This document shows, piece by piece, positions 1 to 64,000 of a DNA stretch of 64,000 bases; the stretch's first letter is position 1, and each line of letters begins with the position of its first letter. The position numbers were made by a program, and so were the translations under genes. The notes beneath the pieces were generated by a model that was not told where the DNA came from, made no database searches, and worked only from the letters and a program-made list of their open reading frames with translations. Origin of the DNA: Paenibacillus sp. Soil522 (GTDB taxonomy: Bacteria > Bacillota > Bacilli > Paenibacillales > Paenibacillaceae); NCBI RefSeq assembly GCF_001428245.1, contig NZ_LMRV01000046.1:1-64000 (forward strand), written 5' to 3'.

Positions 1-128
1 TTGCTCATTACTTTTTATCGCTTTTTTCGCTTATCCCGAAGGATTTGCGAGGCAGTTATTACTCGTTGTTCAGTTTTCAAAGAGCAATCTTTTCTTTCGT
101 GTCATCCGCGTTTGTCTCAGCGGCGACA
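1..128 (-). other. rRNA operon leader (16S gene lies left of the window)
   Basis: Read on the minus strand this stretch follows a strong promoter and contains a boxA-like antitermination motif (74-86) followed by the sequence CTGAACAACGAG, which I recognise from leaders and spacers of Bacillus and Paenibacillus rRNA operons. No rRNA gene is inside the window; the mature 16S start should lie just beyond position 1. B. subtilis also has an rRNA operon next to the pdaB (ybaN) region, which fits. The assignment rests on the promoter, boxA and recalled leader sequence, not on seeing the rRNA. Confidence 0.8.
74..86 (-). promoter_or_regulatory. boxA antitermination motif of the rrn leader
   Basis: On the minus strand the sequence is TGCTCTTTGAAAA, very close to the boxA consensus TGYTCTTTRANA that recruits the NusB/NusE (S10) antitermination complex. 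It sits about 50 nt downstream of the rrn -10 element. Confidence 0.75.
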
Positions 129-134
129 AGAAAT

Positions 135-195
135 AATATATCACAGGGGCCCAATTAAATGCAACCCCTTTTTAAAAGTTTTTAAAAAAACTAGA
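135..195 (-). promoter_or_regulatory. rRNA operon promoter with AT-rich UP element
   Basis: Minus strand: -35 TTGCAT (159-164), 18-bp spacer, -10 TATATT (135-140). An A/T-run tract (171-195) lies directly upstream of the -35, as in UP elements bound by the alpha C-terminal domain. The start region GTCGCCGCTGAG is GC-rich, as in stringently controlled rRNA promoters. The UP tract directly abuts the stop codon of the small upstream gene. Confidence 0.8.
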
Positions 196-196
196 T

Positions 197-418
197 TTAT
201 CGGTATGAACGTGCGTTTAGCGCATAGCGCGACAGTTCTTTCGGGGAGGCAATACGGGCATACATTCGGAAGATGATTTTGTATCTTCGTGTGATGGCTT
301 GCTTAATATCTCCATCTAACCGGGAGTCGTTCAGGTCAAGCAGCATTTCATCCAATTCTTTGCGAAGGACGTAGTCGAGTTCTTTGCATTCTTTATCGTT
401 GAACAATATTCCGAGCAT
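197..418 (-). CDS. Small conserved-looking protein of unknown function
   Basis: A 73-residue, highly charged, probably helical protein with no signal peptide, membrane segment or motif that I recognise. It is supported as a gene by a strong ribosome binding site (AAAGGAGGT, 10 nt before the ATG). It lies between the SpoIIM-family gene and the rRNA promoter, and its TAA stop touches the UP element of that promoter, with no terminator between. Transcripts of this gene could therefore run into the rRNA operon. Function unknown; I would not guess one. Confidence 0.6.
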   Translation of the reverse strand: MLGILFNDKECKELDYVLRKELDEMLLDLNDSRLDGDIKQAITRRYKIIFRMYARIASPKELSRYALNARSYR

Positions 419-543
419 AGCCGTGAGTGACCTCCTTTAGTTGTAAAGCGCAACTAGACCATTCATAACGAACAAAAAGCAACGTCTCACGCTAATGCGT
501 TTCGACACTGCTTTACTGTTATGCTCAAATATTGGAAAATTTA

Positions 544-1170
544 TTACATTTCTATTAACCAAGTTGTAATTGTACTTTCGATAACCGATGCAATAAGCAG
601 TATTATCGTCAAAATAACCATTACAGGTACGGTACGGATAACAAAGCTTTCAAGCTCACGGGCTAATCCGGCTGATGAAGATCTAGCGAATATAAGGGAG
701 CTTCCCGCTTTTAAGACGTGCACTCCAAAACGCATGCCATACGCGCATGCTATAATAATGGCCGGAATTTCCAAGATACCGTGCGGCAGCAATCCTTTTA
801 CAATAAGCTCCATCACATATCCGCCGCCATGCAGCTCTGCGCTCTCCTTCAGCAAATAACCGATCAGCATCCCGTTCACGACAAGGAAAAGGAATGGCAG
901 GATTCCGAACAAAGCGCCTAAATAGATAACCAGTATGGATTTAATCGCATTGTTCAAAAAAATAATAACAATCATCGTTAACGTTGGATTGCTCGATTTA
1001 TCGATCATATCGGCAAGCTGGCCGAGTCCCTTTAACTGCTCATTCAGAAATACTTTGAACGCCGGGTTCGTTCCTCCAATAACCATGCCTGCTAAAAACA
1101 ATATAGAGCCAAACGCGATATAAGGTTTCATTTGCTTGAAATGATCCCAAATCAACCGCCATTTAAACAT
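544..1170 (-). CDS. SpoIIM-family (DUF95) membrane protein
   Basis: A 208-residue integral membrane protein. Hydrophobic segments lie at about 17-34, 63-107 (probably two helices), 133-150 and 180-206. The conserved family motif HGILEIP is at 130-136 and a NN pair at about 73-74. SpoIIM is part of the SpoIIDMP machine that drives engulfment in the mother cell. In B. subtilis spoIIM lies elsewhere, near fur and xerD, so this copy next to pdaB may be a paralogue rather than the engulfment gene itself. A good ribosome binding site (GGAGGG) precedes the ATG at 1168-1170. Confidence 0.75.
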   Translation of the reverse strand: MFKWRLIWDHFKQMKPYIAFGSILFLAGMVIGGTNPAFKVFLNEQLKGLGQLADMIDKSSNPTLTMIVIIFLNNAIKSILVIYLGALFGILPFLFLVVNGMLIGYLLKESAELHGGGYVMELIVKGLLPHGILEIPAIIIACAYGMRFGVHVLKAGSSLIFARSSSAGLARELESFVIRTVPVMVILTIILLIASVIESTITTWLIEM

Positions 1171-1271
1171 TTTATTTCCCTCCGCAGCCTATAAGTTTCA
1201 CAACATAGATGAATATCTTTGTTGTACGAGCATAGATTGTACTACAAGCGTAAATGACTGCAGCCTTCCAT

Positions 1272-1343
1272 GGAGGCAAAAGCTCGTTTCGCGGTAAAAA
1301 GATAAGCGAAGTATAAAGGTCGGATTTATACTTTCTTATCTTT
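1272..1343 (+). repeat. Dispersed palindromic element, copy 1 (before pdaB)
   Basis: Imperfect inverted repeat: AAAGATAAG-cg-AAGTATAAA (1298-1317), 7-nt loop, TTTATACTT-t-CTTATCTTT (1325-1343). The 5' flank contains AAAGCTCGTTTCGCGGT (about 1279-1295), which recurs exactly beside copy 4 near 54,420. The hairpin ends 35 nt before the pdaB start codon. There is no U-run, so it does not look like a simple terminator. Confidence 0.75.
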
Positions 1344-1378
1344 GTACAAGCTTCCATTAGAGAGGAGTGCCCTTCCCG

Positions 1379-2188
1379 ATGAACGTTTTTTATGTTTTGA
1401 ACGGACGTAAGCTGAAAAGGTATTTTCTGATTGCCATCGCGGTTGTCTTCTCCATCGGTATCATTTATGCCGAACGCGACAACATCACAGTGTTCGCTCC
1501 GCAGCAGCCCGCTGCCATTTACAGTGTGCCCACTGACAAAAAGGTTGTTGCCCTTACCTTTGACATCAGCTGGGGCGAGAAACGAACAGAGCCCATTCTT
1601 AATGTGCTAAAAGAAAAGAACATTAAGCAGGCTACCTTCTTCTTATCTTCACCTTGGACCCAATCTCATCCCGAAATCGTCAAAAAAATTCAAGAAGCCG
1701 GTTTTGAAATTGGCAGCCATGGCCACAAGCATGATAATTACAGCAAGCTTAGCGATGAAGAAATTCGCAAGCAAATCATGACCGCACATACCATTTTATC
1801 CGACGTGACCGGAAAACAGCCGAATTTGATCCGACTTCCTAACGGCGATTTTGACAAACGGGTACTGCGCATTGCTGAAGAGCTTCAATATAAGGTCATC
1901 CAATGGGATACCGATTCACTCGACTGGATGAACATCGGCACAGACAAAATCATTAACCGGGTCGTTACGCGCGCCCACCCTGGCGACATTATTTTGTTCC
2001 ACGCAAGCGATTCCGTTAAACAAACGCATGAAGCCCTGCCGGTAGTCATTGACCAGCTCCGTGAAAAAGGCTACGATTTCGTAACCGTATCCGACCTGAT
2101 CACACAAACCGAAATCGACGGCAAAGCTGTGCAGGATAAGACGACGTCTACATTCCCGCAGCTCGATGCCGCCGAATTAAATAACTAA
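1379..2188 (+). CDS. pdaB: Polysaccharide deacetylase PdaB
   Basis: A 269-residue sporulation polysaccharide deacetylase family protein with an N-terminal membrane anchor or signal (about 15-31) and an exported NodB domain. NodB motifs seen: TFD (60-62), H114/H118 in the SHGHKH block, RLPNG (152-156), WDTDSLDW (175-182) and ILFHASD. The usual second Asp of the TFDD motif is Ile (TFDI), as I recall for PdaB proteins, so deacetylase activity cannot be assumed. B. subtilis PdaB is needed to keep spores intact late in sporulation. I chose the ATG at 1379 because AGAGGAG lies about 11 nt upstream; the GTG at 1367 overlaps that site. Confidence 0.85.
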   Translation: MNVFYVLNGRKLKRYFLIAIAVVFSIGIIYAERDNITVFAPQQPAAIYSVPTDKKVVALTFDISWGEKRTEPILNVLKEKNIKQATFFLSSPWTQSHPEIVKKIQEAGFEIGSHGHKHDNYSKLSDEEIRKQIMTAHTILSDVTGKQPNLIRLPNGDFDKRVLRIAEELQYKVIQWDTDSLDWMNIGTDKIINRVVTRAHPGDIILFHASDSVKQTHEALPVVIDQLREKGYDFVTVSDLITQTEIDGKAVQDKTTSTFPQLDAAELNN

Positions 2189-2189
2189 G

Positions 2190-2813
2190 CTATACGACCG
2201 GCTTTGCAGCGATTACTGCGGAGTCGGTTTTTTCTTTTTTGACCAGACGATGCATCATCATAATTTGGTATGCATTGCAAACGAATAATGGAACCATCAT
2301 AAAGATAATGGCGGAAACGTTCGTTTCCCCCTGCAGCGCAGGCCATGCTTCGATAAATGTAATGACGAACATGAGAAACATCGTTGGGACAAAGGCTGTT
2401 TTGTTCGTTTGTTTAACCTTAAACCATGACACAACCGCGGAAAGTACAAGCAATACGGACGGCAGCGTCCAGAAAAACCAATTGTTCATGCGCTGCTCGT
2501 ACAACAAATAGCCAAGTCCCGCAGCAGCGAATACTGTCGTGTAGCCCTGCAGAGCATTCCACAAATATTTTTTGCCAAAAACACTAAGGGCAATATAGTT
2601 TAAAGTTAAATAAGCGAAAAAGCCCATTTGGCTAAAGGCACCGATCATTAAACCGACCAAGGCCATCATTAATGCATTAAAGCCAACCGCTTTAAAGCCT
2701 AAAAAACCGAACTCCGGATCAACCCAAGCCATGACCGCCCCGGTTACCACGCAAGCGAGCGCCCCGATAATCATGCCGCTCCAAAATAAAAAGAACCACT
2801 TTTTTAAATTCAC
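2190..2813 (-). CDS. kbaA: KinB-signalling pathway activation protein KbaA
   Basis: A 207-residue polytopic membrane protein with about five to six hydrophobic segments and a short charged C-terminal tail. It matches KbaA by sequence feel and by position between pdaB and gerD, the order known from B. subtilis. KbaA is required for activity of the sporulation sensor kinase KinB, which feeds phosphate into the Spo0A phosphorelay. Its stop codon is one base away from the stop of the convergent pdaB, and the pdaB terminator is embedded in its 3' coding end. Confidence 0.8.
   Translation of the reverse strand: MNLKKWFFLFWSGMIIGALACVVTGAVMAWVDPEFGFLGFKAVGFNALMMALVGLMIGAFSQMGFFAYLTLNYIALSVFGKKYLWNALQGYTTVFAAAGLGYLLYEQRMNNWFFWTLPSVLLVLSAVVSWFKVKQTNKTAFVPTMFLMFVITFIEAWPALQGETNVSAIIFMMVPLFVCNAYQIMMMHRLVKKEKTDSAVIAAKPVV
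2197..2240 (+). terminator. Terminator of pdaB, inside the 3' end of kbaA
   Basis: Plus strand: ACCGGCTTTGCAG, 6-nt loop, CTGCGGAGTCGGT, then TTTTTTCTTTTTT. The hairpin and U-run serve pdaB, while the same DNA on the other strand encodes the last Lys-rich residues of KbaA. Confidence 0.7.
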
Positions 2814-2908
2814 GTTCCTTATCCCCCTGAATACCGATAGCGGCGATAAATTGCTTCCGCATTACCCTTTATTTTACCACGTTCACAACAAAAAGCTAAC
2901 GGCTCTCC

Positions 2909-2938
2909 ATGATAATACGGTGAACAATGCGCATAATA
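2909..2938 (+). promoter_or_regulatory. Candidate SigG-type promoter of gerD
   Basis: ATGATA (2909-2914), 17-bp spacer, CATAATA (2932-2938) resembles the forespore SigG pattern. gerD is SigG-dependent in B. subtilis. The -35 match is only partial, so this is tentative. Confidence 0.3.
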
Positions 2939-3021
2939 AGATCATGATTCATCACTTTTAGAACGATTTGTTTATCCTCATGAAATACAGAAGCACTGAC
3001 ATAGAAGGGAGCATACGAAAA

Positions 3022-3672
3022 ATGCGCAGAAGGTGGGCTTTATTGTCGGTAATCTCAGCATTGATGTTTGTGCTTACAAGCTGCGGTGCCGAGCAGTCAG
3101 GAGGAAATGAGCAGGTCAGCTATAAGGATTTAAAATCGATGGTTATTGATATTCTTAAGACGGGTGATGCCCAAAAGGCTTTGCAGGAGTCGTCAATGCA
3201 AATGTCCGGCTACAAATCGAAGCTGCTATCGATACAAGATCAGGAAGAAGTACGCCTTGCAGTCAAGGATGTGCTTGTGTCGCCTCAATACGATAAGGTC
3301 ATCAAGAAACTTATGGTCGATCCCCGGTTCGCAGGGGAATTTGCAAAAGCTGTCAACAAGCAAAATAAAGAAATTCACAAAGAATTGATAAAAGATCCAT
3401 CGTATCAAGCGGAATTGATTAAAGTGATGAAAAATCCGGAAATGGACAAAATGATTCTTGAGGTGCTGCAAAGCACGCAATACCGCAAGCAAGTCATGTC
3501 ACTTATGCAGGATTCCATGCAAAATCCGTTATTTCGGCTAGAGGTACTTGAACTGCTGAAAAAAGCGGTTCAGGAGGAACTTAAACCGAGCCCTACAGAG
3601 AAGGTTGAAAAGAAGAAAGAAGAGGGAGAAGAAGATAGCGGTGATCAAGAACAAAGCGATTCGGGTATGTAG
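3022..3672 (+). CDS. gerD: Spore germination lipoprotein GerD
   Basis: A 216-residue lipoprotein: N-terminal basic and hydrophobic signal followed by lipobox VLTSC with the modified Cys at 21. The body is helical with repeated D-P and N-P turns, and the C-terminal 35 residues are a Lys/Glu-rich acidic tail. GerD sits in the inner membrane of the spore and is needed to cluster nutrient germinant receptors into the germinosome. It stands alone on the plus strand, divergent from kbaA and convergent with salA, as in B. subtilis. The start at 3022 is preferred because AAGGGAG lies upstream and it gives a normal lipoprotein signal; an upstream in-frame start at 2968 would add 18 residues. Confidence 0.85.
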   Translation: MRRRWALLSVISALMFVLTSCGAEQSGGNEQVSYKDLKSMVIDILKTGDAQKALQESSMQMSGYKSKLLSIQDQEEVRLAVKDVLVSPQYDKVIKKLMVDPRFAGEFAKAVNKQNKEIHKELIKDPSYQAELIKVMKNPEMDKMILEVLQSTQYRKQVMSLMQDSMQNPLFRLEVLELLKKAVQEELKPSPTEKVEKKKEEGEEDSGDQEQSDSGM

Positions 3673-3700
3673 CATATTTAAAAGCTTATCGTTTTAAAGC

Positions 3701-3772
3701 AAAAAAGCCTGAACAGGTTGTCCGCTAAAGCAGCTTTGAACGCTGCAGCGGACAATCGTTCGGGCTTATTTT
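3701..3772. terminator. Bidirectional terminator between gerD and salA
   Basis: Large hairpin: AAAAAAGCCTGAAC at the left, inner stem TTGTCCGCT (3718-3726) pairing with AGCGGACAA (3747-3755), right arm GTTCGGGCTTATTTT. It has A/T runs on both sides, so it can end both convergent transcripts. Confidence 0.85.
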
Positions 3773-3781
3773 ATACTTTCA

Positions 3782-4903
3782 TTAACCGCCGCATTTACTT
3801 AATACGCGATCCGCCAATTCCAAGTACAGCTTGCCTGTTTCAGTATCCTCTTTGTAGACGGATGGAGCAAAGTCAGGCTCAGACACATGGTTGTCGGGCG
3901 CGCCTAACGGAATTTGCGCGAGCAGATCGGCATGAAGCGTCTCTGCAAGGCGGGCGCCTCCACCCCGGCCAAATACATATTCCTTCTCGCCGGACGTCGT
4001 AGATACGTAATAAGACATGTTTTCGACGATTCCGATAATCTCATGCTCGGTCTTGATTGCCATAGCTCCTGCCCTTGCCGCTACAAAAGCAGCGGTGGCG
4101 TGCGGCGTTGTTACGATAATTTCTTTGCTTTGCGGAATCATCTGGTGTACGTCGAGCGCAACGTCTCCCGTTCCCGGCGGCAGATCAAGCAGCAAGTAGT
4201 CAAGCTCGCCCCATTCGATTTCTTGGAAGAAGTTGCGCAGCATTTTGCCGAGCATCGGTCCGCGCCATACGATCGGACTGTTGTCTTCTACGAAAAAACC
4301 CATCGACATGACCTTTACGCCGAATTTCTCGATCGGGATTACCCGTTCATTCACCACTTCCGGGCGCTCCTCGATGCCCATCATATCGGGCACGCTGAAG
4401 CCATAGATGTCGGCGTCGATAATGCCGACGCGCTTGCCCCTTCGGGCTAAAGCTACCGCCAAATTGACGGTCACCGTCGATTTGCCGACGCCGCCTTTGC
4501 CGCTGGCGACGGCGATGAACTGCACTCCGCTGCGAGGGTCCAGCAGCGGATTGGCAAGGCCCGCCCCGTGGCCCTGTACGGGCGCGGGGCCGCCAGCTTT
4601 ACCGGCATCGGCGCCAGCCGCAGCCGATGCTCTAGCTGCCGCAGGCGGCGGCGCAGACGCGCCTGCGCCCGCGGCTGGCGCTGCCTCGGCCCGAAACCGG
4701 AAGTGCACGGTTTCGCCGCCCAGGCGCGCCAGAGCCTCGCGGAGCGAGGCTTCCAGCGCAGGCTGCGCAGCCGCGCTAGCCCCAAGGACCGTCATCGAAA
4801 CCTGACGGTCCCGAACCATTACATCGCGGATGGTTATTTCATCCGCCTTATGCTGCGCCGTCACGGATTCGACGGCCTCAATCACTTGCTCGCGTGTCAA
4901 CAT
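3782..4903 (-). CDS. salA: Mrp/ApbC-family P-loop ATPase (SalA)
   Basis: A 373-residue Mrp/NBP35-type protein: N-terminal MIP18/DUF59 domain (about 1-70), an Ala/Pro/Gly-rich linker (about 72-115), then a deviant Walker A GKGGVGKST (135-143) with the DADIYG and DLPPGTGD motifs. Family members carry Fe-S clusters; B. subtilis SalA is a regulator acting on scoC. The CxxC that usually follows ENMSY in Fe-S carriers is replaced by Ser/Thr residues here, which favours a SalA-like role. The linker is encoded by DNA far richer in GC than the surroundings. It lies next to cwlD, as in B. subtilis. Confidence 0.8.
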   Translation of the reverse strand: MLTREQVIEAVESVTAQHKADEITIRDVMVRDRQVSMTVLGASAAAQPALEASLREALARLGGETVHFRFRAEAAPAAGAGASAPPPAAARASAAAGADAGKAGGPAPVQGHGAGLANPLLDPRSGVQFIAVASGKGGVGKSTVTVNLAVALARRGKRVGIIDADIYGFSVPDMMGIEERPEVVNERVIPIEKFGVKVMSMGFFVEDNSPIVWRGPMLGKMLRNFFQEIEWGELDYLLLDLPPGTGDVALDVHQMIPQSKEIIVTTPHATAAFVAARAGAMAIKTEHEIIGIVENMSYYVSTTSGEKEYVFGRGGGARLAETLHADLLAQIPLGAPDNHVSEPDFAPSVYKEDTETGKLYLELADRVLSKCGG

Positions 4904-5011
4904 AGTATGTGTCCCACCTTTATGTAATTAATGCAATATAATAGCCATTATAGCACAGGAAGCCGATCCACCAAGTCGCTGACGAGTTGCTCCGCTCTTG
5001 CAATCACAGTA

Positions 5012-5800
5012 TCACTTTGTCGTTACTTCGTCCTGCAGCACATTTCCGCTAAGCTTTTCCCCTGCTGCATATCTCAGTACGCCATTATATATCGATGCGG
5101 CCACCTGTCTTTGGTACTCGGCATCCGCAAGCCGCTGAGATTCGCCCGGATTAGACAGAAAGCCGACTTCAACCAAAGCCGTCGGTATACTGTCAATCGC
5201 CTTCAGCACATACACATCCTTAACCGTGGCGGCAACTCGGGTCGTATTTTCCAAATTGCGCTTAATCTCATTTTGTATGAAGGTAGCGAGAATCCGGTTA
5301 TCCGGATGATTCGCGGGGTCAAAAAAGGTTTGCGCACCTGACCATTTCGTCGACGGTATGCTGTTCATATGTATGCTTATAACAGCTGCGGGCTTGCTTT
5401 CTTTAATAACCGCCACCCTCCGTTTCAAATCCTCCGTCTTTCGCTTGCTGTAGGCTCTAGCGTCACCCGTAGCGAGATCGTAGTCGCCTTCCCTCGTCAT
5501 AACGACGATCGCCCCAGCCTGCTGCAAATAATCGCGTAAATAAAGCGCAATGGCCAAATTCAAATCCTTTTCAATAACCCCCTGCTTGCTGACCGCGCCT
5601 CCATCCACTCCACCATGACCGGCATCAATCGCGATCGTCTTCCCGGACAACGGCAGCGTCCAATAGGACCACGTTTTTGTCGATGGCATCGAATGGGTAA
5701 GCACCAAGCCCGTCAAAACGACTACAAGTAATCCGATTCCGATTCGGATTATTCCTTTATACGTCAACCAAATGACTACATGCCGACCGATTCGGCGCAT
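5012..5800 (-). CDS. cwlD: Germination-specific N-acetylmuramoyl-L-alanine amidase CwlD
   Basis: A 262-residue Amidase_3 protein with an N-terminal signal or anchor (about 18-36). Zinc and catalytic residues are visible: H62 (DAGHGG), E77 (VIEKDLN), H144 (SIHMNS) and E211 (VEVGFLSN). In spores CwlD removes the peptide side chains from muramic acid, the first step of muramic-delta-lactam formation in cortex peptidoglycan, which marks the cortex for germination lysins. Its neighbours salA and gerD are the same as in B. subtilis. The start codon follows GGGGTGG and a T-run. Confidence 0.85.
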   Translation of the reverse strand: MRRIGRHVVIWLTYKGIIRIGIGLLVVVLTGLVLTHSMPSTKTWSYWTLPLSGKTIAIDAGHGGVDGGAVSKQGVIEKDLNLAIALYLRDYLQQAGAIVVMTREGDYDLATGDARAYSKRKTEDLKRRVAVIKESKPAAVISIHMNSIPSTKWSGAQTFFDPANHPDNRILATFIQNEIKRNLENTTRVAATVKDVYVLKAIDSIPTALVEVGFLSNPGESQRLADAEYQRQVAASIYNGVLRYAAGEKLSGNVLQDEVTTK

Positions 5801-5930
5801 AAAAAAACCACCCCGTTCCCATCAAATGAATAAGCGGCATCATTTGGCTCAAAATAAACCAATGGCACACTTTCATTTATATGGGACGAGATGGTCGTTT
5901 ATGAGACAATCCTGTAAGGATGTATTTGAA

Positions 5931-7097
5931 TTAGCCTACCGGCTGCTCGGACATACCTTCGATAAGAATTTTAGCAACCTCTGGACGGGAGAACTCAGGC
6001 GGCGGGCAAACGCCGTCACGCAGCAATGCGCGAACCTTCGTACCCGAAAGCGTCAAGTGATGCTCCTTGTCATGCGGGCAAGTTTTCGATGTTGCCATGT
6101 TGCCGCACTTCGTGCAGAAGAAGCTGTGTTCGAAGAAGAGCGGTGTAATGCCGAGATCTTCTGCTGGAATCGTTTTGAGCAGATCCTGCGCTTCGTAAGT
6201 TCCGTAGTAGTCGCCTACGCCAGCGTGATCGCGTCCAACGATAAAGTGCGAACAGCCATAGTTTTTGCGGACAAGCGCGTGAAAAATCGCTTCACGAGGT
6301 CCTGCATAACGCATAGCAGCCGGGAATACGCCGAGGAATACACGATCATTCGGATAGTAGTTATCGAGCAGCGCAAGGTAGCTCTTCATCCGTACGTTCG
6401 CAGGAACGTCATCCGATTTCGTTTCGCCAACGAGCGGGTTAAGGAACAACGCATCAACGATTTCCATTGCCGTCTTCTGAATGTATTCATGCGCGCGATG
6501 AACCGGATTACGCGTTTGGAAGCCAACGATTGTTTTCCAGCCCTTTTCCGCAAAAATACGGCGAGTTTCCGACGGGTCAAAATAAAACTCTTCGAACTTC
6601 TCAGGCTGCGGACGGTTCAATACCGTAATATCGCCGCCTACGTTTGTCGTGGAACGAGCAAACAGCTTTTGAACACCCGGGTGCTCAAGATCGTCCGTTT
6701 TGAAAACGTTGACTGCTTCAACTTTATGATCAACGGTATAAATGCTGTCGATGTTGATAATCGCGTAAATCACGCCATCTTCACCGACTAGCGCCGCACG
6801 CTCGCCAACGGATAATTCAGCTGCCTTCGGTTCTTCTACGGCAAGCGTGATCGGAATGCTCCATACCAATCCATTTGCTAGACGCATATCCTTCACAACC
6901 GATTGATAATCCGCTTCGTTCATGAAGCCGGTCAATGGGGAGAATGCGCCTACGCCGATCAAATCAAGGTCAGAAATGGCCCAAGTATTGATCGTGATTG
7001 ATTTTAATGCTTTTGCTTCAGCCAGTAATGCTTCACGTTGTTCGCCGGCAGCGACACGGTTAACAAGTACGCCGCCGTGCGGTAGAATTTGACTCAT
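5931..7097 (-). CDS. sat: Sulfate adenylyltransferase (ATP sulfurylase)
   Basis: A 388-residue homo-oligomeric type ATP sulfurylase, which makes adenosine 5'-phosphosulfate (APS) from sulfate and ATP. Active-site motifs are present: QTRNPVH (194-200) and GRDHAG (288-293). A Cys cluster CTKC (328-331) plus Cys 340 is likely a zinc site as in bacterial Sat proteins. It is the second gene of an operon with cysH, 32 nt downstream. No APS kinase domain is fused or adjacent, consistent with direct APS reduction by the neighbouring reductase. Confidence 0.92.
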
Positions 7098-7129
7098 TTT
7101 TGTATCCTCCTAAAGTTGCTTATAGCAGC

Positions 7130-7825
7130 TTATTTATGCAATCCGCATTCTGTTTTTTCTTGTCCGGACCAACGACCCGCACGCGGATCTTCGCCTGGCA
7201 TTACTTTGCGCGTGCATTGCTCGCAGCCAATGCTCGGGTAGTTTTGATCATGCAGCGGATTATAAACAACATCATTCTCACGGATGTAATTCCATACATC
7301 TTCAGTTGTCCAATGAGCGATTGGATTAAACTTTACGAGACCGAATTTTGTATCGTACTCAATTTTTTTGGAATTTGCGCGCGTAGGAGCTTGATCGCGG
7401 CGAATACCGGTAATCCAAGCCTCATATTTGGACAAAATATGAGTCAAAGGCTTTACCTTACGGATGTTGCAGCATGCGTTCGCATCAGATTTCCACAGCT
7501 CTTCGCCAAACTGCGCTGCTTGCTCCTCGGGTGTAATTTCAGGCTTCACTTCAACGAAAGGAATTCCCGGGTAACGCTCTGCCATACGATCGCGCGTCTC
7601 ATAGGTTTCCTTGAAATGAAAATCGGTGTCCAAATAGAAAATATCCGTTTTCGGGCTGACTTTTTGCAGCATGTCGACTAGCACGACATCCTCTGCTCCG
7701 AAGCTGCATGCGAATGTGATATTAGGGAAAGTTTCAACTGCAAACGCAATAATTTCTTCCGGTGTTGCGTTCTCGAGCTCAACTTCCTTTTGCCTGATAA
7801 GCGCTTCTTTTTCAAAAAGGTTCAT
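7130..7825 (-). CDS. cysH: APS-type phosphoadenylyl-sulfate reductase CysH
   Basis: A 231-residue assimilatory reductase that makes sulfite, using thioredoxin. The Cys pairs CC (118-119) and CxxC (201-204) are the ligands of the [4Fe-4S] cluster found in APS-reducing enzymes, and the C-terminal ECGLH (226-230) carries the catalytic Cys. It therefore probably uses APS (perhaps PAPS too). First gene of the cysH-sat operon, with its own SigA promoter. The pair sits between rpsI and cwlD, not a position used in B. subtilis. Sulfite reductase is not in the window. Confidence 0.9.
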   Translation of the reverse strand: MNLFEKEALIRQKEVELENATPEEIIAFAVETFPNITFACSFGAEDVVLVDMLQKVSPKTDIFYLDTDFHFKETYETRDRMAERYPGIPFVEVKPEITPEEQAAQFGEELWKSDANACCNIRKVKPLTHILSKYEAWITGIRRDQAPTRANSKKIEYDTKFGLVKFNPIAHWTTEDVWNYIRENDVVYNPLHDQNYPSIGCEQCTRKVMPGEDPRAGRWSGQEKTECGLHK

Positions 7826-7872
7826 GTTTATACCCTCCGTTTTTAAATCCTAGTAAGTTAGTCTGTAATAAA

Positions 7873-7901
7873 ATTATACGTCCTGCGCGGTCAATGTTCA
7901 A
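7873..7901 (-). promoter_or_regulatory. SigA promoter of cysH-sat
   Basis: Minus strand: TTGAAC (7896-7901), 17-bp spacer, TATAAT (7873-7878). I saw no S-box riboswitch in the roughly 45-nt leader; control by a sulfur repressor such as CymR is possible but not shown. Confidence 0.75.
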
Positions 7902-7954
7902 TAATAAGTTTTCACCAAAATGAAATAAAGTTTTTGGAATTTTTAATTCTGACA

Positions 7955-7988
7955 CAAAAAATGCCCTCTCTGGTTGGCAGAGAAGGCA
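7955..7988 (-). terminator. Terminator of rplM-rpsI
   Basis: Minus strand: TGCCTTCTCT, 7-nt loop, AGAGAGGGCA followed by TTTTTT. Confidence 0.85.
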
Positions 7989-8003
7989 CTTGTCGTATAA
8001 ATA

Positions 8004-8396
8004 TTAACGTTTCGAGAATTGTGGAGCGCGACGAGCCGCTTTAAGACCGTATTTTTTACGCTCTTTCATACGCGGATCACGTGTCAGGAAGCCTGCACGT
8101 TTTAGAGCCGGACGGAATTCAGGGTCTGCTTTAAGCAGAGCACGGGAAATACCGTGACGGATAGCGCCTGCTTGACCGGACATGCCGCCGCCGTTAGCGA
8201 TTACAAGCACATCGTATTTCGACAATGTGTCAGTAAGGTTAAGCGGTTGTTTTACGATCAGCTTCAGCGTTTCCAAACCAAAATATTCATTAAGGTCGCG
8301 TTTGTTAATAATGATTCGTCCTTCACCCGGCACAAGACGTACACGTGCAACAGAGTGTTTACGACGACCGGTTCCATAGTATTGCACTTGAGCCAT
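8004..8396 (-). CDS. rpsI: 30S ribosomal protein S9
   Basis: A 130-residue protein of normal length. The C-terminal [10 protein letters not shown] is the conserved tail that reaches the decoding site tRNA. It follows rplM by 20 nt, the universal rplM-rpsI pair, and ends just before a clear terminator. Confidence 0.97.
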
Positions 8397-8416
8397 GAAA
8401 CTTGTCCTCCTCTTTA

Positions 8417-8854
8417 TTACCCGCGAAGTTCGTAAACTTCAGGGTTTTGTGCTTGATGTGGATGTTCCGCACCTGCGTATACTTTAAGTTTAAGCTTCAT
8501 TTTGTCGCCAAGACGGTTCTTAGGCAACATGCCGTGTACAGCCAGCTCGATAACGCGCTCTGGTTTGTTTTTGATCATCTCATGTGCCGGAGTAGCTTTC
8601 AAGCCACCGGAGTACATGGAGTGACGGTAGTAAATTTTGTCCGACATTTTTTTACCTGTCAGATGGATTTTTTCAGCGTTGATAACAACAACGAAATCGC
8701 CTGTATCAACATGTGGCGTAAATGTCGGTTTGTGTTTGCCGCGGATCAGGGCAGCTACTTCACTCGCCAAACGGCCAAGCGTTTTGCCTTCCGCATCAAC
8801 GACGAACCATTTACGATCAACTTCAGTTGATTTAGCCATATAGGTGGTACGCAT
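8417..8854 (-). CDS. rplM: 50S ribosomal protein L13
   Basis: A 145-residue early-assembly protein of the large subunit. The start MRTTYMAK matches Bacillus L13, and AAGGAGG precedes the ATG. First gene of rplM-rpsI, with its own promoter and a roughly 130-nt leader in the place where Firmicutes carry the L13 autoregulatory leader. Confidence 0.97.
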
Positions 8855-8986
8855 GGATGATCCTCCTTAATTACATACATTAATCTTTTTTATAACAACG
8901 TAAACGTTGGTTTGTTTATTCATTGTTGATTGCCAAGTTTGTGACGATCTCAGTCGGGGCTGTGGGTTAGCCACTTCGAAAGCACA
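8855..8986 (-). promoter_or_regulatory. Probable L13 leader (autoregulatory 5' UTR of rplM)
   Basis: The transcript between the rplM promoter and start codon is about 130 nt and contains pairing elements such as GTGGCTAACCCAC and CAACGTTTACGTTG (minus strand). A structured L13 leader is known at this position in Bacillus and relatives. I infer identity from position; I did not fold it against the family model. Confidence 0.5.
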
Positions 8987-8992
8987 AGTTAT

Positions 8993-9021
8993 ATTCTACT
9001 ATAAAGTATAGGTAAGTGCAA
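8993..9021 (-). promoter_or_regulatory. SigA promoter of rplM-rpsI
   Basis: Minus strand: TTGCAC (9016-9021), 17-bp spacer, TAGAAT (8993-8998). Confidence 0.75.
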
Positions 9022-9036
9022 GTAATTTATAGTGGT

Positions 9037-9789
9037 TTATTCATGTTTTTCGCTGGAATAGTCAACATCTATCAGCATCAATCCATGCGGCATTGCCGTT
9101 GGACCTGCGAGCGATCTATTTCGACCCTCCAGAATGCTTTTTATCTCAGATGATGCCAATTTTCCTTCGCCAACCCATAGTAATGTTCCCATAATAACTC
9201 GAACCATATTGTACAAAAAACCGTTGCCTGTCACGTACATATGCACGATCGGGCCTTCCTGCACAAAGTCTGCTTCATAGATCGTGCGAATATGATGAGG
9301 CTTGGTTGAATGTATCGATGTAAACGAGGTAAAGTCATGCTCCCCAATAAGGTAGCTTAACCCCTCCCGCATCGCCTCAACATCAAGCGGCGTCGGATGA
9401 TGAAAGCGGTACTGTCGTCCAAATACGTCAGGAAACTTTCCGGTATCTATCGTATAGCGATACGTTTTGCGTTTTGCGGATCTTCTTGCATGAAAATGCT
9501 CCGGCACGTCGAATGCTTCGATGATGACGATGTCCTTCGGCAATCGCGTATTAAGCGCGATCGCCCATCTTTCCGTAGGAATCGTAGACTCCGTGTAGAA
9601 ATTGAACATCTGCCCCTGCGCGTGCACTCCCGCATCCGTGCGTCCCGAACCGATAATAATGGTCGTTTCGCCCGTAAGCTTCTTAATGGCCTTCTCTATT
9701 TCACCCTGAACCGTTCTGCCGTATGGCTGCGTTTGAAAACCGTTAAAGCCGGCCCCGTCGTAGCTGACCTTTACGCAAATATTCCTCAA
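9037..9789 (-). CDS. truA: tRNA pseudouridine(38-40) synthase TruA
   Basis: A 250-residue TruA. The catalytic Asp is D52 in GRTDAGVHA. It modifies U38-U40 in the anticodon arm of many tRNAs. The start is a TTG preceded by AAGGGGGG. In relatives truA follows ecfT; here a 380-bp non-coding stretch takes the place of the ECF genes. The rplM promoter begins right after its stop. Confidence 0.92.
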   Translation of the reverse strand: MRNICVKVSYDGAGFNGFQTQPYGRTVQGEIEKAIKKLTGETTIIIGSGRTDAGVHAQGQMFNFYTESTIPTERWAIALNTRLPKDIVIIEAFDVPEHFHARRSAKRKTYRYTIDTGKFPDVFGRQYRFHHPTPLDVEAMREGLSYLIGEHDFTSFTSIHSTKPHHIRTIYEADFVQEGPIVHMYVTGNGFLYNMVRVIMGTLLWVGEGKLASSEIKSILEGRNRSLAGPTAMPHGLMLIDVDYSSEKHE

Positions 9790-10069
9790 CCTGTTCCCCC
9801 CTTTTACTAAGGGGATTCCTAAGCCCCTGCATCCCCTTTATAAGGAAGACCTCGAGAACTTCCGCCCTCTGGACACCCGGGAGGTGCCGTACAAGCTCAT
9901 CTGTCGCTCCCTGGTCACTTTTACCTGTAACAGCCGCTTTCGTCCATTACACCGCTTCTATGGCCTCATGGACACGCTTAAGCGTTAGACGAACCCGTAA
10001 ACAGGACAATGAACTAAAGCAGCTTCCTGCAAGCAGGCAGCTTAATAGCAGTAACAGCGAACAGCAAAT
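9790..10069. other. Spacer where the ecfA1-ecfA2-ecfT genes are expected
   Basis: This stretch has no gene I can support. It holds two hairpins: AAGGGGAT...ATCCCCTT (about 9809-9839) and AGCTTCCTGC-aa-GCAGGCAGCT (10021-10042). Its middle (about 9825-9988) is GC-rich and has a stop-free plus-strand frame of more than 50 codons ending in TAG at 9988, but without a start codon or ribosome binding site. It may be a deletion scar or gene remnant. Confidence 0.45.
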
Positions 10070-10101
10070 AAAAAAAGGTGGCCGCAAGGGTCCACCCTTT
10101 T
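10070..10101 (-). terminator. Terminator of the alpha operon (after rplQ)
   Basis: Minus strand: AAAGGGTGG, loop, CCACC followed by TTTTTTTA. Confidence 0.8.
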
Positions 10102-10107
10102 CTCTAC

Positions 10108-10150
10108 GTATAAGCTTGGACAAGGTTTAACGCTGTGGACAAGCTTATAC
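10108..10150. repeat. Inverted repeat in the rplQ 3' UTR
   Basis: Perfect 11-bp arms GTATAAGCTTG (10108-10118) and CAAGCTTATAC (10140-10150) with a 21-nt loop. It lies between the rplQ stop and the terminator. The core resembles the TATAAG/CTTATA part of the dispersed palindromic element, but the GATAAG ends are missing, so I do not count it as a copy. Confidence 0.6.
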
Positions 10151-10169
10151 CTTTTCGATTGTATTGCTA

Positions 10170-10535
10170 CTACGCACGGTCAACCAATTCCAGGTAAACC
10201 ATAGGCGCAGCATCGCCGCGACGGGGTCCTAGTTTTAGAATACGCGTGTATCCGCCTGCGCGCTCCGAGTAACGGCTAGCCAGTTCGGAGAACAGCTTTT
10301 GAATAGCGTCTTGTTGTCCGTCAACGGACTCGCGACGTACATAAGCAGCTACTTGACGACGAGCAGAAAGATCACCTTGCTTCGCTTTAGTGATCAGCTT
10401 CTCAGCGATAGAACGAACTTCTTTCGCTTTAGCTTCAGTCGTTTGAATACGCTCATAAAGAAACAAGTCAGTAACGAGGTCACGGAACAAAGCTTTCCGC
10501 GCACTAGCGTCACGTCCCAATTTTTGATATGCCAT
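10170..10535 (-). CDS. rplQ: 50S ribosomal protein L17
   Basis: A 121-residue L17 of the short bacterial type, beginning MAYQKLGRD. Last gene of the alpha operon, 45 nt after rpoA, followed by an inverted repeat and the terminator. Confidence 0.97.
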
Positions 10536-10580
10536 CTTGTTTTCCCCTCCCTTGCTCTTTTGTCTACACTAGTTGGTTTA

Positions 10581-11525
10581 CTACTCTTCCTGACGAAGGC
10601 CCAAACCGAGCTCTTCAAGCTTCTCTTGAACTTCCTCAAGCGATTTACGGCCCAGGTTACGAACCTTCATCATGTCCTCTTCGGATTTCGTGATCAGCTC
10701 TTGAACGGTGTTGATGCCTGCGCGCTTCAAGCAGTTGTAAGAACGGACGGAAAGATCAAGTTCCTCGATCGTCATCTCCAGAACTTTCTCTTTCTTATCT
10801 TCTTCCTTCTCAACCATAATTTCCGCGTCTTTGGCTTCATCGGTTAATCCAACGAACAAGTCCAAATGCTCGGTCAAAATTTTAGCGCCGAGGCTTACAG
10901 CCTCTTCCGGTCTAATACTGCCGTCAGTCCACACTTCAAGCGTTAGCTTGTCGTAGTTTGTTACTTGACCGACACGCGTATTTTCTACGCTGTAATTTAC
11001 ACGAGTAATTGGCGTGTATATCGAATCAACGGGTATTACCCCAATCGGTTGTTCGTCCTTCTTGTTGCGGTCCGCTTGCACGTAACCGCGTCCCCGATTA
11101 GCAAAAACCCGCATATGGAGCCGCGCGCCGGAGGCCAAGGTTGCGATGTGAAGATCAGGGCTTAAAATCTCGACATCGCTGTCCGCTCGAATGTCGCCCG
11201 CTGTAATATTCCCTTCGCCATCCGCGTCGATTTCCAACACCTTTTCTTCATCGGAGTGGATTTTCAACGAGAGGCCCTTCAGGTTCAAAATGATCTCGGT
11301 AACATCCTCAATCACTCCGGGAACCGTAGAGAACTCGTGAAGCACTCCATCGATTTGAACCGAGGTTACTGCTGCACCCGGCAACGACGACAACAAAATT
11401 CGGCGAAGCGAATTTCCAAGCGTCGTGCCATATCCGCGTTCAAGCGGTTCGACGACAAAACGTCCGTAAGTTCCCTCATCATTCAGTTCTACGGTCTCGA
11501 TTTTCGGCTTTTCGATCTCAATCAC
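10581..11525 (-). CDS. rpoA: RNA polymerase alpha subunit
   Basis: A 314-residue alpha subunit. The N-terminal domain (about 1-230, with [10 protein letters not shown]) makes the dimer that nucleates assembly with beta and beta'. A Glu/Lys-rich linker leads to the C-terminal domain (about 245-310, LGRKSLEEV) that binds UP elements such as the one before the rRNA operon in this window. It lies in the alpha operon between rpsK and rplQ, the standard Firmicutes order. Confidence 0.98.
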
Positions 11526-11651
11526 TAATAGTATCCTCCTTAAAACGTCGCTCCGTTACCTAACGTTAGTTTAAGCCAAATCTTGTAGTATGCCAAACCT
11601 TCACAACCATTATTCACAAGTTGTTGTTATTTGATACCACATCGGATCCAA

Positions 11652-12047
11652 CTATACGCGACGACGTTTCGGCGGACGGCATCCGTTGTGAGGAACTGGT
11701 GTTACGTCTTTAATGAGGTTAACTTCCAATCCAGCAGCTTGAAGCGAACGAATCGCAGCTTCGCGGCCAGCGCCTGGTCCTTTTACCATCACTTCGACGG
11801 TTCTCATGCCATGCTCCATTGCTGCTTTTGCAGCTGTTTCAGCAGCCATTTGGGCTGCGAAAGGCGTGCTCTTACGTGAGCCTTTGAAGCCCATGTTACC
11901 GGAGCTTGCCCATGAAATCGCATTACCGTGCGGATCCGTGATCGTAACGATAGTATTGTTGAAAGTCGAGCGAATATGCGCAACGCCCGTCTCAATATTT
12001 TTCCGGTCGCGACGTTTCGTACGAACGACTTTTTTTGGTTTAGCCAT
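11652..12047 (-). CDS. rpsK: 30S ribosomal protein S11
   Basis: A 131-residue S11 with the conserved [11 protein letters not shown] and C-terminal [11 protein letters not shown]. It forms part of the platform that holds the 3' end of 16S rRNA and the mRNA exit. Follows rpsM by 19 nt. Confidence 0.97.
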
Positions 12048-12066
12048 TGTCCATTATCCTCCCTTC

Positions 12067-12435
12067 TTATTTCTTCTTGTTAGCTACAGTCCGACGAGGA
12101 CCTTTACGCGTACGTGCATTCGTTTTCGTGCGTTGACCGCGAACAGGCAAGCCGCGACGGTGACGAAGACCACGGTAGCATCCGATTTCAGTCAGACGCT
12201 TAATGTTAAGTGAAATTTCACGACGCAAGTCGCCTTCTACTTTAACAGATTTGTCAATTGCTTCGCGCAGGCGAGCCAATTCATCTTCTGTCAAGTCGCG
12301 AACACGAGTGTCGAAGTTAACTTCAGCTGTTTTCAAAAGTTTTTGCGACGTTGTTTTGCCGATACCGAAAATGTATGTCAGGGCGATTTCGACGCGTTTA
12401 TCACGCGGCAAGTCTACACCAGCTATACGTGCCAT
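12067..12435 (-). CDS. rpsM: 30S ribosomal protein S13
   Basis: A 122-residue S13, beginning [14 protein letters not shown], with the basic C-terminal [14 protein letters not shown] tail that contacts P-site tRNA. It forms intersubunit bridges with the large subunit. Preceded by rpmJ. Confidence 0.97.
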
Positions 12436-12454
12436 AGGCTATATTCCCCTCCTT

Positions 12455-12828
<374 letters not shown>

Positions 12829-12831
12829 CCG

Positions 12832-13119
12832 TCATTCTCCTTTCGCATGTGCGAACTTCTGAATTGCATAACGTAACTTTGCATTGGTCACCCTGCCGGT
12901 TTCCTGCAAACTGCTTGAAACCTCCGGACTAATTGCAGGCTGTAACTCGAGATGTAGAACGTTCTTTTTCTTCGGCTGATCGAATCGGCGCTTATGGCCA
13001 TCGGCAATCATGACGAATCGTTCATCGATAATTGCCAGGATAACAGCATAGCTTTCCTCATCTTTACCGCGAAGTACCTTGACGAACTGACCAATCTGGG
13101 GACGAGCATCCATTATCAT
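12832..13119 (-). CDS. KOW-domain RNA-binding protein
   Basis: A 95-residue protein. The N-terminal half (about 7-55) reads as a KOW/L14e-like beta barrel (GQFVKVLRGKDEE...DGHKRRF), the kind found between map and infA in many Firmicutes (B. subtilis ybzG). The second half has low similarity to anything I know. Its precise role is not established; ribosome or rRNA binding is inferred from fold and operon. No strong ribosome binding site is visible, and the start lies just after the map stop, suggesting translational coupling. A second ATG at 13113 is an alternative start. Confidence 0.75.
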   Translation of the reverse strand: MIMDARPQIGQFVKVLRGKDEESYAVILAIIDERFVMIADGHKRRFDQPKKKNVLHLELQPAISPEVSSSLQETGRVTNAKLRYAIQKFAHAKGE

Positions 13120-13121
13120 GC

Positions 13122-13880
13122 TTAAGGCTGCTGCGGCAAAATGGTCAATATTTCAAAGCCGTCCTCTGTAACAGCTACTGTGTGCTCGAAATGAGCGCAC
13201 CAGGAGCCGTCTTCCGTTACAACGGTCCAATTGTCTTCTAGCGTACGGACATATCGTTCTCCGATATTAACCATTGGTTCGATTGCAAGCACCATTCCGG
13301 TCTTTAGACGAGGTCCGCGGTCCGGTATGCCGTAGTTCGGTATTTGTGGTTCCTCATGGAGGTCCGCGCCGATTCCGTGCCCTACGTATTCCCTTACTAC
13401 GGAAAATCCTGCATCTTCAATTACCTTCTGAATAGCATGCGAAATTGTATATAGTCTAATATCCGGTTTGATGAGAGCAAGGCCTGCATATAGCGATGCC
13501 TCTGTCACGTCAAGCAGCTTTTGTACTTCAGGGGTTACTGCTCCAACCGCATAGGTCCAAGCCGAGTCGCCATGATAGCCTTCAAACTGCGCACCGATAT
13601 CGATACTAATTATATCGCCTTCGTTCAACTTGCGTGAACCAGGGAAGCCGTGTACCAGCTCGTCATTCACAGAAGCGCAAATGCTGGAAGGGAAACCATT
13701 GTAACCTTTGAAGGAAGGAACTGCATTTTGACTCTTAATGTACGCTTCAGCGATTTGGTCAAGCTCACGAGTCGTGATGCCTGGTTTCACAGCTTGCGAC
13801 ATCAATCGATGCGTCTCCGCAACAATGCGTCCAGCTTCCCTCATATATCGCAGCTCCGAATCGGATTTGCAAATAATCAT
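13122..13880 (-). CDS. map: Type I methionine aminopeptidase
   Basis: A 252-residue enzyme that removes the initiator Met from new proteins. Metal ligands and the catalytic His are visible: D94, D105, H168, E201 and E232, with H77 in the substrate pocket. The start ATG overlaps the adk stop by one base (TAATG), so it is translationally coupled to adk. Confidence 0.96.
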
Positions 13881-14530
13881 TACAATGAACCTCGCAAGCA
13901 GGAAACGATGTCGGATGTTACAACATCAATGTCCTTCTCGCCGTCGACTTCGCGAAGGAGACCTTTAGCATTGTAGTAATCGAGTAGAGGCGCTGTTTTG
14001 GACGTATATTCATCCAAACGAGTTCCTACCTTTTCCTCTGTATCATCAGAACGCTGATACAATTCCCCGCCGTCCTTGTCGCAGATACCTTCGACCTTAG
14101 GTGGGTTAAAGATTACATGATAAGTCGTACCTGTCGTTCTAGATATGCGTCTGCCCGTCAAGCGAGCAAGCAGCAAACTGCGGTCAACCTTTAAATTTAC
14201 AACATGGTCGATACTGCGGCCGAGCTCCGTAAGCATAGCATCAAGCGCTTCAGCTTGCTGCAATGTGCGAGGAAACCCGTCGAGTAAAAATCCATTTTTG
14301 CAATCGTCTGCTTCAAGTCTTTCTTTCACAATACCGTTGGTGATCTCATCGGGAACGAGCAGGCCTTGATCGACATACTCTTTCGCTTTGATTCCGAGTG
14401 CAGTCCCTTGTTTCATAGCGAGGCGGAAAGCATCGCCAGTGGAAATATGAGGAATACCGAACTCTTCAACGATCCGTTCAGCTTGTGTACCTTTGCCGGC
14501 TCCCGGAGGGCCCATGAATAAAATGTTCAT
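13880..14530 (-). CDS. adk: Adenylate kinase with an altered lid zinc site
   Basis: A 216-residue long-type adenylate kinase (ATP + AMP = 2 ADP). P-loop GPPGAGKGT at 7-15, and the FLLDGFPRT block at 81-89. In B. subtilis the lid binds zinc through C130, C133, C150 and D153. Here positions 130 and 133 are Ser and Thr (GRRISRTTG) while C150 and D153 remain. This lid is therefore a hybrid between the zinc type and the hydrogen-bonded type of Gram-negative enzymes, and probably does not bind zinc. The start is chosen at 14530 because GCGAGGAA precedes this ATG; an upstream in-frame codon would add 8 residues. Confidence 0.95.
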
Positions 14531-14553
14531 TGCTGAGTTCCTCGCTTTAAGCA

Positions 14554-14622
14554 CAATAGGCTCGGGCGGGCTGCCGCAGAGCGCATGTTGACGAACGCGG
14601 AAGCCCGGTCAGAACCTATTGT
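14554..14622 (-). repeat. Large intercistronic hairpin between secY and adk
   Basis: Outer arms ACAATAGG (14554-14561) and CCTATTGT (14615-14622) are perfect, with inner pairing segments GGGCT/AGCCC and CCGC/GCGG. No U-run follows, so it is more likely an RNA processing or stability element than a full terminator. The right arm touches the secY stop codon. Confidence 0.65.
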
Positions 14623-15923
14623 TATTTATTGATAAACCCTTTGTAATGGCGTTTGATCAACTGGCTCTCAATTTGCTTCATCGTATCCAGTGCAACACCG
14701 ATAACGATGAGCAACGAGGTGCCGCCAAGCTGCACTGAGCGCGGTAATCCAGCAAGTGCTCCAAAGAACACTGGAAGAACAGAGATGACAGCCAGGAAGA
14801 TCGCACCTGTCAAAGTAATACGCGACATAACGCGTGTCAGGTATGACGAGGTCGGTTTGCCTGGACGAATGCCTGGAATGTATCCGCCATTTTTCTTCAT
14901 CTGATCAGCCATTTGTACCGGATTAATTTGCACGAATGTGTAGAAGAAGGTAAAACCGATAATTAACAATACGTACAATACCATACCAAGCGGTCTGTCA
15001 TAGTTCATATTGTCAATAATCCATTTTGCCCAGACCTGAGTAGACCAGAACTGTGCAATCGTAATCGGGAACATGATAAGTGAAACCGCGAAAATGACCG
15101 GAATAACGCCAGCGCCGTTCACTTTCATCGGAATGTGCGTCGATTGTCCACCATACATTTTCCGTCCAACAACGCGTTTAGCGTATTGAACCGGAATTTT
15201 ACGAATACCTTGTTGTACGAATATAACACCGACAATGATCGCGATGATCGCAATCAGGATCAGTACCATTTTGACGATGTTCAAGAACAGTTGATCTTGG
15301 GCACCTACGAACTGATCTTCAACGATCGTACGAATGTGTCCAGGAATACCAGCTGCAATTGCTGCAAAGATAAGAATGGAAATACCATTTCCAATTCCTT
15401 TTTCCGTGATTTGCTCACCAAGCCACATCAAGAAAGCAGTACCTGCAGTCAAGATGATTGCAATGAGTAAGTAGTCAACGAATGTTGCGCCAACAATCAT
15501 CTCGTAACCGTATTGACGGTTAAAGCCGATTGCCGTTGCGAAGCCTTGGATCAGACCAAGAACAATTGTTCCATAACGAGTGATTTGTGCGAGTTTACGT
15601 TTACCGTTCTCGCCTTCCTTCGCCCATTCCGCAAATTTAGGAATAACATCCATCGATAACAGCTGTACGATAATCGACGCTGTAATGTAAGGAGTAATTC
15701 CGATTGCGAAGATGGAGAATTGGAACAAAGCACCGCCGGAAAACGTGTTAAGCAAGCCGAACAGATCCGCACCGGCTGCATCAACCTGCTTAAACACATC
15801 TTTGTTTACACCAGGTACCGGTATAAAGGAGCCGATACGGTACACTAGTAGGATGAAAAGGGTGAAGAGGATCCTTGTACGAAGATCCGCCACTTTCCAA
15901 ATATTGGACACGGTCTTGAACAA
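14622..15923 (-). CDS. secY: Preprotein translocase subunit SecY
   Basis: A 433-residue channel protein of the Sec translocon with ten expected membrane helices. The N-terminal RIGSFIPVPGV (about 27-37) and the plug/helix 2 region AITPYI-like GITPYITASI are typical. The start is TTG, placed directly after the rplO stop, with GAGGTGATC inside the end of rplO as ribosome binding site. It works with SecE, encoded at 45,559-45,768. Confidence 0.96.
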   Translation of the reverse strand: MFKTVSNIWKVADLRTRILFTLFILLVYRIGSFIPVPGVNKDVFKQVDAAGADLFGLLNTFSGGALFQFSIFAIGITPYITASIIVQLLSMDVIPKFAEWAKEGENGKRKLAQITRYGTIVLGLIQGFATAIGFNRQYGYEMIVGATFVDYLLIAIILTAGTAFLMWLGEQITEKGIGNGISILIFAAIAAGIPGHIRTIVEDQFVGAQDQLFLNIVKMVLILIAIIAIIVGVIFVQQGIRKIPVQYAKRVVGRKMYGGQSTHIPMKVNGAGVIPVIFAVSLIMFPITIAQFWSTQVWAKWIIDNMNYDRPLGMVLYVLLIIGFTFFYTFVQINPVQMADQMKKNGGYIPGIRPGKPTSSYLTRVMSRITLTGAIFLAVISVLPVFFGALAGLPRSVQLGGTSLLIVIGVALDTMKQIESQLIKRHYKGFINK

Positions 15924-16364
15924 TTAGATCACCTCGGTTTTACCGCCGGCAGCCTGGATTTTCTCTACCGCAGATTGAGAGAACTTGTTTGCTTTTACAG
16001 TAAGTGTAACGCTAACTTCACCATTACCCAAAATTTTAATTCCTGCGAGCGGGTTTTTAACGATCCCAGTCTCGATAAGAACTTCTGGAGTGACTTCAGT
16101 ACCTGCTGCAAACGCATTTAGTTCTTCAATGTTGACAATTGCGTACTCTTTGCGGAAAGGGTTATTGAATCCGCGTTTCGGCACTCGACGATACAAAGGG
16201 TTTTGTCCGCCCTCGAATCCAGGACGAACGCCGCCGCCGGAACGAGCGTTTTGACCTTTGTGACCTTTACCGGCCGTTTTACCGTTACCGGAACCGATAC
16301 CGCGGCCTTTACGCTTAGGAGCTTGGGTTGAGCCCGGTGCTGGTGATAGCTCATGCAATTTCAT
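15924..16364 (-). CDS. rplO: 50S ribosomal protein L15
   Basis: A 146-residue L15 with the Gly-rich basic N-terminal extension ([19 protein letters not shown]) that threads into 23S rRNA. Its 3' end carries the ribosome binding site of secY. Confidence 0.97.
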
Positions 16365-16408
16365 CGTTCGTGCACCTCCTTATTTATTTCTTAGAACAAC
16401 CATCTATC

Positions 16409-16588
16409 TTATACTTCTTCTACTTTTACCAAGTGACTAACAGTGTTAACCATGCCACGGATAGCTGGGCTATCGTTCAAAACAACTGCCTGACGAATCT
16501 TTTTAAGACCAAAAGATTCAACCGTTGCACGTTGTTTCTCGTTGCGACCGATTAAACTGCGAACGAGGGTGATTTGCAATTTTGCCAT
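16409..16588 (-). CDS. rpmD: 50S ribosomal protein L30
   Basis: A 59-residue L30 starting [14 protein letters not shown]. The ATG at 16586-16588 is preceded by AAGGAGGGAAATAAG. Longer reading frames upstream are not supported. Lies between rpsE and rplO as usual. Confidence 0.95.
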
Positions 16589-16601
16589 CTTATTTCCCTC
16601 C

Positions 16602-17099
16602 TTAGCGTAGCAGCTCTTCGACTGTTTTTCCACGTAGCTTTGCAACATCTTCCACGCGTTTAAGACGGGAAAGACCTTCAAGCGTTGCGTTAACCATATT
16701 CATGGAATTCGAAGAACCTAGCGATTTCGTCAAGATGTCGCCGACACCAGCAAGTTCAAGAACTGCACGAACCGGGCCGCCGGCGATAACGCCAGTACCT
16801 TCGGAAGCTGGTTTCAGAAGAACTTCACCTGCGCCGAAATGTCCGAGAACAAGGTGAGGAATAGTCGTTCCTACGATTGGAACATGGATCAGGTTTTTCT
16901 TAGCATCTTCGATACCTTTGCGGATTGCATCAGGTACTTCGCCTGCTTTACCGATCCCTGCGCCAACGTAGCCTTTACCGTCGCCGACTACTACAAGTGC
17001 ACTAAAGCTGAAACGGCGTCCGCCTTTTACAACTTTAGATACGCGATTGATATTAACAACTTTTTCAGTCAGTTCTAACGTATTTGGATCTACACGCAA
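16602..17099 (-). CDS. rpsE: 30S ribosomal protein S5
   Basis: A 165-residue S5. The N-terminal double-stranded RNA-binding-like domain (about 9-73) includes [10 protein letters not shown], the loop where spectinomycin resistance mutations arise; the sequence there looks wild type. The C-terminal domain carries GTGVIAGG. S5 affects decoding accuracy and mRNA helicase function. Confidence 0.97.
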
Positions 17100-17129
17100 G
17101 TCGTTTAACCTCCTTATAAATAAAGTCGA

Positions 17130-17498
17130 TTAGAATTCTAGGCCAGCTTCGCGAGCTGCGTTAGCAAGCGCCTGAATTCTGCCGTGATACAAGTAACCGC
17201 CGCGATCAAATACTACTTGGGATACACCCTTAGCTTGAGCGCGTTTCGCAATCAATTCTCCGACTTTGCTAGCTGCATCGATGTTGCCACCGTTGCCAAT
17301 TGCTTCAGTCAATTCTTTGTCCTGTGTGGACGCAGAAACGATTGTTACGCCTGAAACATCGTCGATCAATTGTGCGTACATATGCTTGGAGGAACGGAAT
17401 ACAGATAGACGCGGACGTGCAGCTGTACCGTTAATTTTTTTACGAACACGAAGGTGTCTTTTTAGACGAGCCTTGTTTTTGTCGCCTTTCGTAATCAT
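17130..17498 (-). CDS. rplR: 50S ribosomal protein L18
   Basis: A 122-residue L18, a 5S rRNA-binding protein of the central protuberance. Basic N-terminal [13 protein letters not shown] and the conserved C-terminal [11 protein letters not shown] are present. Lies between rplF and rpsE. Confidence 0.97.
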
Positions 17499-17558
17499 TC
17501 AAAGTTCACTCCTTTCCTTATGCCTTAAGACGCTATCTTAAGCAAACGATCTGTTTGC

Positions 17559-18101
17559 TTATTTTTTCTTACCGGCTTTACCTTCTTTACGGATGATGCG
17601 CTCGCCTTCGTACTTAATACCTTTACCTTTATACGGCTCTGGTTCACGTACGGAACGAATTTTTGCTGCAGTTGCGCCAACGAGCTCTTTATCGATACCG
17701 CGAACAGTAATCTTAGTGTTAGCAGGTACTTCAAACTCGATGCCGTTATCTGGAGCAATCTCGACTGGGTGAGAGTAACCAACGTTAAGAACGATTTTAT
17801 CACCAGTTTTGTTTGCACGGTAACCTACGCCGACTAGCTCCAAGTTTTTGAAGAAGCCTTCTGTAACGCCACTCACCATGTTAGCGATGACGCTGCGAGT
17901 AGTTCCGTGCAACGAACGATGCAATTTATTATCGGAAGGACGTTCTACTAGAATCTCAGTTTCCGTTACATTCACTTTCATCTCTTTGTGAATTTCACGG
18001 GAAAGCGATCCTTTCGGTCCTTTTACAGTAATAACTGTGTTGTCCAAGCTGATTGTTACGCCGTTAGGCACTTGGATTGGTTTGCGACCAATACGGGACA
18101 T
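17559..18101 (-). CDS. rplF: 50S ribosomal protein L6
   Basis: A 180-residue L6 with two similar alpha/beta domains and the C-terminal PEPYKGKGI motif that contacts helix 97 of 23S rRNA near the factor-binding site. Starts MSRIGRKPI. Confidence 0.97.
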
Positions 18102-18132
18102 TGTTACACCTCCTATCTTTGTGACTTGTTAC

Positions 18133-18531
18133 TTACCAAACGTAGCAAACTACTTCGCCGCCGGATTTAACCTGACGAGCTTCTTTATCAGTCATAATCC
18201 CTTTGGAAGTGGAAATAATTGCAATTCCAAGTCCACCGAGTACACGAGGGATTTCAGTTGATTGTGTATAAACGCGAAGGCCTGGTTTCGAAATACGTTT
18301 CAAGCCAGTAATAACGCGCTCTTGGTTAGGGCCGTATTTCAAGAAAATACGGATAATCCCTTGTTTATTGTCTTCGATATATTCAGCGTCGCGGATAAAA
18401 CCCTCGCGCTTCAAAATCTCAGCAATTTGCTTCTTCATTTTCGAAGCGGGCATTTCCACGGTCTCGTGACGAACAACATTCGCATTACGAATGCGCGTCA
18501 ACATATCTGCAACCGGATCAGACATAACCAT
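18133..18531 (-). CDS. rpsH: 30S ribosomal protein S8
   Basis: A 132-residue S8 that binds the central domain of 16S rRNA early in assembly. The C-terminal GGEVVCYVW matches the family. The start gives [11 protein letters not shown], as in B. subtilis; an alternative start would be the Met two codons later. Confidence 0.97.
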
Positions 18532-18561
18532 TGTGTTAACCTCCTTCCCAAACTAGGCTGA

Positions 18562-18747
18562 TTACCAGCTTGCTTTTTTAACGCCAGGAATCTGGCCCTT
18601 ATGTGCTAACTCACGGAAACAAATCCGGCAAATTTTAAACTTTTGCAAAACAGAATGCGGACGGCCGCAACGCTCACAGCGCGTATATGCACGCACTTTA
18701 AATTTCGGGGCGCGTTGTTGCTTCACTTTCATCGAAGTTTTTGCCAC
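18562..18747 (-). CDS. rpsN: 30S ribosomal protein S14, zinc type (S14p/S29e)
   Basis: A 61-residue short S14 with four Cys zinc ligands (CERCG and CRICF, about residues 24-43). This is the zinc-containing version (rpsNA of B. subtilis), located at the standard place between rplE and rpsH. A zinc-free paralogue, if any, is not in the window. Confidence 0.96.
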
Positions 18748-18773
18748 TGGGTTTTACACCTCCTAAAAGTGGA

Positions 18774-19316
18774 TTACTTCGTGAACGGCATGCCCATTTG
18801 GGTCAGCAGTTCACGAGATTCTTCGTCCGTTTTTGCCGTCGTGACGATGACGATGTCCATACCGCGCACTTTATCGACTTTATCGTACTCGATCTCTGGG
18901 AATATCAATTGCTCTTTCAAGCCAAGCGTATAGTTACCGCGGCCGTCGAAAGCTTTGTTCGATACACCGCGGAAGTCACGTACACGCGGAAGAGAAATGT
19001 TGAACAGTTTATCAAGGAAATGATACATACGCTCGCCGCGCAATGTAACTTTAACCCCGATTGGCATGTTCTCACGAAGCTTGAAGCCTGCAATAGACTT
19101 CTTCGCACGAGTAACGACTGGTTTTTGACCGGAAATGATACGTAGTTCTTCAACAGCTACATCAAGGATTTTCGAATTGGAAACCGCTTCGCCTACCCCC
19201 ATGTTGATAACTACCTTCTCAATTTTCGGCACTTGCATAACAGACGTATAGTTGAACTTCTGCATAAGAGCAGGAGTTATTTCGTTTAAGAAACGACCTT
19301 TCAATCTTGCTGCCAT
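18774..19316 (-). CDS. rplE: 50S ribosomal protein L5
   Basis: A 180-residue L5 that binds 5S rRNA and contacts P-site tRNA. Conserved [13 protein letters not shown] (about 30-43) and RDFRGVS are present. Normal length. Confidence 0.97.
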
Positions 19317-19347
19317 TGATCATGGACCTCCTTTCCTACCGTAACGA

Positions 19348-19701
19348 TTAGTCGATTACTTCTCCGGAACGTTTAGCGATCCGAACTTTCTTGCCGTTGT
19401 CGAGCACTTTGTATCCGATACGTGTTACTTTACCGCTTTTCGGATCGATGTGCATAACGTTGGAAACGTGAATTGGCGCTTCTTGTTCGATAATACCGCC
19501 CTGAGGATTAGCCTGCGATGGACGAGTATGTTTCTTAACAGTGTTAACACCTTCTACGAGTACGCGGTTTTCACGCGGATACGCAGCGATAACGCGGCCC
19601 TTCTTACCTTTGTCTTTACCGGTAATAACGATAACCGTGTCGTCTTTTTTCACGTGCAATTTATTGTTATGGGATTCGAGAATTTTTTTCAGCCTTGGCA
19701 T
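19348..19701 (-). CDS. rplX: 50S ribosomal protein L24
   Basis: A 117-residue KOW-domain protein ([15 protein letters not shown], about 21-35), one of the assembly initiators of the large subunit, located near the peptide exit tunnel. The 12 or so residues before the usual start ([14 protein letters not shown]) are part of the same frame; the shorter start [13 protein letters not shown] form does not exist here, so the whole frame is kept. Confidence 0.95.
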
Positions 19702-19747
19702 GAGTTACACCTCCTGCACGCTTGTGCTTTCAAGCTTATATGGGTTC

Positions 19748-20116
19748 TTAGATTACTTCTGGTGCCAGCGATACGATTTTCATGAAATCTTTATCGCGAA
19801 GCTCACGGGCAACAGGTCCAAAGATACGAGTACCGCGCGGGCTTTTATCTTCCTTAACAATTACAGCTGCGTTCTCGTCAAATGCGATGTACGAACCGTC
19901 TTTACGACGAACCGAACGCTTTGTACGAACGATAACCGCTTTAACAACGTCACCTTTTTTGACAACGCCGCCTGGTGTTGCTTGTTTTACTGAGCAAACG
20001 ATCAAATCGCCGATGTGACCAACGCGACGTCCCGTTCCACCAAGTACACGGATACACATCAATTCTTTTGCGCCGGAGTTGTCAGCAACCGCCAAGCGCG
20101 AAAATGGTTGAATCAT
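19748..20116 (-). CDS. rplN: 50S ribosomal protein L14
   Basis: A 122-residue L14, beginning [17 protein letters not shown], forming intersubunit bridge B8 and lying next to L19 and L3. Normal length and order. Confidence 0.97.
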
Positions 20117-20163
20117 TTCAACGTCCTCCTTTCGGAAAAATGCTCAGACACTGCATACGCTCA

Positions 20164-20427
20164 TTAAATAATAACAGCTACTTCAACAACTTCAACGAGT
20201 CTGAAGCGCTTGTCTTTCGATAGCGGACGAGTCTCCATGATTTTCACGATGTCGCCAATTTTCGCTTGGTTATTTTCATCGTGCGCTTTAAATTTTTTCG
20301 TGTATTTAATGCGTTTATGGTACAATTCGTGTTTTTTGTATGTTTCAACAGCAACTACGATTGTTTTATCCATCTTGTCGCTTACCACTTTGCCGATTTG
20401 AACTTTGCGGGCATTGCGTTCGCTCAT
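20164..20427 (-). CDS. rpsQ: 30S ribosomal protein S17
   Basis: An 87-residue OB-fold S17. The start at 20427 gives [10 protein letters not shown] with AAGGAGGAAGAAC upstream; an upstream in-frame codon would add 14 unsupported residues. Confidence 0.96.
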
Positions 20428-20477
20428 GTTCTTCCTCCTTCCTTCAGCCGTGTTTATGCATTCATGCAAGGGATATA

Positions 20478-20678
20478 CTAGCTGCTAATTCCGAGTTCTC
20501 TTTCACGCAAAATCGTTTTAGCACGAGCGATTCCTTTACGCACATCACGGATCCGAGTCGGGTTATCCAATTGGCCAGTAGCCAGTTGGAAACGAAGATT
20601 GAAAAGCTCTTCTTTAAAACCAGCGACCTGTTGTTCAAGCTCAGCAGAGGTTAGGTTTCTAAATTCACTAGCTTTCAT
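20478..20678 (-). CDS. rpmC: 50S ribosomal protein L29
   Basis: A 66-residue two-helix protein at the tunnel exit, part of the docking site for chaperones and SRP. The start MKASEFRNL at 20678 overlaps the rplP 3' end by 11 nt, giving translational coupling. Confidence 0.96.
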
Positions 20679-21102
20679 TTGCTTCACCACCCACTTCTTC
20701 ACGCTTCACGAATTTGGTCTTGATTGGCAATTTATGAGCCGCAAGACGCATCGCTTCACGAGCGGTTTCTTCGGATACACCAGCAAGTTCAAACAGGATT
20801 TTACCTGGTTTAACTACGGCTACCCATTTCTCAACGTTACCTTTACCACTACCCATACGCACTTCAAGAGGCTTTTGAGTAATTGGTTTGGCAGGGAAAA
20901 TTTTGATCCAAACCTTACCGCCACGTTTGATGTAGCGAGTCATTGCGATACGAGCCGCTTCGATCTGACGGTTAGTAATCCATGATGGTTCTAGAGCTTG
21001 AAGACCAAATTCACCGAATGCTACTGTAGTGCCGCCTTTAGCGCGACCCTTCATATGACCGCGTTGTTGTTTGCGGTGTTTGACACGTTTAGGTACCAAC
21101 AT
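20668..21102 (-). CDS. rplP: 50S ribosomal protein L16
   Basis: A 144-residue L16, starting [15 protein letters not shown], next to the A site and peptidyl transferase centre. The conserved [11 protein letters not shown] block is present. Its last codons overlap the rpmC start. Confidence 0.97.
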
Positions 21103-21104
21103 GA

Positions 21105-21767
21105 TTAGTTGCCTCCTTCCTGGGGAGCTTTCTTCTTAGTCGGAAGGACTTCGCCGCGATAGATCCATACTTTTACGCCAATACGGCCGTATGTTGTTGC
21201 CGCTTCTGCTGTGCCGTAATCAATATCAGCGCGTAGCGTATGAAGTGGAACTGTTCCTTCGCTGTAGCCTTCCGAACGTGCGATTTCCGCGCCACCGAGA
21301 CGACCGCTAACTGCAGTTTTGATCCCTTTAGCACCTGAACGCATGGAGCGTTGAATTGCTTGCTTCAATGCGCGACGGAAAGATACACGACGCTCAAGTT
21401 GTTGTGCGATGCTTTCAGCTACAAGAATAGCGTCAAGATCTGCATGTTTGATTTCAGAGATGTTGATGTGTACTTTTTTGCCTTTAGTGATTTTACCAAG
21501 CTCAGTACGCAGGTTTTCAACTTCGGAACCGCCTTTACCAATAACCATACCTGGTTTTGCGGTTTGGATCGTTACGTTCACGCGGTTAGCTGCACGTTCG
21601 ATCTCAATATGAGAAACTGCTGCGTCTTTCAGCTTGTTTTTCAAGTATTCACGGATTTTAACGTCTTCCATAAGAAGATCGCCGAAATCTTTGCCCGCGA
21701 ACCATTTGGACTCCCAATCACGGATAACTCCGACCCGGAAGCCTACTGGATTTACCTTTTGACCCAC
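21105..21767 (-). CDS. rpsC: 30S ribosomal protein S3
   Basis: A 220-residue S3 with an N-terminal KH domain ([11 protein letters not shown], about 78-88) at the mRNA entry channel. The start is GTG at 21765-21767 (GQKVNPVGF), with GGAGGG 7 nt before. A longer frame exists upstream but overlaps rplV and lacks support. Confidence 0.96.
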
Positions 21768-21780
21768 ACGTAATCCCTCC

Positions 21781-22116
21781 TTATTTTTCAGATACCACCA
21801 AGGTAATGTGGCTGGTTCTTTTATTGATCCGGCTTGCGCGACCCATCGCACGAGGACGGAAACGTTTCATCGTCGGCCCTTGGTTAACGAACGCTTGAGA
21901 AATAAACAATTTGTTTACGTCAAGCTGATAGTTATGCTCAGCGTTAGCAATGGCAGAGTTCAACAGCTTCTCCAAAATTGGGGATGCAGACTTAGGCGTA
22001 TGACGCAAAATCGCGATTGCTTCGCCAACTTGTTTACCGCGAATCAAATCCGCAACAAGCTGTGCTTTACGGGGAGCAATACGGATATATCTAACGTGCG
22101 CTTTAGCTTCTGGCAT
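21781..22116 (-). CDS. rplV: 50S ribosomal protein L22
   Basis: A 111-residue L22. Its long beta hairpin ([17 protein letters not shown]) lines the exit tunnel; the region where macrolide-resistance changes occur looks normal. Stop codon 13 nt before the rpsC start. Confidence 0.97.
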
Positions 22117-22159
22117 GTAGGAACCTCCTCTCGTTCAGTTAGAGATATTTAAGGGCAAA

Positions 22160-22441
22160 TTAACGTCTGCCCGTTTTTTTGTCTTCACCAGCATGGCCTT
22201 TATAAGTACGAGTTGGTGCAAACTCACCAAGCTTGTGTCCAACCATATCTTCCGTTACATATACCGGCACGTGCTTGCGTCCGTCATATACTGCAAACGT
22301 GTGACCAATGAATTGCGGGAAAATGGTCGAGCGGCGGGACCAGGTTTTGATAACGACTTTTTTCTCGGTTTCGTTCAATACCTCGACTTTTTTAAGCAGG
22401 TAACCGTCAATAAACGGACCTTTCTTTAAACTGCGACCCAT
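22160..22441 (-). CDS. rpsS: 30S ribosomal protein S19
   Basis: A 93-residue S19 in the head of the small subunit, contacting S13. Start [10 protein letters not shown] at 22441, preceded by GGGAGGAACACAA; an upstream in-frame start would add 6 residues that overlap the ribosome binding site. Confidence 0.96.
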
Positions 22442-22506
22442 TTGTGTTCCTCCCTTCATAAGCGGTAGCGATACTTGCGTATCACGCGGTTTTTATCAAG
22501 CGGCTA

Positions 22507-23337
22507 TTACTTCGTGCGACGACGAATAATATATTGGCTCGATGCTTTCTTCTTCTTACGCGTTTTGTAACCAAGAGTTGGTTTACCCCAAGGCGACATT
22601 GGCGATTTGCGTCCGATAGGAGCACGGCCTTCACCACCACCGTGTGGGTGATCGTTAGGGTTCATGACAACACCACGTACTTGTGGGCGATTTCCGAGCC
22701 AACGGTTACGGCCGGCTTTACCGATTTTCACGAGTTCGTGATCTTCGTTACCAACTGAACCGATTGTTGCACGGCAAGTGTTCAAAATACGACGAACTTC
22801 ACCGGAAGACAAACGCACGGAAACGTAGTTTTCTTCTTTACCAAGAAGTTGAGCACTAGTTCCAGCTGCACGAACGAGTTGTCCGCCTTTGCCAGGTTTC
22901 AATTCGATGTTGTGGATAACTGTACCGACTGGGATATTCACAAGCGGCAACGCGTTGCCCGGTTTAATATCAGAAGCTGGTCCAGAAGTTACTTGATCTC
23001 CGACTTTCAAGCCTTTCGGAGCGATGATATATGCTTTCTCACCATCAATGTAATGGATCAAAGCGATGTTGGATGAACGGTTCGGATCGTATTCGATCGT
23101 CGCTACGTTACCAACGATACCATCTTTCGTACGTTTAAAGTCGATAACACGGTATTTACGTTTGTGTCCGCCGCCATGGTGACGAACCGTAATTTTACCT
23201 TGGTTGTTACGTCCAGCTTTTTTGAAAAGCGGAGCAAGCAACGATTTCTCCGGTGTACTTGTCGTGATCTCTTCGAAAGTCGAGACGGACATGTTACGAC
23301 GCGCTGGAGATGTCGGTTTGTACTTTTTAATTGGCAC
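22507..23337 (-). CDS. rplB: 50S ribosomal protein L2
   Basis: A 276-residue L2, a core protein needed for subunit association and peptidyl transfer. The conserved C-terminal [14 protein letters not shown] contains the His known to matter for activity. Follows rplW by 17 nt. Confidence 0.98.
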
Positions 23338-23354
23338 TTCGATTCCCTCCTTTT

Positions 23355-23648
23355 CTAAACAGACGTTTCAAAGAATTCAAGTTCTTTGCTGTCAGCGCTC
23401 AGTTGAACGATCGCTTTTTTCCAATCTGGTCTGTATCCGCTATGTTTACCATAACGTTTTGGTTTACCCGCTACACGCATTGTGTTAACGCCGGTTACTT
23501 TTACTTTAAAGATTTGCTCAATTGCAAGTTTGATTTCGGTTTTGTTCGCACGAAGATCAACTTCAAACACATAACGTTTGTTAGCCATGTAATCGCTCGT
23601 ACGTTCCGTGATAACCGGGCGCTTGATAATATCGCGTGGATTTTTCAT
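23355..23648 (-). CDS. rplW: 50S ribosomal protein L23
   Basis: A 97-residue L23 at the tunnel exit, docking site for trigger factor and SRP. Its ATG overlaps the rplD stop by one base (TAATG). Confidence 0.97.
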
Positions 23649-24271
23649 TACGCAAGCACCTCCTGTACTTTCTCTACTGCTTCTTTAGTGATGACAAGAT
23701 TGTCATACACCAAAACATCCAGAACATTAATGCCGTCAGCTGTAACGAATTTCACACCTGGAATGTTACGAGCCGATAATGCAACGTTATCTTCATAGTT
23801 AGCCGTAACTACAAGAGCTTTGCGGCTGACTTTAAGGTTATTCAAGATTGCTGCGAATTCTTTCGTCTTAGGCGCTGCAAGTGTCAATTGATCCAAAACG
23901 ATAATTTCGTTTGCGATCACTTTCGAAGACAATGCCGATTTAATTGCAAGACGGCGAACTTTCTTAGGAAGCTTGAATCCGTAAGTGCGTGGAGTCGGTC
24001 CGAATACTGTACCGCCGCCAACCCATTGCGGGGAGCGAATGCTACCTTGACGAGCACGGCCAGTACCTTTTTGTTTCCAAGGCTTGCGACCGCCACCGCG
24101 TACTTCGGAGCGTCCTTTAGTTTTGTGATTACCGAAGCGCTCAGATGCTTGTTGATTAACAACAGCACTGTGCAGGACATGTACGTTTGGTTGAATACCG
24201 AAAACCGTTTCAGCCAATTCCAGTTCGCCCACTTGCGCGCCGCTCACGTTATATACTGTTACTTTAGGCAT
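23648..24271 (-). CDS. rplD: 50S ribosomal protein L4
   Basis: A 207-residue L4. The tunnel loop ([15 protein letters not shown], about 66-80) is present. In E. coli L4 regulates the S10 operon; in Firmicutes this is not established. Coupled to rplW by a TAATG overlap. Confidence 0.97.
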
Positions 24272-24299
24272 TTCCTGTTCCTCCTTTCCTTAAGAGCAA

Positions 24300-24923
24300 T
24301 TATTTCTTAACTGTTTGTTTTACTTTTACAAATCCGTTTTTAGGGCCCGGAATCGAACCTTTTACAAAAAGAACGTTACGTTCTGCATCTACACGGATAA
24401 CTTCAAGCTTTTGAATCGTAATTGTTGCGTGACCCATATGTCCCGGAAGGCGTTTGCCCTTCGGCACACGGTTCGCTTGGATAGAACCCATCGAACCTGG
24501 TCCACGGTGGTAACGGGAACCGTGAGACATAGGACCCGTGCTTTGTCCCCAACGTTTGATAACGCCGGCAAAGCCTTTACCTTTCGAAATACCTGTTACG
24601 TCAACGAATTCGCCCTCTGTGAATAGGTCAGCTTTCACTTGTTGGCCAACTTCATAATCACCCAGGTTAACTCCGCGAATTTCACGAACGTAGCGCTTAG
24701 GTGTTGAGTTAGCTTTTTTCGCATGACCAGCTTCCGGCTTGTTCGATCTGCTTTCTTTCTTATCGGAGAAACCGAATTGAACAGCTTCATAGCCATCGTT
24801 CTCTTGGTCTTTTTTCTGAAGCACTACGCAAGGTCCAGCTTCGATAACCGTTACAGGAACGACATTACCATCAGCAGTAAACACTTGAGTCATACCAAGT
24901 TTTTTTCCTAAGATACCTTTCAT
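24300..24923 (-). CDS. rplC: 50S ribosomal protein L3
   Basis: A 207-residue L3, an assembly initiator protein. Starts [15 protein letters not shown]; the long loop [15 protein letters not shown] reaches toward the peptidyl transferase centre. Second gene of the S10 operon. Confidence 0.97.
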
Positions 24924-24964
24924 GTTGACACCTCATTTCCTTTCTATAATCACATATGCTGATA

Positions 24965-25401
<437 letters not shown>

Positions 25402-25407
25402 GTCAAT

Positions 25408-25436
25408 ATTATATCGAATTTAATAGGCAAATGCAA
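25408..25436 (-). promoter_or_regulatory. SigA promoter of the S10-spc-alpha supercluster
   Basis: Minus strand: TTGCAT (25431-25436), 17-bp spacer, TATAAT (25408-25413). It reads toward rpsJ, so it can drive the whole run of genes to rplQ. Confidence 0.85.
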
Positions 25437-25726
25437 CATAAAGTTTCATCTCCTTGCAAATACTATAAAGTAGCCCAAAATAAACGCTTAAGGATGCTCC
25501 AATTGGCTTTCACCATACCGATAAGCATAGCTTTTTATGCAGTTTAAGCCCACATATGGCCCATTATGTCCCTTTTTACAAGCATTTAGAACCTATCCAT
25601 TATAATAACGGACTTAATGGGCGCTAACTGATTATAAACATCTAATGAACGAAAAGACATCCCCCAAATAACGCCAGCGTAATCCGATAAGCTTTTTAAT
25701 CGCATTTGCATGCGTTCGAATTTACA
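25437..25726. other. AT-rich spacer without a recognisable gene
   Basis: I see no convincing gene here. It contains a short palindrome CCATTA...TAATGG (about 25596-25620) and a small hairpin GCATA...TATGC (about 25523-25540). Confidence 0.5.
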
Positions 25727-25765
25727 TACAAAAACGCAACGAGCGGATGCCGTTGCGTTTTTGTA
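25727..25765. terminator. Terminator of the ABC transporter operon
   Basis: Perfect 14-bp stem TACAAAAACGCAAC / GTTGCGTTTTTGTA with an 11-nt loop and T-rich arm on both strands; it can act in both directions. Confidence 0.85.
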
Positions 25766-25841
25766 CTATTACAGATAGCAGCAGCACTTTACTTATAGTG
25801 AGCGAAGCCTTCATTTCCATTTGTCCGCCCGCTGCATGCTC

Positions 25842-26636
25842 TTACCCTAATACGATTCTGTCGTCGGCCAGCTTCTTGCCGCTAATTAACTCGAACTCAC
25901 CAAGCAGTTGTTCGACGGTGAGATCTTTTTTGCGATCTTCCGGCACATCAAGGATGATCCGTCCTTTGTCCATCATAATTAAACGATTGCCAAGGCGAAT
26001 AGCCTGCTCCATATTGTGAGTAACCATAAGAGTCGTCAAATTCATTTCACGTACAAGACTTTCCGTTAGTGTAGTAATGAGCTCCGCTCTCGCAGGGTCA
26101 AGCGCCGCGGTGTGCTCATCCAGCAGCAAAATCTGCGGTCTTGTAAAGGTTGCCATGAGCAAGCTAAGCGCTTGCCTCTCTCCGCCTGACAATAAACCTA
26201 CTTTAGCGCCAAGACGGTTTTCAAGCCCGATACCAAGGCGCTGGAGCTCTTGCTTGAATATCGCGCGTTTCGCACGGGTAACGCCAAATGAGAACCCGCG
26301 AGATTTACCGCGTGCATAAGCAATCGCCAAATTTTCTTCAATTGTCATGCGAGGCGCCGTACCCGCCATCGGATCTTGAAATACACGCCCAATCCAACGG
26401 CTGCGTCGATACTCGGTAAGCTGGCTGATATTGCGGCCGTCAATCCGCACTTCTCCCGCATCCGGCTTCATGACACCGGATATGATGTTCATCAAGGTCG
26501 ATTTTCCTGCACCGTTACTTCCGATAACCGTTATAAAATCGCCCGGCTTCATCGTAAGGTTAGCGCCAAAGAGCGCCGTTTTCTCATCCACCGTGCCTGG
26601 ATTGAACAGCTTGGACACTTTAGCAATTTCCAACAT
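25842..26636 (-). CDS. ABC transporter ATP-binding protein
   Basis: A 264-residue ATPase subunit: Walker A GSNGAGKST (about 38-46), signature LSGGERQ (about 149-155), Walker B ILLLDEH (about 168-174). It is the third gene of an operon with a permease and a substrate-binding lipoprotein of the ABC_sub_bind family. The complex is an importer. Members in streptococci (TrpXYZ) take up tryptophan; the substrate here cannot be read from sequence. Its ATG overlaps the permease stop by one base. Confidence 0.9.
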   Translation of the reverse strand: MLEIAKVSKLFNPGTVDEKTALFGANLTMKPGDFITVIGSNGAGKSTLMNIISGVMKPDAGEVRIDGRNISQLTEYRRSRWIGRVFQDPMAGTAPRMTIEENLAIAYARGKSRGFSFGVTRAKRAIFKQELQRLGIGLENRLGAKVGLLSGGERQALSLLMATFTRPQILLLDEHTAALDPARAELITTLTESLVREMNLTTLMVTHNMEQAIRLGNRLIMMDKGRIILDVPEDRKKDLTVEQLLGEFELISGKKLADDRIVLG

Positions 26637-27571
26637 TAGCGTCCGCCTCCCGGCTGCGTTTTATCCATAGAAGCAAGCATCTCTGCCGTACGCTTCCGCG
26701 CTGTATTTTTTTGCTTCCATAAACGGCGTGCAGAAGGCACAATCAATGCAAAAATAATGATAACGGCTGTAATCAGCTTCATGTCCGATGCATCTAACCA
26801 CTCCACACGCAGAGCTAATGCATAAATTATCCGATAAATAATAGATCCAAGAACAACAGCTAACGTAGCTCTAAAAATAGTGCGTGCTCCGAATATCGCT
26901 TCGCCAATAATGACCGATGCGAGACCAATTACGATCATGCCTATTCCCATGCTGTTATCGGCGTATTTCTGATACTGGGCAACGAATGCCCCTGAAGTCG
27001 CAACAAGCGCATTCGACAAGGCTATTCCGAAAATCGTTGTAATATCGGTATTAGCACCAAAGCTGCGGATCATACGAGAGTTGTCGCCGGTTGCCCGAAG
27101 GCTTAACCCAATGTCGGTGCGAAAAAATAAATCCAGCACCAGCTTAACCACAACTGCAATAATAATCATAAGGACGAGTGTCGAAGCATTCGCGAAAAGG
27201 TTCTCCTGGCCTCGTAAAGAAACGTTGGGCTTACCCATAATTCTAAGATTAATCGAATACAGCGCAATCATCATAATAATACCGGACAGCAGCCCGTTGA
27301 TTTTACCTTTTGTATGAAGCAGCCCCGTGCATGTGCCGGCTATAGCTCCGCCTGCAAATGCGCATAAGACAGCCAGCCACGGAGTTGTTCCGTTAACCGT
27401 CAGGACAGTACCGATGGCTGCGCCTGTAGTAAAGCTGCCATCTACCGTTAAATCCGGAAAATCAAGAATCCGGAACGTTATATAAACTCCAAGCGCCATA
27501 AGCGCATACAATAATCCGCTTTCTACAGCTCCCTGCATAGAAACGAGAGGTCCTAGCATATATGCGAGCAA
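26636..27571 (-). CDS. ABC transporter permease (COG4120 type)
   Basis: An integral membrane permease of about 311 residues with eight or more hydrophobic segments and the family block RILDFPDLTVDGSF near the N terminus, shared with the branched-chain amino acid permease superfamily. I prefer the TTG start at 27571 because GGAGGT lies 7 nt before it; an in-frame start at 27622 would add 17 residues upstream of that site. Coupled by overlap to the ATPase gene. Confidence 0.85.
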   Translation of the reverse strand: MLAYMLGPLVSMQGAVESGLLYALMALGVYITFRILDFPDLTVDGSFTTGAAIGTVLTVNGTTPWLAVLCAFAGGAIAGTCTGLLHTKGKINGLLSGIIMMIALYSINLRIMGKPNVSLRGQENLFANASTLVLMIIIAVVVKLVLDLFFRTDIGLSLRATGDNSRMIRSFGANTDITTIFGIALSNALVATSGAFVAQYQKYADNSMGIGMIVIGLASVIIGEAIFGARTIFRATLAVVLGSIIYRIIYALALRVEWLDASDMKLITAVIIIFALIVPSARRLWKQKNTARKRTAEMLASMDKTQPGGGR

Positions 27572-27666
27572 ATGACATACCTCCATTATCATAACAAAGG
27601 GGTGAACCAGTAGCCCGATCACCCCCTGAATGCTTTTCTTATTAATTTAAGCTAAATAGCAAGAAC

Positions 27667-28716
27667 TTACTCGATGATGTTATTTTGTTGATCTTTTACA
27701 AATGCTTTCATTTCGTCAGTAACCGTAATGCCTTGCTCTGCTGCTGCTTTCATATTGAATATGAAATCAAGCTTCTGAGGAACGGTTACATCCATATCGC
27801 CAGGATATTTTCCATTTTTTAATATTTCAACTGCCATTTGGCCGACTTCATAACCGTGATCATAATATTTAAAGCCAACAGCAGCGAATGCGCCCTTCTC
27901 TACCGTATCACGATCAGCTGAGAAGAAAGGAATATCATTATTGTTCGCTACATCGATAATGGCATCTGCACCAGTTACAACCATGTTATCCAAAGTAATA
28001 TAGATGGCATCTACACGACCTACTAAGGAATCAGCAGCCTGCTTAACATCTGAAGAGTTAGCTACAGATGCTTTGATCAGCTTAATTCCATGCTTGTCGA
28101 GTGCTTCCTCGGCAATGTTGCCCATCACGACAGCGTTTTGTTCACCTTCATTAATAATAAGACCTACATTTTTCACATCAGGCAACTGGGAAGCGATAAA
28201 GTCCATTGTTTGCGTAATCGCAACCGGGTTTGTATCTGAAGCGCCTGTAATATTACCGCCTGGCGCTTGCAATTGCGTAACGATTCCGGCATCAATCGGA
28301 TCAGTTACCGCAGCAAATAATACAGGTATGTCCTTAACATCATCCGCAAGACTTTGCGCAGTCGGAGTAGCGATCCCTAGAGCAAGATCACTTTTGCTAG
28401 ATGCGATTTTTTGCGAAATGGTTTTAATATTGGCTGCATCGCCTTGTGCGTTGTTAAAATCGATCTTCAGGTTTTTGCCTTCTTCGATTCCTGCATCCTT
28501 AAGCGCAGCGATAAAGCCTTCGCGCGTTGCATCCAGCGATGGATGCTCAACAATTTGGGAAATGGCAATCGTATACGTTTTTTCAGCCTCGCTGCCTGAA
28601 TTAACCGTATTGCCGTCGTCAGTATCCTTTCCTGTTTTACCTGTGTTCGCACCACATGCTGCCGTTATAACCATAACCGAAGCGAGTGCAAGGCTAATCC
28701 AAAACTTTCTGTTCAT
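27667..28716 (-). CDS. ABC_sub_bind-family substrate-binding lipoprotein
   Basis: A 349-residue lipoprotein: signal peptide with lipobox ending at C21 (VITAAC), a Gly/Thr/Asp-rich linker (about 22-46), then a two-lobed binding domain (AISQIVEHPSLD, FAAVTDPIDAGIV, GLIINEGEQNA). This is the TrpX-like family (PF04392); ligands include tryptophan or tyrosine in some species. First gene of the operon. Its 5' region has no T-box that I can see, so amino acid control by that means is not supported. Confidence 0.85.
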   Translation of the reverse strand: MNRKFWISLALASVMVITAACGANTGKTGKDTDDGNTVNSGSEAEKTYTIAISQIVEHPSLDATREGFIAALKDAGIEEGKNLKIDFNNAQGDAANIKTISQKIASSKSDLALGIATPTAQSLADDVKDIPVLFAAVTDPIDAGIVTQLQAPGGNITGASDTNPVAITQTMDFIASQLPDVKNVGLIINEGEQNAVVMGNIAEEALDKHGIKLIKASVANSSDVKQAADSLVGRVDAIYITLDNMVVTGADAIIDVANNNDIPFFSADRDTVEKGAFAAVGFKYYDHGYEVGQMAVEILKNGKYPGDMDVTVPQKLDFIFNMKAAAEQGITVTDEMKAFVKDQQNNIIE

Positions 28717-28956
28717 CCGTTATACCCCTCTCATGATTAGGTCGTCTTATTGTGGAGCTCTATTGGGACTAAACATATACAGCAAAGCATTATCGCTTTC
28801 TCTCATTAAAGCCTATGACTGTACGCGAGTGACTGAATCTAACGAGCAAAGACGACCTTGTTTTAAACTATTCCCTAATATTAAATGGGCTTGAGGTATG
28901 CAGTCAATCATTCGCCGACTGTAAAATAAGTCAATACAACGATTAAGTGTATAAAT

Positions 28957-28985
28957 CAAAAGCCCTCACGAGAGTGAGGGCTTCT
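28957..28985 (-). terminator. Terminator of the str operon (after tuf)
   Basis: Perfect stem AGCCCTCAC / GTGAGGGCT with a GAGA loop; on the minus strand it is followed by TTTTGATTT. Confidence 0.85.
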
Positions 28986-29015
28986 GTTATTCATAGCGGC
29001 TAGAGCCGCCATCAA

Positions 29016-30206
<1,191 letters not shown>

Positions 30207-30249
30207 TGAACTTGAGCCTCCTCAATATATCATGAATTTTTTATGTGTG

Positions 30250-30288
30250 GGCCGGCATCTGGTTTGCAAGCAAACTTAGCTGACGGCC
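30250..30288 (-). repeat. Intercistronic hairpin between fusA and tuf
   Basis: Outer arms GGCCG (30250-30254) and CGGCC (30284-30288), inner perfect stem GTTTGC-aa-GCAAAC (30262-30275). No U-run follows. It may protect or process the mRNA between genes needed in different amounts. Confidence 0.55.
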
Positions 30289-30319
30289 AAAAGCAAATGG
30301 TTTATAAGGACAAAAACGA

Positions 30320-32395
30320 TTACTCGCCTTTGTTCTTAGCAATGATCTCTTCAGAGATCGATTTTGGAACTTCTTCATAGTGAGAAAGCTCCATGGAGAA
30401 TACGCCGCGTCCTTGTGTACCGGAACGTAGTGTTGTGGAGTAACCGAACATCTCGGAGAGAGGTACCTTGGAGCGGATAATTTGTGCACCGGCACGAGTA
30501 TCCATACCTTCGATACGACCACGACGGGAGTTAAGCATACCCATAACATCGCCCATGTACTCTTCAGGAACAGTAACTTCTACCTTCATGATTGGCTCAA
30601 GAAGAACTGGCTTACATTTTTCTTTGGCAGCTTTAAGCGCCATCGAACCTGCAATTTTAAACGCCATCTCCGAGGAGTCAACATCATGGTACGATCCGTC
30701 AACAACAACAGCTTTGACATCAACGAGCGGGAAGCCGGCTACTACACCGTTCTTCATTGACTCTTCGATACCAGCCTGGATAGGAGCGATAAATTCACGA
30801 GGAATTGATCCACCAACTGTTTTGTTTTCGAATATAAAGCCTGAACCTGCTTCAAGTGGTGAGAATTCAACCCAACAATGGCCGAATTGACCTTTACCAC
30901 CGGACTGACGAACGAACTTACCTTCAACCTTCGCAGCTTCACGGAACGTTTCGCGGTAAGCAACTTGCGGTTTACCAACGTTTGTCTCAACTTTGAATTC
31001 GCGGAACATACGGTCAACGAGAATTTCAAGGTGAAGCTCACCCATACCAGAAATAATCGTTTGGTTTGTTTCTTCGTCCGTATGTGCACGGAAAGTAGGA
31101 TCTTCTTCTGCCAGCTTGGAAATAGCGATACCTAGTTTGTCTTGGTCAGCTTTCGTTTTTGGTTCGATAGCAACCGAGATAACCGGCTCAGGGAAGTTCA
31201 TTGATTCAAGAATGATAATGTTCTTCTCGTCGCAAAGAGTATCCCCTGTCGTAGTATCTTTAAGTCCAACTGCTGCAGCGATATCACCTGCATAAACTTC
31301 GGAAATCTCTTGACGAGCGTTCGCATGCATTTGTAGAATACGTCCGATCCGTTCGCGTTTGCCCTTAGTTGAGTTAAGAACGTAAGAACCGGATTTCAGA
31401 ATTCCTGAATATACACGGAAGAAAGTCAATCTACCCACATAAGGATCCGTCATGATTTTGAAAGCCAATGCTGCGAATGACTCCGAATCGGATGATGGAC
31501 GTTCACCTTCTTCTCCGTCTTCAAGCGTACCTTTGATTGCAGGTACGTCAAGCGGAGATGGAAGATAATCGACAACCGCATCCAACATCAATTGAACACC
31601 TTTATTGCGGTATGAAGATCCAACGATTACAGGGAAGATTTTAACTTCGCAAACACCTTTACGCAGGGCTGCTTTGATTTCTGGAATTGAAATTTCTTCG
31701 CCTTCCAGATATTTCATTGTCAACTCTTCGTCAAGCTCTGCTACCTTTTCAATCAATTCCGTACGAAGCTCTTCCACTTGGTCAGCATACTCCGAAGGAA
31801 TTTCAACTTGAATAGGATCTTTTCCTGTGTCGTCTTTATACTTATACGCTACACGTTCAACGATATCGATAACGCCGACAAAGTCAGACTCAGCGCCAAT
31901 CGGTATTTGAATGGCAACAGCGTTTGCTTGCAGACGCTCACGCATATCTTTAATAACGTTTAGGAAGTCAGCACCAATGATGTCCATCTTGTTGACGTAA
32001 GCGATCCGCGGAACGTTATAACGGTCAGCTTGGCGCCATACAGTCTCAGACTGTGGCTCGACTCCTTCTTTCGCACTGAAAACTCCAACGGCCCCGTCCA
32101 AAACGCGCAGGGAACGCTCAACTTCTACTGTGAAGTCAACGTGTCCCGGGGTGTCGATGATATTAATGCGGTGTCCATTCCATTGAGCGGTTGTCGCGGC
32201 AGACGTAATCGTAATGCCGCGCTCTTGTTCTTGTTCCATCCAGTCCATCGTAGCTGCACCTTCATGCACTTCTCCGATTTTGTGGGTACGGCCCGTGAAG
32301 AACAAGATCCGTTCAGTTGTTGTGGTTTTACCAGCATCAATATGCGCCATAATCCCGATATTACGCGTATTGTTCAAGGAGAACTCTCTTGACAT
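30320..32395 (-). CDS. fusA: Elongation factor G
   Basis: A 691-residue translocase GTPase. G1 AHIDAGKT at 17-24, DTPGHVDF near 81-88, NKMD near 135-138; domains II to V all present. Also acts in ribosome recycling with RRF. Lies between rpsG and tuf. Confidence 0.98.
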
Positions 32396-32424
32396 AAAAT
32401 GGTCCCCTCTCGAATGTTAGAATC

Positions 32425-32895
32425 CTACCAGCGGTAGTGAGCAAATGCTTTGTTTGCTTCAGCCATTTTGTGAGTATCTTCGCGCTTCTTAACAGCTGCG
32501 CCAGTGTTATTGGAAGCATCTGTGATTTCAGCAGCTAAACGCTCTTCCATCGTTTTCTCACCGCGGTTACGTGAGTAGTTCACGAGCCAACGGAGACCAA
32601 GTGCCGTACGGCGCTCTGGTTTAACTTCGATAGGCACTTGATAGTTTGCACCGCCGACACGGCGTGCTTTAACCTCAAGTACTGGCATAATATTTTTCAA
32701 AGCAGCTTCGAACACTTCCATCGGATCTTTACCCGTGCGTTCTTGAATCAGTTTGAAAGCATCATACAATAGCGTTTGTGCAACGCCTCTTTTACCGTCA
32801 AGCATAATGCGGTTGATTAGGCGTGTTACCAGCTTGCTGTTATACAGCGGATCTGGAAGCACATCGCGTTTCGTTACAGGACCTTTGCGTGGCAT
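32425..32895 (-). CDS. rpsG: 30S ribosomal protein S7
   Basis: A 156-residue S7 that starts assembly of the 30S head and lies near the mRNA exit. The start [10 protein letters not shown] at 32895 is preceded by AAGGGGGAC; an upstream in-frame start would add 14 residues. Confidence 0.97.
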
Positions 32896-32961
32896 GAGAA
32901 AGTCCCCCTTTCTTCTAATAGTCGCTATTTCTAGCATTTAAATGACCCGTTAGGGTTATAC

Positions 32962-33384
32962 TTATGATTTTTTAACTTTCGGACGTTTCGTTCCGTATTT
33001 CGAACGAGATTGGTTACGGTTATTAACGCCTGCAGTATCAAGTGCGCCGCGAACGATATGATAACGAACCCCTGGAAGATCTTTTACCCGTCCGCCACGA
33101 ATCAATACAACGCTGTGCTCTTGCAGGTTATGTCCGATACCCGGAATGTACGCTGTAACCTCTACGCGGTTAGTTAGACGTACACGCGCATACTTACGAA
33201 GCGCGGAGTTCGGTTTCTTAGGAGTCATTGTACCTACACGAGTGCACACACCGCGTTTTTGAGGAGCGCTGATGTTTGTAGCTTCACGTTTCAATGCGTT
33301 GAAACCTTTTTGCAATGCCGGCGATTTCGATTTAACGACTTTCGCTTGGCGTCCTTTACGGACTAGCTGGTTAATTGTTGGCAT
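32962..33384 (-). CDS. rpsL: 30S ribosomal protein S12
   Basis: A 140-residue S12 at the decoding centre. The loops where streptomycin resistance arises ([11 protein letters not shown] and [11 protein letters not shown]) are wild type, so no resistance is implied. Follows the L7Ae-like gene. Confidence 0.97.
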
Positions 33385-33538
33385 GTTGCCACCCCCTTCC
33401 CTATAATCATGTCTTTAATATGGTAGACATTTCACCTAAATTTAAGCCCACAGATCCAGGCGGTTCATTAAAGAACAAACAAAAGTTCTCGCCAGTCAAT
33501 CATCGCAAAATAATCAACTAACAAAAACGGATATTGCG

Positions 33539-33769
33539 TTATTCTTCTTCGGTTACGAGCGCTGCCATTGCGGCCCCGACATCGATGCCACAGGTTACCC
33601 CGAGGTCTTCCATCGTATCGGTCCATTTAACCGGAACTCCCGCCCGCTCACATAGATGAACAATCTTCTCTTTCATCTGCGGATCTGCATCTCTTGCAAC
33701 ATAGACTTGAATGGCTCTTTGCTGCTCGAGCATCTTGGCCGTCTGCTTGGCGCCGACTTTGAATTGCAT
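33539..33769 (-). CDS. rplGB: L7Ae/L30e-family K-turn RNA-binding protein
   Basis: A 76-residue protein of the L7Ae family, corresponding to B. subtilis YbxF between rpoC and rpsL. Family blocks GAKQTAKML, ARDADPQM and GIDVGAAMAAL are present. YbxF binds K-turn RNA in vitro; its place on the ribosome is weak or transient. The start at 33769 (MQFKVGAK) is preferred because GAAGGTGAT precedes it; an upstream in-frame start would add 8 residues. A promoter lies directly upstream. Confidence 0.85.
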   Translation of the reverse strand: MQFKVGAKQTAKMLEQQRAIQVYVARDADPQMKEKIVHLCERAGVPVKWTDTMEDLGVTCGIDVGAAMAALVTEEE

Positions 33770-33824
33770 GAAAATCACCTTCAATTCTTCCATTCAGCGA
33801 TCACACAATTAGGCACACTTCGAT

Positions 33825-33854
33825 ATAGTACCACCTACACTGTGATTGTGTCAA
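33825..33854 (-). promoter_or_regulatory. SigA promoter before the L7Ae-like gene and str operon
   Basis: Minus strand: TTGACA (33849-33854), 18-bp spacer, TACTAT (33825-33830) with TGG just before the -10. It follows the rpoC terminator, so the str genes have an independent start. Confidence 0.75.
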
Positions 33855-33915
33855 GAAACTTTAAGGATATTCATTTGCAACATTTAGTAAATAAAACTCA
33901 TACTATAAACATGCA

Positions 33916-33968
33916 AAAGAGCGGCCATCTTCCGCTTCCAAAGAAAGCGGAAGATGTAACGCTCTTTC
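33916..33968 (-). terminator. Terminator of rpoBC
   Basis: Long stem AAAGAGCG..CATCTTCCGCTT / AAGCGGAAGATG..CGCTCTTT with a 7-nt loop. On the minus strand it ends in CTCTTTTGC. Confidence 0.8.
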
Positions 33969-34014
33969 GTTTATGTTATTGTCCGGCTATAGCAACGGCA
34001 TCTGTCTCCGACGA

Positions 34015-37000
34015 TTAGTCGACGGTAACAGCTTCCGTTTCCAATTCGCCTTCTACTGCAGTAATGGTTTCATCTTCAAGGCCAGCAAAGCGAATGTTAC
34101 GGTAACGAGCCATTCCAGTACCAGCTGGAATCAACTTACCGATAATAACATTTTCCTTGAGTCCAAGCAACTGGTCAACTTTGCCTTTAATAGCCGCATC
34201 CGTCAATACGCGAGTTGTTTCTTGGAAGGAAGCTGCTGACAAGAACGAATCCGTCTCAAGCGATGCCTTTGTAATACCGAGCAAAACAGGTTTTGCGACA
34301 GCAGGTTCAAGGTCTGCAAAAATCGCAGCGCGGTTTTGTGATTCATATTCATGAATGTCAACAAATGCGCCTGGAAGCAGAGTTGTACCGCCTGCATCTA
34401 CGATACGGATTTTACGGAGCATTTGCTTAATCATGACTTCAACGTGCTTGTCATTGATTTCTACCCCTTGGTTCCGGTAAACGCGCTGTACTTCTTGCAA
34501 AATGTAGTTTTGAACGCCACGAATACCTTTGATGCGCAGCATATCTTTAGGGTCAATCGAACCGTCAGTCAGCTCATCGCCGGCTTCGATTTGCTGCCCT
34601 TGCGTTACGCGAATACGCGAACCGTAGGTTACGGCATACACTTTAGATTCCGCTTCGCCTTGAACCTCGATTTCACGACGGTCCTTAGCTTCACGGATTT
34701 CTTTAATAACACCGTCAAGCTCGGAAATAATCGCTTGACCCTTCGGATTACGCGCCTCAAACAACTCTTGAATACGCGGCAAACCTTGTGTGATATCATC
34801 GCCGGCTACGCCGCCCGTATGGAACGTACGCATTGTCAGCTGTGTTCCCGGCTCCCCGATCGATTGAGCTGCGATAATACCTACCGCTTCCCCAATCTCA
34901 ACGTGCTTACCGGTTGCCAGGTTGCGTCCATAACAAATCTTACATACGCCATGACGCGCACGGCAGCTCAGTACGGAACGGATTTGCAGCTTTTCTACAC
35001 CGGCATCGATAATCGCATCCGCTTTGTTTGAGTCGATCAACTCGCTGCGGTTAACGATAATTTCGCCTGTTTTTGGATTACGAACTGTTTCAAACGCATA
35101 GCGGCCTTCAATACGGTCATAGAGATCTTCGATAACCTCTTTACCGTCTTGAATTTTGCTAACGGAGAAGCCTTTATCCGTACCGCAATCCTCTTCACGT
35201 ACGATTACGTCTTGCGCAACATCGACAAGTCGACGAGTCAAGTAACCGGAATCGGCTGTCCGAAGCGCTGTATCGGCCAAACCTTTCCGCGCTCCGTGAG
35301 TCGAGATAAAGTACTCGAGGACGGTAAGACCTTCGCGGAAGTTCGATTTAATTGGCAACTCGATAATACGACCCGATGGATTGGCCATCAGACCACGCAT
35401 ACCGCCGAGCTGCGTAATTTGCGATTTGTTACCCCGTGCTTTGGAGTCCACCATAAGCATGATGTTGTTGTAACGATCCATTGACTTCATAAGAACTTCA
35501 GTGATCTCGTCTTTACATTTACTCCAAATGCTGATAATCCGGTCATAGCGCTCTTCGTTCGTAATCAAACCGCGACGGTATTGATTCATAACGGTAGCAA
35601 CCTTCTCATCTGAGCGTTTCATGATTTCGTCTTTCTCTACCGGAATGATAACGTCGGATACGCCGATCGTAATACCAGCCTTAGTCGAGTAAGTGAAACC
35701 AAGCTGCTTAATGCGGTCAAGAAGCATGGCAGTAAGCGTTGTGTGGTATTGACGGAAGCATTCCGCAATAACTAATGCGAGATAGTCCTTACCTACCGCA
35801 CCCGGCGTACTGATCGCGTCCATAAATTTAGCAAGATCGGCGCCTTTTTCATATACAAAATATTTATCAGGTGTACCGTGCAGCAGATTCGTTTTCGTCG
35901 CTTCGTTGATATAAGGGAAATCCTCAGGGAAAATTTCGTTGAAGATTACTTTACCAACCGTCGTAACGAGCAACGAGTTTTGCTGCTGCTCCGTGAAATT
36001 AACTTTCTTAAGAACGCGCACCGGAATGAAAATTCTGGCATGCAAGGAAACAATACCACGCTGATAAGCAGAGATAGCTTCGTTAATGGTTCCAAATACG
36101 GAACCGCTGCCTTTAGCCTCTTTGTTATCCATCGTTAAGTAGAAGCTTCCCAAAACCATATCCTGAGACGGAGTAACGACCGGCTTGCCGTCTTTCGGGT
36201 TAAGGATGTTGCCTGATGCAAGCATGAGCAAACGGGCTTCTGCTTGTGCTTCGGCAGACAACGGAACGTGAACGGCCATTTGGTCACCATCGAAGTCAGC
36301 GTTGTACGCTGTACATACGAGCGGGTGAAGCTTAATCGCGCGACCTTCAACCAAGATAGGCTCAAATGCTTGAATACCTAATCTGTGTAGCGTCGGGGCA
36401 CGGTTGAGCAATACCGGGTGCTCCTTGATAACTTCCTCAAGAACATCCCATACCTCAGGGCTTACGCGTTCTACCTTGCGCTTCGCACTCTTAATGTTAT
36501 GTGCCAAGCCTTTATTAACAAGCTCTTTCATAACGAAAGGCTTGAACAATTCAAGTGCCATTTCCTTCGGAAGACCGCACTGGAACATTTTCAAGTTTGG
36601 ACCTACGACGATAACCGAACGGCCTGAATAGTCAACCCGTTTACCGAGCAAGTTTTGACGGAAACGTCCTTGCTTGCCTTTCAGCATGTGGCTGAGAGAT
36701 TTTAGAGGACGGTTACCTGGACCTGTTACGGGGCGACCGCGACGACCGTTATCGATCAATGCGTCAACCGCTTCCTGCAGCATCCGTTTTTCATTTTGCA
36801 CGATAATATCAGGCGCACCAAGATCAAGCAGACGCTTCAGACGGTTGTTACGGTTAATAACACGACGATATAAATCGTTAAGGTCAGACGTAGCAAAACG
36901 TCCGCCGTCGAGCTGTACCATCGGACGAAGCTCGGGAGGTATTACCGGAAGCACGTCAAGAATCATCCATTCCGGCTCGTTGCCGGAATTACGGAATGCT

Positions 37001-37641
37001 TCGACGACTTCTAGGCGCTTGATGGCACGGTTACGTCGTTGCCCTTGAGCAGTACGCAGCTCTTCCTTCAATTGCTCCAGCTCTTTGTCAACGTCGATAT
37101 CCTGCAAAAGCTTTTTAACAGCTTCAGCGCCCATACCGGCATGGAATCCATACCCGTATTTCTCACGGTAGCTGCGGTATTCTTTCTCCGAAAGGAGCTG
37201 TTTTTTCTCTAGCGGCGTATCACCTGGATCCGTCACGACATAGGATGCAAAATAAATGATCTCCTCAAGCGAACGAGGCGACATATCAAGCGCAAGACCC
37301 ATGCGGCTTGGAATCCCTTTGAAGTACCAAATATGAGAAACTGGGGCAGCTAGTTCAATATGGCCCATACGTTCGCGGCGAACTTTAGCGCGCGTTACTT
37401 CAACGCCGCAGCGATCGCATACAACGCCTTTGTAGCGAACACGTTTGTATTTGCCGCAATGACATTCCCAGTCTTTCGTAGGTCCAAAAATTTTCTCGCA
37501 GAAGAGACCTTCCTTCTCCGGTTTTAAGGTCCTATAGTTGATCGTCTCCGGTTTCTTAACTTCTCCGCGGGACCACGAGCGAATTTTATCCGGCGAAGCC
37601 AGACCGATTTTCATATACTCGAAGTTGTTCACGTCCAACAA
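34015..37641 (-). CDS. rpoC: RNA polymerase beta' subunit
   Basis: A beta' subunit of about 1,208 residues. It shows the N-terminal zinc ribbon (CHC...CDRC, about 60-78), the catalytic NADFDGDQM (about 450), bridge/trigger helix region ending [16 protein letters not shown], and a second zinc site ([13 protein letters not shown]). The start is chosen at TTG 37641, giving [10 protein letters not shown] as in Bacillus, with GGAGGAGGG 7 nt before. An upstream in-frame ATG would add 10 residues and overlap that site. Confidence 0.97.
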
Positions 37642-37689
37642 GGAGCAACCCTCCTCCGTCATGTATGACAATGTCTATCTAATCAGCTA

Positions 37690-37725
37690 GATTCCGTCAT
37701 AGGCGCGTGACCATGTGACGGAATC
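37690..37725 (-). repeat. Inverted repeat between rpoB and rpoC
   Basis: Perfect 10-bp arms GATTCCGTCA (37690-37699) and TGACGGAATC (37716-37725), 16-nt loop, no U-run. A likely intercistronic mRNA hairpin. Confidence 0.65.
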
Positions 37726-37736
37726 CAGCAACTAGT

Positions 37737-40700
37737 TTATTCAGCAGCGCCTATTTCGGCACCTTCAATATTGAGATTGAGCTTATCGCCCGTTGCCTCG
37801 TCCTCATCGTCCATTTCCTTCATTTCGATCTCTTCTTCGTTCTCAGACAGGATCTTAACATCCATACCTAAGCTTTGAAGCTCTTTGATCAAAACTTTAA
37901 ACGATTCCGGAACACCTGGTTCTGGTACGTTTTCGCCTTTGACGATCGATTCGTACGTTTTCACGCGACCAACCACGTCATCGGATTTAACCGTCAATAT
38001 TTCTTGAAGCGTGTAAGCGGCGCCGTATGCCTCAAGCGCCCATACTTCCATCTCCCCGAAACGTTGACCGCCGAATTGCGCTTTACCGCCGAGCGGCTGT
38101 TGTGTAACAAGTGAGTAAGGACCAGTGGAACGGGCATGGATTTTATCATCGACCATGTGCGCCAGCTTGATCATGTACATGACCCCAACCGTAACTTCAC
38201 GCTCGAAATTTTCGCCTGTCCGTCCGTCATACAGAACGGTTTTACCATTACGCTGCATGCCGGCCTCTTCCATCGTATCGAAAACGTCATTCTCGCGCGC
38301 GCCGTCAAATACCGGCGTTGCGGCGTGAATGCCGAGATGCTTACAAGCCATGCCTAAGTGAACCTCAAGCGCTTGACCGATGTTCATCCGCGACGGTACG
38401 CCGAGCGGGTTAAGAACAACTTCAACAGGTGTGCCATCCGGCAGGAATGGCATATCTTCTTCAGGCATGATACGGGCGATAACCCCTTTGTTACCATGAC
38501 GTCCGGCCATTTTGTCACCTTCGGAAATTTTCCGTTTTTGAGCAATATAGGCACGTACCAACTGGTTAACGCCAGGCGGCAATTCGTCGCCGTTCTCACG
38601 CGTGAATACTTTCACGTCTACAACGATACCATCTGTACCATGCGGTACGCGCAGCGAAGTATCACGAACTTCACGAGCCTTCTCACCGAAGATAGCGTGA
38701 AGCAATCTTTCCTCCGCAGTCAGTTCCGTTACGCCCTTCGGCGTTACTTTACCAACGAGGATGTCACCTGCGCCAATTTCCGCACCGACACGGATGATAC
38801 CGCGCTCATCCAGGTTACGAAGAGCTTCTTCGCCGACATTCGGGATGTCGCGCGTAATTTCTTCCGGTCCAAGCTTCGTATCACGAGCTTCAGACTCATA
38901 TTCCTCAATGTGAATGGATGTGTAAACATCCTCTTTCACAAGCTTCTCGCTAAGCAGGATCGCATCCTCATAGTTGTAGCCTTCCCACGTCATGAATGCA
39001 ACGACAACGTTGCGACCAAGAGCCAATTCGCCCATTTCAGTGGAAGGACCGTCTGCAAGAATATCGCCCTTCTTAATCACGTCGCCTTTACGCACAAGCG
39101 GACGCTGATTGATGCACGTTCCTTGGTTAGAACGCATAAACTTGTGTAACTTATGTTTTACGAGGTCGCCGGTAACCGGCTTGCCGTCGATTTGTTCAAC
39201 GCGGCGTAGCCAAATTTCGTTAGCGGATGAACGTTCGATTATACCGTCATACTTAGCAACAATACAAACGCCGGAGTCTTTCGCTGCCTTATGCTCCATA
39301 CCTGTACCAACAAGCGGCGATCTAGGAATGAGAAGCGGCACCGCTTGACGCTGCATGTTCGATCCCATGAGAGCACGGTTGGAGTCATCGTTTTCCAAGA
39401 ATGGAATTAACGCTGTCGCAACGGATACAACCTGCTTAGGTGATACGTCCATGTAATCAACGCGATCGCTTGGCATCGTCAAAATGTTATCGGCTTGTTT
39501 ATTGTAACGAACGATCGTATTTTCTTCTGCAAACTTATCTTCTGCAGTCAACTTCGCATTCGCTTGCGCGATAACGTAGTTATCTTCCTCATCTGCAGTC
39601 AAGTATGCGATTTGCTCCGTAACAATTCCCGTCTTCGGATCCACCCAACGATAAGGCGCTTCAATGAAGCCATATTCGTTAATGCGGGCAAAGGAGGACA
39701 AGGAGTTGATCAAACCGATATTCGGTCCCTCTGGCGTCTCGATCGGACACATCCGCCCATAGTGGGAGTGATGGACGTCACGAACTTCGAAGCCCGCGCG
39801 TTCCCGAGTCAAACCGCCGGGTCCGAGTGCAGATAAACGACGCTTATGCGTCAATTCAGCAAGCGGATTCGTTTGGTCCATAAACTGGGACAGCTGCGAG
39901 GAGCCGAAAAATTCTTTTATTGATGCAATAACCGGACGAATGTTAATTAACGCTTGAGGCGTAATCGCATTCGCATCTTGTATGGACATTCTTTCGCGCA
40001 CAACGCGCTCCATACGAGACAAACCGATACGGAATTGGTTTTGAAGAAGCTCACCTACGGAACGCAGACGACGGTTGCCCAGATGATCGATATCATCCGT
40101 GCTGCCTACACCATGAAGCAAATTAATAAAGTAGTTAATGGAAGAAATGATATCCGCAGGCGTAATATGCTTCACGGATTTATCAATAATGCCATTGGCA
40201 ATTACCTTAATAACCTTGCTCTCGTCATATGGCGAGAATACGCTAATTGTTTGCAGTGGAATACTATCCGCATCCAAAACACCGTTAGCAACGTGATACG
40301 TTTTGAAACCAACATCCTTCTCGAGATTTTCGAGAATTTCATCAAGCAATCGACGGTCAATCATTTGTCCCGATTCAGCGATAATTTCACCGGTCGTAGG
40401 ATCTACTAGATTTTCCGCGAGCCGCTGGTTAAACAAACGGTTCTTGATGTGGAGCTTTTTGTTTATTTTGTAACGGCCTACATTGGCCAAGTCATAGCGT
40501 TTTGGATCAAAGAAACGAGCTACCAGCAAGCTCTTCGCATTATCCAAAGTCGGAGGCTCGCCCGGACGAAGACGCTCATAAATTTCGATCAGCGCTTTCT
40601 CGGTCGAATCCGTATTGTCCTTGTCTAACGTGTTGCGAATGTACTCGTCGTGGCCAAGCAGCTCTAGAATTTCAGCATCAGTACCGAATCCTAGCGAACG

Positions 40701-41285
40701 CAAAAGTACCGTTACCGGTATTTTCCGGGTCCGGTCAATACGAACGTAGATAATATCTTTGGCATCTGTTTCAAGCTCCAGCCAAGCGCCACGGTTAGGA
40801 ATAACCGTTGCTGTGTAATTCTTCTTCCCGTTCTTATCGACCTTCGTGCTGAAGTACACACTCGGGGATCGAACCAATTGGCTGACTATGACACGCTCGG
40901 CCCCGTTAATGATAAACGTGCCTGTCTCTGTCATAAGCGGGAAATCACCCATGAAAACTTCTTGTTCCTTTACTTCGCCGGTCTCCTTATTAAAGAGTCG
41001 TACCTTAACGCGTAAAGGAGCCGCATACGTCACGTCGCGCTCTTTTGATTCATCGACCGAATATTTCGGTTCGCCCAAGCTATAGTCGATAAACTCAAGC
41101 GATAGATTGCCCGTAAAGTCCGAAATCGGAGAAATATCCTGGAACAACTCGATCAAGTCGCTTTCCAAAAACTTCTCATACGATTTTTGTTGGATTTCAA
41201 TCAGGTTCGGGACTTCCAGCACCTCGTTGATCCTGGCGTAGCTTCTGCGCGCGCGCCGACCATACTGAACAAGTTGTCCTGCCAA
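37737..41285 (-). CDS. rpoB: RNA polymerase beta subunit
   Basis: A beta subunit of about 1,182 residues. The rifampicin region [26 protein letters not shown] is wild type at the main resistance positions (Asp, His and Ser retained). The C terminus is acidic. I set the start at TTG 41285 ([11 protein letters not shown]), which aligns with Bacillus RpoB and has GGGGTGAGG 6 nt upstream; an in-frame ATG at 41303 would overlap that site. Confidence 0.97.
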
Positions 41286-41586
41286 CTTAACCTCACCCCT
41301 CATGTCTGTATCACAGCATCGATACTTACTGCGTCACCATAGTCGGACCAGCCGCCTATATTGTCAAATAAAGAAAAGCCCTTATCGAATAGTTCGAAAA
41401 AAGAGCATGTTCCGGCAGTTAAACAATCACAGCACAGCTGTGATAGTCTCATATCAAATAATTTTGCCCAAAACGTAAACATTATACGTCAAATGTGTAA
41501 AACTTATGCATTCCGCACGAAAAATTCACACTTGACATTTTAGTTAACTAAAGAGATGGAGCCCAATTTAATGCTGACATTTTATA

Positions 41587-41615
41587 ATTTTACCATATCC
41601 AAAAAGTCAAGTCAA
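41587..41615 (-). promoter_or_regulatory. SigA promoter of rpoBC
   Basis: Minus strand: TTGACT (41610-41615), 17-bp spacer, TAAAAT (41587-41592). It leaves a leader of about 300 nt (41286-41580), which holds a palindrome ATCACAGC-ACAGCTGTGAT (about 41427-41445) and otherwise nothing I recognise. A second TATAAT further down (about 41482-41487) lacks a convincing -35. Confidence 0.7.
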
Positions 41616-41669
41616 TAAATTTCGTTCTATTTTCTAAGATATTTTAAAAGCAAGTCTGGCGTTTTTTAA

Positions 41670-42269
41670 CTAGCCTTTTACAGCTCTAAAAATACGATAG
41701 CCCTTGTCCTTCGTCACTTCTTCTACACCTTCGAACAACGACTCCAGCTTTGCTTGCGCAGATGGCGCCCCTTGCTTCTTCTGAATGACCACCCACATGC
41801 TGCCGCCTTGCTCAAGTAATTCATAGCCTTCTTCAAATATCCGATGCACGACTGCTTTACCTGCACGTATAGGCGGATTCGTTACGATCGTATCGAACTT
41901 CAAATGCTTAACGGCTTCATATAAATCGCTCTGCAAAACGTTAACATTCGAAATCTTATTAAGCTTTGCATTTTCACGCGAAAGCTCTACCGCTCTTTCA
42001 TTTATATCAATCATCGTCACTAGCCCGTTCTCAGCAAGTTTTGCTGCTGTTAATCCAATAGGACCATAACCACAGCCAACATCGAGCACCTTCGCATCCG
42101 CATCAAGCTTGAGTGCGTCGATCAAAACTTGACTCCCATAATCGACACCCGATTTTGAGAACACTCCTGCATCCGTCATAAATCGGAAAGAAAAGCCCCG
42201 AAGAAACACTTCATGAACTTGACGATTATGCTTTACCTCTGGGCTCTGTGAGTAATAGTGATTCGACAT
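41670..42269 (-). CDS. Class I SAM-dependent methyltransferase (RsmC/YbxB-like)
   Basis: A 199-residue methyltransferase: motif I VLDVGCGYG at 61-69 and catalytic NPPI at 131-134, the signature of N-methylating enzymes of the RsmC (16S rRNA guanine-N2) group. The same gene (ybxB) lies between rplL and rpoB in B. subtilis. The target is not proven for the Firmicutes gene. A perfect palindromic repeat lies 60 nt upstream. Confidence 0.85.
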   Translation of the reverse strand: MSNHYYSQSPEVKHNRQVHEVFLRGFSFRFMTDAGVFSKSGVDYGSQVLIDALKLDADAKVLDVGCGYGPIGLTAAKLAENGLVTMIDINERAVELSRENAKLNKISNVNVLQSDLYEAVKHLKFDTIVTNPPIRAGKAVVHRIFEEGYELLEQGGSMWVVIQKKQGAPSAQAKLESLFEGVEEVTKDKGYRIFRAVKG

Positions 42270-42330
42270 GATTCATCACTCCCCGTATTCCATTGCGCTT
42301 TCGCACAACCGGTTGTCCTGTCTCGCGTTG

Positions 42331-42375
42331 AAAGATAAGAATGTATAAGCAAATAACTTATACATTCTTATCTTT
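42331..42375 (-). repeat. Dispersed palindromic element, copy 2 (before the methyltransferase gene)
   Basis: Perfect 19-bp arms AAAGATAAGAATGTATAAG (42331-42349) and its exact complement (42357-42375), 7-nt loop. The left flank TCTCGCGTTG aligns with TTTCGCGGT beside copies 1 and 4. Best-preserved copy of the family. Confidence 0.8.
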
Positions 42376-42389
42376 TAACATAGAACGAA

Positions 42390-42417
42390 CCCCTTGAAAC
42401 CTGACGGATTCAAGGGG
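42390..42417 (-). terminator. Probable terminator of rplJ-rplL
   Basis: Stem CCCCTTGAA / TTCAAGGGG with a 10-nt loop, followed on the minus strand by TTCGTTCT; the U content is modest. Confidence 0.6.
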
Positions 42418-42473
42418 CTCGCCAGCCGATTCATCGTTCAACCGCATGATCAGCTTATTTTGTTGAAGCAATA

Positions 42474-42833
42474 TTACTTAACTTCCACGGAAGCGCCAGC
42501 TTCAGTAAGCTTAGCTGCAACTGCTTCTGCTTCTTCTTTAGCAACTTTTTCTTTAACAGCTTTAGGAGCGCTGTCAACCAAGTCTTTCGCTTCTTTCAGG
42601 CCAAGACCTGTGATTTCGCGAACAACTTTGATTACGTTGATTTTCGAAGCGCCAGGGCCGTTAAGGATAACGTCGAATTCAGTTTGCTCAGCTTCTACAG
42701 CTGCGCCAGCTCCTGCTGCTGCTACTGGAGCTGCTGCAGTAACGCCGAATTCTTCTTCAATTGCTTTAACTAGTTCGTTCAGTTCAAGAACGTTCATAAC
42801 TTTAATGGCTTCTAAGATTTGTTCTTTAGACAT
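42474..42833 (-). CDS. rplL: 50S ribosomal protein L7/L12
   Basis: A 119-residue stalk protein: N-terminal dimer domain, Ala-rich hinge (about 35-50), C-terminal factor-binding domain ([12 protein letters not shown]). Present in several copies per ribosome. A GAAA-loop hairpin CCGGC/GCCGG (42882-42895) lies between it and rplJ. Confidence 0.97.
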
Positions 42834-42925
42834 GGTTATACCTCCAGGAATATGTTTTAGTTTTTTTGGTTTATCAAACGGCCGGCTTTCGCCGGTTCAA
42901 TGCAATAAAGATTTGTTGCTTAATA

Positions 42926-43429
42926 TTAAGCTTGTGCTTCTTGCTTCTCACCGACTGCTTTAACCGCAAGCGCGAAGTTGCGCACTGGAGCTTGCAATAC
43001 GCTGAGGAGCATAGATAGCAAACCTTCGCGGGACGGAAGTTCCGCAAGTGCTTTGATCTCTTCTTGAGATACGACTTTACCTTCAACAATGCCGCCTTTA
43101 AGTTTCAATGCGTCATTTTTCTTTGCAAAATCGTTCAAAATTTTCGCTGGAGCAACAGCGTCTTCTTTACCGAATGCAATAGCAGTAGGACCTGTAAGAA
43201 TATTGTTCAATTCTACATAATCCGTACCTTCTGTTGCGCGGCGAACGAGCGAGTTTTTAAGAACTTGGAATTCGATTCCTGCTTCACGAAGTTGTTTCCG
43301 AAGTTCAGTTACTTGCGCAACGTTCAATCCACGATAGTCAGCTACAACTGTACTGGAGCTAGCAGCAATTTTCGCCGCGATTACGGCAACTGCCTCTTGT
43401 TTCTCTTGGATGATATTTGCGTTAGCCAA
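42926..43429 (-). CDS. rplJ: 50S ribosomal protein L10
   Basis: A 167-residue L10 that holds the L12 dimers and autoregulates through the leader upstream. The start is TTG at 43429 ([11 protein letters not shown]), with GGGAGGTG 7 nt before; the in-frame GTG at 43438 lies inside that site. Confidence 0.95.
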
Positions 43430-43439
43430 ACTGTACACC

Positions 43440-43640
43440 TCCCGTAATAGTATACATTCCGTTAATTACGACGGGCTTTCCACGCCTCGATGCATGAGAA
43501 AGGCCTTCGCAGACACTGCGAAGGCCATGATGTCGTTATCGCGCATCAACCCTAAAGGATCGAATATTGCTTACAAACGTTTTATCATAACACCTCGGTA
43601 GGAAATTAAGCCTTCAGGCACCTACTGTCTACGGTATGCG
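43440..43640 (-). promoter_or_regulatory. L10 leader RNA
   Basis: Minus strand contains GACAGTAGGTGCC...GGCTTAATTTCCTACCGAGGTG, the kink-turn pairing pattern of the L10 leader known from B. subtilis, followed by a GC-rich hairpin with a short U-run (43495-43526). L10(L12) binding is expected to lower rplJL expression. Confidence 0.8.
43495..43526 (-). terminator. Attenuator hairpin in the L10 leader
   Basis: Minus strand GGCCTTCGCAG-TGT-CTGCGAAGGCC then TTTCT. It lies between rplA and rplJ, so it can reduce readthrough into rplJL. Confidence 0.75.
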
Positions 43641-43664
43641 TATTCGAATTTAATTCCGTTCTTC

Positions 43665-44357
43665 TTAGCGGTAAATCGCTGTAGAAACACGGGCACCAGG
43701 ACCCATTGTCGAAGAAACGGCGATGTTTCTCAGGTAAATACCTTTTGCAGCTGCCGGCTTTGCACGATTAAGCGCATCGATCAATGCCTTGAGGTTCTCG
43801 TTGAGTTTCTCAGCGTCGAAGGATACTTTACCGATTGGCGCATGGATTTGACCTGCTTTATCAAGACGGTATTCAATCTTACCGGCTTTAATTTCTTGTA
43901 CGGCTTTAGCAACGTCAAACGTTACTGTTCCTGCCTTAGGGTTAGGCATCAAACCTTTACCGCCAAGGATCCGTCCAAGTTTACCAACTTCAGCCATCAT
44001 GTCCGGCGTTGCTACGCAAACGTCGAAATCGAACCAGCCTTGTTGGATTTTGTTAATCATGTCTGCATCGCCGACAAAATCAGCACCCGCAGCTTCCGCT
44101 TCTTTCACTTTTTCGCCTTTTGCGAAAACGAGAACGCGTTTTGTTTTACCAGTACCGTGCGGCAGTACAACTACGCCACGAACGGCTTGGTCTTGTTTAC
44201 GAGGGTCTACACCCAAACGAACTGCTACTTCAACGGACTCGTCGAATTTAGCTGTCGCAGCCTTTTTAACAAGCTCGATCGCTTCCAAAGACTCGTAAGT
44301 TGCTTCGCTGTCGATAAGCTTAGCAGCTTCTACATATTTTTTACCATGTTTAGCCAT
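43665..44357 (-). CDS. rplA: 50S ribosomal protein L1
   Basis: A 230-residue L1 of the mobile stalk at the E site. Start [13 protein letters not shown] with AAGGAGGAAATAAC before it; an upstream in-frame start would add 27 unsupported residues. Coupled with rplK. Confidence 0.96.
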
Positions 44358-44457
44358 TGTTATTTCCTCCTTATGTGGTTGTAGCGGAATATCCTCCTGA
44401 GGATGATCCTCCCACCCGCGAAAGCCGAAGCTTCGCAAAGCAAGCTACCTTGCGGTA

Positions 44458-44883
44458 TTAGTCAACAATAGTTACGCCCATGCTGCGAGCAGTACCTTCA
44501 ACCATACGCATTGCCGCTTCAACAGAAGCTGCGTTAAGATCCGGCATTTTTTGCTCAGCGATTTCGCGAACTTTGTCACGTTTTACAGTAGCGACCTTCT
44601 TCTTGTTCGGTTCGCCTGATCCTTTTTCGATACCAGCTGCGACGCGTATCAATACTGCTGCCGGCGGCGTTTTTGTTTCGAAAGTAAAGGAACGGTCTTC
44701 GAATACTGTAATAACGACTGGAATAATCAAGCCTGCTTGATCTGCTGTACGAGCATTAAACTCTTTACAAAACGCCATGATGTTAACGCCTGCTTGACCA
44801 AGTGCTGGACCGATCGGTGGCGCTGGGTTTGCTTTACCTGCAGGAACTTGCAGTTTGACCATCTTGATGACCTTTTTTGCCAT
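44458..44883 (-). CDS. rplK: 50S ribosomal protein L11
   Basis: A 141-residue L11 of the GTPase-associated centre; needed for RelA activation and thiostrepton binding. The N-terminal [15 protein letters not shown] is present. Start [10 protein letters not shown] at 44883. Confidence 0.97.
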
Positions 44884-45000
44884 GCCTGACACCTCCTAAC
44901 CCTTTATTCCATGCGTAAATAGCATTTGCCGCCAAAAGAGGCATTACTACTTCGCATCCAAATTCCACCGGAATATTCCGATGGGTTCGGAAACCAGATA

Positions 45001-45534
45001 TTATATCTTCTCCACTTGAGTGTAATCCAGCTCTAGTGGGGTCTCCCTGCCAAACATGTTCACATGAACCTTCAACTTCGCTTTGTCGAGCAAAATCTCT
45101 TCTACTGTACCGACAAAATCTGCGAAAGGACCCACTTTGACGCGAACTGTTTCTTTCAGATCGAACTCGATTTTTGGTTTTGGTTCTTCCATGCCCATGT
45201 GTTTGAGTATTTGCTCAACCTCATCAGGCAAGAGAGGAATCGGTTTTGAACCGGAACCTGTTGATCCTACAAATCCAGTTACGCCAGGCGTATTTCGAAC
45301 AACGTACCAAGAATCGTCGGTTTGAACCATTTCCACAAGAACATAGCCGGGGTAGACTTTACGTTGGACAGTCTTCTTCTTACCGTCCTTCTCTACCACT
45401 TCATCTTCCATAGGAACAAGCACACGGAAAATTTTGTCTTCCATGCCCATCGATTCAACACGGCGCTCCAAATTGGCTTTCACCTTGTTCTCATAGCCGG
45501 AGTAGGTATGCACGACGTACCATCTTTTTTCCAT
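45001..45534 (-). CDS. nusG: Transcription elongation/antitermination factor NusG
   Basis: A 177-residue NusG with NGN domain (KRWYVVHTYSGYE...) and C-terminal KOW (VKVGPFADFVGTVEEI). In B. subtilis NusG promotes pausing and supports termination. Start ATG 45534 with AAGGTGG upstream, right after a GTG that is a weaker choice. The operon is rpmG-secE-nusG. Confidence 0.96.
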   Translation of the reverse strand: MEKRWYVVHTYSGYENKVKANLERRVESMGMEDKIFRVLVPMEDEVVEKDGKKKTVQRKVYPGYVLVEMVQTDDSWYVVRNTPGVTGFVGSTGSGSKPIPLLPDEVEQILKHMGMEEPKPKIEFDLKETVRVKVGPFADFVGTVEEILLDKAKLKVHVNMFGRETPLELDYTQVEKI

Positions 45535-45558
45535 CACAAATCCACCTTTGGACCCTTC

Positions 45559-45768
45559 TTAAACAATGAGTTCAACCAGAGACGAGATCCCGATGTCAAG
45601 AAGCCAGAAGTAAATCGTTACAAACGTGATCGTGAGCAAAACTACGATCGAGTAGCTTGTCAACTCTTTACGGCTTGGCCAGCGAACCTTCTTAAGTTCC
45701 GCCCAGCTGTCGGCAAAAAAACTAAACGTTGTACCAAAGCCCTGCTTTAGTTTAGCCAAAAATGCCAC
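45559..45768 (-). CDS. secE: Preprotein translocase subunit SecE
   Basis: A 69-residue single-span SecE: amphipathic helix with WAELKKVRWPSRKEL, then a membrane helix (about 41-62). Partner of SecY. The start is taken as GTG 45768 with GGAGGTG 5 nt upstream; a GTG six bases earlier and a TTG nine bases later are alternatives. Confidence 0.92.
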   Translation of the reverse strand: MAFLAKLKQGFGTTFSFFADSWAELKKVRWPSRKELTSYSIVVLLTITFVTIYFWLLDIGISSLVELIV

Positions 45769-45786
45769 GGTCACACCTCCAATTGA

Positions 45787-45936
45787 CTATCTCGTCTCGC
45801 GATGAGGAGTCTGCTCGTTACAGAACTTGCAAAACTTCTTCAACTCGATGCGGTCGGGGTGATTGCGTTTGTTCTTGCTGCTCGCATAGTTTCTCTGTTT
45901 GCAGTTTGTGCATGCCAACGTGATAATTACCCGCAT
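45787..45936 (-). CDS. rpmG: 50S ribosomal protein L33, zinc type
   Basis: A 49-residue L33, ATG at 45934-45936, TAG at 45787-45789. Zinc ligands C9, C12, C36 and C39 are present, so it is the zinc-binding type. It is the first gene before secE-nusG, where B. subtilis has rpmGB. Confidence 0.95.
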
Positions 45937-46048
45937 TGAATTACACCTCCCGAACTGCTACAAAATACGAATCATGAAGCTCTATATGAAAGTTCATTGA
46001 TTCCAACGCCAAAACGAAAAAAAACCTCGAATTTAGGCCTACCTAAAC

Positions 46049-46077
46049 ACTTTATCACACAGCAATTTTGATGTCAA
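46049..46077 (-). promoter_or_regulatory. SigA promoter of rpmG-secE-nusG
   Basis: Minus strand: TTGACA (46072-46077), 17-bp spacer, TAAAGT (46049-46054). The rest of the 313-bp gap 45937-46249 holds the weak sigH terminator and nothing else that I can support. Confidence 0.8.
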
Positions 46078-46169
46078 TGTAAAAGATACGTGTTTGGCCT
46101 ACGAATATTTGGCAGCAACAGAACATCGGGCTCGTTTCTACCAGTATAGTCTACTTGTGCTCTTTTAAA

Positions 46170-46212
46170 ACAAAAAGGACCTTATATTCCATCTGAACAC
46201 CGCCAGATGGAA
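46170..46212 (-). terminator. Possible terminator of sigH
   Basis: Stem TTCCATCTG (46187-46195) / CAGATGGAA (46204-46212), 8-nt loop; on the minus strand a U-run (CCTTTTTG) follows only after about 10 nt, so it may be weak. Confidence 0.45.
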
Positions 46213-46249
46213 GACAGCCCTCATTAAAAACAATTACGGATAAATGCGG

Positions 46250-46900
46250 TCAACCGCTAATGTCTCTTACTTCCAAGTAACGTTCAAGCTTGCGCTTCAC
46301 ACGCTGAAGGGCATTGTCAATTGATTTCACATGCCTATCCAAGTCGACAGCAATTTCCTGATAAGATCTTCCATCCAAATAAAGCATCAGCACCTTACGC
46401 TCAAGGTCGCTTAATATTTCGGACATTTTGTCTTCCAAGCCAATGAATTCTTCTTGGTTAATAATTAATTCTTCAGGGTCAGAAACTCGCGTGCCACAAA
46501 TGACATCCAGCAGCGTGCGGTCCGAATCTTCGTCATAAATGGGCTTATCGAGCGATACGTAGGAATTAAGCGGGATGTGCTTCTGACGAGTGGCTGTTTT
46601 GATGGCGGTAATAATTTGCCTAGTTATGCACAATTCTGCAAAGGCTTTGAAGCTCGCAAGCTTGTCCCCTTTAAAATCGCGAATTGCTTTATATAGACCA
46701 ATCATACCCTCCTGCACGATATCTTCACGATCCGCGCCGATAAGAAAATAGGAGCGCGCTTTGGCTCTCACAAAATTCTTATACTTGTTAATCAAATATT
46801 CCAACGCTATGCTATCGCCATTGCGGACTGCTTCGACAATGTCCTCGTCCGTACTGCTGTCATACTCGAGCGTACTCCATTCTTTGAGGTCGATACTCAC
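46250..46900 (-). CDS. sigH: RNA polymerase sigma-H factor
   Basis: A 216-residue sigma-70 family factor with region 2 (YKNFVRAKARSYFLIGADREDIVQEG split over about 40-68) and region 4 helix-turn-helix (SYQEIAVDLDRHVKSIDNAL, about 180-199). SigH drives transition-phase and early sporulation genes (spo0A, spoIIA, kinA). The start is GTG 46900 with GGAGGGATAGTTC before it. Its own promoter lies 150 bp upstream, and the 5' UTR contains copy 3 of the palindromic element. Confidence 0.95.
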   Translation of the reverse strand: MSIDLKEWSTLEYDSSTDEDIVEAVRNGDSIALEYLINKYKNFVRAKARSYFLIGADREDIVQEGMIGLYKAIRDFKGDKLASFKAFAELCITRQIITAIKTATRQKHIPLNSYVSLDKPIYDEDSDRTLLDVICGTRVSDPEELIINQEEFIGLEDKMSEILSDLERKVLMLYLDGRSYQEIAVDLDRHVKSIDNALQRVKRKLERYLEVRDISG

Positions 46901-46999
46901 GAACTATCCCTCCGGCCTGCAAGGCGTACACCGCTAGATTCATATTCACGTTATCTAACTGTTCCCATCTCAGTGGGTTCAGCAATGTTTCACGTCGAG

Positions 47000-47040
47000 A
47001 GATAAGAATGTATATCTGATAAATTCCACACGTTCTTATC
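47000..47040 (-). repeat. Dispersed palindromic element, copy 3 (sigH 5' UTR)
   Basis: Diverged copy: GATAAGAATGT (47001-47011) pairs with ACGTTCTTATC (47030-47040) with one G-U wobble; the left flank TTTCACGTCGAGA aligns with the flank of copies 1, 2 and 4. It lies just inside the predicted sigH transcript. Confidence 0.65.
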
Positions 47041-47055
47041 GCTAATAATAGAGTC

Positions 47056-47085
47056 AGTATACATGATGTCACCTTCCACCGTCAA
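47056..47085 (-). promoter_or_regulatory. SigA promoter of sigH
   Basis: Minus strand: TTGACG (47080-47085), 18-bp spacer, TATACT (47056-47061). In B. subtilis sigH is SigA-driven and repressed by AbrB; no AbrB site can be read reliably. Confidence 0.7.
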
Positions 47086-47193
47086 CCAATCGGGAACCCG
47101 AAAACTATCAATTTAGTAGCATTTTTGTAACTTTGTGGAATAGAAGCAGCATTCGTCCCGCTTCCAATGCTCCTATCCATAAGCCCTGCCCTT

Positions 47194-47718
47194 TTATTTT
47201 TCTCCCCGGCGAAGCTTTTCCAGCTGACTGCGAACTTCAAGGCTGACGATGCCGTCTACCGAGTTGCGTGTTCCCGGCTTATCCTCGCGCAGCGACTTCT
47301 CGATATTTTTACGATTTTGGCCGATATCAATCAGCAGCTCGCGTGCGGATACGCGAAGCGCTCCTTTGCCAAAAGCCACATGCTGCTCCACCAGATCAGA
47401 CGTCGCTACATAAATGTTTCTGCGCCTGACAAACAGCTCAGAGCAGAGGCGCTCGATGCATTCATCAGCCGTTTCCTTTTCTTTCGTATACACAATTGTC
47501 AGCTTATGGTGTCGATAAGTGGCTCCAAGTCCTGGCACCTGATGCGCATCAAACACCACGTGCACTTGCATGCCCGTGAAGCCCTGATAGTCCGCTAACA
47601 AATCTAACAGCTTGTCCCGGGCTTCCTCCAGATCGTATTCCTTCAGCTTCTCAAGCACCGGCCAGGCACCAATCATGTTATAGCCGTCGACTAATAAAAT
47701 ATCGTCGCGCCGATTCAT
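47194..47718 (-). CDS. rae1: Ribosome-dependent mRNA endonuclease Rae1 (YacP, NYN domain)
   Basis: A 174-residue NYN/PIN-like nuclease: LLVDGYNMIGAW (about 9-20), VVFDAHQVPG (about 59-68), and the acidic ETADECIERL. In B. subtilis this protein (YacP) enters the ribosomal A site and cuts certain mRNAs. Lies three nucleotides after rlmB in the rlmB-yacP-sigH order. Confidence 0.88.
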   Translation of the reverse strand: MNRRDDILLVDGYNMIGAWPVLEKLKEYDLEEARDKLLDLLADYQGFTGMQVHVVFDAHQVPGLGATYRHHKLTIVYTKEKETADECIERLCSELFVRRRNIYVATSDLVEQHVAFGKGALRVSARELLIDIGQNRKNIEKSLREDKPGTRNSVDGIVSLEVRSQLEKLRRGEK

Positions 47719-47721
47719 GAT

Positions 47722-48477
47722 CTAAATGCTCCGGCGCTGCCGGACAACCTCATACATAAGCACGCCGGCCGCAACAGAAGCATTCAGTGAATTCAATTGA
47801 CCGAGCATAGGCAGTTTAACGAGAAAATCGCATTTTTCCTTGATGAGTCTTCCCATTCCCTTACTTTCGTTGCCGATTACGACAACTAGCGGCATATCGA
47901 ATTTCATCTTGTACACATCTTGCGACGCGCTAACATCGGTACCCGCTACCCATACGCCCGCTTCCTTCAGTTTATCGATCGTTTGTGCCAAGTTTGTCAC
48001 GCGGGCAACCGGCACATGCTCAGCTGCGCCAGCTGACGTTTTCAGCACGGTAGCCGTCAATCCCGCAGAGCGCCGCTTCGGAATGATAACGCCATGTACT
48101 CCCGTACATTCAGCTGTACGCAAAATCGAACCCAAATTATGCGGATCTTCGATCTCATCAAGCAGCAATATAAACGGGATCTCATCACGCTGCTTCGCTC
48201 GCTCAAGAATCTCCTCTACTTCCACATAAGCGAAGGCGGCCGCTTGAGCGACAACCCCCTGATGTGTAACTCCCGGGGTTAAGCTGTCGAGCTTCCTCTT
48301 GTCAACAAACTGCACGACAATCCCGAACTTCTTCGCTTCTGCAACAATTGGCTGCGTTAAGGTTTTCTGTGCGCCGTCGGCAATCCATATTTTATTAATT
48401 TCACGGCCGGAACGCAGCGCCTCAAGCACAGGGTGCTTGCCGGCAATCATTTCGTCCTGAATGGTTTCTTCAGTCAT
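47722..48477 (-). CDS. rlmB: 23S rRNA (guanosine-2'-O)-methyltransferase RlmB
   Basis: A 251-residue SpoU/TrmH-type (trefoil knot) methyltransferase: N-terminal L30e-like domain, then motif 1 NLGSILRTAE (about 116-125), motif 2 VVIGNESKGM and motif 3 LPMLGQLNSLNASVA. Target expected is G2251 of 23S rRNA (E. coli numbering). Confidence 0.9.
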   Translation of the reverse strand: MTEETIQDEMIAGKHPVLEALRSGREINKIWIADGAQKTLTQPIVAEAKKFGIVVQFVDKRKLDSLTPGVTHQGVVAQAAAFAYVEVEEILERAKQRDEIPFILLLDEIEDPHNLGSILRTAECTGVHGVIIPKRRSAGLTATVLKTSAGAAEHVPVARVTNLAQTIDKLKEAGVWVAGTDVSASQDVYKMKFDMPLVVVIGNESKGMGRLIKEKCDFLVKLPMLGQLNSLNASVAAGVLMYEVVRQRRSI

Positions 48478-48527
48478 CGGTCGTCCTCCTCATATCGTTT
48501 ATAATTTCCATAAAGGCTGCGCGAGCC

Positions 48528-48956
48528 TTATTTCTTTTCTTGGCCTTCAATCGCAATTGCAAACAATTCATTCAATCTATTTATACGGCCTTCATAATAG
48601 AGATAACCGACTAAGCTCTCCAATGCGGTAGCGAGACGATAATCGGCGAGGTCCGCATTTTTGGGAGGAGCGCCCGACTTCGAATTGCGGCCGCGGCGAA
48701 CAATGTCCGCCTCCTCCTCTGTCAAATGCGGCTGCCAGCGGTCCAATGTTCTTTTTTGTCCTTTGGCAGAAACCATTTTCGTCGCTTCACGGTGAAGATG
48801 ATGAGACTTCTGATTCGGCAGCGAAATGAAATATTGCCGAACGAGAAGCTCAAAAACGGCATCACCGATATATGCCAGTATGACAGGGTTCATGAGCTGC
48901 GCTTTTTTGGAAGGCGGGTGAAAGAGCAACATGTTCGTATGGATATGCTCGCTCAT
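48528..48956 (-). CDS. mrnC: Mini-ribonuclease III
   Basis: A 142-residue RNase III domain without the double-stranded RNA-binding domain. Catalytic region LAYIGDAVFELLVRQY (about 28-43) and the second acidic helix (ATALESLVGYLYYEG). In B. subtilis it matures 23S rRNA ends. It overlaps the cysS stop by four bases (ATGA). Confidence 0.92.
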   Translation of the reverse strand: MSEHIHTNMLLFHPPSKKAQLMNPVILAYIGDAVFELLVRQYFISLPNQKSHHLHREATKMVSAKGQKRTLDRWQPHLTEEEADIVRRGRNSKSGAPPKNADLADYRLATALESLVGYLYYEGRINRLNELFAIAIEGQEKK

Positions 48957-50389
48957 TTGCGCCGCCAGCGGATACCTTGCGGAGTATCCTCAAGCACGAT
49001 GTTTTTCTGCGTAAGCAGATCACGTATTTCATCGGCTCTCGCCCATTTTTTTGCCTGACGCGCTTCCGTACGTTCCACGATAAGCTGCTCGATATCCGCA
49101 TCCAGCAGCGCTGCGTCAGCATGCTGCTGAGGCAGCAAACCGAGCACCGCATCCATACGCTCCAGCAGCGTTAGCAGAGCTTGGATAGCGCGGGAAGAAG
49201 CATCGGCACGGTTCAAATATTGATTAGCTTCCGTAACCAAATCGAATACGGACGTTATTGCGTCAGGCGTATTGAAATCATCACTCATTTTCGCATGGAA
49301 TTGTTCGAATATCGCTTTAAGCCTCTCATCCAGAGCTTCATCACCAGAAGGAACAAGACCATTACCTGTCGTTTGAGCCAGCTCACCGTCAACGGCTTTG
49401 AGTCTATGCGTTAGATTTGCCGCACAGTTCGCAATCCGCTCTACGCTATTCTCGGCTTGGGCGACCGTATCGTCGCTAAAATTCAGCGGGCTTCGATAAT
49501 GAGTCGAGAGCATAAAGTAACGAACGGCTTGGGGCTTAACCCGCTTCACCAGCTCATGCACCGTAATGCCATTGCCTAGCGATTTGGACATCTTCTCATT
49601 GTTAATGTGAATATAGCCGTTATGCATCCAATAGTTCGCAAGCGGCTTACCGGTCAATGCCTCGGATTGAGCCAACTCGCACTCATGATGCGGAAATTGC
49701 AAATCATGTCCGCCGGCGTGAATATCCAGCGTATCGCCAAGATACGTGCGGGCCATAGCCGAGCATTCGATATGCCAGCCTGGTCGGCCCTCACCAAATG
49801 GGCTATCCCATTTGATTTCTCCCGGCTTAGCGCCTTTCCACAATACAAAATCCTGTTGGTTCTCTTTACGGTCGCCAATCTCAACCCGAATACCGAATTG
49901 AAGCTCTTCCATATTTTGATGAGACAGCTTGCCATAATCCGCAAATGCAGCCGTGCGGTAATATACGTCACCTTCGCTCATATATGCATAGCCTTTGTCT
50001 ATCAGGCCTTGAATAAACGCCACGATCTGTGGAATATGCTCCGTCACGCGCGGATTGATCGAAGCTTTATGAACGCCTAATGCTTCGATATCCGCATAAA
50101 ATGCCGTAATGAACGTTTCCGCCACTTCCGGCACGGTCGTACCAAGCTGCTCCGCTTTACGAATAAGCTTGTCGTCCACGTCCGTAAAGTTCACAACATA
50201 TTGGATCTCATTTCCGATATCCTCCAAATAACGGCGAACGACATCGAAGAAAATAACGGGCCGCGCATTCCCGATATGAATATAATCATAGACGGTCGGA
50301 CCGCAAACATACATTTTCACTTTACCCGGCTCTTGCGGCACAAAAGGCTCTTTTAACCGCGATACGGTGTTGTATATAGATACTGTCAT
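48953..50389 (-). CDS. cysS: Cysteinyl-tRNA synthetase
   Basis: A 478-residue class I synthetase: zinc Cys C29, HIGN at 38-41, and KMSKS near 267. Its start overlaps the cysE stop by one base, and the end overlaps mrnC. Belongs to the cysE-cysS-mrnC-rlmB-yacP transcript under the Cys T-box. Confidence 0.96.
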   Translation of the reverse strand: MTVSIYNTVSRLKEPFVPQEPGKVKMYVCGPTVYDYIHIGNARPVIFFDVVRRYLEDIGNEIQYVVNFTDVDDKLIRKAEQLGTTVPEVAETFITAFYADIEALGVHKASINPRVTEHIPQIVAFIQGLIDKGYAYMSEGDVYYRTAAFADYGKLSHQNMEELQFGIRVEIGDRKENQQDFVLWKGAKPGEIKWDSPFGEGRPGWHIECSAMARTYLGDTLDIHAGGHDLQFPHHECELAQSEALTGKPLANYWMHNGYIHINNEKMSKSLGNGITVHELVKRVKPQAVRYFMLSTHYRSPLNFSDDTVAQAENSVERIANCAANLTHRLKAVDGELAQTTGNGLVPSGDEALDERLKAIFEQFHAKMSDDFNTPDAITSVFDLVTEANQYLNRADASSRAIQALLTLLERMDAVLGLLPQQHADAALLDADIEQLIVERTEARQAKKWARADEIRDLLTQKNIVLEDTPQGIRWRRK

Positions 50390-51054
50390 TATCGTTTTTC
50401 TCCTCCAGTTACAGGTTCACGAAGCTGCTTCAGCTCGGATTTCAAGTCGTCAATTTCCTTCTGCATCGTACGGAACATTTCAATGACCGGGTCGGGAAGC
50501 TGCGTATGATCAAGCCGATCGCCAACGCGCTCTCCATTTCGTTTGACGACACGCCCCGGATTTCCTACTACGGTGCAATTCGTCGGTACTTCCCGCAGAA
50601 CAACGGCATTTGACCCTATGTTGGAAAATTCGCCTACTTGGAACGAGCCCAGCACCTTCGCACCTGAGCCAATAACCACATTATTGCCAATTGTCGGATG
50701 ACGCTTACCTTTTTCTTTGCCTGTTCCACCGAGAGTAACGCCTTGATAAATAACGACATCGTCGCCGATTTCGCAGGTTTCACCAATCACTACACCCATT
50801 CCATGATCGATAAACAAACGCTCGCCGATTTGAGCGCCCGGATGTATCTCGATGCCCGTCATGAAACGGCTCACCTGGGAGATCAAGCGCGCCGCCGTAA
50901 ACCATCCTCTGCGGTATAAGGGATGGGCGATGCGGTGAGCCCATATGGCGTGCAAGCCTGAATAGGTGAAAACAACCTCGAAACGGCTGCGGGCAGCCGG
51001 ATCATTCTCGAAAACCGCTTGTATGTCCGATCGGAAATGACGAAACATAAGCAA
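50389..51054 (-). CDS. cysE: Serine O-acetyltransferase
   Basis: A 221-residue short-type CysE: N-terminal helical domain, left-handed beta helix with hexapeptide repeats (about 65-165), active-site DHGMGVVIGE. Makes O-acetylserine for cysteine synthesis. The C-terminal tail is longer and more charged than in E. coli CysE. Controlled by the cysteine T-box upstream. Confidence 0.94.
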   Translation of the reverse strand: MLMFRHFRSDIQAVFENDPAARSRFEVVFTYSGLHAIWAHRIAHPLYRRGWFTAARLISQVSRFMTGIEIHPGAQIGERLFIDHGMGVVIGETCEIGDDVVIYQGVTLGGTGKEKGKRHPTIGNNVVIGSGAKVLGSFQVGEFSNIGSNAVVLREVPTNCTVVGNPGRVVKRNGERVGDRLDHTQLPDPVIEMFRTMQKEIDDLKSELKQLREPVTGGEKR

Positions 51055-51089
51055 TGCTCCTTTTTCATACGCTCATTTATTTCTAATAA

Positions 51090-51126
51090 AAAGAAAAGCC
51101 TCCGCAGCATATTATGCTGCAGAGGC
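51090..51126 (-). terminator. T-box terminator of cysES
   Basis: Minus strand GCCTCTGCAGCAT-AATA-TGCTGCGGAGGC-type stem (51098-51126) followed by TTTTCTTTTT. It competes with the antiterminator formed by the T-box sequence. Confidence 0.88.
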
Positions 51127-51475
51127 GTGTTATCTCGCGGTCCCACTCTGCTTGAACAAATCTACAGCTGCACGCTGAAGCTCGTTCATCTTATAGTCTT
51201 TAACGCAGACGATACGTTGTTGCCTACCCTGCGCAGCCAAATGTACGCTTGCATAAACGATAAAGCGTTGCCGCTCTATCCTTATGATCGTGCATTTTCT
51301 GCTGTAGCAGCTCGGAACAAAGCTCCCAGGTGCATATTTCCGTTCGGTGGACAGACAACTTGCAGCCCCATTCTGCTTTCCCATTGCCTCACATCATGAT
51401 GCGACGCCGATTCGAATGACGGTTGTCCTCTCTGCGAATCCACAAGCAAACGTACTTCTCCTGTTCATGGCCGTT
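51126..51475 (-). promoter_or_regulatory. Cysteine T-box riboswitch controlling cysE-cysS
   Basis: The leader shows stem I features (GGAGAAGTACG, GCAGAGAGG), the specifier UGC (complement of 51332-51334) in ATATGCACCTGGGAG, and the T-box AGAGTGGGACCGCG (about 51136-51150). Uncharged tRNA-Cys should pair with both and allow readthrough. Confidence 0.9.
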
Positions 51476-51498
51476 CGATTCATTCATTTATTAGTCAT

Positions 51499-51527
51499 AG
51501 TATACCGAATACCCAAAAATGTGACAA
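51499..51527 (-). promoter_or_regulatory. SigA promoter of the cysES T-box transcript
   Basis: Minus strand: TTGTCA (51522-51527), 17-bp spacer, TATACT (51499-51504). Confidence 0.8.
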
Positions 51528-51567
51528 GGGTATTATGTCCGTTTAATAAGACAGTACCTATAAGCGT

Positions 51568-53040
51568 CTAAGCCCCGTAGCCCGCCAAACGCCCGCGCAG
51601 ACGGCTGGCAACCTTCTCTTTGCCGAGCAATGCAAGGGATTGATTCAAGTCGGGACCATGCGTCTGACCGGTAAGCGCCGCCCGAATCGGCATGAAGAGC
51701 TGCTTCCCTTTGAAGCCTGTTTCCTTCTGTACGGCCTTGATCATTTCTTTAATGCCATCCCCCTGAAATGCCGTTTCGCCCGCTTCTATCAAATTCAGGA
51801 AGGCTTGAAGCACAACAGGCACCTGCTCCTCGGCAAGGACAGCGACAGCATCTCCCTCATCCACGATTGTATCGCGGAAGAAAAGCTCAGTCATCGGTAC
51901 GATTTCCGAAGCATAACGCAGCTTGTCCTGATGAAGCGCCACAAGATCCGTAACCCAGGCGCGGCCTTCCTCATCTAACTCTGCAGCTACGCGCTCCGCT
52001 TTTTGCAAATGCGGCAGGCAAAGATCTACGAGACGGAACAGATCCGCTTTTTTCAAGTATTCATTGTTCATCCAGCTCAGCTTCTGCGTATCGAATACGG
52101 CCGGGCTTTTGCTTAAGCGTTCCGGATTAAATATGGAAACCAGCTCGCTTTGGGTAAATATTTCTTGCTCGCCTTCAGGCGACCAGCCAAGCAGCGTAAT
52201 AAAGTTAAACATCGCTTCCGGCAAATAACCGAGATCGTCATATTGGGAAATGAACTGAATAATTGATTCATCACGCTTGCTTAATTTCTTGCGCTGCTCA
52301 TTAACGATTAGCGTCATATGGCCGAATTGCGGCGGCTCCCAGCCGAACGCCTCGTAGATCATAAGCTGGCGGGGCGTATTCGAAATATGATCCTCCCCGC
52401 GCAATACGTGACTAATTTTCATCAAATAATCATCAAGCACAACAGCAAAATTATAGGTTGGAATGCCATCCTTCTTCACGATTACGAAATCGCCCATCTC
52501 CGCTGTATCGAAGCTGATCGAGCCTTTAACGATATCGTCAAAAGCATAGGTGCGCCCTTCCGGCACGCGGAAACGAATACTAGGCACACGTCCTTCCGCT
52601 TCGTATGCTCCGCGCTGCTCTACCGTCAAATTGCGGTGCTGTCCGGAATAACGCGGCGTTTCGCCGCGCTCGATTTGCGCTTCCCGCTCCTTCTCCAGCT
52701 CTTCCTCGGAACAGTAGCAGCGATAAGCAAGATCACGGTCCAGCAGCTCCTGCCAGTACTTGCTGTAAATATCGAGACGCTCTGTCTGACGGTAAGGACC
52801 ATACCCGCCTCCGATATCGATGCTTTCATCCCAATCGATGCCAAGCCATTTCAAATACTTAAGCTGACTTTCCTCTCCGCCCTCAACATTGCGTTTCACG
52901 TCTGTATCTTCGATTCGGATAATGAATTTACCGCCTTGGTTTCTTGCAAATAAATAATTGAATAAGGCCGTTCTCGCATTGCCAATATGTAAATGACCCG
53001 TCGGAGATGGGGCATAACGAACTCGAACCTCTGCTGTCAT
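51568..53040 (-). CDS. gltX: Glutamyl-tRNA synthetase
   Basis: A 490-residue class I synthetase: [13 protein letters not shown] (about 10-22) and KLSKRDES (about 249). In Firmicutes this enzyme is usually non-discriminating and also charges tRNA-Gln, to be fixed by GatCAB. Start [11 protein letters not shown] at 53040 with TAGGAGG upstream; a longer frame would run through the tandem repeats and is rejected. Confidence 0.95.
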
Positions 53041-53054
53041 CTCAATACCTCCTA

Positions 53055-53125
53055 AAAGTTTTGCGAAGCAAAATCTTGCCTTGAAAGCACATACTAATAA
53101 AGTTTTGCGAAGCAAAATCTTGCCT
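53055..53125 (-). repeat. Two tandem 27-bp direct repeats before gltX
   Basis: The same 27 bases occur at 53055-53081 and 53099-53125. Each copy holds the palindrome TTTTGC-gaa-GCAAAA; on the minus strand this is a TTCG-containing hairpin. The nearer copy is 14 nt before the gltX start codon, just beside the ribosome binding site. Confidence 0.85.
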
Positions 53126-53139
53126 CTAAATAATCCCGA

Positions 53140-53622
53140 TCATAACACATCCTTGACCAGGCAGACAACGGATTGCGCAGCGATCCCCTCGCCGCGTCCA
53201 GTGAACCCGAGCTGCTCGGTTGTTGTAGCCTTCACGTTCACCTGGGTTACGTCTGCCTCAAGCGCCTTTGCAATTATATCGGCCATTTGCGGAATATAAG
53301 GCAGCATCTTAGGCCGCTGGGCAATAATCGTGGAATCGATGTTGCCGAGCTTGTAGCCGCGCTCGCGCACCAGCTTCCATACAGCCTCAAGCAGCTTCAA
53401 GCTGTCAGCATCCTTAAATGCGGCATCCGTATCGGGAAAGTGCTTGCCGATATCTCCAAGTCCGAGCGCTCCCAGTATCGCATCCGTTATCGCATGCAAC
53501 AGCACGTCTGCGTCCGAATGGCCAAGCAAGCCCTTTTCATATGGAATCGTTACTCCCCCTATAATACAGGGACGCCCTTCCACCAATTGATGCACATCAA
53601 ATCCTTGTCCAACTCGAATCAT
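53140..53622 (-). CDS. ispF: 2-C-methyl-D-erythritol 2,4-cyclodiphosphate synthase
   Basis: A 160-residue MEP pathway enzyme: zinc ligands D9 and H11 (GFDVHQ) and H43 region ([13 protein letters not shown]). Makes the cyclodiphosphate for isoprenoid synthesis. Overlaps ispD by four bases. Confidence 0.95.
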
Positions 53623-54338
53623 CCTTGCCCACCGTTCCCCTCTGCCCTATCGGCACGACGCTTCGCAAGCAGAAATTCCGCCCACGGCAAATCCTCAGGC
53701 GTCGTAATTTTAATATTTGTATACTCGCCTTCTGCTACGGTAACGCTCACGCCCATACGCTCCACGACCATCGCGTCATCCGTTCCTACGAATTGCTCCG
53801 CCAGCGCGCGCTCATGCGCCTCCAGCAGCAGGACACGTCGAAAAGCTTGCGGCGTTTGTATCGCCCACAAGCTTCGGCGGTCCGGTGTCGAAACGATAAC
53901 GCCCGCTTCATTCACCTGTTTAATCGTATCTTTAACCGGAACAGCCAGCACCGAGGCACCGCTCTGCTCAGCTTGCGCGCAGCAAGCGCGGACGGCATCT
54001 GCCGTCACAAGCGGACGAACCCCGTCATGCACCATCACCCAGTCGGTTGTCAGCTCTTGCAGTCCGCAATATACGGAATGCTGGCGTTCTTTGCCCCCGG
54101 CAACGACAGCCGTTACCTTCGTAATTCCATACTGCAGCACCCAAGTGCGGCAGCGCTCTATATCATCGCTTCCAACGACAAGCACCGCTTCTTTGACTGT
54201 TTCCATCGACTGGAACAGCTCCAGCGTGTGCACGAGTATAGGCTTGTCCGCCAGCTGCAAATACTGCTTGCTTTCCTTCGTCCCCATCCTCGTGCCTCGT
54301 CCCGCCGCAACGATGATAACTCCCCAATCTGCTCCCAT
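53619..54338 (-). CDS. ispD: 2-C-methyl-D-erythritol 4-phosphate cytidylyltransferase
   Basis: A 239-residue nucleotidyltransferase: [15 protein letters not shown] (about 14-28) binding CTP, VHDGVRP (about 105-111). Acts just before IspE/IspF in the MEP pathway. A palindromic repeat lies 27 nt upstream. Confidence 0.94.
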
Positions 54339-54364
54339 GCCTTCACCCGCCTCACACTGTGTTA

Positions 54365-54437
54365 AAATATAAGACTTTATAAGCTATGCACTTATAAATA
54401 GACTTATATTTCACCGCGAAACGAGCTTTGCCGCCTT
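54365..54437 (-). repeat. Dispersed palindromic element, copy 4 (before ispD)
   Basis: Arms AAATATAAGACTTTATAAG (54365-54383) and CTTATAAATAGACTTATATTT (54391-54411) pair with a small bulge. The flank (54412-54437), read on the minus strand, contains AAAGCTCGTTTCGCGGT, identical to copy 1. Relative to its gene the order flank, hairpin, start codon is the same as for pdaB. Confidence 0.75.
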
Positions 54438-54485
54438 AGACGGCGTCAGCCGTTTACGCATGAACAATAGTACTATCATACCTTG

Positions 54486-55583
54486 TTACAGCGCTTTTTC
54501 CAACAGCTTCGGCTTTGCAAATATCATTCGGCCCGCAGACGTTTGCAGTACGCTCGTCACGAGCACCTCCATCGTTGTACCGATATACTCGCGTCCTCCC
54601 TCGACGACGATCATCGTGCCGTCATCCAAATAGGCGACACCTTGACCATGCTCTTTGCCGTCCTTTATCACTTGAACGATAATTTCTTCTCCCGGCAGGA
54701 CGACAGGCTTCACTGCATTAGCCAAATCATTAATATTCAGCACCGATACCCCTTGCAGCTCACATACTTTGTTTAAGTTAAAATCATTCGTAACGACCTT
54801 GCCATGAAGAGCCTTAGCCAGCTTTACAAGCTTGCTGTCCACTTCACCGATTTCTTCAAAGTCCCCTTCATAAATAAGAACCTTTACATCAAGCTCTTTC
54901 TGAATCTTGTTCAAAATATCGAGTCCGCGCCGTCCCCTGTTTCGTTTCAGCAAGTCGGAAGAGTCCGCAATATGCTGAAGCTCCTCAAGTACGAACTCCG
55001 GAATGACAAGCGTCCCTTCAATAAAGCCGGTCTTGCAAATATCCGCAATTCGTCCATCGATAATAACGCTCGTATCGAGTATTTTATGCTCCTCGTAGCC
55101 GCCCGCTTCATCTGCAGCCGATACGGCTCTGCGCTTCTCCAGCAGGGCGGCAAAGCCCTCTGCCAGCTCCTCCTGCTTATGCAGTCCAATTCGCATGCCC
55201 AAATAACCAAAGCATAGCATCATCGCCGCGGGAATAAGACTCCCTAAGCCCTCTAAGCCCGATACTGCGGGAAAGAGCAATACGGCGAGCAATAATCCTG
55301 CAAGCAGTCCGCCCGCCCCGGTAACCAGCTGCCGCACGGGAAGCGCTGCGGTTTCCTCCGCACCCTTCTGCATATATCGAATGATTTGCCCTGCAAGCAT
55401 CGTTGCCACAACCACACCAAAAACCGCGCCAATTGCTACATTCATGTAATAAGTGCCGGATCGCTGTAGCATTCCGAAGGATGAGCCAGACCATACGGCC
55501 GCTCCATTTATCCACCCGTATACTTCACCGCCTGCCATACCACCGAACAACATACCCATTATTTGAATGATTCGTCTAACCAT
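54486..55583 (-). CDS. PIN/TRAM-domain membrane protein YacL
   Basis: A 365-residue protein: four membrane segments (about 5-24, 44-66, 85-108, 114-132), a PIN domain beginning LDTSVIIDGR (about 169-178), and a C-terminal TRAM domain (about 293-353) that binds RNA. YacL-type proteins are conserved in Firmicutes between disA/radA and ispD; a membrane-tethered RNase is inferred, but the substrate is unknown. GGAGGTGAACCATA precedes the ATG. Confidence 0.85.
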   Translation of the reverse strand: MVRRIIQIMGMLFGGMAGGEVYGWINGAAVWSGSSFGMLQRSGTYYMNVAIGAVFGVVVATMLAGQIIRYMQKGAEETAALPVRQLVTGAGGLLAGLLLAVLLFPAVSGLEGLGSLIPAAMMLCFGYLGMRIGLHKQEELAEGFAALLEKRRAVSAADEAGGYEEHKILDTSVIIDGRIADICKTGFIEGTLVIPEFVLEELQHIADSSDLLKRNRGRRGLDILNKIQKELDVKVLIYEGDFEEIGEVDSKLVKLAKALHGKVVTNDFNLNKVCELQGVSVLNINDLANAVKPVVLPGEEIIVQVIKDGKEHGQGVAYLDDGTMIVVEGGREYIGTTMEVLVTSVLQTSAGRMIFAKPKLLEKAL

Positions 55584-55758
55584 TATGGTTCACCTCCACT
55601 ACAATTATGTTCCAATAATTGCCTTGCTAACCGTGGGGGTGCACATTAATTGCAAACATTTATTATTTTTAATAATTCATATTTTGAAAAGAGAGGGTAG
55701 GAAGCTTATAATGGAAATTAAGATTACATCACAAAGGTTGGTGAAAGAGGTGGAACCG

Positions 55759-56154
55759 ATGAGCGCTCCTACACTGGATCAATTTCAGCGGCAAGTATCA
55801 GAATTACTGCTCAGGCACCGAAGCTTACTAGATGTTATGTCAAAATTCGGTCAGTCAGGCGCTTCTGTTAACCGTGCGGTCACGAAAGCAGTGACCGATT
55901 GTGGCTGTATCGAAATTAATGCCCGAAAACAGCAATACTCAGACGACTTAAATCTTGAAAATGCGAAAGCGACGCTGCAAAGTCATCTCTCAGGAATGGT
56001 ATGCGAGCATTGCCGCGACGTACTGAAGGCCGATCTTGGCCGAAACTTATTTTACATGACTGCTTTATGTAATCTGCTGGATATTCAATTGGATGAAGTT
56101 ATTGCAGATGAGTACGACAAATGCTCTACTTTGGGCCTGTTTAATCTAACGTAA
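55759..56154 (+). CDS. Unrecognised cysteine-containing protein, possibly degenerate MazG-like
   Basis: A 131-residue helical protein on the opposite strand to its neighbours. I recognise it only as a recurring Paenibacillus-type protein of unknown function. The layout TLDQFQRQV near the N terminus and DLGRNLFYMTALCNLLDIQLDEVI near the C terminus resembles MazG-type pyrophosphohydrolases, but the metal-binding acidic residues (ExxxE, ExxD) are not conserved. Instead it has C48-x-C50, C82-x2-C85, C104 and C122, possible metal or redox sites. The start at 55759 follows AGAGGTGG; an upstream start at 55711 (16 residues more) is possible. A terminator follows. Confidence 0.65.
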   Translation: MSAPTLDQFQRQVSELLLRHRSLLDVMSKFGQSGASVNRAVTKAVTDCGCIEINARKQQYSDDLNLENAKATLQSHLSGMVCEHCRDVLKADLGRNLFYMTALCNLLDIQLDEVIADEYDKCSTLGLFNLT

Positions 56155-56193
56155 AATGACACAAGAGAATATCGGCCGAGTCCGACAATTGAC

Positions 56194-56232
56194 AAAAGCT
56201 TTGAGGAGATAAACTCCCCAAAGCTTTTTCTT
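56194..56232 (+). terminator. Terminator of the cysteine-containing protein gene
   Basis: AAAAGCTTTGAGGAG, 5-nt loop, CTCCCCAAAGCTTTTTCTTTG. The region 56235-56445 behind it is AT-rich and shows no feature I can support. Confidence 0.85.
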
Positions 56233-56445
56233 TGTTTTATAAAATAATATCCCATTTTCCCTAGCGAAGACAGGCAGCACTTCATTCGCGAAAAATGTCA
56301 TCACTATAATATTATGGTAAATAATTTATCCATTTTTCGTGTCCGATCTTGTCGTATAACTTTTATTACTCCGCTCTTCTCATTCATTTATTATCTTATT
56401 TTTATCGTTTTTATTGTGAATTTCATTAATATCAGATGAATTAAT

Positions 56446-56495
56446 ATAAAAAATAGCGTAACTAAGCGCAAATCTTTGCGCTTAGTTACGCTATT
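56446..56495 (-). terminator. Terminator of pssA
   Basis: Perfect 21-bp arms (56452-56472 and 56475-56495) with a 2-nt centre; on the minus strand it ends in TTTTTTATATT. An unusually long perfect stem. Confidence 0.85.
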
Positions 56496-56498
56496 GGA

Positions 56499-57245
56499 TT
56501 AAGCCGGCTTCTCTGATTGCACAGGCTCGTCGGAGATTTCATCCCGCTTCTTCCGCTTACGATTTCGCTTTGGCAAACGTCGATCAACGTTTTTTTTTAG
56601 GCCGTACAGCGCATAAAGCAGCAGCGGTACAAACAATATTTTGGACAGGTCATTTTTGAATAATAAGCCTAGGACGACAGCCACAACAATGACGATGGGC
56701 ACAACCCAAACCGCGCTTTTCGGAATACCGACCTTTTTGAAATTCGGATATTTGATCGTACTGACCATAAGGATGGAAAGCACAAGCGTGCTCGCAAGCA
56801 GCACCGATACGTAAATGTCATCTTTAAATAATGCAAGCGTTGCTAGTACACCGCCCGCCGCCGGTATCGGCAGTCCGATAAAGTAACCTGGCGCGCTTGA
56901 AATCACATTGAAGCGGGCAAGCCGCAAAGCACCGCAAATCGGAAACAAAGCCGTTACAATCCAAGCGAAGGCTGGATTAAGCTCTTGAAAAGCGACCACA
57001 TACATGATGAATGCCGGCGCTACACCAAACGAAATCACATCGGATAGCGAGTCTAGCTCCTTACCGAATTCACTTTGAACGTTCAGCGCCCGAGCAACGC
57101 GTCCGTCTACACCGTCGAGCAGCATGGCGATTAATACCATCATTGCCGCCGTATCTGGTTTTTCGTTAAATACAAGAATGATGGCGATTACTCCTAGGAA
57201 TAAGTTCCCCACCGTGAGAAGGCTCGGTATCGATTTTGTGATCAT
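56499..57245 (-). CDS. pssA: CDP-diacylglycerol-serine O-phosphatidyltransferase
   Basis: A 248-residue membrane enzyme making phosphatidylserine. CDP-alcohol phosphotransferase motif D47-G48-x2-A51-R52-x8-G61-x3-D65-x3-D69 is complete; several membrane helices and a Lys/Arg-rich C-terminal tail follow. The start at 57245 (MITKSIPS) has GAAGAGGTGG before it; the upstream in-frame start adds 18 residues. No phosphatidylserine decarboxylase gene adjoins it here. Lies between disA and the YacL region, which is not the B. subtilis place for pssA. Confidence 0.9.
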   Translation of the reverse strand: MITKSIPSLLTVGNLFLGVIAIILVFNEKPDTAAMMVLIAMLLDGVDGRVARALNVQSEFGKELDSLSDVISFGVAPAFIMYVVAFQELNPAFAWIVTALFPICGALRLARFNVISSAPGYFIGLPIPAAGGVLATLALFKDDIYVSVLLASTLVLSILMVSTIKYPNFKKVGIPKSAVWVVPIVIVVAVVLGLLFKNDLSKILFVPLLLYALYGLKKNVDRRLPKRNRKRKKRDEISDEPVQSEKPA

Positions 57246-57332
57246 CTTTTCCACCTCTTCTCTACTATGCCCCAAAACACTTAACGAATGTATATCCACT
57301 TATAGGACCACATTCCATCCATTGTATGGGAT

Positions 57333-58409
57333 TTAGATTTGCCTGTCAATGAACATCTGCTCTTGGATCCGTTTGAGACCTTCTTTAATTGCCCGTGCCC
57401 GCACTTCACCAATACCCTCAACCTCATCCAATTCTTCGATCGTCGCCATCAAAATATGCGGCAACCGGCCGAAGCGGTCGATTAGATTGTTCATAATGAT
57501 GAGCGGCAATCTCGGAATTTTGTTCAATAAGCGGAAACCGCGCGGGGAAACCGATTCATCGTTCATATTGTTCGTATGTGGATAACCGATCAGACGAATG
57601 ATTGGCGGTGCATCCAGCAGCTCTTCCGAGCTTAGCTTCTTGAGGCCAGCACGAATTTCCCGGATCTTCTCATCCGAATTATCTTTGGCGTAATCCTTAA
57701 GTAAGTACCAAGCATCCTCTTCCACGCCGCCTACCAGCTCATCCATTTGCATGCTGATGAGGCGTCCTTCCGTTCCCAGCTCATTCACGTAGCGCTTGAT
57801 CTCCATCTTGATGCGCAGCACCATCTCAACGCGTTGAATGACATGCGCCACTTCCTGCAGCGTGACGAGCTCTTCGAACTCGAGCGCGGATAAATTCGTA
57901 AACGATTGGCTAAGCACCGCTTTATATTTCTCCAGCGTTTGAATCGCTTGATTGGCCTTCGTCAAAATAACGCCCATTTCCTTCAGCGAGTAGCGCAGGT
58001 TGCCTTGATACAGCGTAATGATGTTGCGGCGCTGCGAGATCGATACGACAAGCTTGCCGGTTTGCTTAGCAACCCGCTCTGCCGTACGGTGCCGAATACC
58101 TGTTTCGATCGACGGGATAGAGCTGTTCGGAATGAGCTGCGTATTCGCATACAAAATCCGGCGCATATCTTCGCTCAAAATAATCGCGCCATCCATTTTG
58201 GCAAGCTCATACAAATAGTTTGGCGAGAAGTCGCAATTTATGGAGAAGCCCCCATCCACAACCTCCATTACCTCTGGACTATAGCCAACAACTAGCAATG
58301 CCCCCGTTTTGGCGCGAAGCACATTCTCAAGTCCTTCACGAAAAGGGGTACCTGGTGCGACTAATTGCAATAATTGGTTCATAATTTCAAGCTGAGTAGG
58401 TTCCTTCAT
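57333..58409 (-). CDS. disA: DNA integrity scanning protein DisA (diadenylate cyclase)
   Basis: A 358-residue octameric enzyme making cyclic di-AMP. DGA at 73-75 and RHR at 106-108 mark the DAC active site; a central helical linker and a C-terminal helix-hairpin-helix ([14 protein letters not shown]) bind branched DNA. The start ATG 58409 has AGGGGG upstream; the TTG at 58427 is less likely. It follows radA by about 10 nt, as in B. subtilis. Confidence 0.95.
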
Positions 58410-58419
58410 CGTCTGCCCC

Positions 58420-59787
58420 CTATCCAAGCGCTGCCTTAAGTGCTTCCGACACTGTGGTTACGCCAATAATTTCTATGCCTGCGGGCGGCTTCCAGCCCTT
58501 TAAGCTTTTCTCCGGCATAATGACACGTTTGAATCCTAGCTTCTCTGCTTCTTTCACCCGCTGCTCCGCACGCGATACCGCACGAACCTCTCCCGTCAGT
58601 CCTACCTCGCCAAAGATGACATCATAAGGCTTCGTCGGCGAATCCCGGAAGCTGGAGGCTATGCTGACCGCAGCCGCAAGATCGACTGCCGGCTCGTCGA
58701 GCTTTACCCCGCCCGCAACGTTCAAATAAGCATCCTGCGTTTGTAGAAACATCCCGTTTCGCTTCTCCAGCACCGCAATGATAAGCGCCATTCGATGATG
58801 ATCGATACCGGTCGACATTCTTCTCGGAGATGGAAAATTGGTAGTCGCCACGAGAGCCTGAAGCTCTACAAGCACAGGCCTCGTACCTTCCATGCTAGCG
58901 ACGACGGTCGAGCCTGACACACCAAGCGGACGCTCGGACAAAAACAGCTCGGAAGGGTTAGACACCTCTCTGAGTCCATCCTCGCCCATTTCGAAAATTC
59001 CGATTTCATTCGTTGAGCCGAAGCGGTTTTTGACCGCCCGCAAAATGCGGTACGTATGATGACGCTCTCCTTCGAAATAAAGAACGCAATCCACCATATG
59101 CTCCAGCAGTCTCGGCCCGGCAATCGCGCCTTCCTTCGTAACATGGCCGACCAGCACCGTTGCGATTCCTTTGATTTTGGCGACTCTCATAAAATGTGCC
59201 GTACATTCGCGGACCTGCGATACGCTGCCGGGAGCCGATTGTACATTCGGATCGTACACGGTTTGAATCGAGTCAATAACGAGAAAATCAGGCTGGACCG
59301 ATTCAATTGCATCGTTTATTTGCTCCATATTGGTCTCGCATAGCACATACAGCGACTCCGTCAACGCTCCCAGGCGGTCTGCCCGAAGTCTCGTTTGGCG
59401 CACCGACTCTTCTCCCGAGATGTAGAGAACTTTAAGTCCCTTTACCGCAAGAGCATGAGAGGTTTGCAGCAGAAGCGTTGACTTTCCAATACCGGGATCA
59501 CCGCCAACAAGAATAAGTGAGCCTGGCACAACGCCTCCGCCCAGCACCCGGTTGAGCTCAAGCATCCTTGTTTCGATACGCGGCTCTTGCCCACTTTCTA
59601 TATGTATGATGGACTGCGGCTTTTCTTTCGCATGAAACGACGACAAACCGACGCCCTTCGTTTTCACAACGGTTTCTTTCTCTTCTATCATGGAATTCCA
59701 AGCATGGCAGCCCGGGCATTTTCCAAGCCATTTTGGCGATTCAGTGCCGCATTCCGTACAAATAAACTTCGTTTTAATTTTGGCCAT
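58420..59787 (-). CDS. radA: DNA repair protein RadA
   Basis: A 455-residue RecA-like ATPase that promotes branch migration. N-terminal zinc finger (C10, C13, C24, C27), Walker [11 protein letters not shown] (95-104), the RadA motif KNRFGS (about 250), and a C-terminal Lon-protease-like domain. B. subtilis RadA interacts with DisA and branched DNA. It has its own upstream region here, separated from clpC by the heme monooxygenase gene. Confidence 0.95.
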
Positions 59788-59982
59788 TCTGAACTCCTTA
59801 AATGTTATGGGCTAGCGTAAATAGATGAAGCCATCCCTTGCGATTCTGCTTAAAATGACACTACGTAAAGTTTACCATTTTATCCCCCATGTATAAACCC
59901 ACATTGTTCACGAAAAAAAATGAAGATGCTTCTATTATTCGTTTCCCCCAATTAAACTTATCCCTTTTGGGCTGTAACGGTT

Positions 59983-60034
59983 TTATCCACAGTTTTATCT
60001 ACAACTTATCAACATTATCCACAAGTCATCAACA
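59983..60034 (+). promoter_or_regulatory. Cluster of DnaA-box-like sequences
   Basis: Exact TTATCCACA at 59983-59991 and 60015-60023; one-mismatch boxes TTATCTACA (59995-60003) and TTATCAACA (60006-60014); a two-mismatch box at 60026-60034. Another exact box at 60083-60091 is part of the nearby terminator stem. All lie in the 377-bp gap 59788-60164, in one orientation. Binding by DnaA is inferred. Confidence 0.65.
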
Positions 60035-60067
60035 TATCCCCATCGTCCATCTGACTAAATGACGCAT

Positions 60068-60106
60068 AAAAAAAGGCTCCCGTTATCCACAGTGGATAAG
60101 AGAGCT
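60068..60106 (-). terminator. Terminator of the heme monooxygenase gene
   Basis: Minus strand GCTCTCTTATCCAC-T-GTGGATAACGGGAGC followed by CTTTTTTT. The stem contains TTATCCACA, so it may also be a DnaA-like box. Confidence 0.85.
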
Positions 60107-60164
60107 GAATGACAGTTTATTATAACTTTTTTCATCTGAGGCGTAAGCCTCATCCGTTAAGCTT

Positions 60165-60512
60165 CTATGCTTCGATTGCGGCTTGCCGGGCAACCAGCAC
60201 GCGATGCGTTGACAGCTGCGAGCCCAGCATAACGCTTTCCGTCTGCTGGCCGTCAGCGCCCTGTTGTTGACCGCCTCTTTGGGCATGCGCTTGCCGGAAC
60301 GAATCACTGTTCACCCAGCCCTCGAAAGAGGCTTTATTTTCCCAAGTCGTGCTTACTTTAAGCTCATCATATTCCTCCAGACCTTCCGTAAACAAAACCT
60401 CCATGCGTACGAAACCAGGCGATAAATCAATACCTTTCGAGCTTTGAAACCGTTTAGCTACCGTCTCCCCGTGACCCTTTTTTACTTTTATCGTATTTGT
60501 AACAACTATCAT
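60165..60512 (-). CDS. Heme-degrading monooxygenase (HmoA/IsdG family)
   Basis: A 115-residue ABM-fold protein close to B. subtilis HmoA. Residues expected for heme binding and oxidation are present: N6 (NTI), W57/W66 and H76. It would release iron from heme. It has its own promoter with a Fur box in the spacer, so it should be induced in iron starvation. The start at 60512 is required because the promoter -10 at 60550-60555 rules out longer frames. Located between clpC and radA, an unusual insertion. Confidence 0.85.
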   Translation of the reverse strand: MIVVTNTIKVKKGHGETVAKRFQSSKGIDLSPGFVRMEVLFTEGLEEYDELKVSTTWENKASFEGWVNSDSFRQAHAQRGGQQQGADGQQTESVMLGSQLSTHRVLVARQAAIEA

Positions 60513-60549
60513 CGTTGTTCCTCCCATGTCCATCTCATACTCCATTTCT

Positions 60550-60577
60550 ATTATACGATAATGATTCTCATTGTCAA
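60550..60577 (-). promoter_or_regulatory. Promoter of the heme monooxygenase gene
   Basis: Minus strand: TTGACA (60572-60577), 16-bp spacer, TATAAT (60550-60555); both hexamers are perfect. The Fur box fills the spacer. Confidence 0.85.
60557..60575. promoter_or_regulatory. Fur box
   Basis: GATAATGATTCTCATTGTC matches 16 of 19 positions of the canonical Fur box and fits the 7-1-7 pattern. It lies between the -35 and -10, so bound Fur would block RNA polymerase. Confidence 0.88.
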
Positions 60578-60587
60578 TTATTCATTA

Positions 60588-60634
60588 TAAAAAAACTGTC
60601 CCGCAAACAGGATTACCGGCCGCGGGAACAGTTT
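60588..60634 (-). terminator. Terminator of mcsB-clpC
   Basis: Minus strand AAACTGTTCCCGC, 17-nt loop, GCGGGACAGTTT followed by TTTTA. Confidence 0.85.
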
Positions 60635-60645
60635 GGAATTAAGCT

Positions 60646-63108
60646 TTATTTCGTAGTTGCGGACTCCTCAGGCTCTTGCTCCGAGATCGATTTGGAAACC
60701 GTTAATCCTCCGTCTTTCTCATCAATGGTGAACGTATCGCCTTTTTGGATAATGCCCATCAGCAAATCTTCGGACAACCGGTCCTCGATATGCTTTTGAA
60801 TAGCCCGGCGAAGCGGACGCGCTCCATATTGCGGATCGTAGCCTTCCTTGGCTAGGAAGTTTTTCGCTGCGTCCGTCAGCACGAAATCGACCTCTTGCTC
60901 ACGCAGACGCTTGCGCAGTTCCTCCGACATGAGCGTAACGATTTCGGCAATGTGCTCCTCGCCAAGCGAATGGAACACGATGCTCTCATCGATCCGGTTC
61001 AGGAACTCCGGACGGAAGCTCTTCTTCAGCTCCGCCATTACTTTATCTTTCATTTGTATGAAATCGCGTCCAGCGTCCTGTACAGCTGTAAAGCCGAGCG
61101 AGGAATTGCGTTTAATTTGGTCAGCGCCAACGTTGGACGTCATAATAATCAGCGTATTGCGGAAATCGACAACCCGGCCTTTGGAATCGGTCAAGCGGCC
61201 ATCCTCGAGCACTTGAAGCAAAATATTGAATACTTCCGGATGAGCCTTCTCGATTTCATCAAGCAGGACAACGGAATAAGGCTTGCGACGAACCTTCTCC
61301 GTCAATTGGCCGCCTTCTTCATAGCCTACGTACCCTGGAGGCGCACCAACCAAACGGGAAGTCGAATGCTTCTCCATATATTCTGACATATCGATGCGGA
61401 TAACCGCATTCTCATCGCCAAACATCGATTCGGCAAGCGCTCTGGCCAGCTCCGTTTTACCTACCCCGGTTGGTCCTAAGAAAATGAATGAGCCAATCGG
61501 ACGCTTCGGATCCTTCAGGCCGGCACGAGCACGACGAATCGCGCGCGATACCGATTTAACGGCTTCATCCTGACCGATTATGCGGTTATGAAGAATATCC
61601 TCCATTTTGAGAAGACGCTCTGTTTCACCTTCAGCCAGCTTGCTGACCGGAATACCCGTCCAGCTAGCTACAACCTGAGCGATATCCTCAGGTGTTACTT
61701 CGGAATCGGTACGGCCCTGCTTTTCTTTCCACTGGTTTTTCGTAATGTCTAGCTCTTCGCGTATTTTTTGTTCCGTATCGCGCAGAGCTGCGGCTTTCTC
61801 AAACTCTTGGCTTTGAACCGCTGCATCCTTTTCCTTGCGGATATCCTCCAAACGGTTTTCAAGCTGCTTCAGGTTTGGCGGTACGGTGTAAGAATTTAAA
61901 CGTACCTTCGAGCCTGCCTCATCGATAAGGTCGATCGCTTTGTCCGGCAAGAAGCGATCCGGGATATAACGATCGGACAGCTTCACCGCTTGCACAATCG
62001 CTTCATCCGTAATTTTCACACGGTGATGAGCCTCGTAGCGGTCGCGAAGACCGTACAAAATTTGAATCGCTTCTTCAGGAGAAGGCTGATCCACCGTAAT
62101 CGGCTGGAAACGGCGCTCTAGAGCAGCATCCTTCTCGATATATTTGCGGTACTCATCCAGCGTAGTTGCACCGATGCACTGCAGCTCGCCCCGAGCGAGA
62201 GCAGGCTTCAAAATATTAGAAGCATCGATTGCGCCCTCCGCTCCGCCTGCGCCGATCAGTGTATGAAGCTCATCAATGAATAAAATAATATTGCCGGCTT
62301 GGCGAATTTCATCCATGATCTTCTTCAGACGGTCCTCGAACTCACCGCGGTATTTCGTGCCTGCTACAACTGAGCCCATATCGAGCGTCATTACGCGCTT
62401 GTCACGCAACGTTTCAGGAATTTCATTCTCGATAATTTTTTGAGCTAGGCCTTCGGCGATCGCTGTTTTACCGACACCTGGCTCCCCGATTAGCACTGGA
62501 TTGTTTTTCGTACGGCGGCTAAGCACTTGAATCACGCGCTCAATTTCTTTGCTGCGGCCGATAACCGGATCCAAATTTCCTTCCTTCGCATATGCCGTCA
62601 GGTCTCTTGCAAGACCGTCAAGCGTAGGCGTGCTTACGTTCGCCGGTGAGCCGTGGTTGCTTGATACCGCTTCGCTGCTGCCAAGCAGCTGAAGCACCTG
62701 TTGGCGCGCCTTATTAAGGCTGATGCCAAGGTTGTTCAGCACGCGTGCCGCAACGCCTTCTCCTTCACGGATCAGGCCGAGCAAAATATGCTCCGTGCCA
62801 ACGTACGTATGTCCAAGCTTTCTCGCTTCATCCATCGAAAGCTCAATTACTTTTTTCGCGCGTGGCGTATACGCAATGTTGTTCGGCTGCTCTTGACCAC
62901 GTCCGATTAACGCTTCAACCTCATCTTGGATTTTCTCAAGTCCTAGACCGAGTCCAATTAATGCTTTGGCCGCTATTCCTTCCCCTTCGCGAATAAGACC
63001 AAGTAAAATATGCTCCGTGCCGATATTGTTATGTCCGAGACGAACTGCTTCCTCTTGCGCCAATGCAAGCACTTTCTGTGCTCGCTCCGTAAATCTTCCA
63101 AACATCAT
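60646..63108 (-). CDS. clpC: ATP-dependent Clp protease ATP-binding subunit ClpC
   Basis: An 820-residue Hsp100 unfoldase: two N-terminal repeats (about 1-150), AAA1 with GEPGVGKTA (about 207-215), a middle domain with a UVR-like coiled coil (about 415-450), and AAA2 with GPTGVGKTE (about 546-554). Works with ClpP on McsB-marked (phosphoarginine) proteins and MecA targets. The start MMFGRFTER at 63108 matches B. subtilis; two upstream in-frame residues overlap the mcsB stop. Confidence 0.96.
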
Positions 63109-63110
63109 AT

Positions 63111-64000
63111 TCATGCACCCCCATGGCCTTTTTCACCACGCAATTGCTTGCGTATGAGTTCTGCTCTCCTGAAATCTCTCTGCTCCGGACTCATCTTCTC
63201 ATCGAAGGTTTGCTGCAGAAATCCGGGCTGAGTCATTACCAAAAGTTCATTCAACACCTGCGGCGAAACGTTTGACAAAATGCCGAGATCGGCACCAAGC
63301 CGCACATCCGACAACCGCTGTGCCGCTTCCTTGGAATCCATAATCGATGCGTGGGATAAAATACCGTATGACCGTCTCACACGATCCTCCGTCCTCAGCC
63401 TCGAATCTTGCATAAGACGCTTGCGAGCCGCTTTCTCATGCTCAATGATTTGTCTTGCAACGCTATAAAGATTGTCAATGATTTCGTTTTCGGATTGACC
63501 CAGCGTAATTTGGTTAGACACCTGAAACAGGTTGCCAAGCGCTTCACTGCCTTCGCCATACAATCCTCTAACCGCTAAACCGACCTGCGTTACTGCTGAC
63601 AAAATGCGATTGATTTGCGACGTAAGCACAAGTGCCGGTAAATGCATCATAACCGAAGCGCGTATGCCAGTGCCAACATTTGTTGGACAAGTCGTTAAAA
63701 AACCGCGTTTCTCATCAAAAGCATAATCAGCCGCTTCTTCAAAAATATCGTCAATTCCGCTGGCCAACGACCATGCCTCCTGAATTTGAAAGCCTGGATA
63801 TAAGCATTGGATGCGCAAATGGTCTTCTTCGTTAATCATGATGCTAACTGATTCGTTATCGCTTAAAATAACGGCCCCGCATCGTGATTCGTTCGCTAAA
63901 TTTGGACTAATTAAATGCTTTTCTACAAGTACCCTTTTATCAAGCTCGCTTAGATCTGACAAAATAATGGTCTCAAATGAACCAATAGACTGCAGCTTAC
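63111..64000 (-). CDS. mcsB: Protein arginine kinase McsB (5' end outside window)
   Basis: The C-terminal 296 residues of a roughly 350-residue phosphagen-kinase-like protein. The frame is open to the right edge ([12 protein letters not shown] before [11 protein letters not shown]), so the gene begins beyond 64,000. Active-site block [12 protein letters not shown] and the EEDHLRIQ block are present, as is the RDxxRA phosphoarginine-binding motif (RDFRRAE) near the C terminus. McsB tags damaged proteins and the CtsR repressor for ClpCP. Its stop overlaps the clpC start region, as in the ctsR-mcsA-mcsB-clpC operon. Confidence 0.95.

Follow-up and report, generated by a model that had tools for sequence, protein, structure and literature searches.

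What are the four palindromes that lie in noncoding DNA within a 64-kb window of Paenibacillus sp. Soil522 (i.e., the whole stretch of 64,000 nucleotides analyzed here), and how did they come to be there? An earlier note on this DNA had placed them at 1298 to 1343, 42331 to 42375, 47000 to 47040, and 54365 to 54411 (referred to here as sites 1 to 4) and had considered a mobile palindromic repeat, an operator, or an RNA control element. We found all four palindromes at these positions, and the adjoining genes were, as named there, pdaB, a methyltransferase gene (MTS domain family), sigH, and ispD. The arms at site 2 (42331 to 42375) were indeed perfect over 19 bp, with a 7-nt loop between them, and the inner arms at site 3 (47000 to 47040) were mismatched. 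When sites 1 and 4 were aligned with six more copies, the palindrome proved to be no more than the left half of a unit of about 102 nt. A TCGCG-containing flank, which had been described as an accompaniment of the palindrome, was present, and in the aligned copies it formed the base of another hairpin, which is GC-rich. The window contained the following copies and associated features, scored with a covariance model (R1; 8 copies, 31 pairs) where bits are given.

1245 to 1347, minus strand: full element copy upstream of pdaB, consisting of the AT-rich palindrome (1298 to 1343) and a GC-rich hairpin (1248 to 1292); R1, 90.1 bits, a score that is not independent, as site 1 is among the 8 sequences from which R1 was built.
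33416 to 33419, no strand: empty site, at which relative L145 has an element and the window has none; flanks 94% and 91% identical.
42306 to 42379, minus strand: element copy between rplL and the methyltransferase gene; R1, 47.2 bits.
46947 to 47047, minus strand: degenerate copy upstream of sigH; R1, 20.7 bits (E of 0.02 for the window).
54361 to 54462, plus strand: full element copy upstream of ispD, consisting of an AT hairpin (54365 to 54411) and a GC hairpin (54416 to 54459); R1, 97.6 bits, again not independent, site 4 being another of the 8 sequences.
54475 to 54503, minus strand: TTGGAA-17-TATGAT, a promoter-like match immediately upstream of the element at ispD (consensus scan).

The copy at site 2 retained an intact AT hairpin and a decayed GC half, and BLAST aligned the sigH copy to site 2 at 77% identity across 54 nt. 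In another species (L170), the same gap between rplL and the methyltransferase gene was occupied by an element in the opposite orientation, which may reflect repeated insertion at this spot or else an inversion. A search of the whole window against Rfam at gathering score detected only an L10 leader (43487 to 43652, minus strand) and an S10-Clostridia leader (25291 to 25391, minus strand), i.e., ordinary ribosomal protein leaders, both of which lay away from the elements. Rfam matches on site 2, microRNA-type matches among them, were far below gathering scores and were discarded.

The complete unit is about 102 to 104 nt long, carries no gene, and consists of an AT-rich hairpin followed by a GC-rich one, and mostly ends in CTTG (consensus: AAATATAAG, AT-rich hairpin, CTTATATTTCACCGCGAAACG, GC-rich hairpin, CGTTTACGCTTG). 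In 67 copies from the host genome, 92.3% of the cells paired (slid controls, 33 to 42%) in an alignment that was fitted to the model and hence leans towards structure. Changes on both sides were present in 22 of the 31 pairs, and none of 500 shuffles of these 67 copies reached any of five measures. Both hairpins covaried. IS200/IS605 elements, too, have subterminal hairpins at both ends. These results support, across copies, the earlier suggestion of selection on the hairpin. Regarding the strand that folds, G.T combinations were barely more frequent than A.C at the pairs (57 versus 42 when one mostly G.T loop-closing pair was excluded; 87 versus 47 when it was included), and the copies therefore do not show which strand this is. 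Other species contained a variant of about 146 nt with an extra arm inside the GC hairpin, which the short form lacks; most predicted folds of this variant would form a three-way junction. The long form was observed at L161, L178, L182, L189, L191, L205, L207, L230, and L242, all from other Paenibacillus genomes, and a search for the extra-arm motif detected no long copy in the host-genome stretches examined.

A BLAST search with site 2 revealed further copies in the host genome (6.40 Mb; 120 contigs). With R1, we obtained 122 matches at an E value of ≤1 among the best 150 of 1,077 candidates, mirror-strand matches counted; with mirror matches included and only 150 candidates scored, this value can be read neither as a clean count nor as an upper limit. 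Mirror matches also account for many of the 126 AT-half matches that a half-by-half search counted without a GC half, given that the AT half is palindromic, and this second count was set aside. At an E value of <1e-6, the host genome contained at least 67 copies, drawn from 61 sources (i.e., the window and 60 stretches chosen because they held matches). The expectation of many genomic copies, with compensatory changes among them, was thus borne out. We then have a survey of 60 genomes, based on the best 67 candidates per genome and strict filters, in which a count could not exceed 67 and a genome without a match may still carry the element: the element was matched in 33 genomes, 31 of them among the 37 genomes of the genus. 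Copies per Paenibacillus genome ranged, among these best 67 candidates, from no match to at least 67 (e.g., G013 and G026, at least 67 each; G022, 53; G007, 31). The six genus genomes that gave no match were G002, G004, G005, G024, G031, and G034. Phages yielded no element match, viral contigs a single matching stretch, and plasmids one record, a 2.7-Mb replicon of Paenibacillus cellulosilyticus (76.5%). No described Paenibacillus repeat of this kind was found in the open-licence library that was searched.

Single-linkage clustering at 95% identity grouped 21 of the 67 host copies in one cluster (mean identity, 96%), and the flanks of these 21 copies were unrelated (ungapped mean identity, 29% upstream and 25% downstream). 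Similarly, 22 of the 30 copies of Paenibacillus sp. LHD-38 formed one cluster (mean, 93.5%) with unrelated upstream flanks (27%). At 95% identity, no burst was present in P. prosopidis (0 of 14 copies), and only 2 of 13 copies clustered in P. vietnamensis; the claim of a burst is thus limited to two of the four genomes examined.

Orthologous loci with and without the element defined the insertion most exactly at pdaB. Among 30 loci, 12 were occupied in one orientation, 11 had a short site, and 7 had a spacer. Ten of the 11 short sites (which include L352, L353, and L369) had GTTC, and L358 had GTTT. In element orientation, the empty site reads GCTTGTTC followed by TA in the 10 and GCTTGTTT in L358, and the occupied site of the host genome reads GCTTGTAC, element, TAGTAC; GTTC is retained in L356. 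A comparison of the empty and occupied sequences indicates insertion directly 3' of GTTC without target duplication. The seven remaining loci had spacers of 41 nt or 68 to 71 nt (matched-pattern length) that were partly remnant-like. The spacers of 68 to 71 nt in the more distant genomes (L360 to L362, L364, L365, and L367) contained a GC hairpin resembling a remnant of the GC half. At ispD, 11 of 30 loci in the genus, including that of the host, had the element in the same place and orientation; it was in the opposite orientation in L322 and, by weaker scores, in L332 and L336, and at least L321 and L324 to L329 were short. Empty and occupied ispD sequences differed by few bases, and the boundary was less exact than at pdaB, as it was in three further empty-site cases (window position 33416 versus L145, L114 versus L188, and L071 versus L155).

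Head-to-tail tandems were joined at the CTTG-type end. On contig C99 of the host genome, about five diverged elements followed one another head to tail at L112 (3054 to 3560), with CTTG/AAAT-like junctions; this tandem is outside the 67-copy count. Shorter tandems or abutting copies were observed at L093, L117, L174, L176, L225, and L233.

The copy number, the near-identical copies with unrelated flanks, the empty sites, and the covarying hairpins together identify a non-autonomous mobile hairpin element. We conclude that the four palindromes belong to a family of short non-autonomous mobile elements, each with an AT-rich and a GC-rich hairpin, that was amplified in Paenibacillus. The number of copies, the empty sites, the tandems, and the bursts seen in two of the genomes thus support the first of the three initial readings, a mobile palindromic repeat. 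A conventional miniature inverted-repeat element (MITE) moved by a DDE transposase would likewise be short, high in copy number, noncoding, and intergenic, but the alignment contained no terminal inverted repeats (TIRs) between the two ends and the pdaB empty sites no target duplication, which leaves this as the least probable of the readings that we considered.

We examined the insertion sites of the 65 host copies with a recognizable start (two of the 67 were dropped). T was present at position -3 in 59 of 65 copies and at -2 in 50 of 65, with a T-rich stretch from -9 to -5. In copies from elsewhere, T was at -3 in 72 of the 76 that were parsed (from 92 copies, with 16 skipped and seven chance matches outside Paenibacillus removed beforehand). 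The 3' end was CTTG in 48 of 65 host copies and in 70 of 79 parsed ends elsewhere, and the left site, [T/G]TTN, was only loosely conserved (GTTC at pdaB; TTTA, GTTA, and others elsewhere). A terminator-like stem was found upstream of 20 of the 67 copies and downstream of none, compared with 2.2% of 1,114 random intergenic positions. When only T-tract sites were considered, such stems were present at 11 of 31 copies versus 73 of 716 positions (Fisher P = 2.5e-4).

Regarding gene context, 64 of the 67 copies overlapped no gene, as judged with a simple gene caller that called 84% of the examined bases coding. The upstream gene was on the same strand in 50 of the 65 copies for which both neighbors were called, a commoner relation than a position 5' of a gene. 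Fourteen of these 65 copies lay between convergent genes, with a convergent stop within 14 nt in 11 cases. The generalization that each copy is 5' of a gene thus holds for the four copies in the window and fails for the family.

Insertion behind terminator-like hairpins and T-runs is also what would be expected if a structured RNA of about 100 nt were retroposed behind terminators (i.e., a bacterial SINE) by a reverse transcriptase (RT) of the group II intron type. Group IIC introns insert behind terminator-like hairpins or T-runs. Retroposition could also account for the few copies without a 5' half (L180, L245, and L107), two of which sit at terminator-like stems as read by eye; these copies tell against precise single-strand transposition, which would not make them. 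Such truncations are few, however, and may be later palindrome deletions, there was no clear G.T bias, and the element had no Rfam match at an E value of ≤1 (short copy) or ≤2 (long copy). RTs were matched in 31 of the 60 genomes, but no match at an E value of ≤1e-5 was obtained in the high-copy genomes G013, G026, G022, G007, and G014. RTs were present in G004, G005, and G024, which had no element match among the best 67 candidates per genome. We regard retroposition as highly improbable.

The family may instead depend on a transposase acting in trans. A search for Y1 transposases (PF01797), RAYT included, gave no match in the host genome and did give matches in an Escherichia coli control. 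Y1 was matched in 8 of the 60 genomes and in 4 of the 37 genus genomes (33 without a match). All four Y1-positive genus genomes (G003, G010, G014, and G035) had at least 32 copies, and nine of the other 33 had at least 31, a hint in favor of Y1 from a comparison that is not corrected for kinship. In the Y1 loci scanned with R2, one element copy of G010 (37.9 bits) and a broken Y1 frame were separated by about 0.7 kb (L260, the same locus as L266); with at least 67 copies in this genome, such proximity is probably fortuitous. Element ends bounded none of the scanned Y1 frames. Because the host genome underwent a recent burst and has no Y1 match, a lost Y1 is less likely.

IS91 elements target GTTC or CTTG. 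Rolling-circle movement of the IS91/Helitron type, in which a Y2 enzyme would nick behind GTTC/CTTG-like sites and CTTG would serve as both terminator and tandem target, could explain the insertions 3' of GTTC, the CTTG-type ends, the lack of duplication at pdaB, the 3' hairpin followed by CTTG, and the head-to-tail tandems. A CTTG end has been seen in some Helraiser insertions (PMC4778049). Y2 matches were indeed present at three contigs of the host genome. They were present in only 10 of 60 relatives, however, and in none of six genomes with 31 to at least 67 copies each (G013, G026, G022, G020, G032, and G007), so that no Y2 enzyme consistently co-occurred with the element; nor were ends shared, and the only R2 match near the host Y2 loci was weak (21.6 bits; E of 0.057) and lay some 1.8 kb away from the transposase frame. 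Rolling-circle movement is thus unlikely, if less so than retroposition. At L123 and L124 (host contigs C89 and C33), Y2 (IS91-type) frames lay beside a tyrosine-recombinase-like open frame; these loci are a short contig and a contig end and possibly represent a multicopy element.

Eight TnpB matches were obtained in the host genome, the only one searched for this family; their loci contained no R2 match and shared no element end, such as a TnpB-linked (omega RNA) end. TnpB-like open frames were observed a few hundred bases from an element at L180 and L242. Four genomes with 31 to at least 67 copies (G013, G026, G022, and G007) had no Y1, Y2, or RT match. As candidate mobilizers, Y1/RAYT, Y2/IS91, and RT were rejected because none co-occurs consistently with the element, as was TnpB on the basis of the host genome; this does not prove that they played no part, as a family absent today may still have acted earlier.

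Membership in IS200/IS605, REP/RAYT, IS91, or the TIR-bounded MITEs is not supported, although each offers a partial likeness. IS200/IS605 transposition leaves no target duplication, and in this respect the pdaB empty sites agree with it. IS200/IS605 ends have subterminal hairpins and two tetranucleotides, of which one flanks the element on the left and the other closes it on the right (PMC6006769). The layout of the Paenibacillus element is similar, with hairpins near both ends, a loosely conserved tetranucleotide outside the left end, and a mostly fixed one that terminates the right end. It differs in its loose left site, in two hairpins that are unlike each other, and in having no linked Y1, most carrier genomes being without Y1. 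REP/BIME sequences are extragenic, high-copy hairpins thought to be mobilized in trans by RAYT (TnpA_REP) (PMC6006769, PMC8266576). The Paenibacillus element is similarly extragenic, high in copy number, and dispersed, with a presumed trans factor, but it combines two hairpins in a fixed unit, most of its carriers have no Y1 protein, and no hairpin in the alignments inspected by eye had a GTAG/GTGG or CGTC tag at its base. CGTC-tagged repeats, also dispersed palindromes, have no dedicated transposase (PMC3733652, the main text of which does not mention Paenibacillus); the Paenibacillus element shares their dispersal and lacks the tag. Finally, the BOX, RUP, and SPRITE repeats of Streptococcus pneumoniae are short, interspersed, structured, and inserted into one another, RUP being about 107 bp, BOX modular, and SPRITE enriched near convergent 3' ends (PMC3049150). 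Both TIRs and target duplications are found with BOX and RUP (PMC3049150), and neither with the Paenibacillus element.

The explanation that we consider probable is that of a mobile two-hairpin element moved as a folded single strand by an enzyme acting in trans, with some copies later kept as 5' untranslated regions (UTRs). The putative enzyme would recognize both hairpins in folded single-stranded DNA and make two cuts, one after the left tetranucleotide and one after the terminal CTTG. The strand would then be joined into T-tracts that have become single-stranded, as may happen behind terminators. We infer from the layout that single-strand cutting of the IS200/IS605 type, as described in PMC6006769 and PMC8266576, fits best and IS91-type rolling circle less well. 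A more specific proposal, which we make tentatively and hold to be less likely than the general scheme, is that Paenibacillus has an unrecognized mobilizer without a Y1, Y2, or RT signature that inserts folded single strands into terminator T-tracts, where pausing of the polymerase would leave the coding strand exposed, and that some of the insertions became conserved 5'-UTR modules.

The copies at ispD and pdaB bear on this last step. None of the 11 ispD sequences had a change in the 11 pairs of helix 3 (i.e., the outer GC stem), and the apex windows of the AT hairpin were 50 to 56% identical across orthologs. One pair of the AT stem was AU in 8 sequences and GC in 3, and the next was CG, UA, AU, or GC in 8 of the 11 and unpaired in 3. 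Of 500 shuffles, none reached the covariation score and 1 reached the ten cells with double changes, although the number of pairs with a double change was not unusual (236 of 500); shuffle controls on 11 to 12 related genomes overstate significance. At pdaB, where the AT hairpin was the better conserved half, the observed values were reached by a few shuffles (covariation score, 3 of 500; double-change cells, 4 of 500; double-change pairs, 30 of 500), and conservation in situ was overall the weaker of the two. Both promoter hexamers and the stretch up to the ispD element were invariant in the 11 orthologs, and an ispD mRNA that starts from this promoter match would have the element at its 5' end. 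The insertions are shared by 11 genomes at ispD and 12 at pdaB and have been retained for long; their invariant parts and compensated pairs suggest a secondary role, perhaps as a 5'-UTR hairpin. In Gram-positive mRNA decay, 5' hairpins can stabilize transcripts, and our best guess for the retained role is an mRNA stabilizer of this kind.

The compensation in situ at ispD and, more weakly, at pdaB, and the invariant GC stem at ispD are also what a family of cis-regulatory RNAs or operators spread through its usefulness (i.e., a regulon) would be expected to show. Set against this, the orientation to genes is mixed, convergent settings are included, other genomes have orthologous sites without the element, the ispD copy is reversed in L322, and copy number varies widely within one genus. 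We therefore consider a regulon very unlikely. Operator or RNA control, the other proposals made at the outset, is not the basis of the family, given the mixed orientation and gene context; these proposals survive in part in that the ispD and pdaB copies look retained, perhaps as structured 5' UTRs.

The palindromes of this window thus introduce an abundant repeat of one genus that has exact insertion sites and no known enzyme. Finding that enzyme would show either that single-strand transposition has a new branch or that a known enzyme acts at long range. The preference for terminator T-tracts is open to direct test, and the ispD and pdaB orthologs allow us to follow how a mobile hairpin turns into a conserved leader, in one case of a gene of the isoprenoid pathway and in the other of a sporulation gene.
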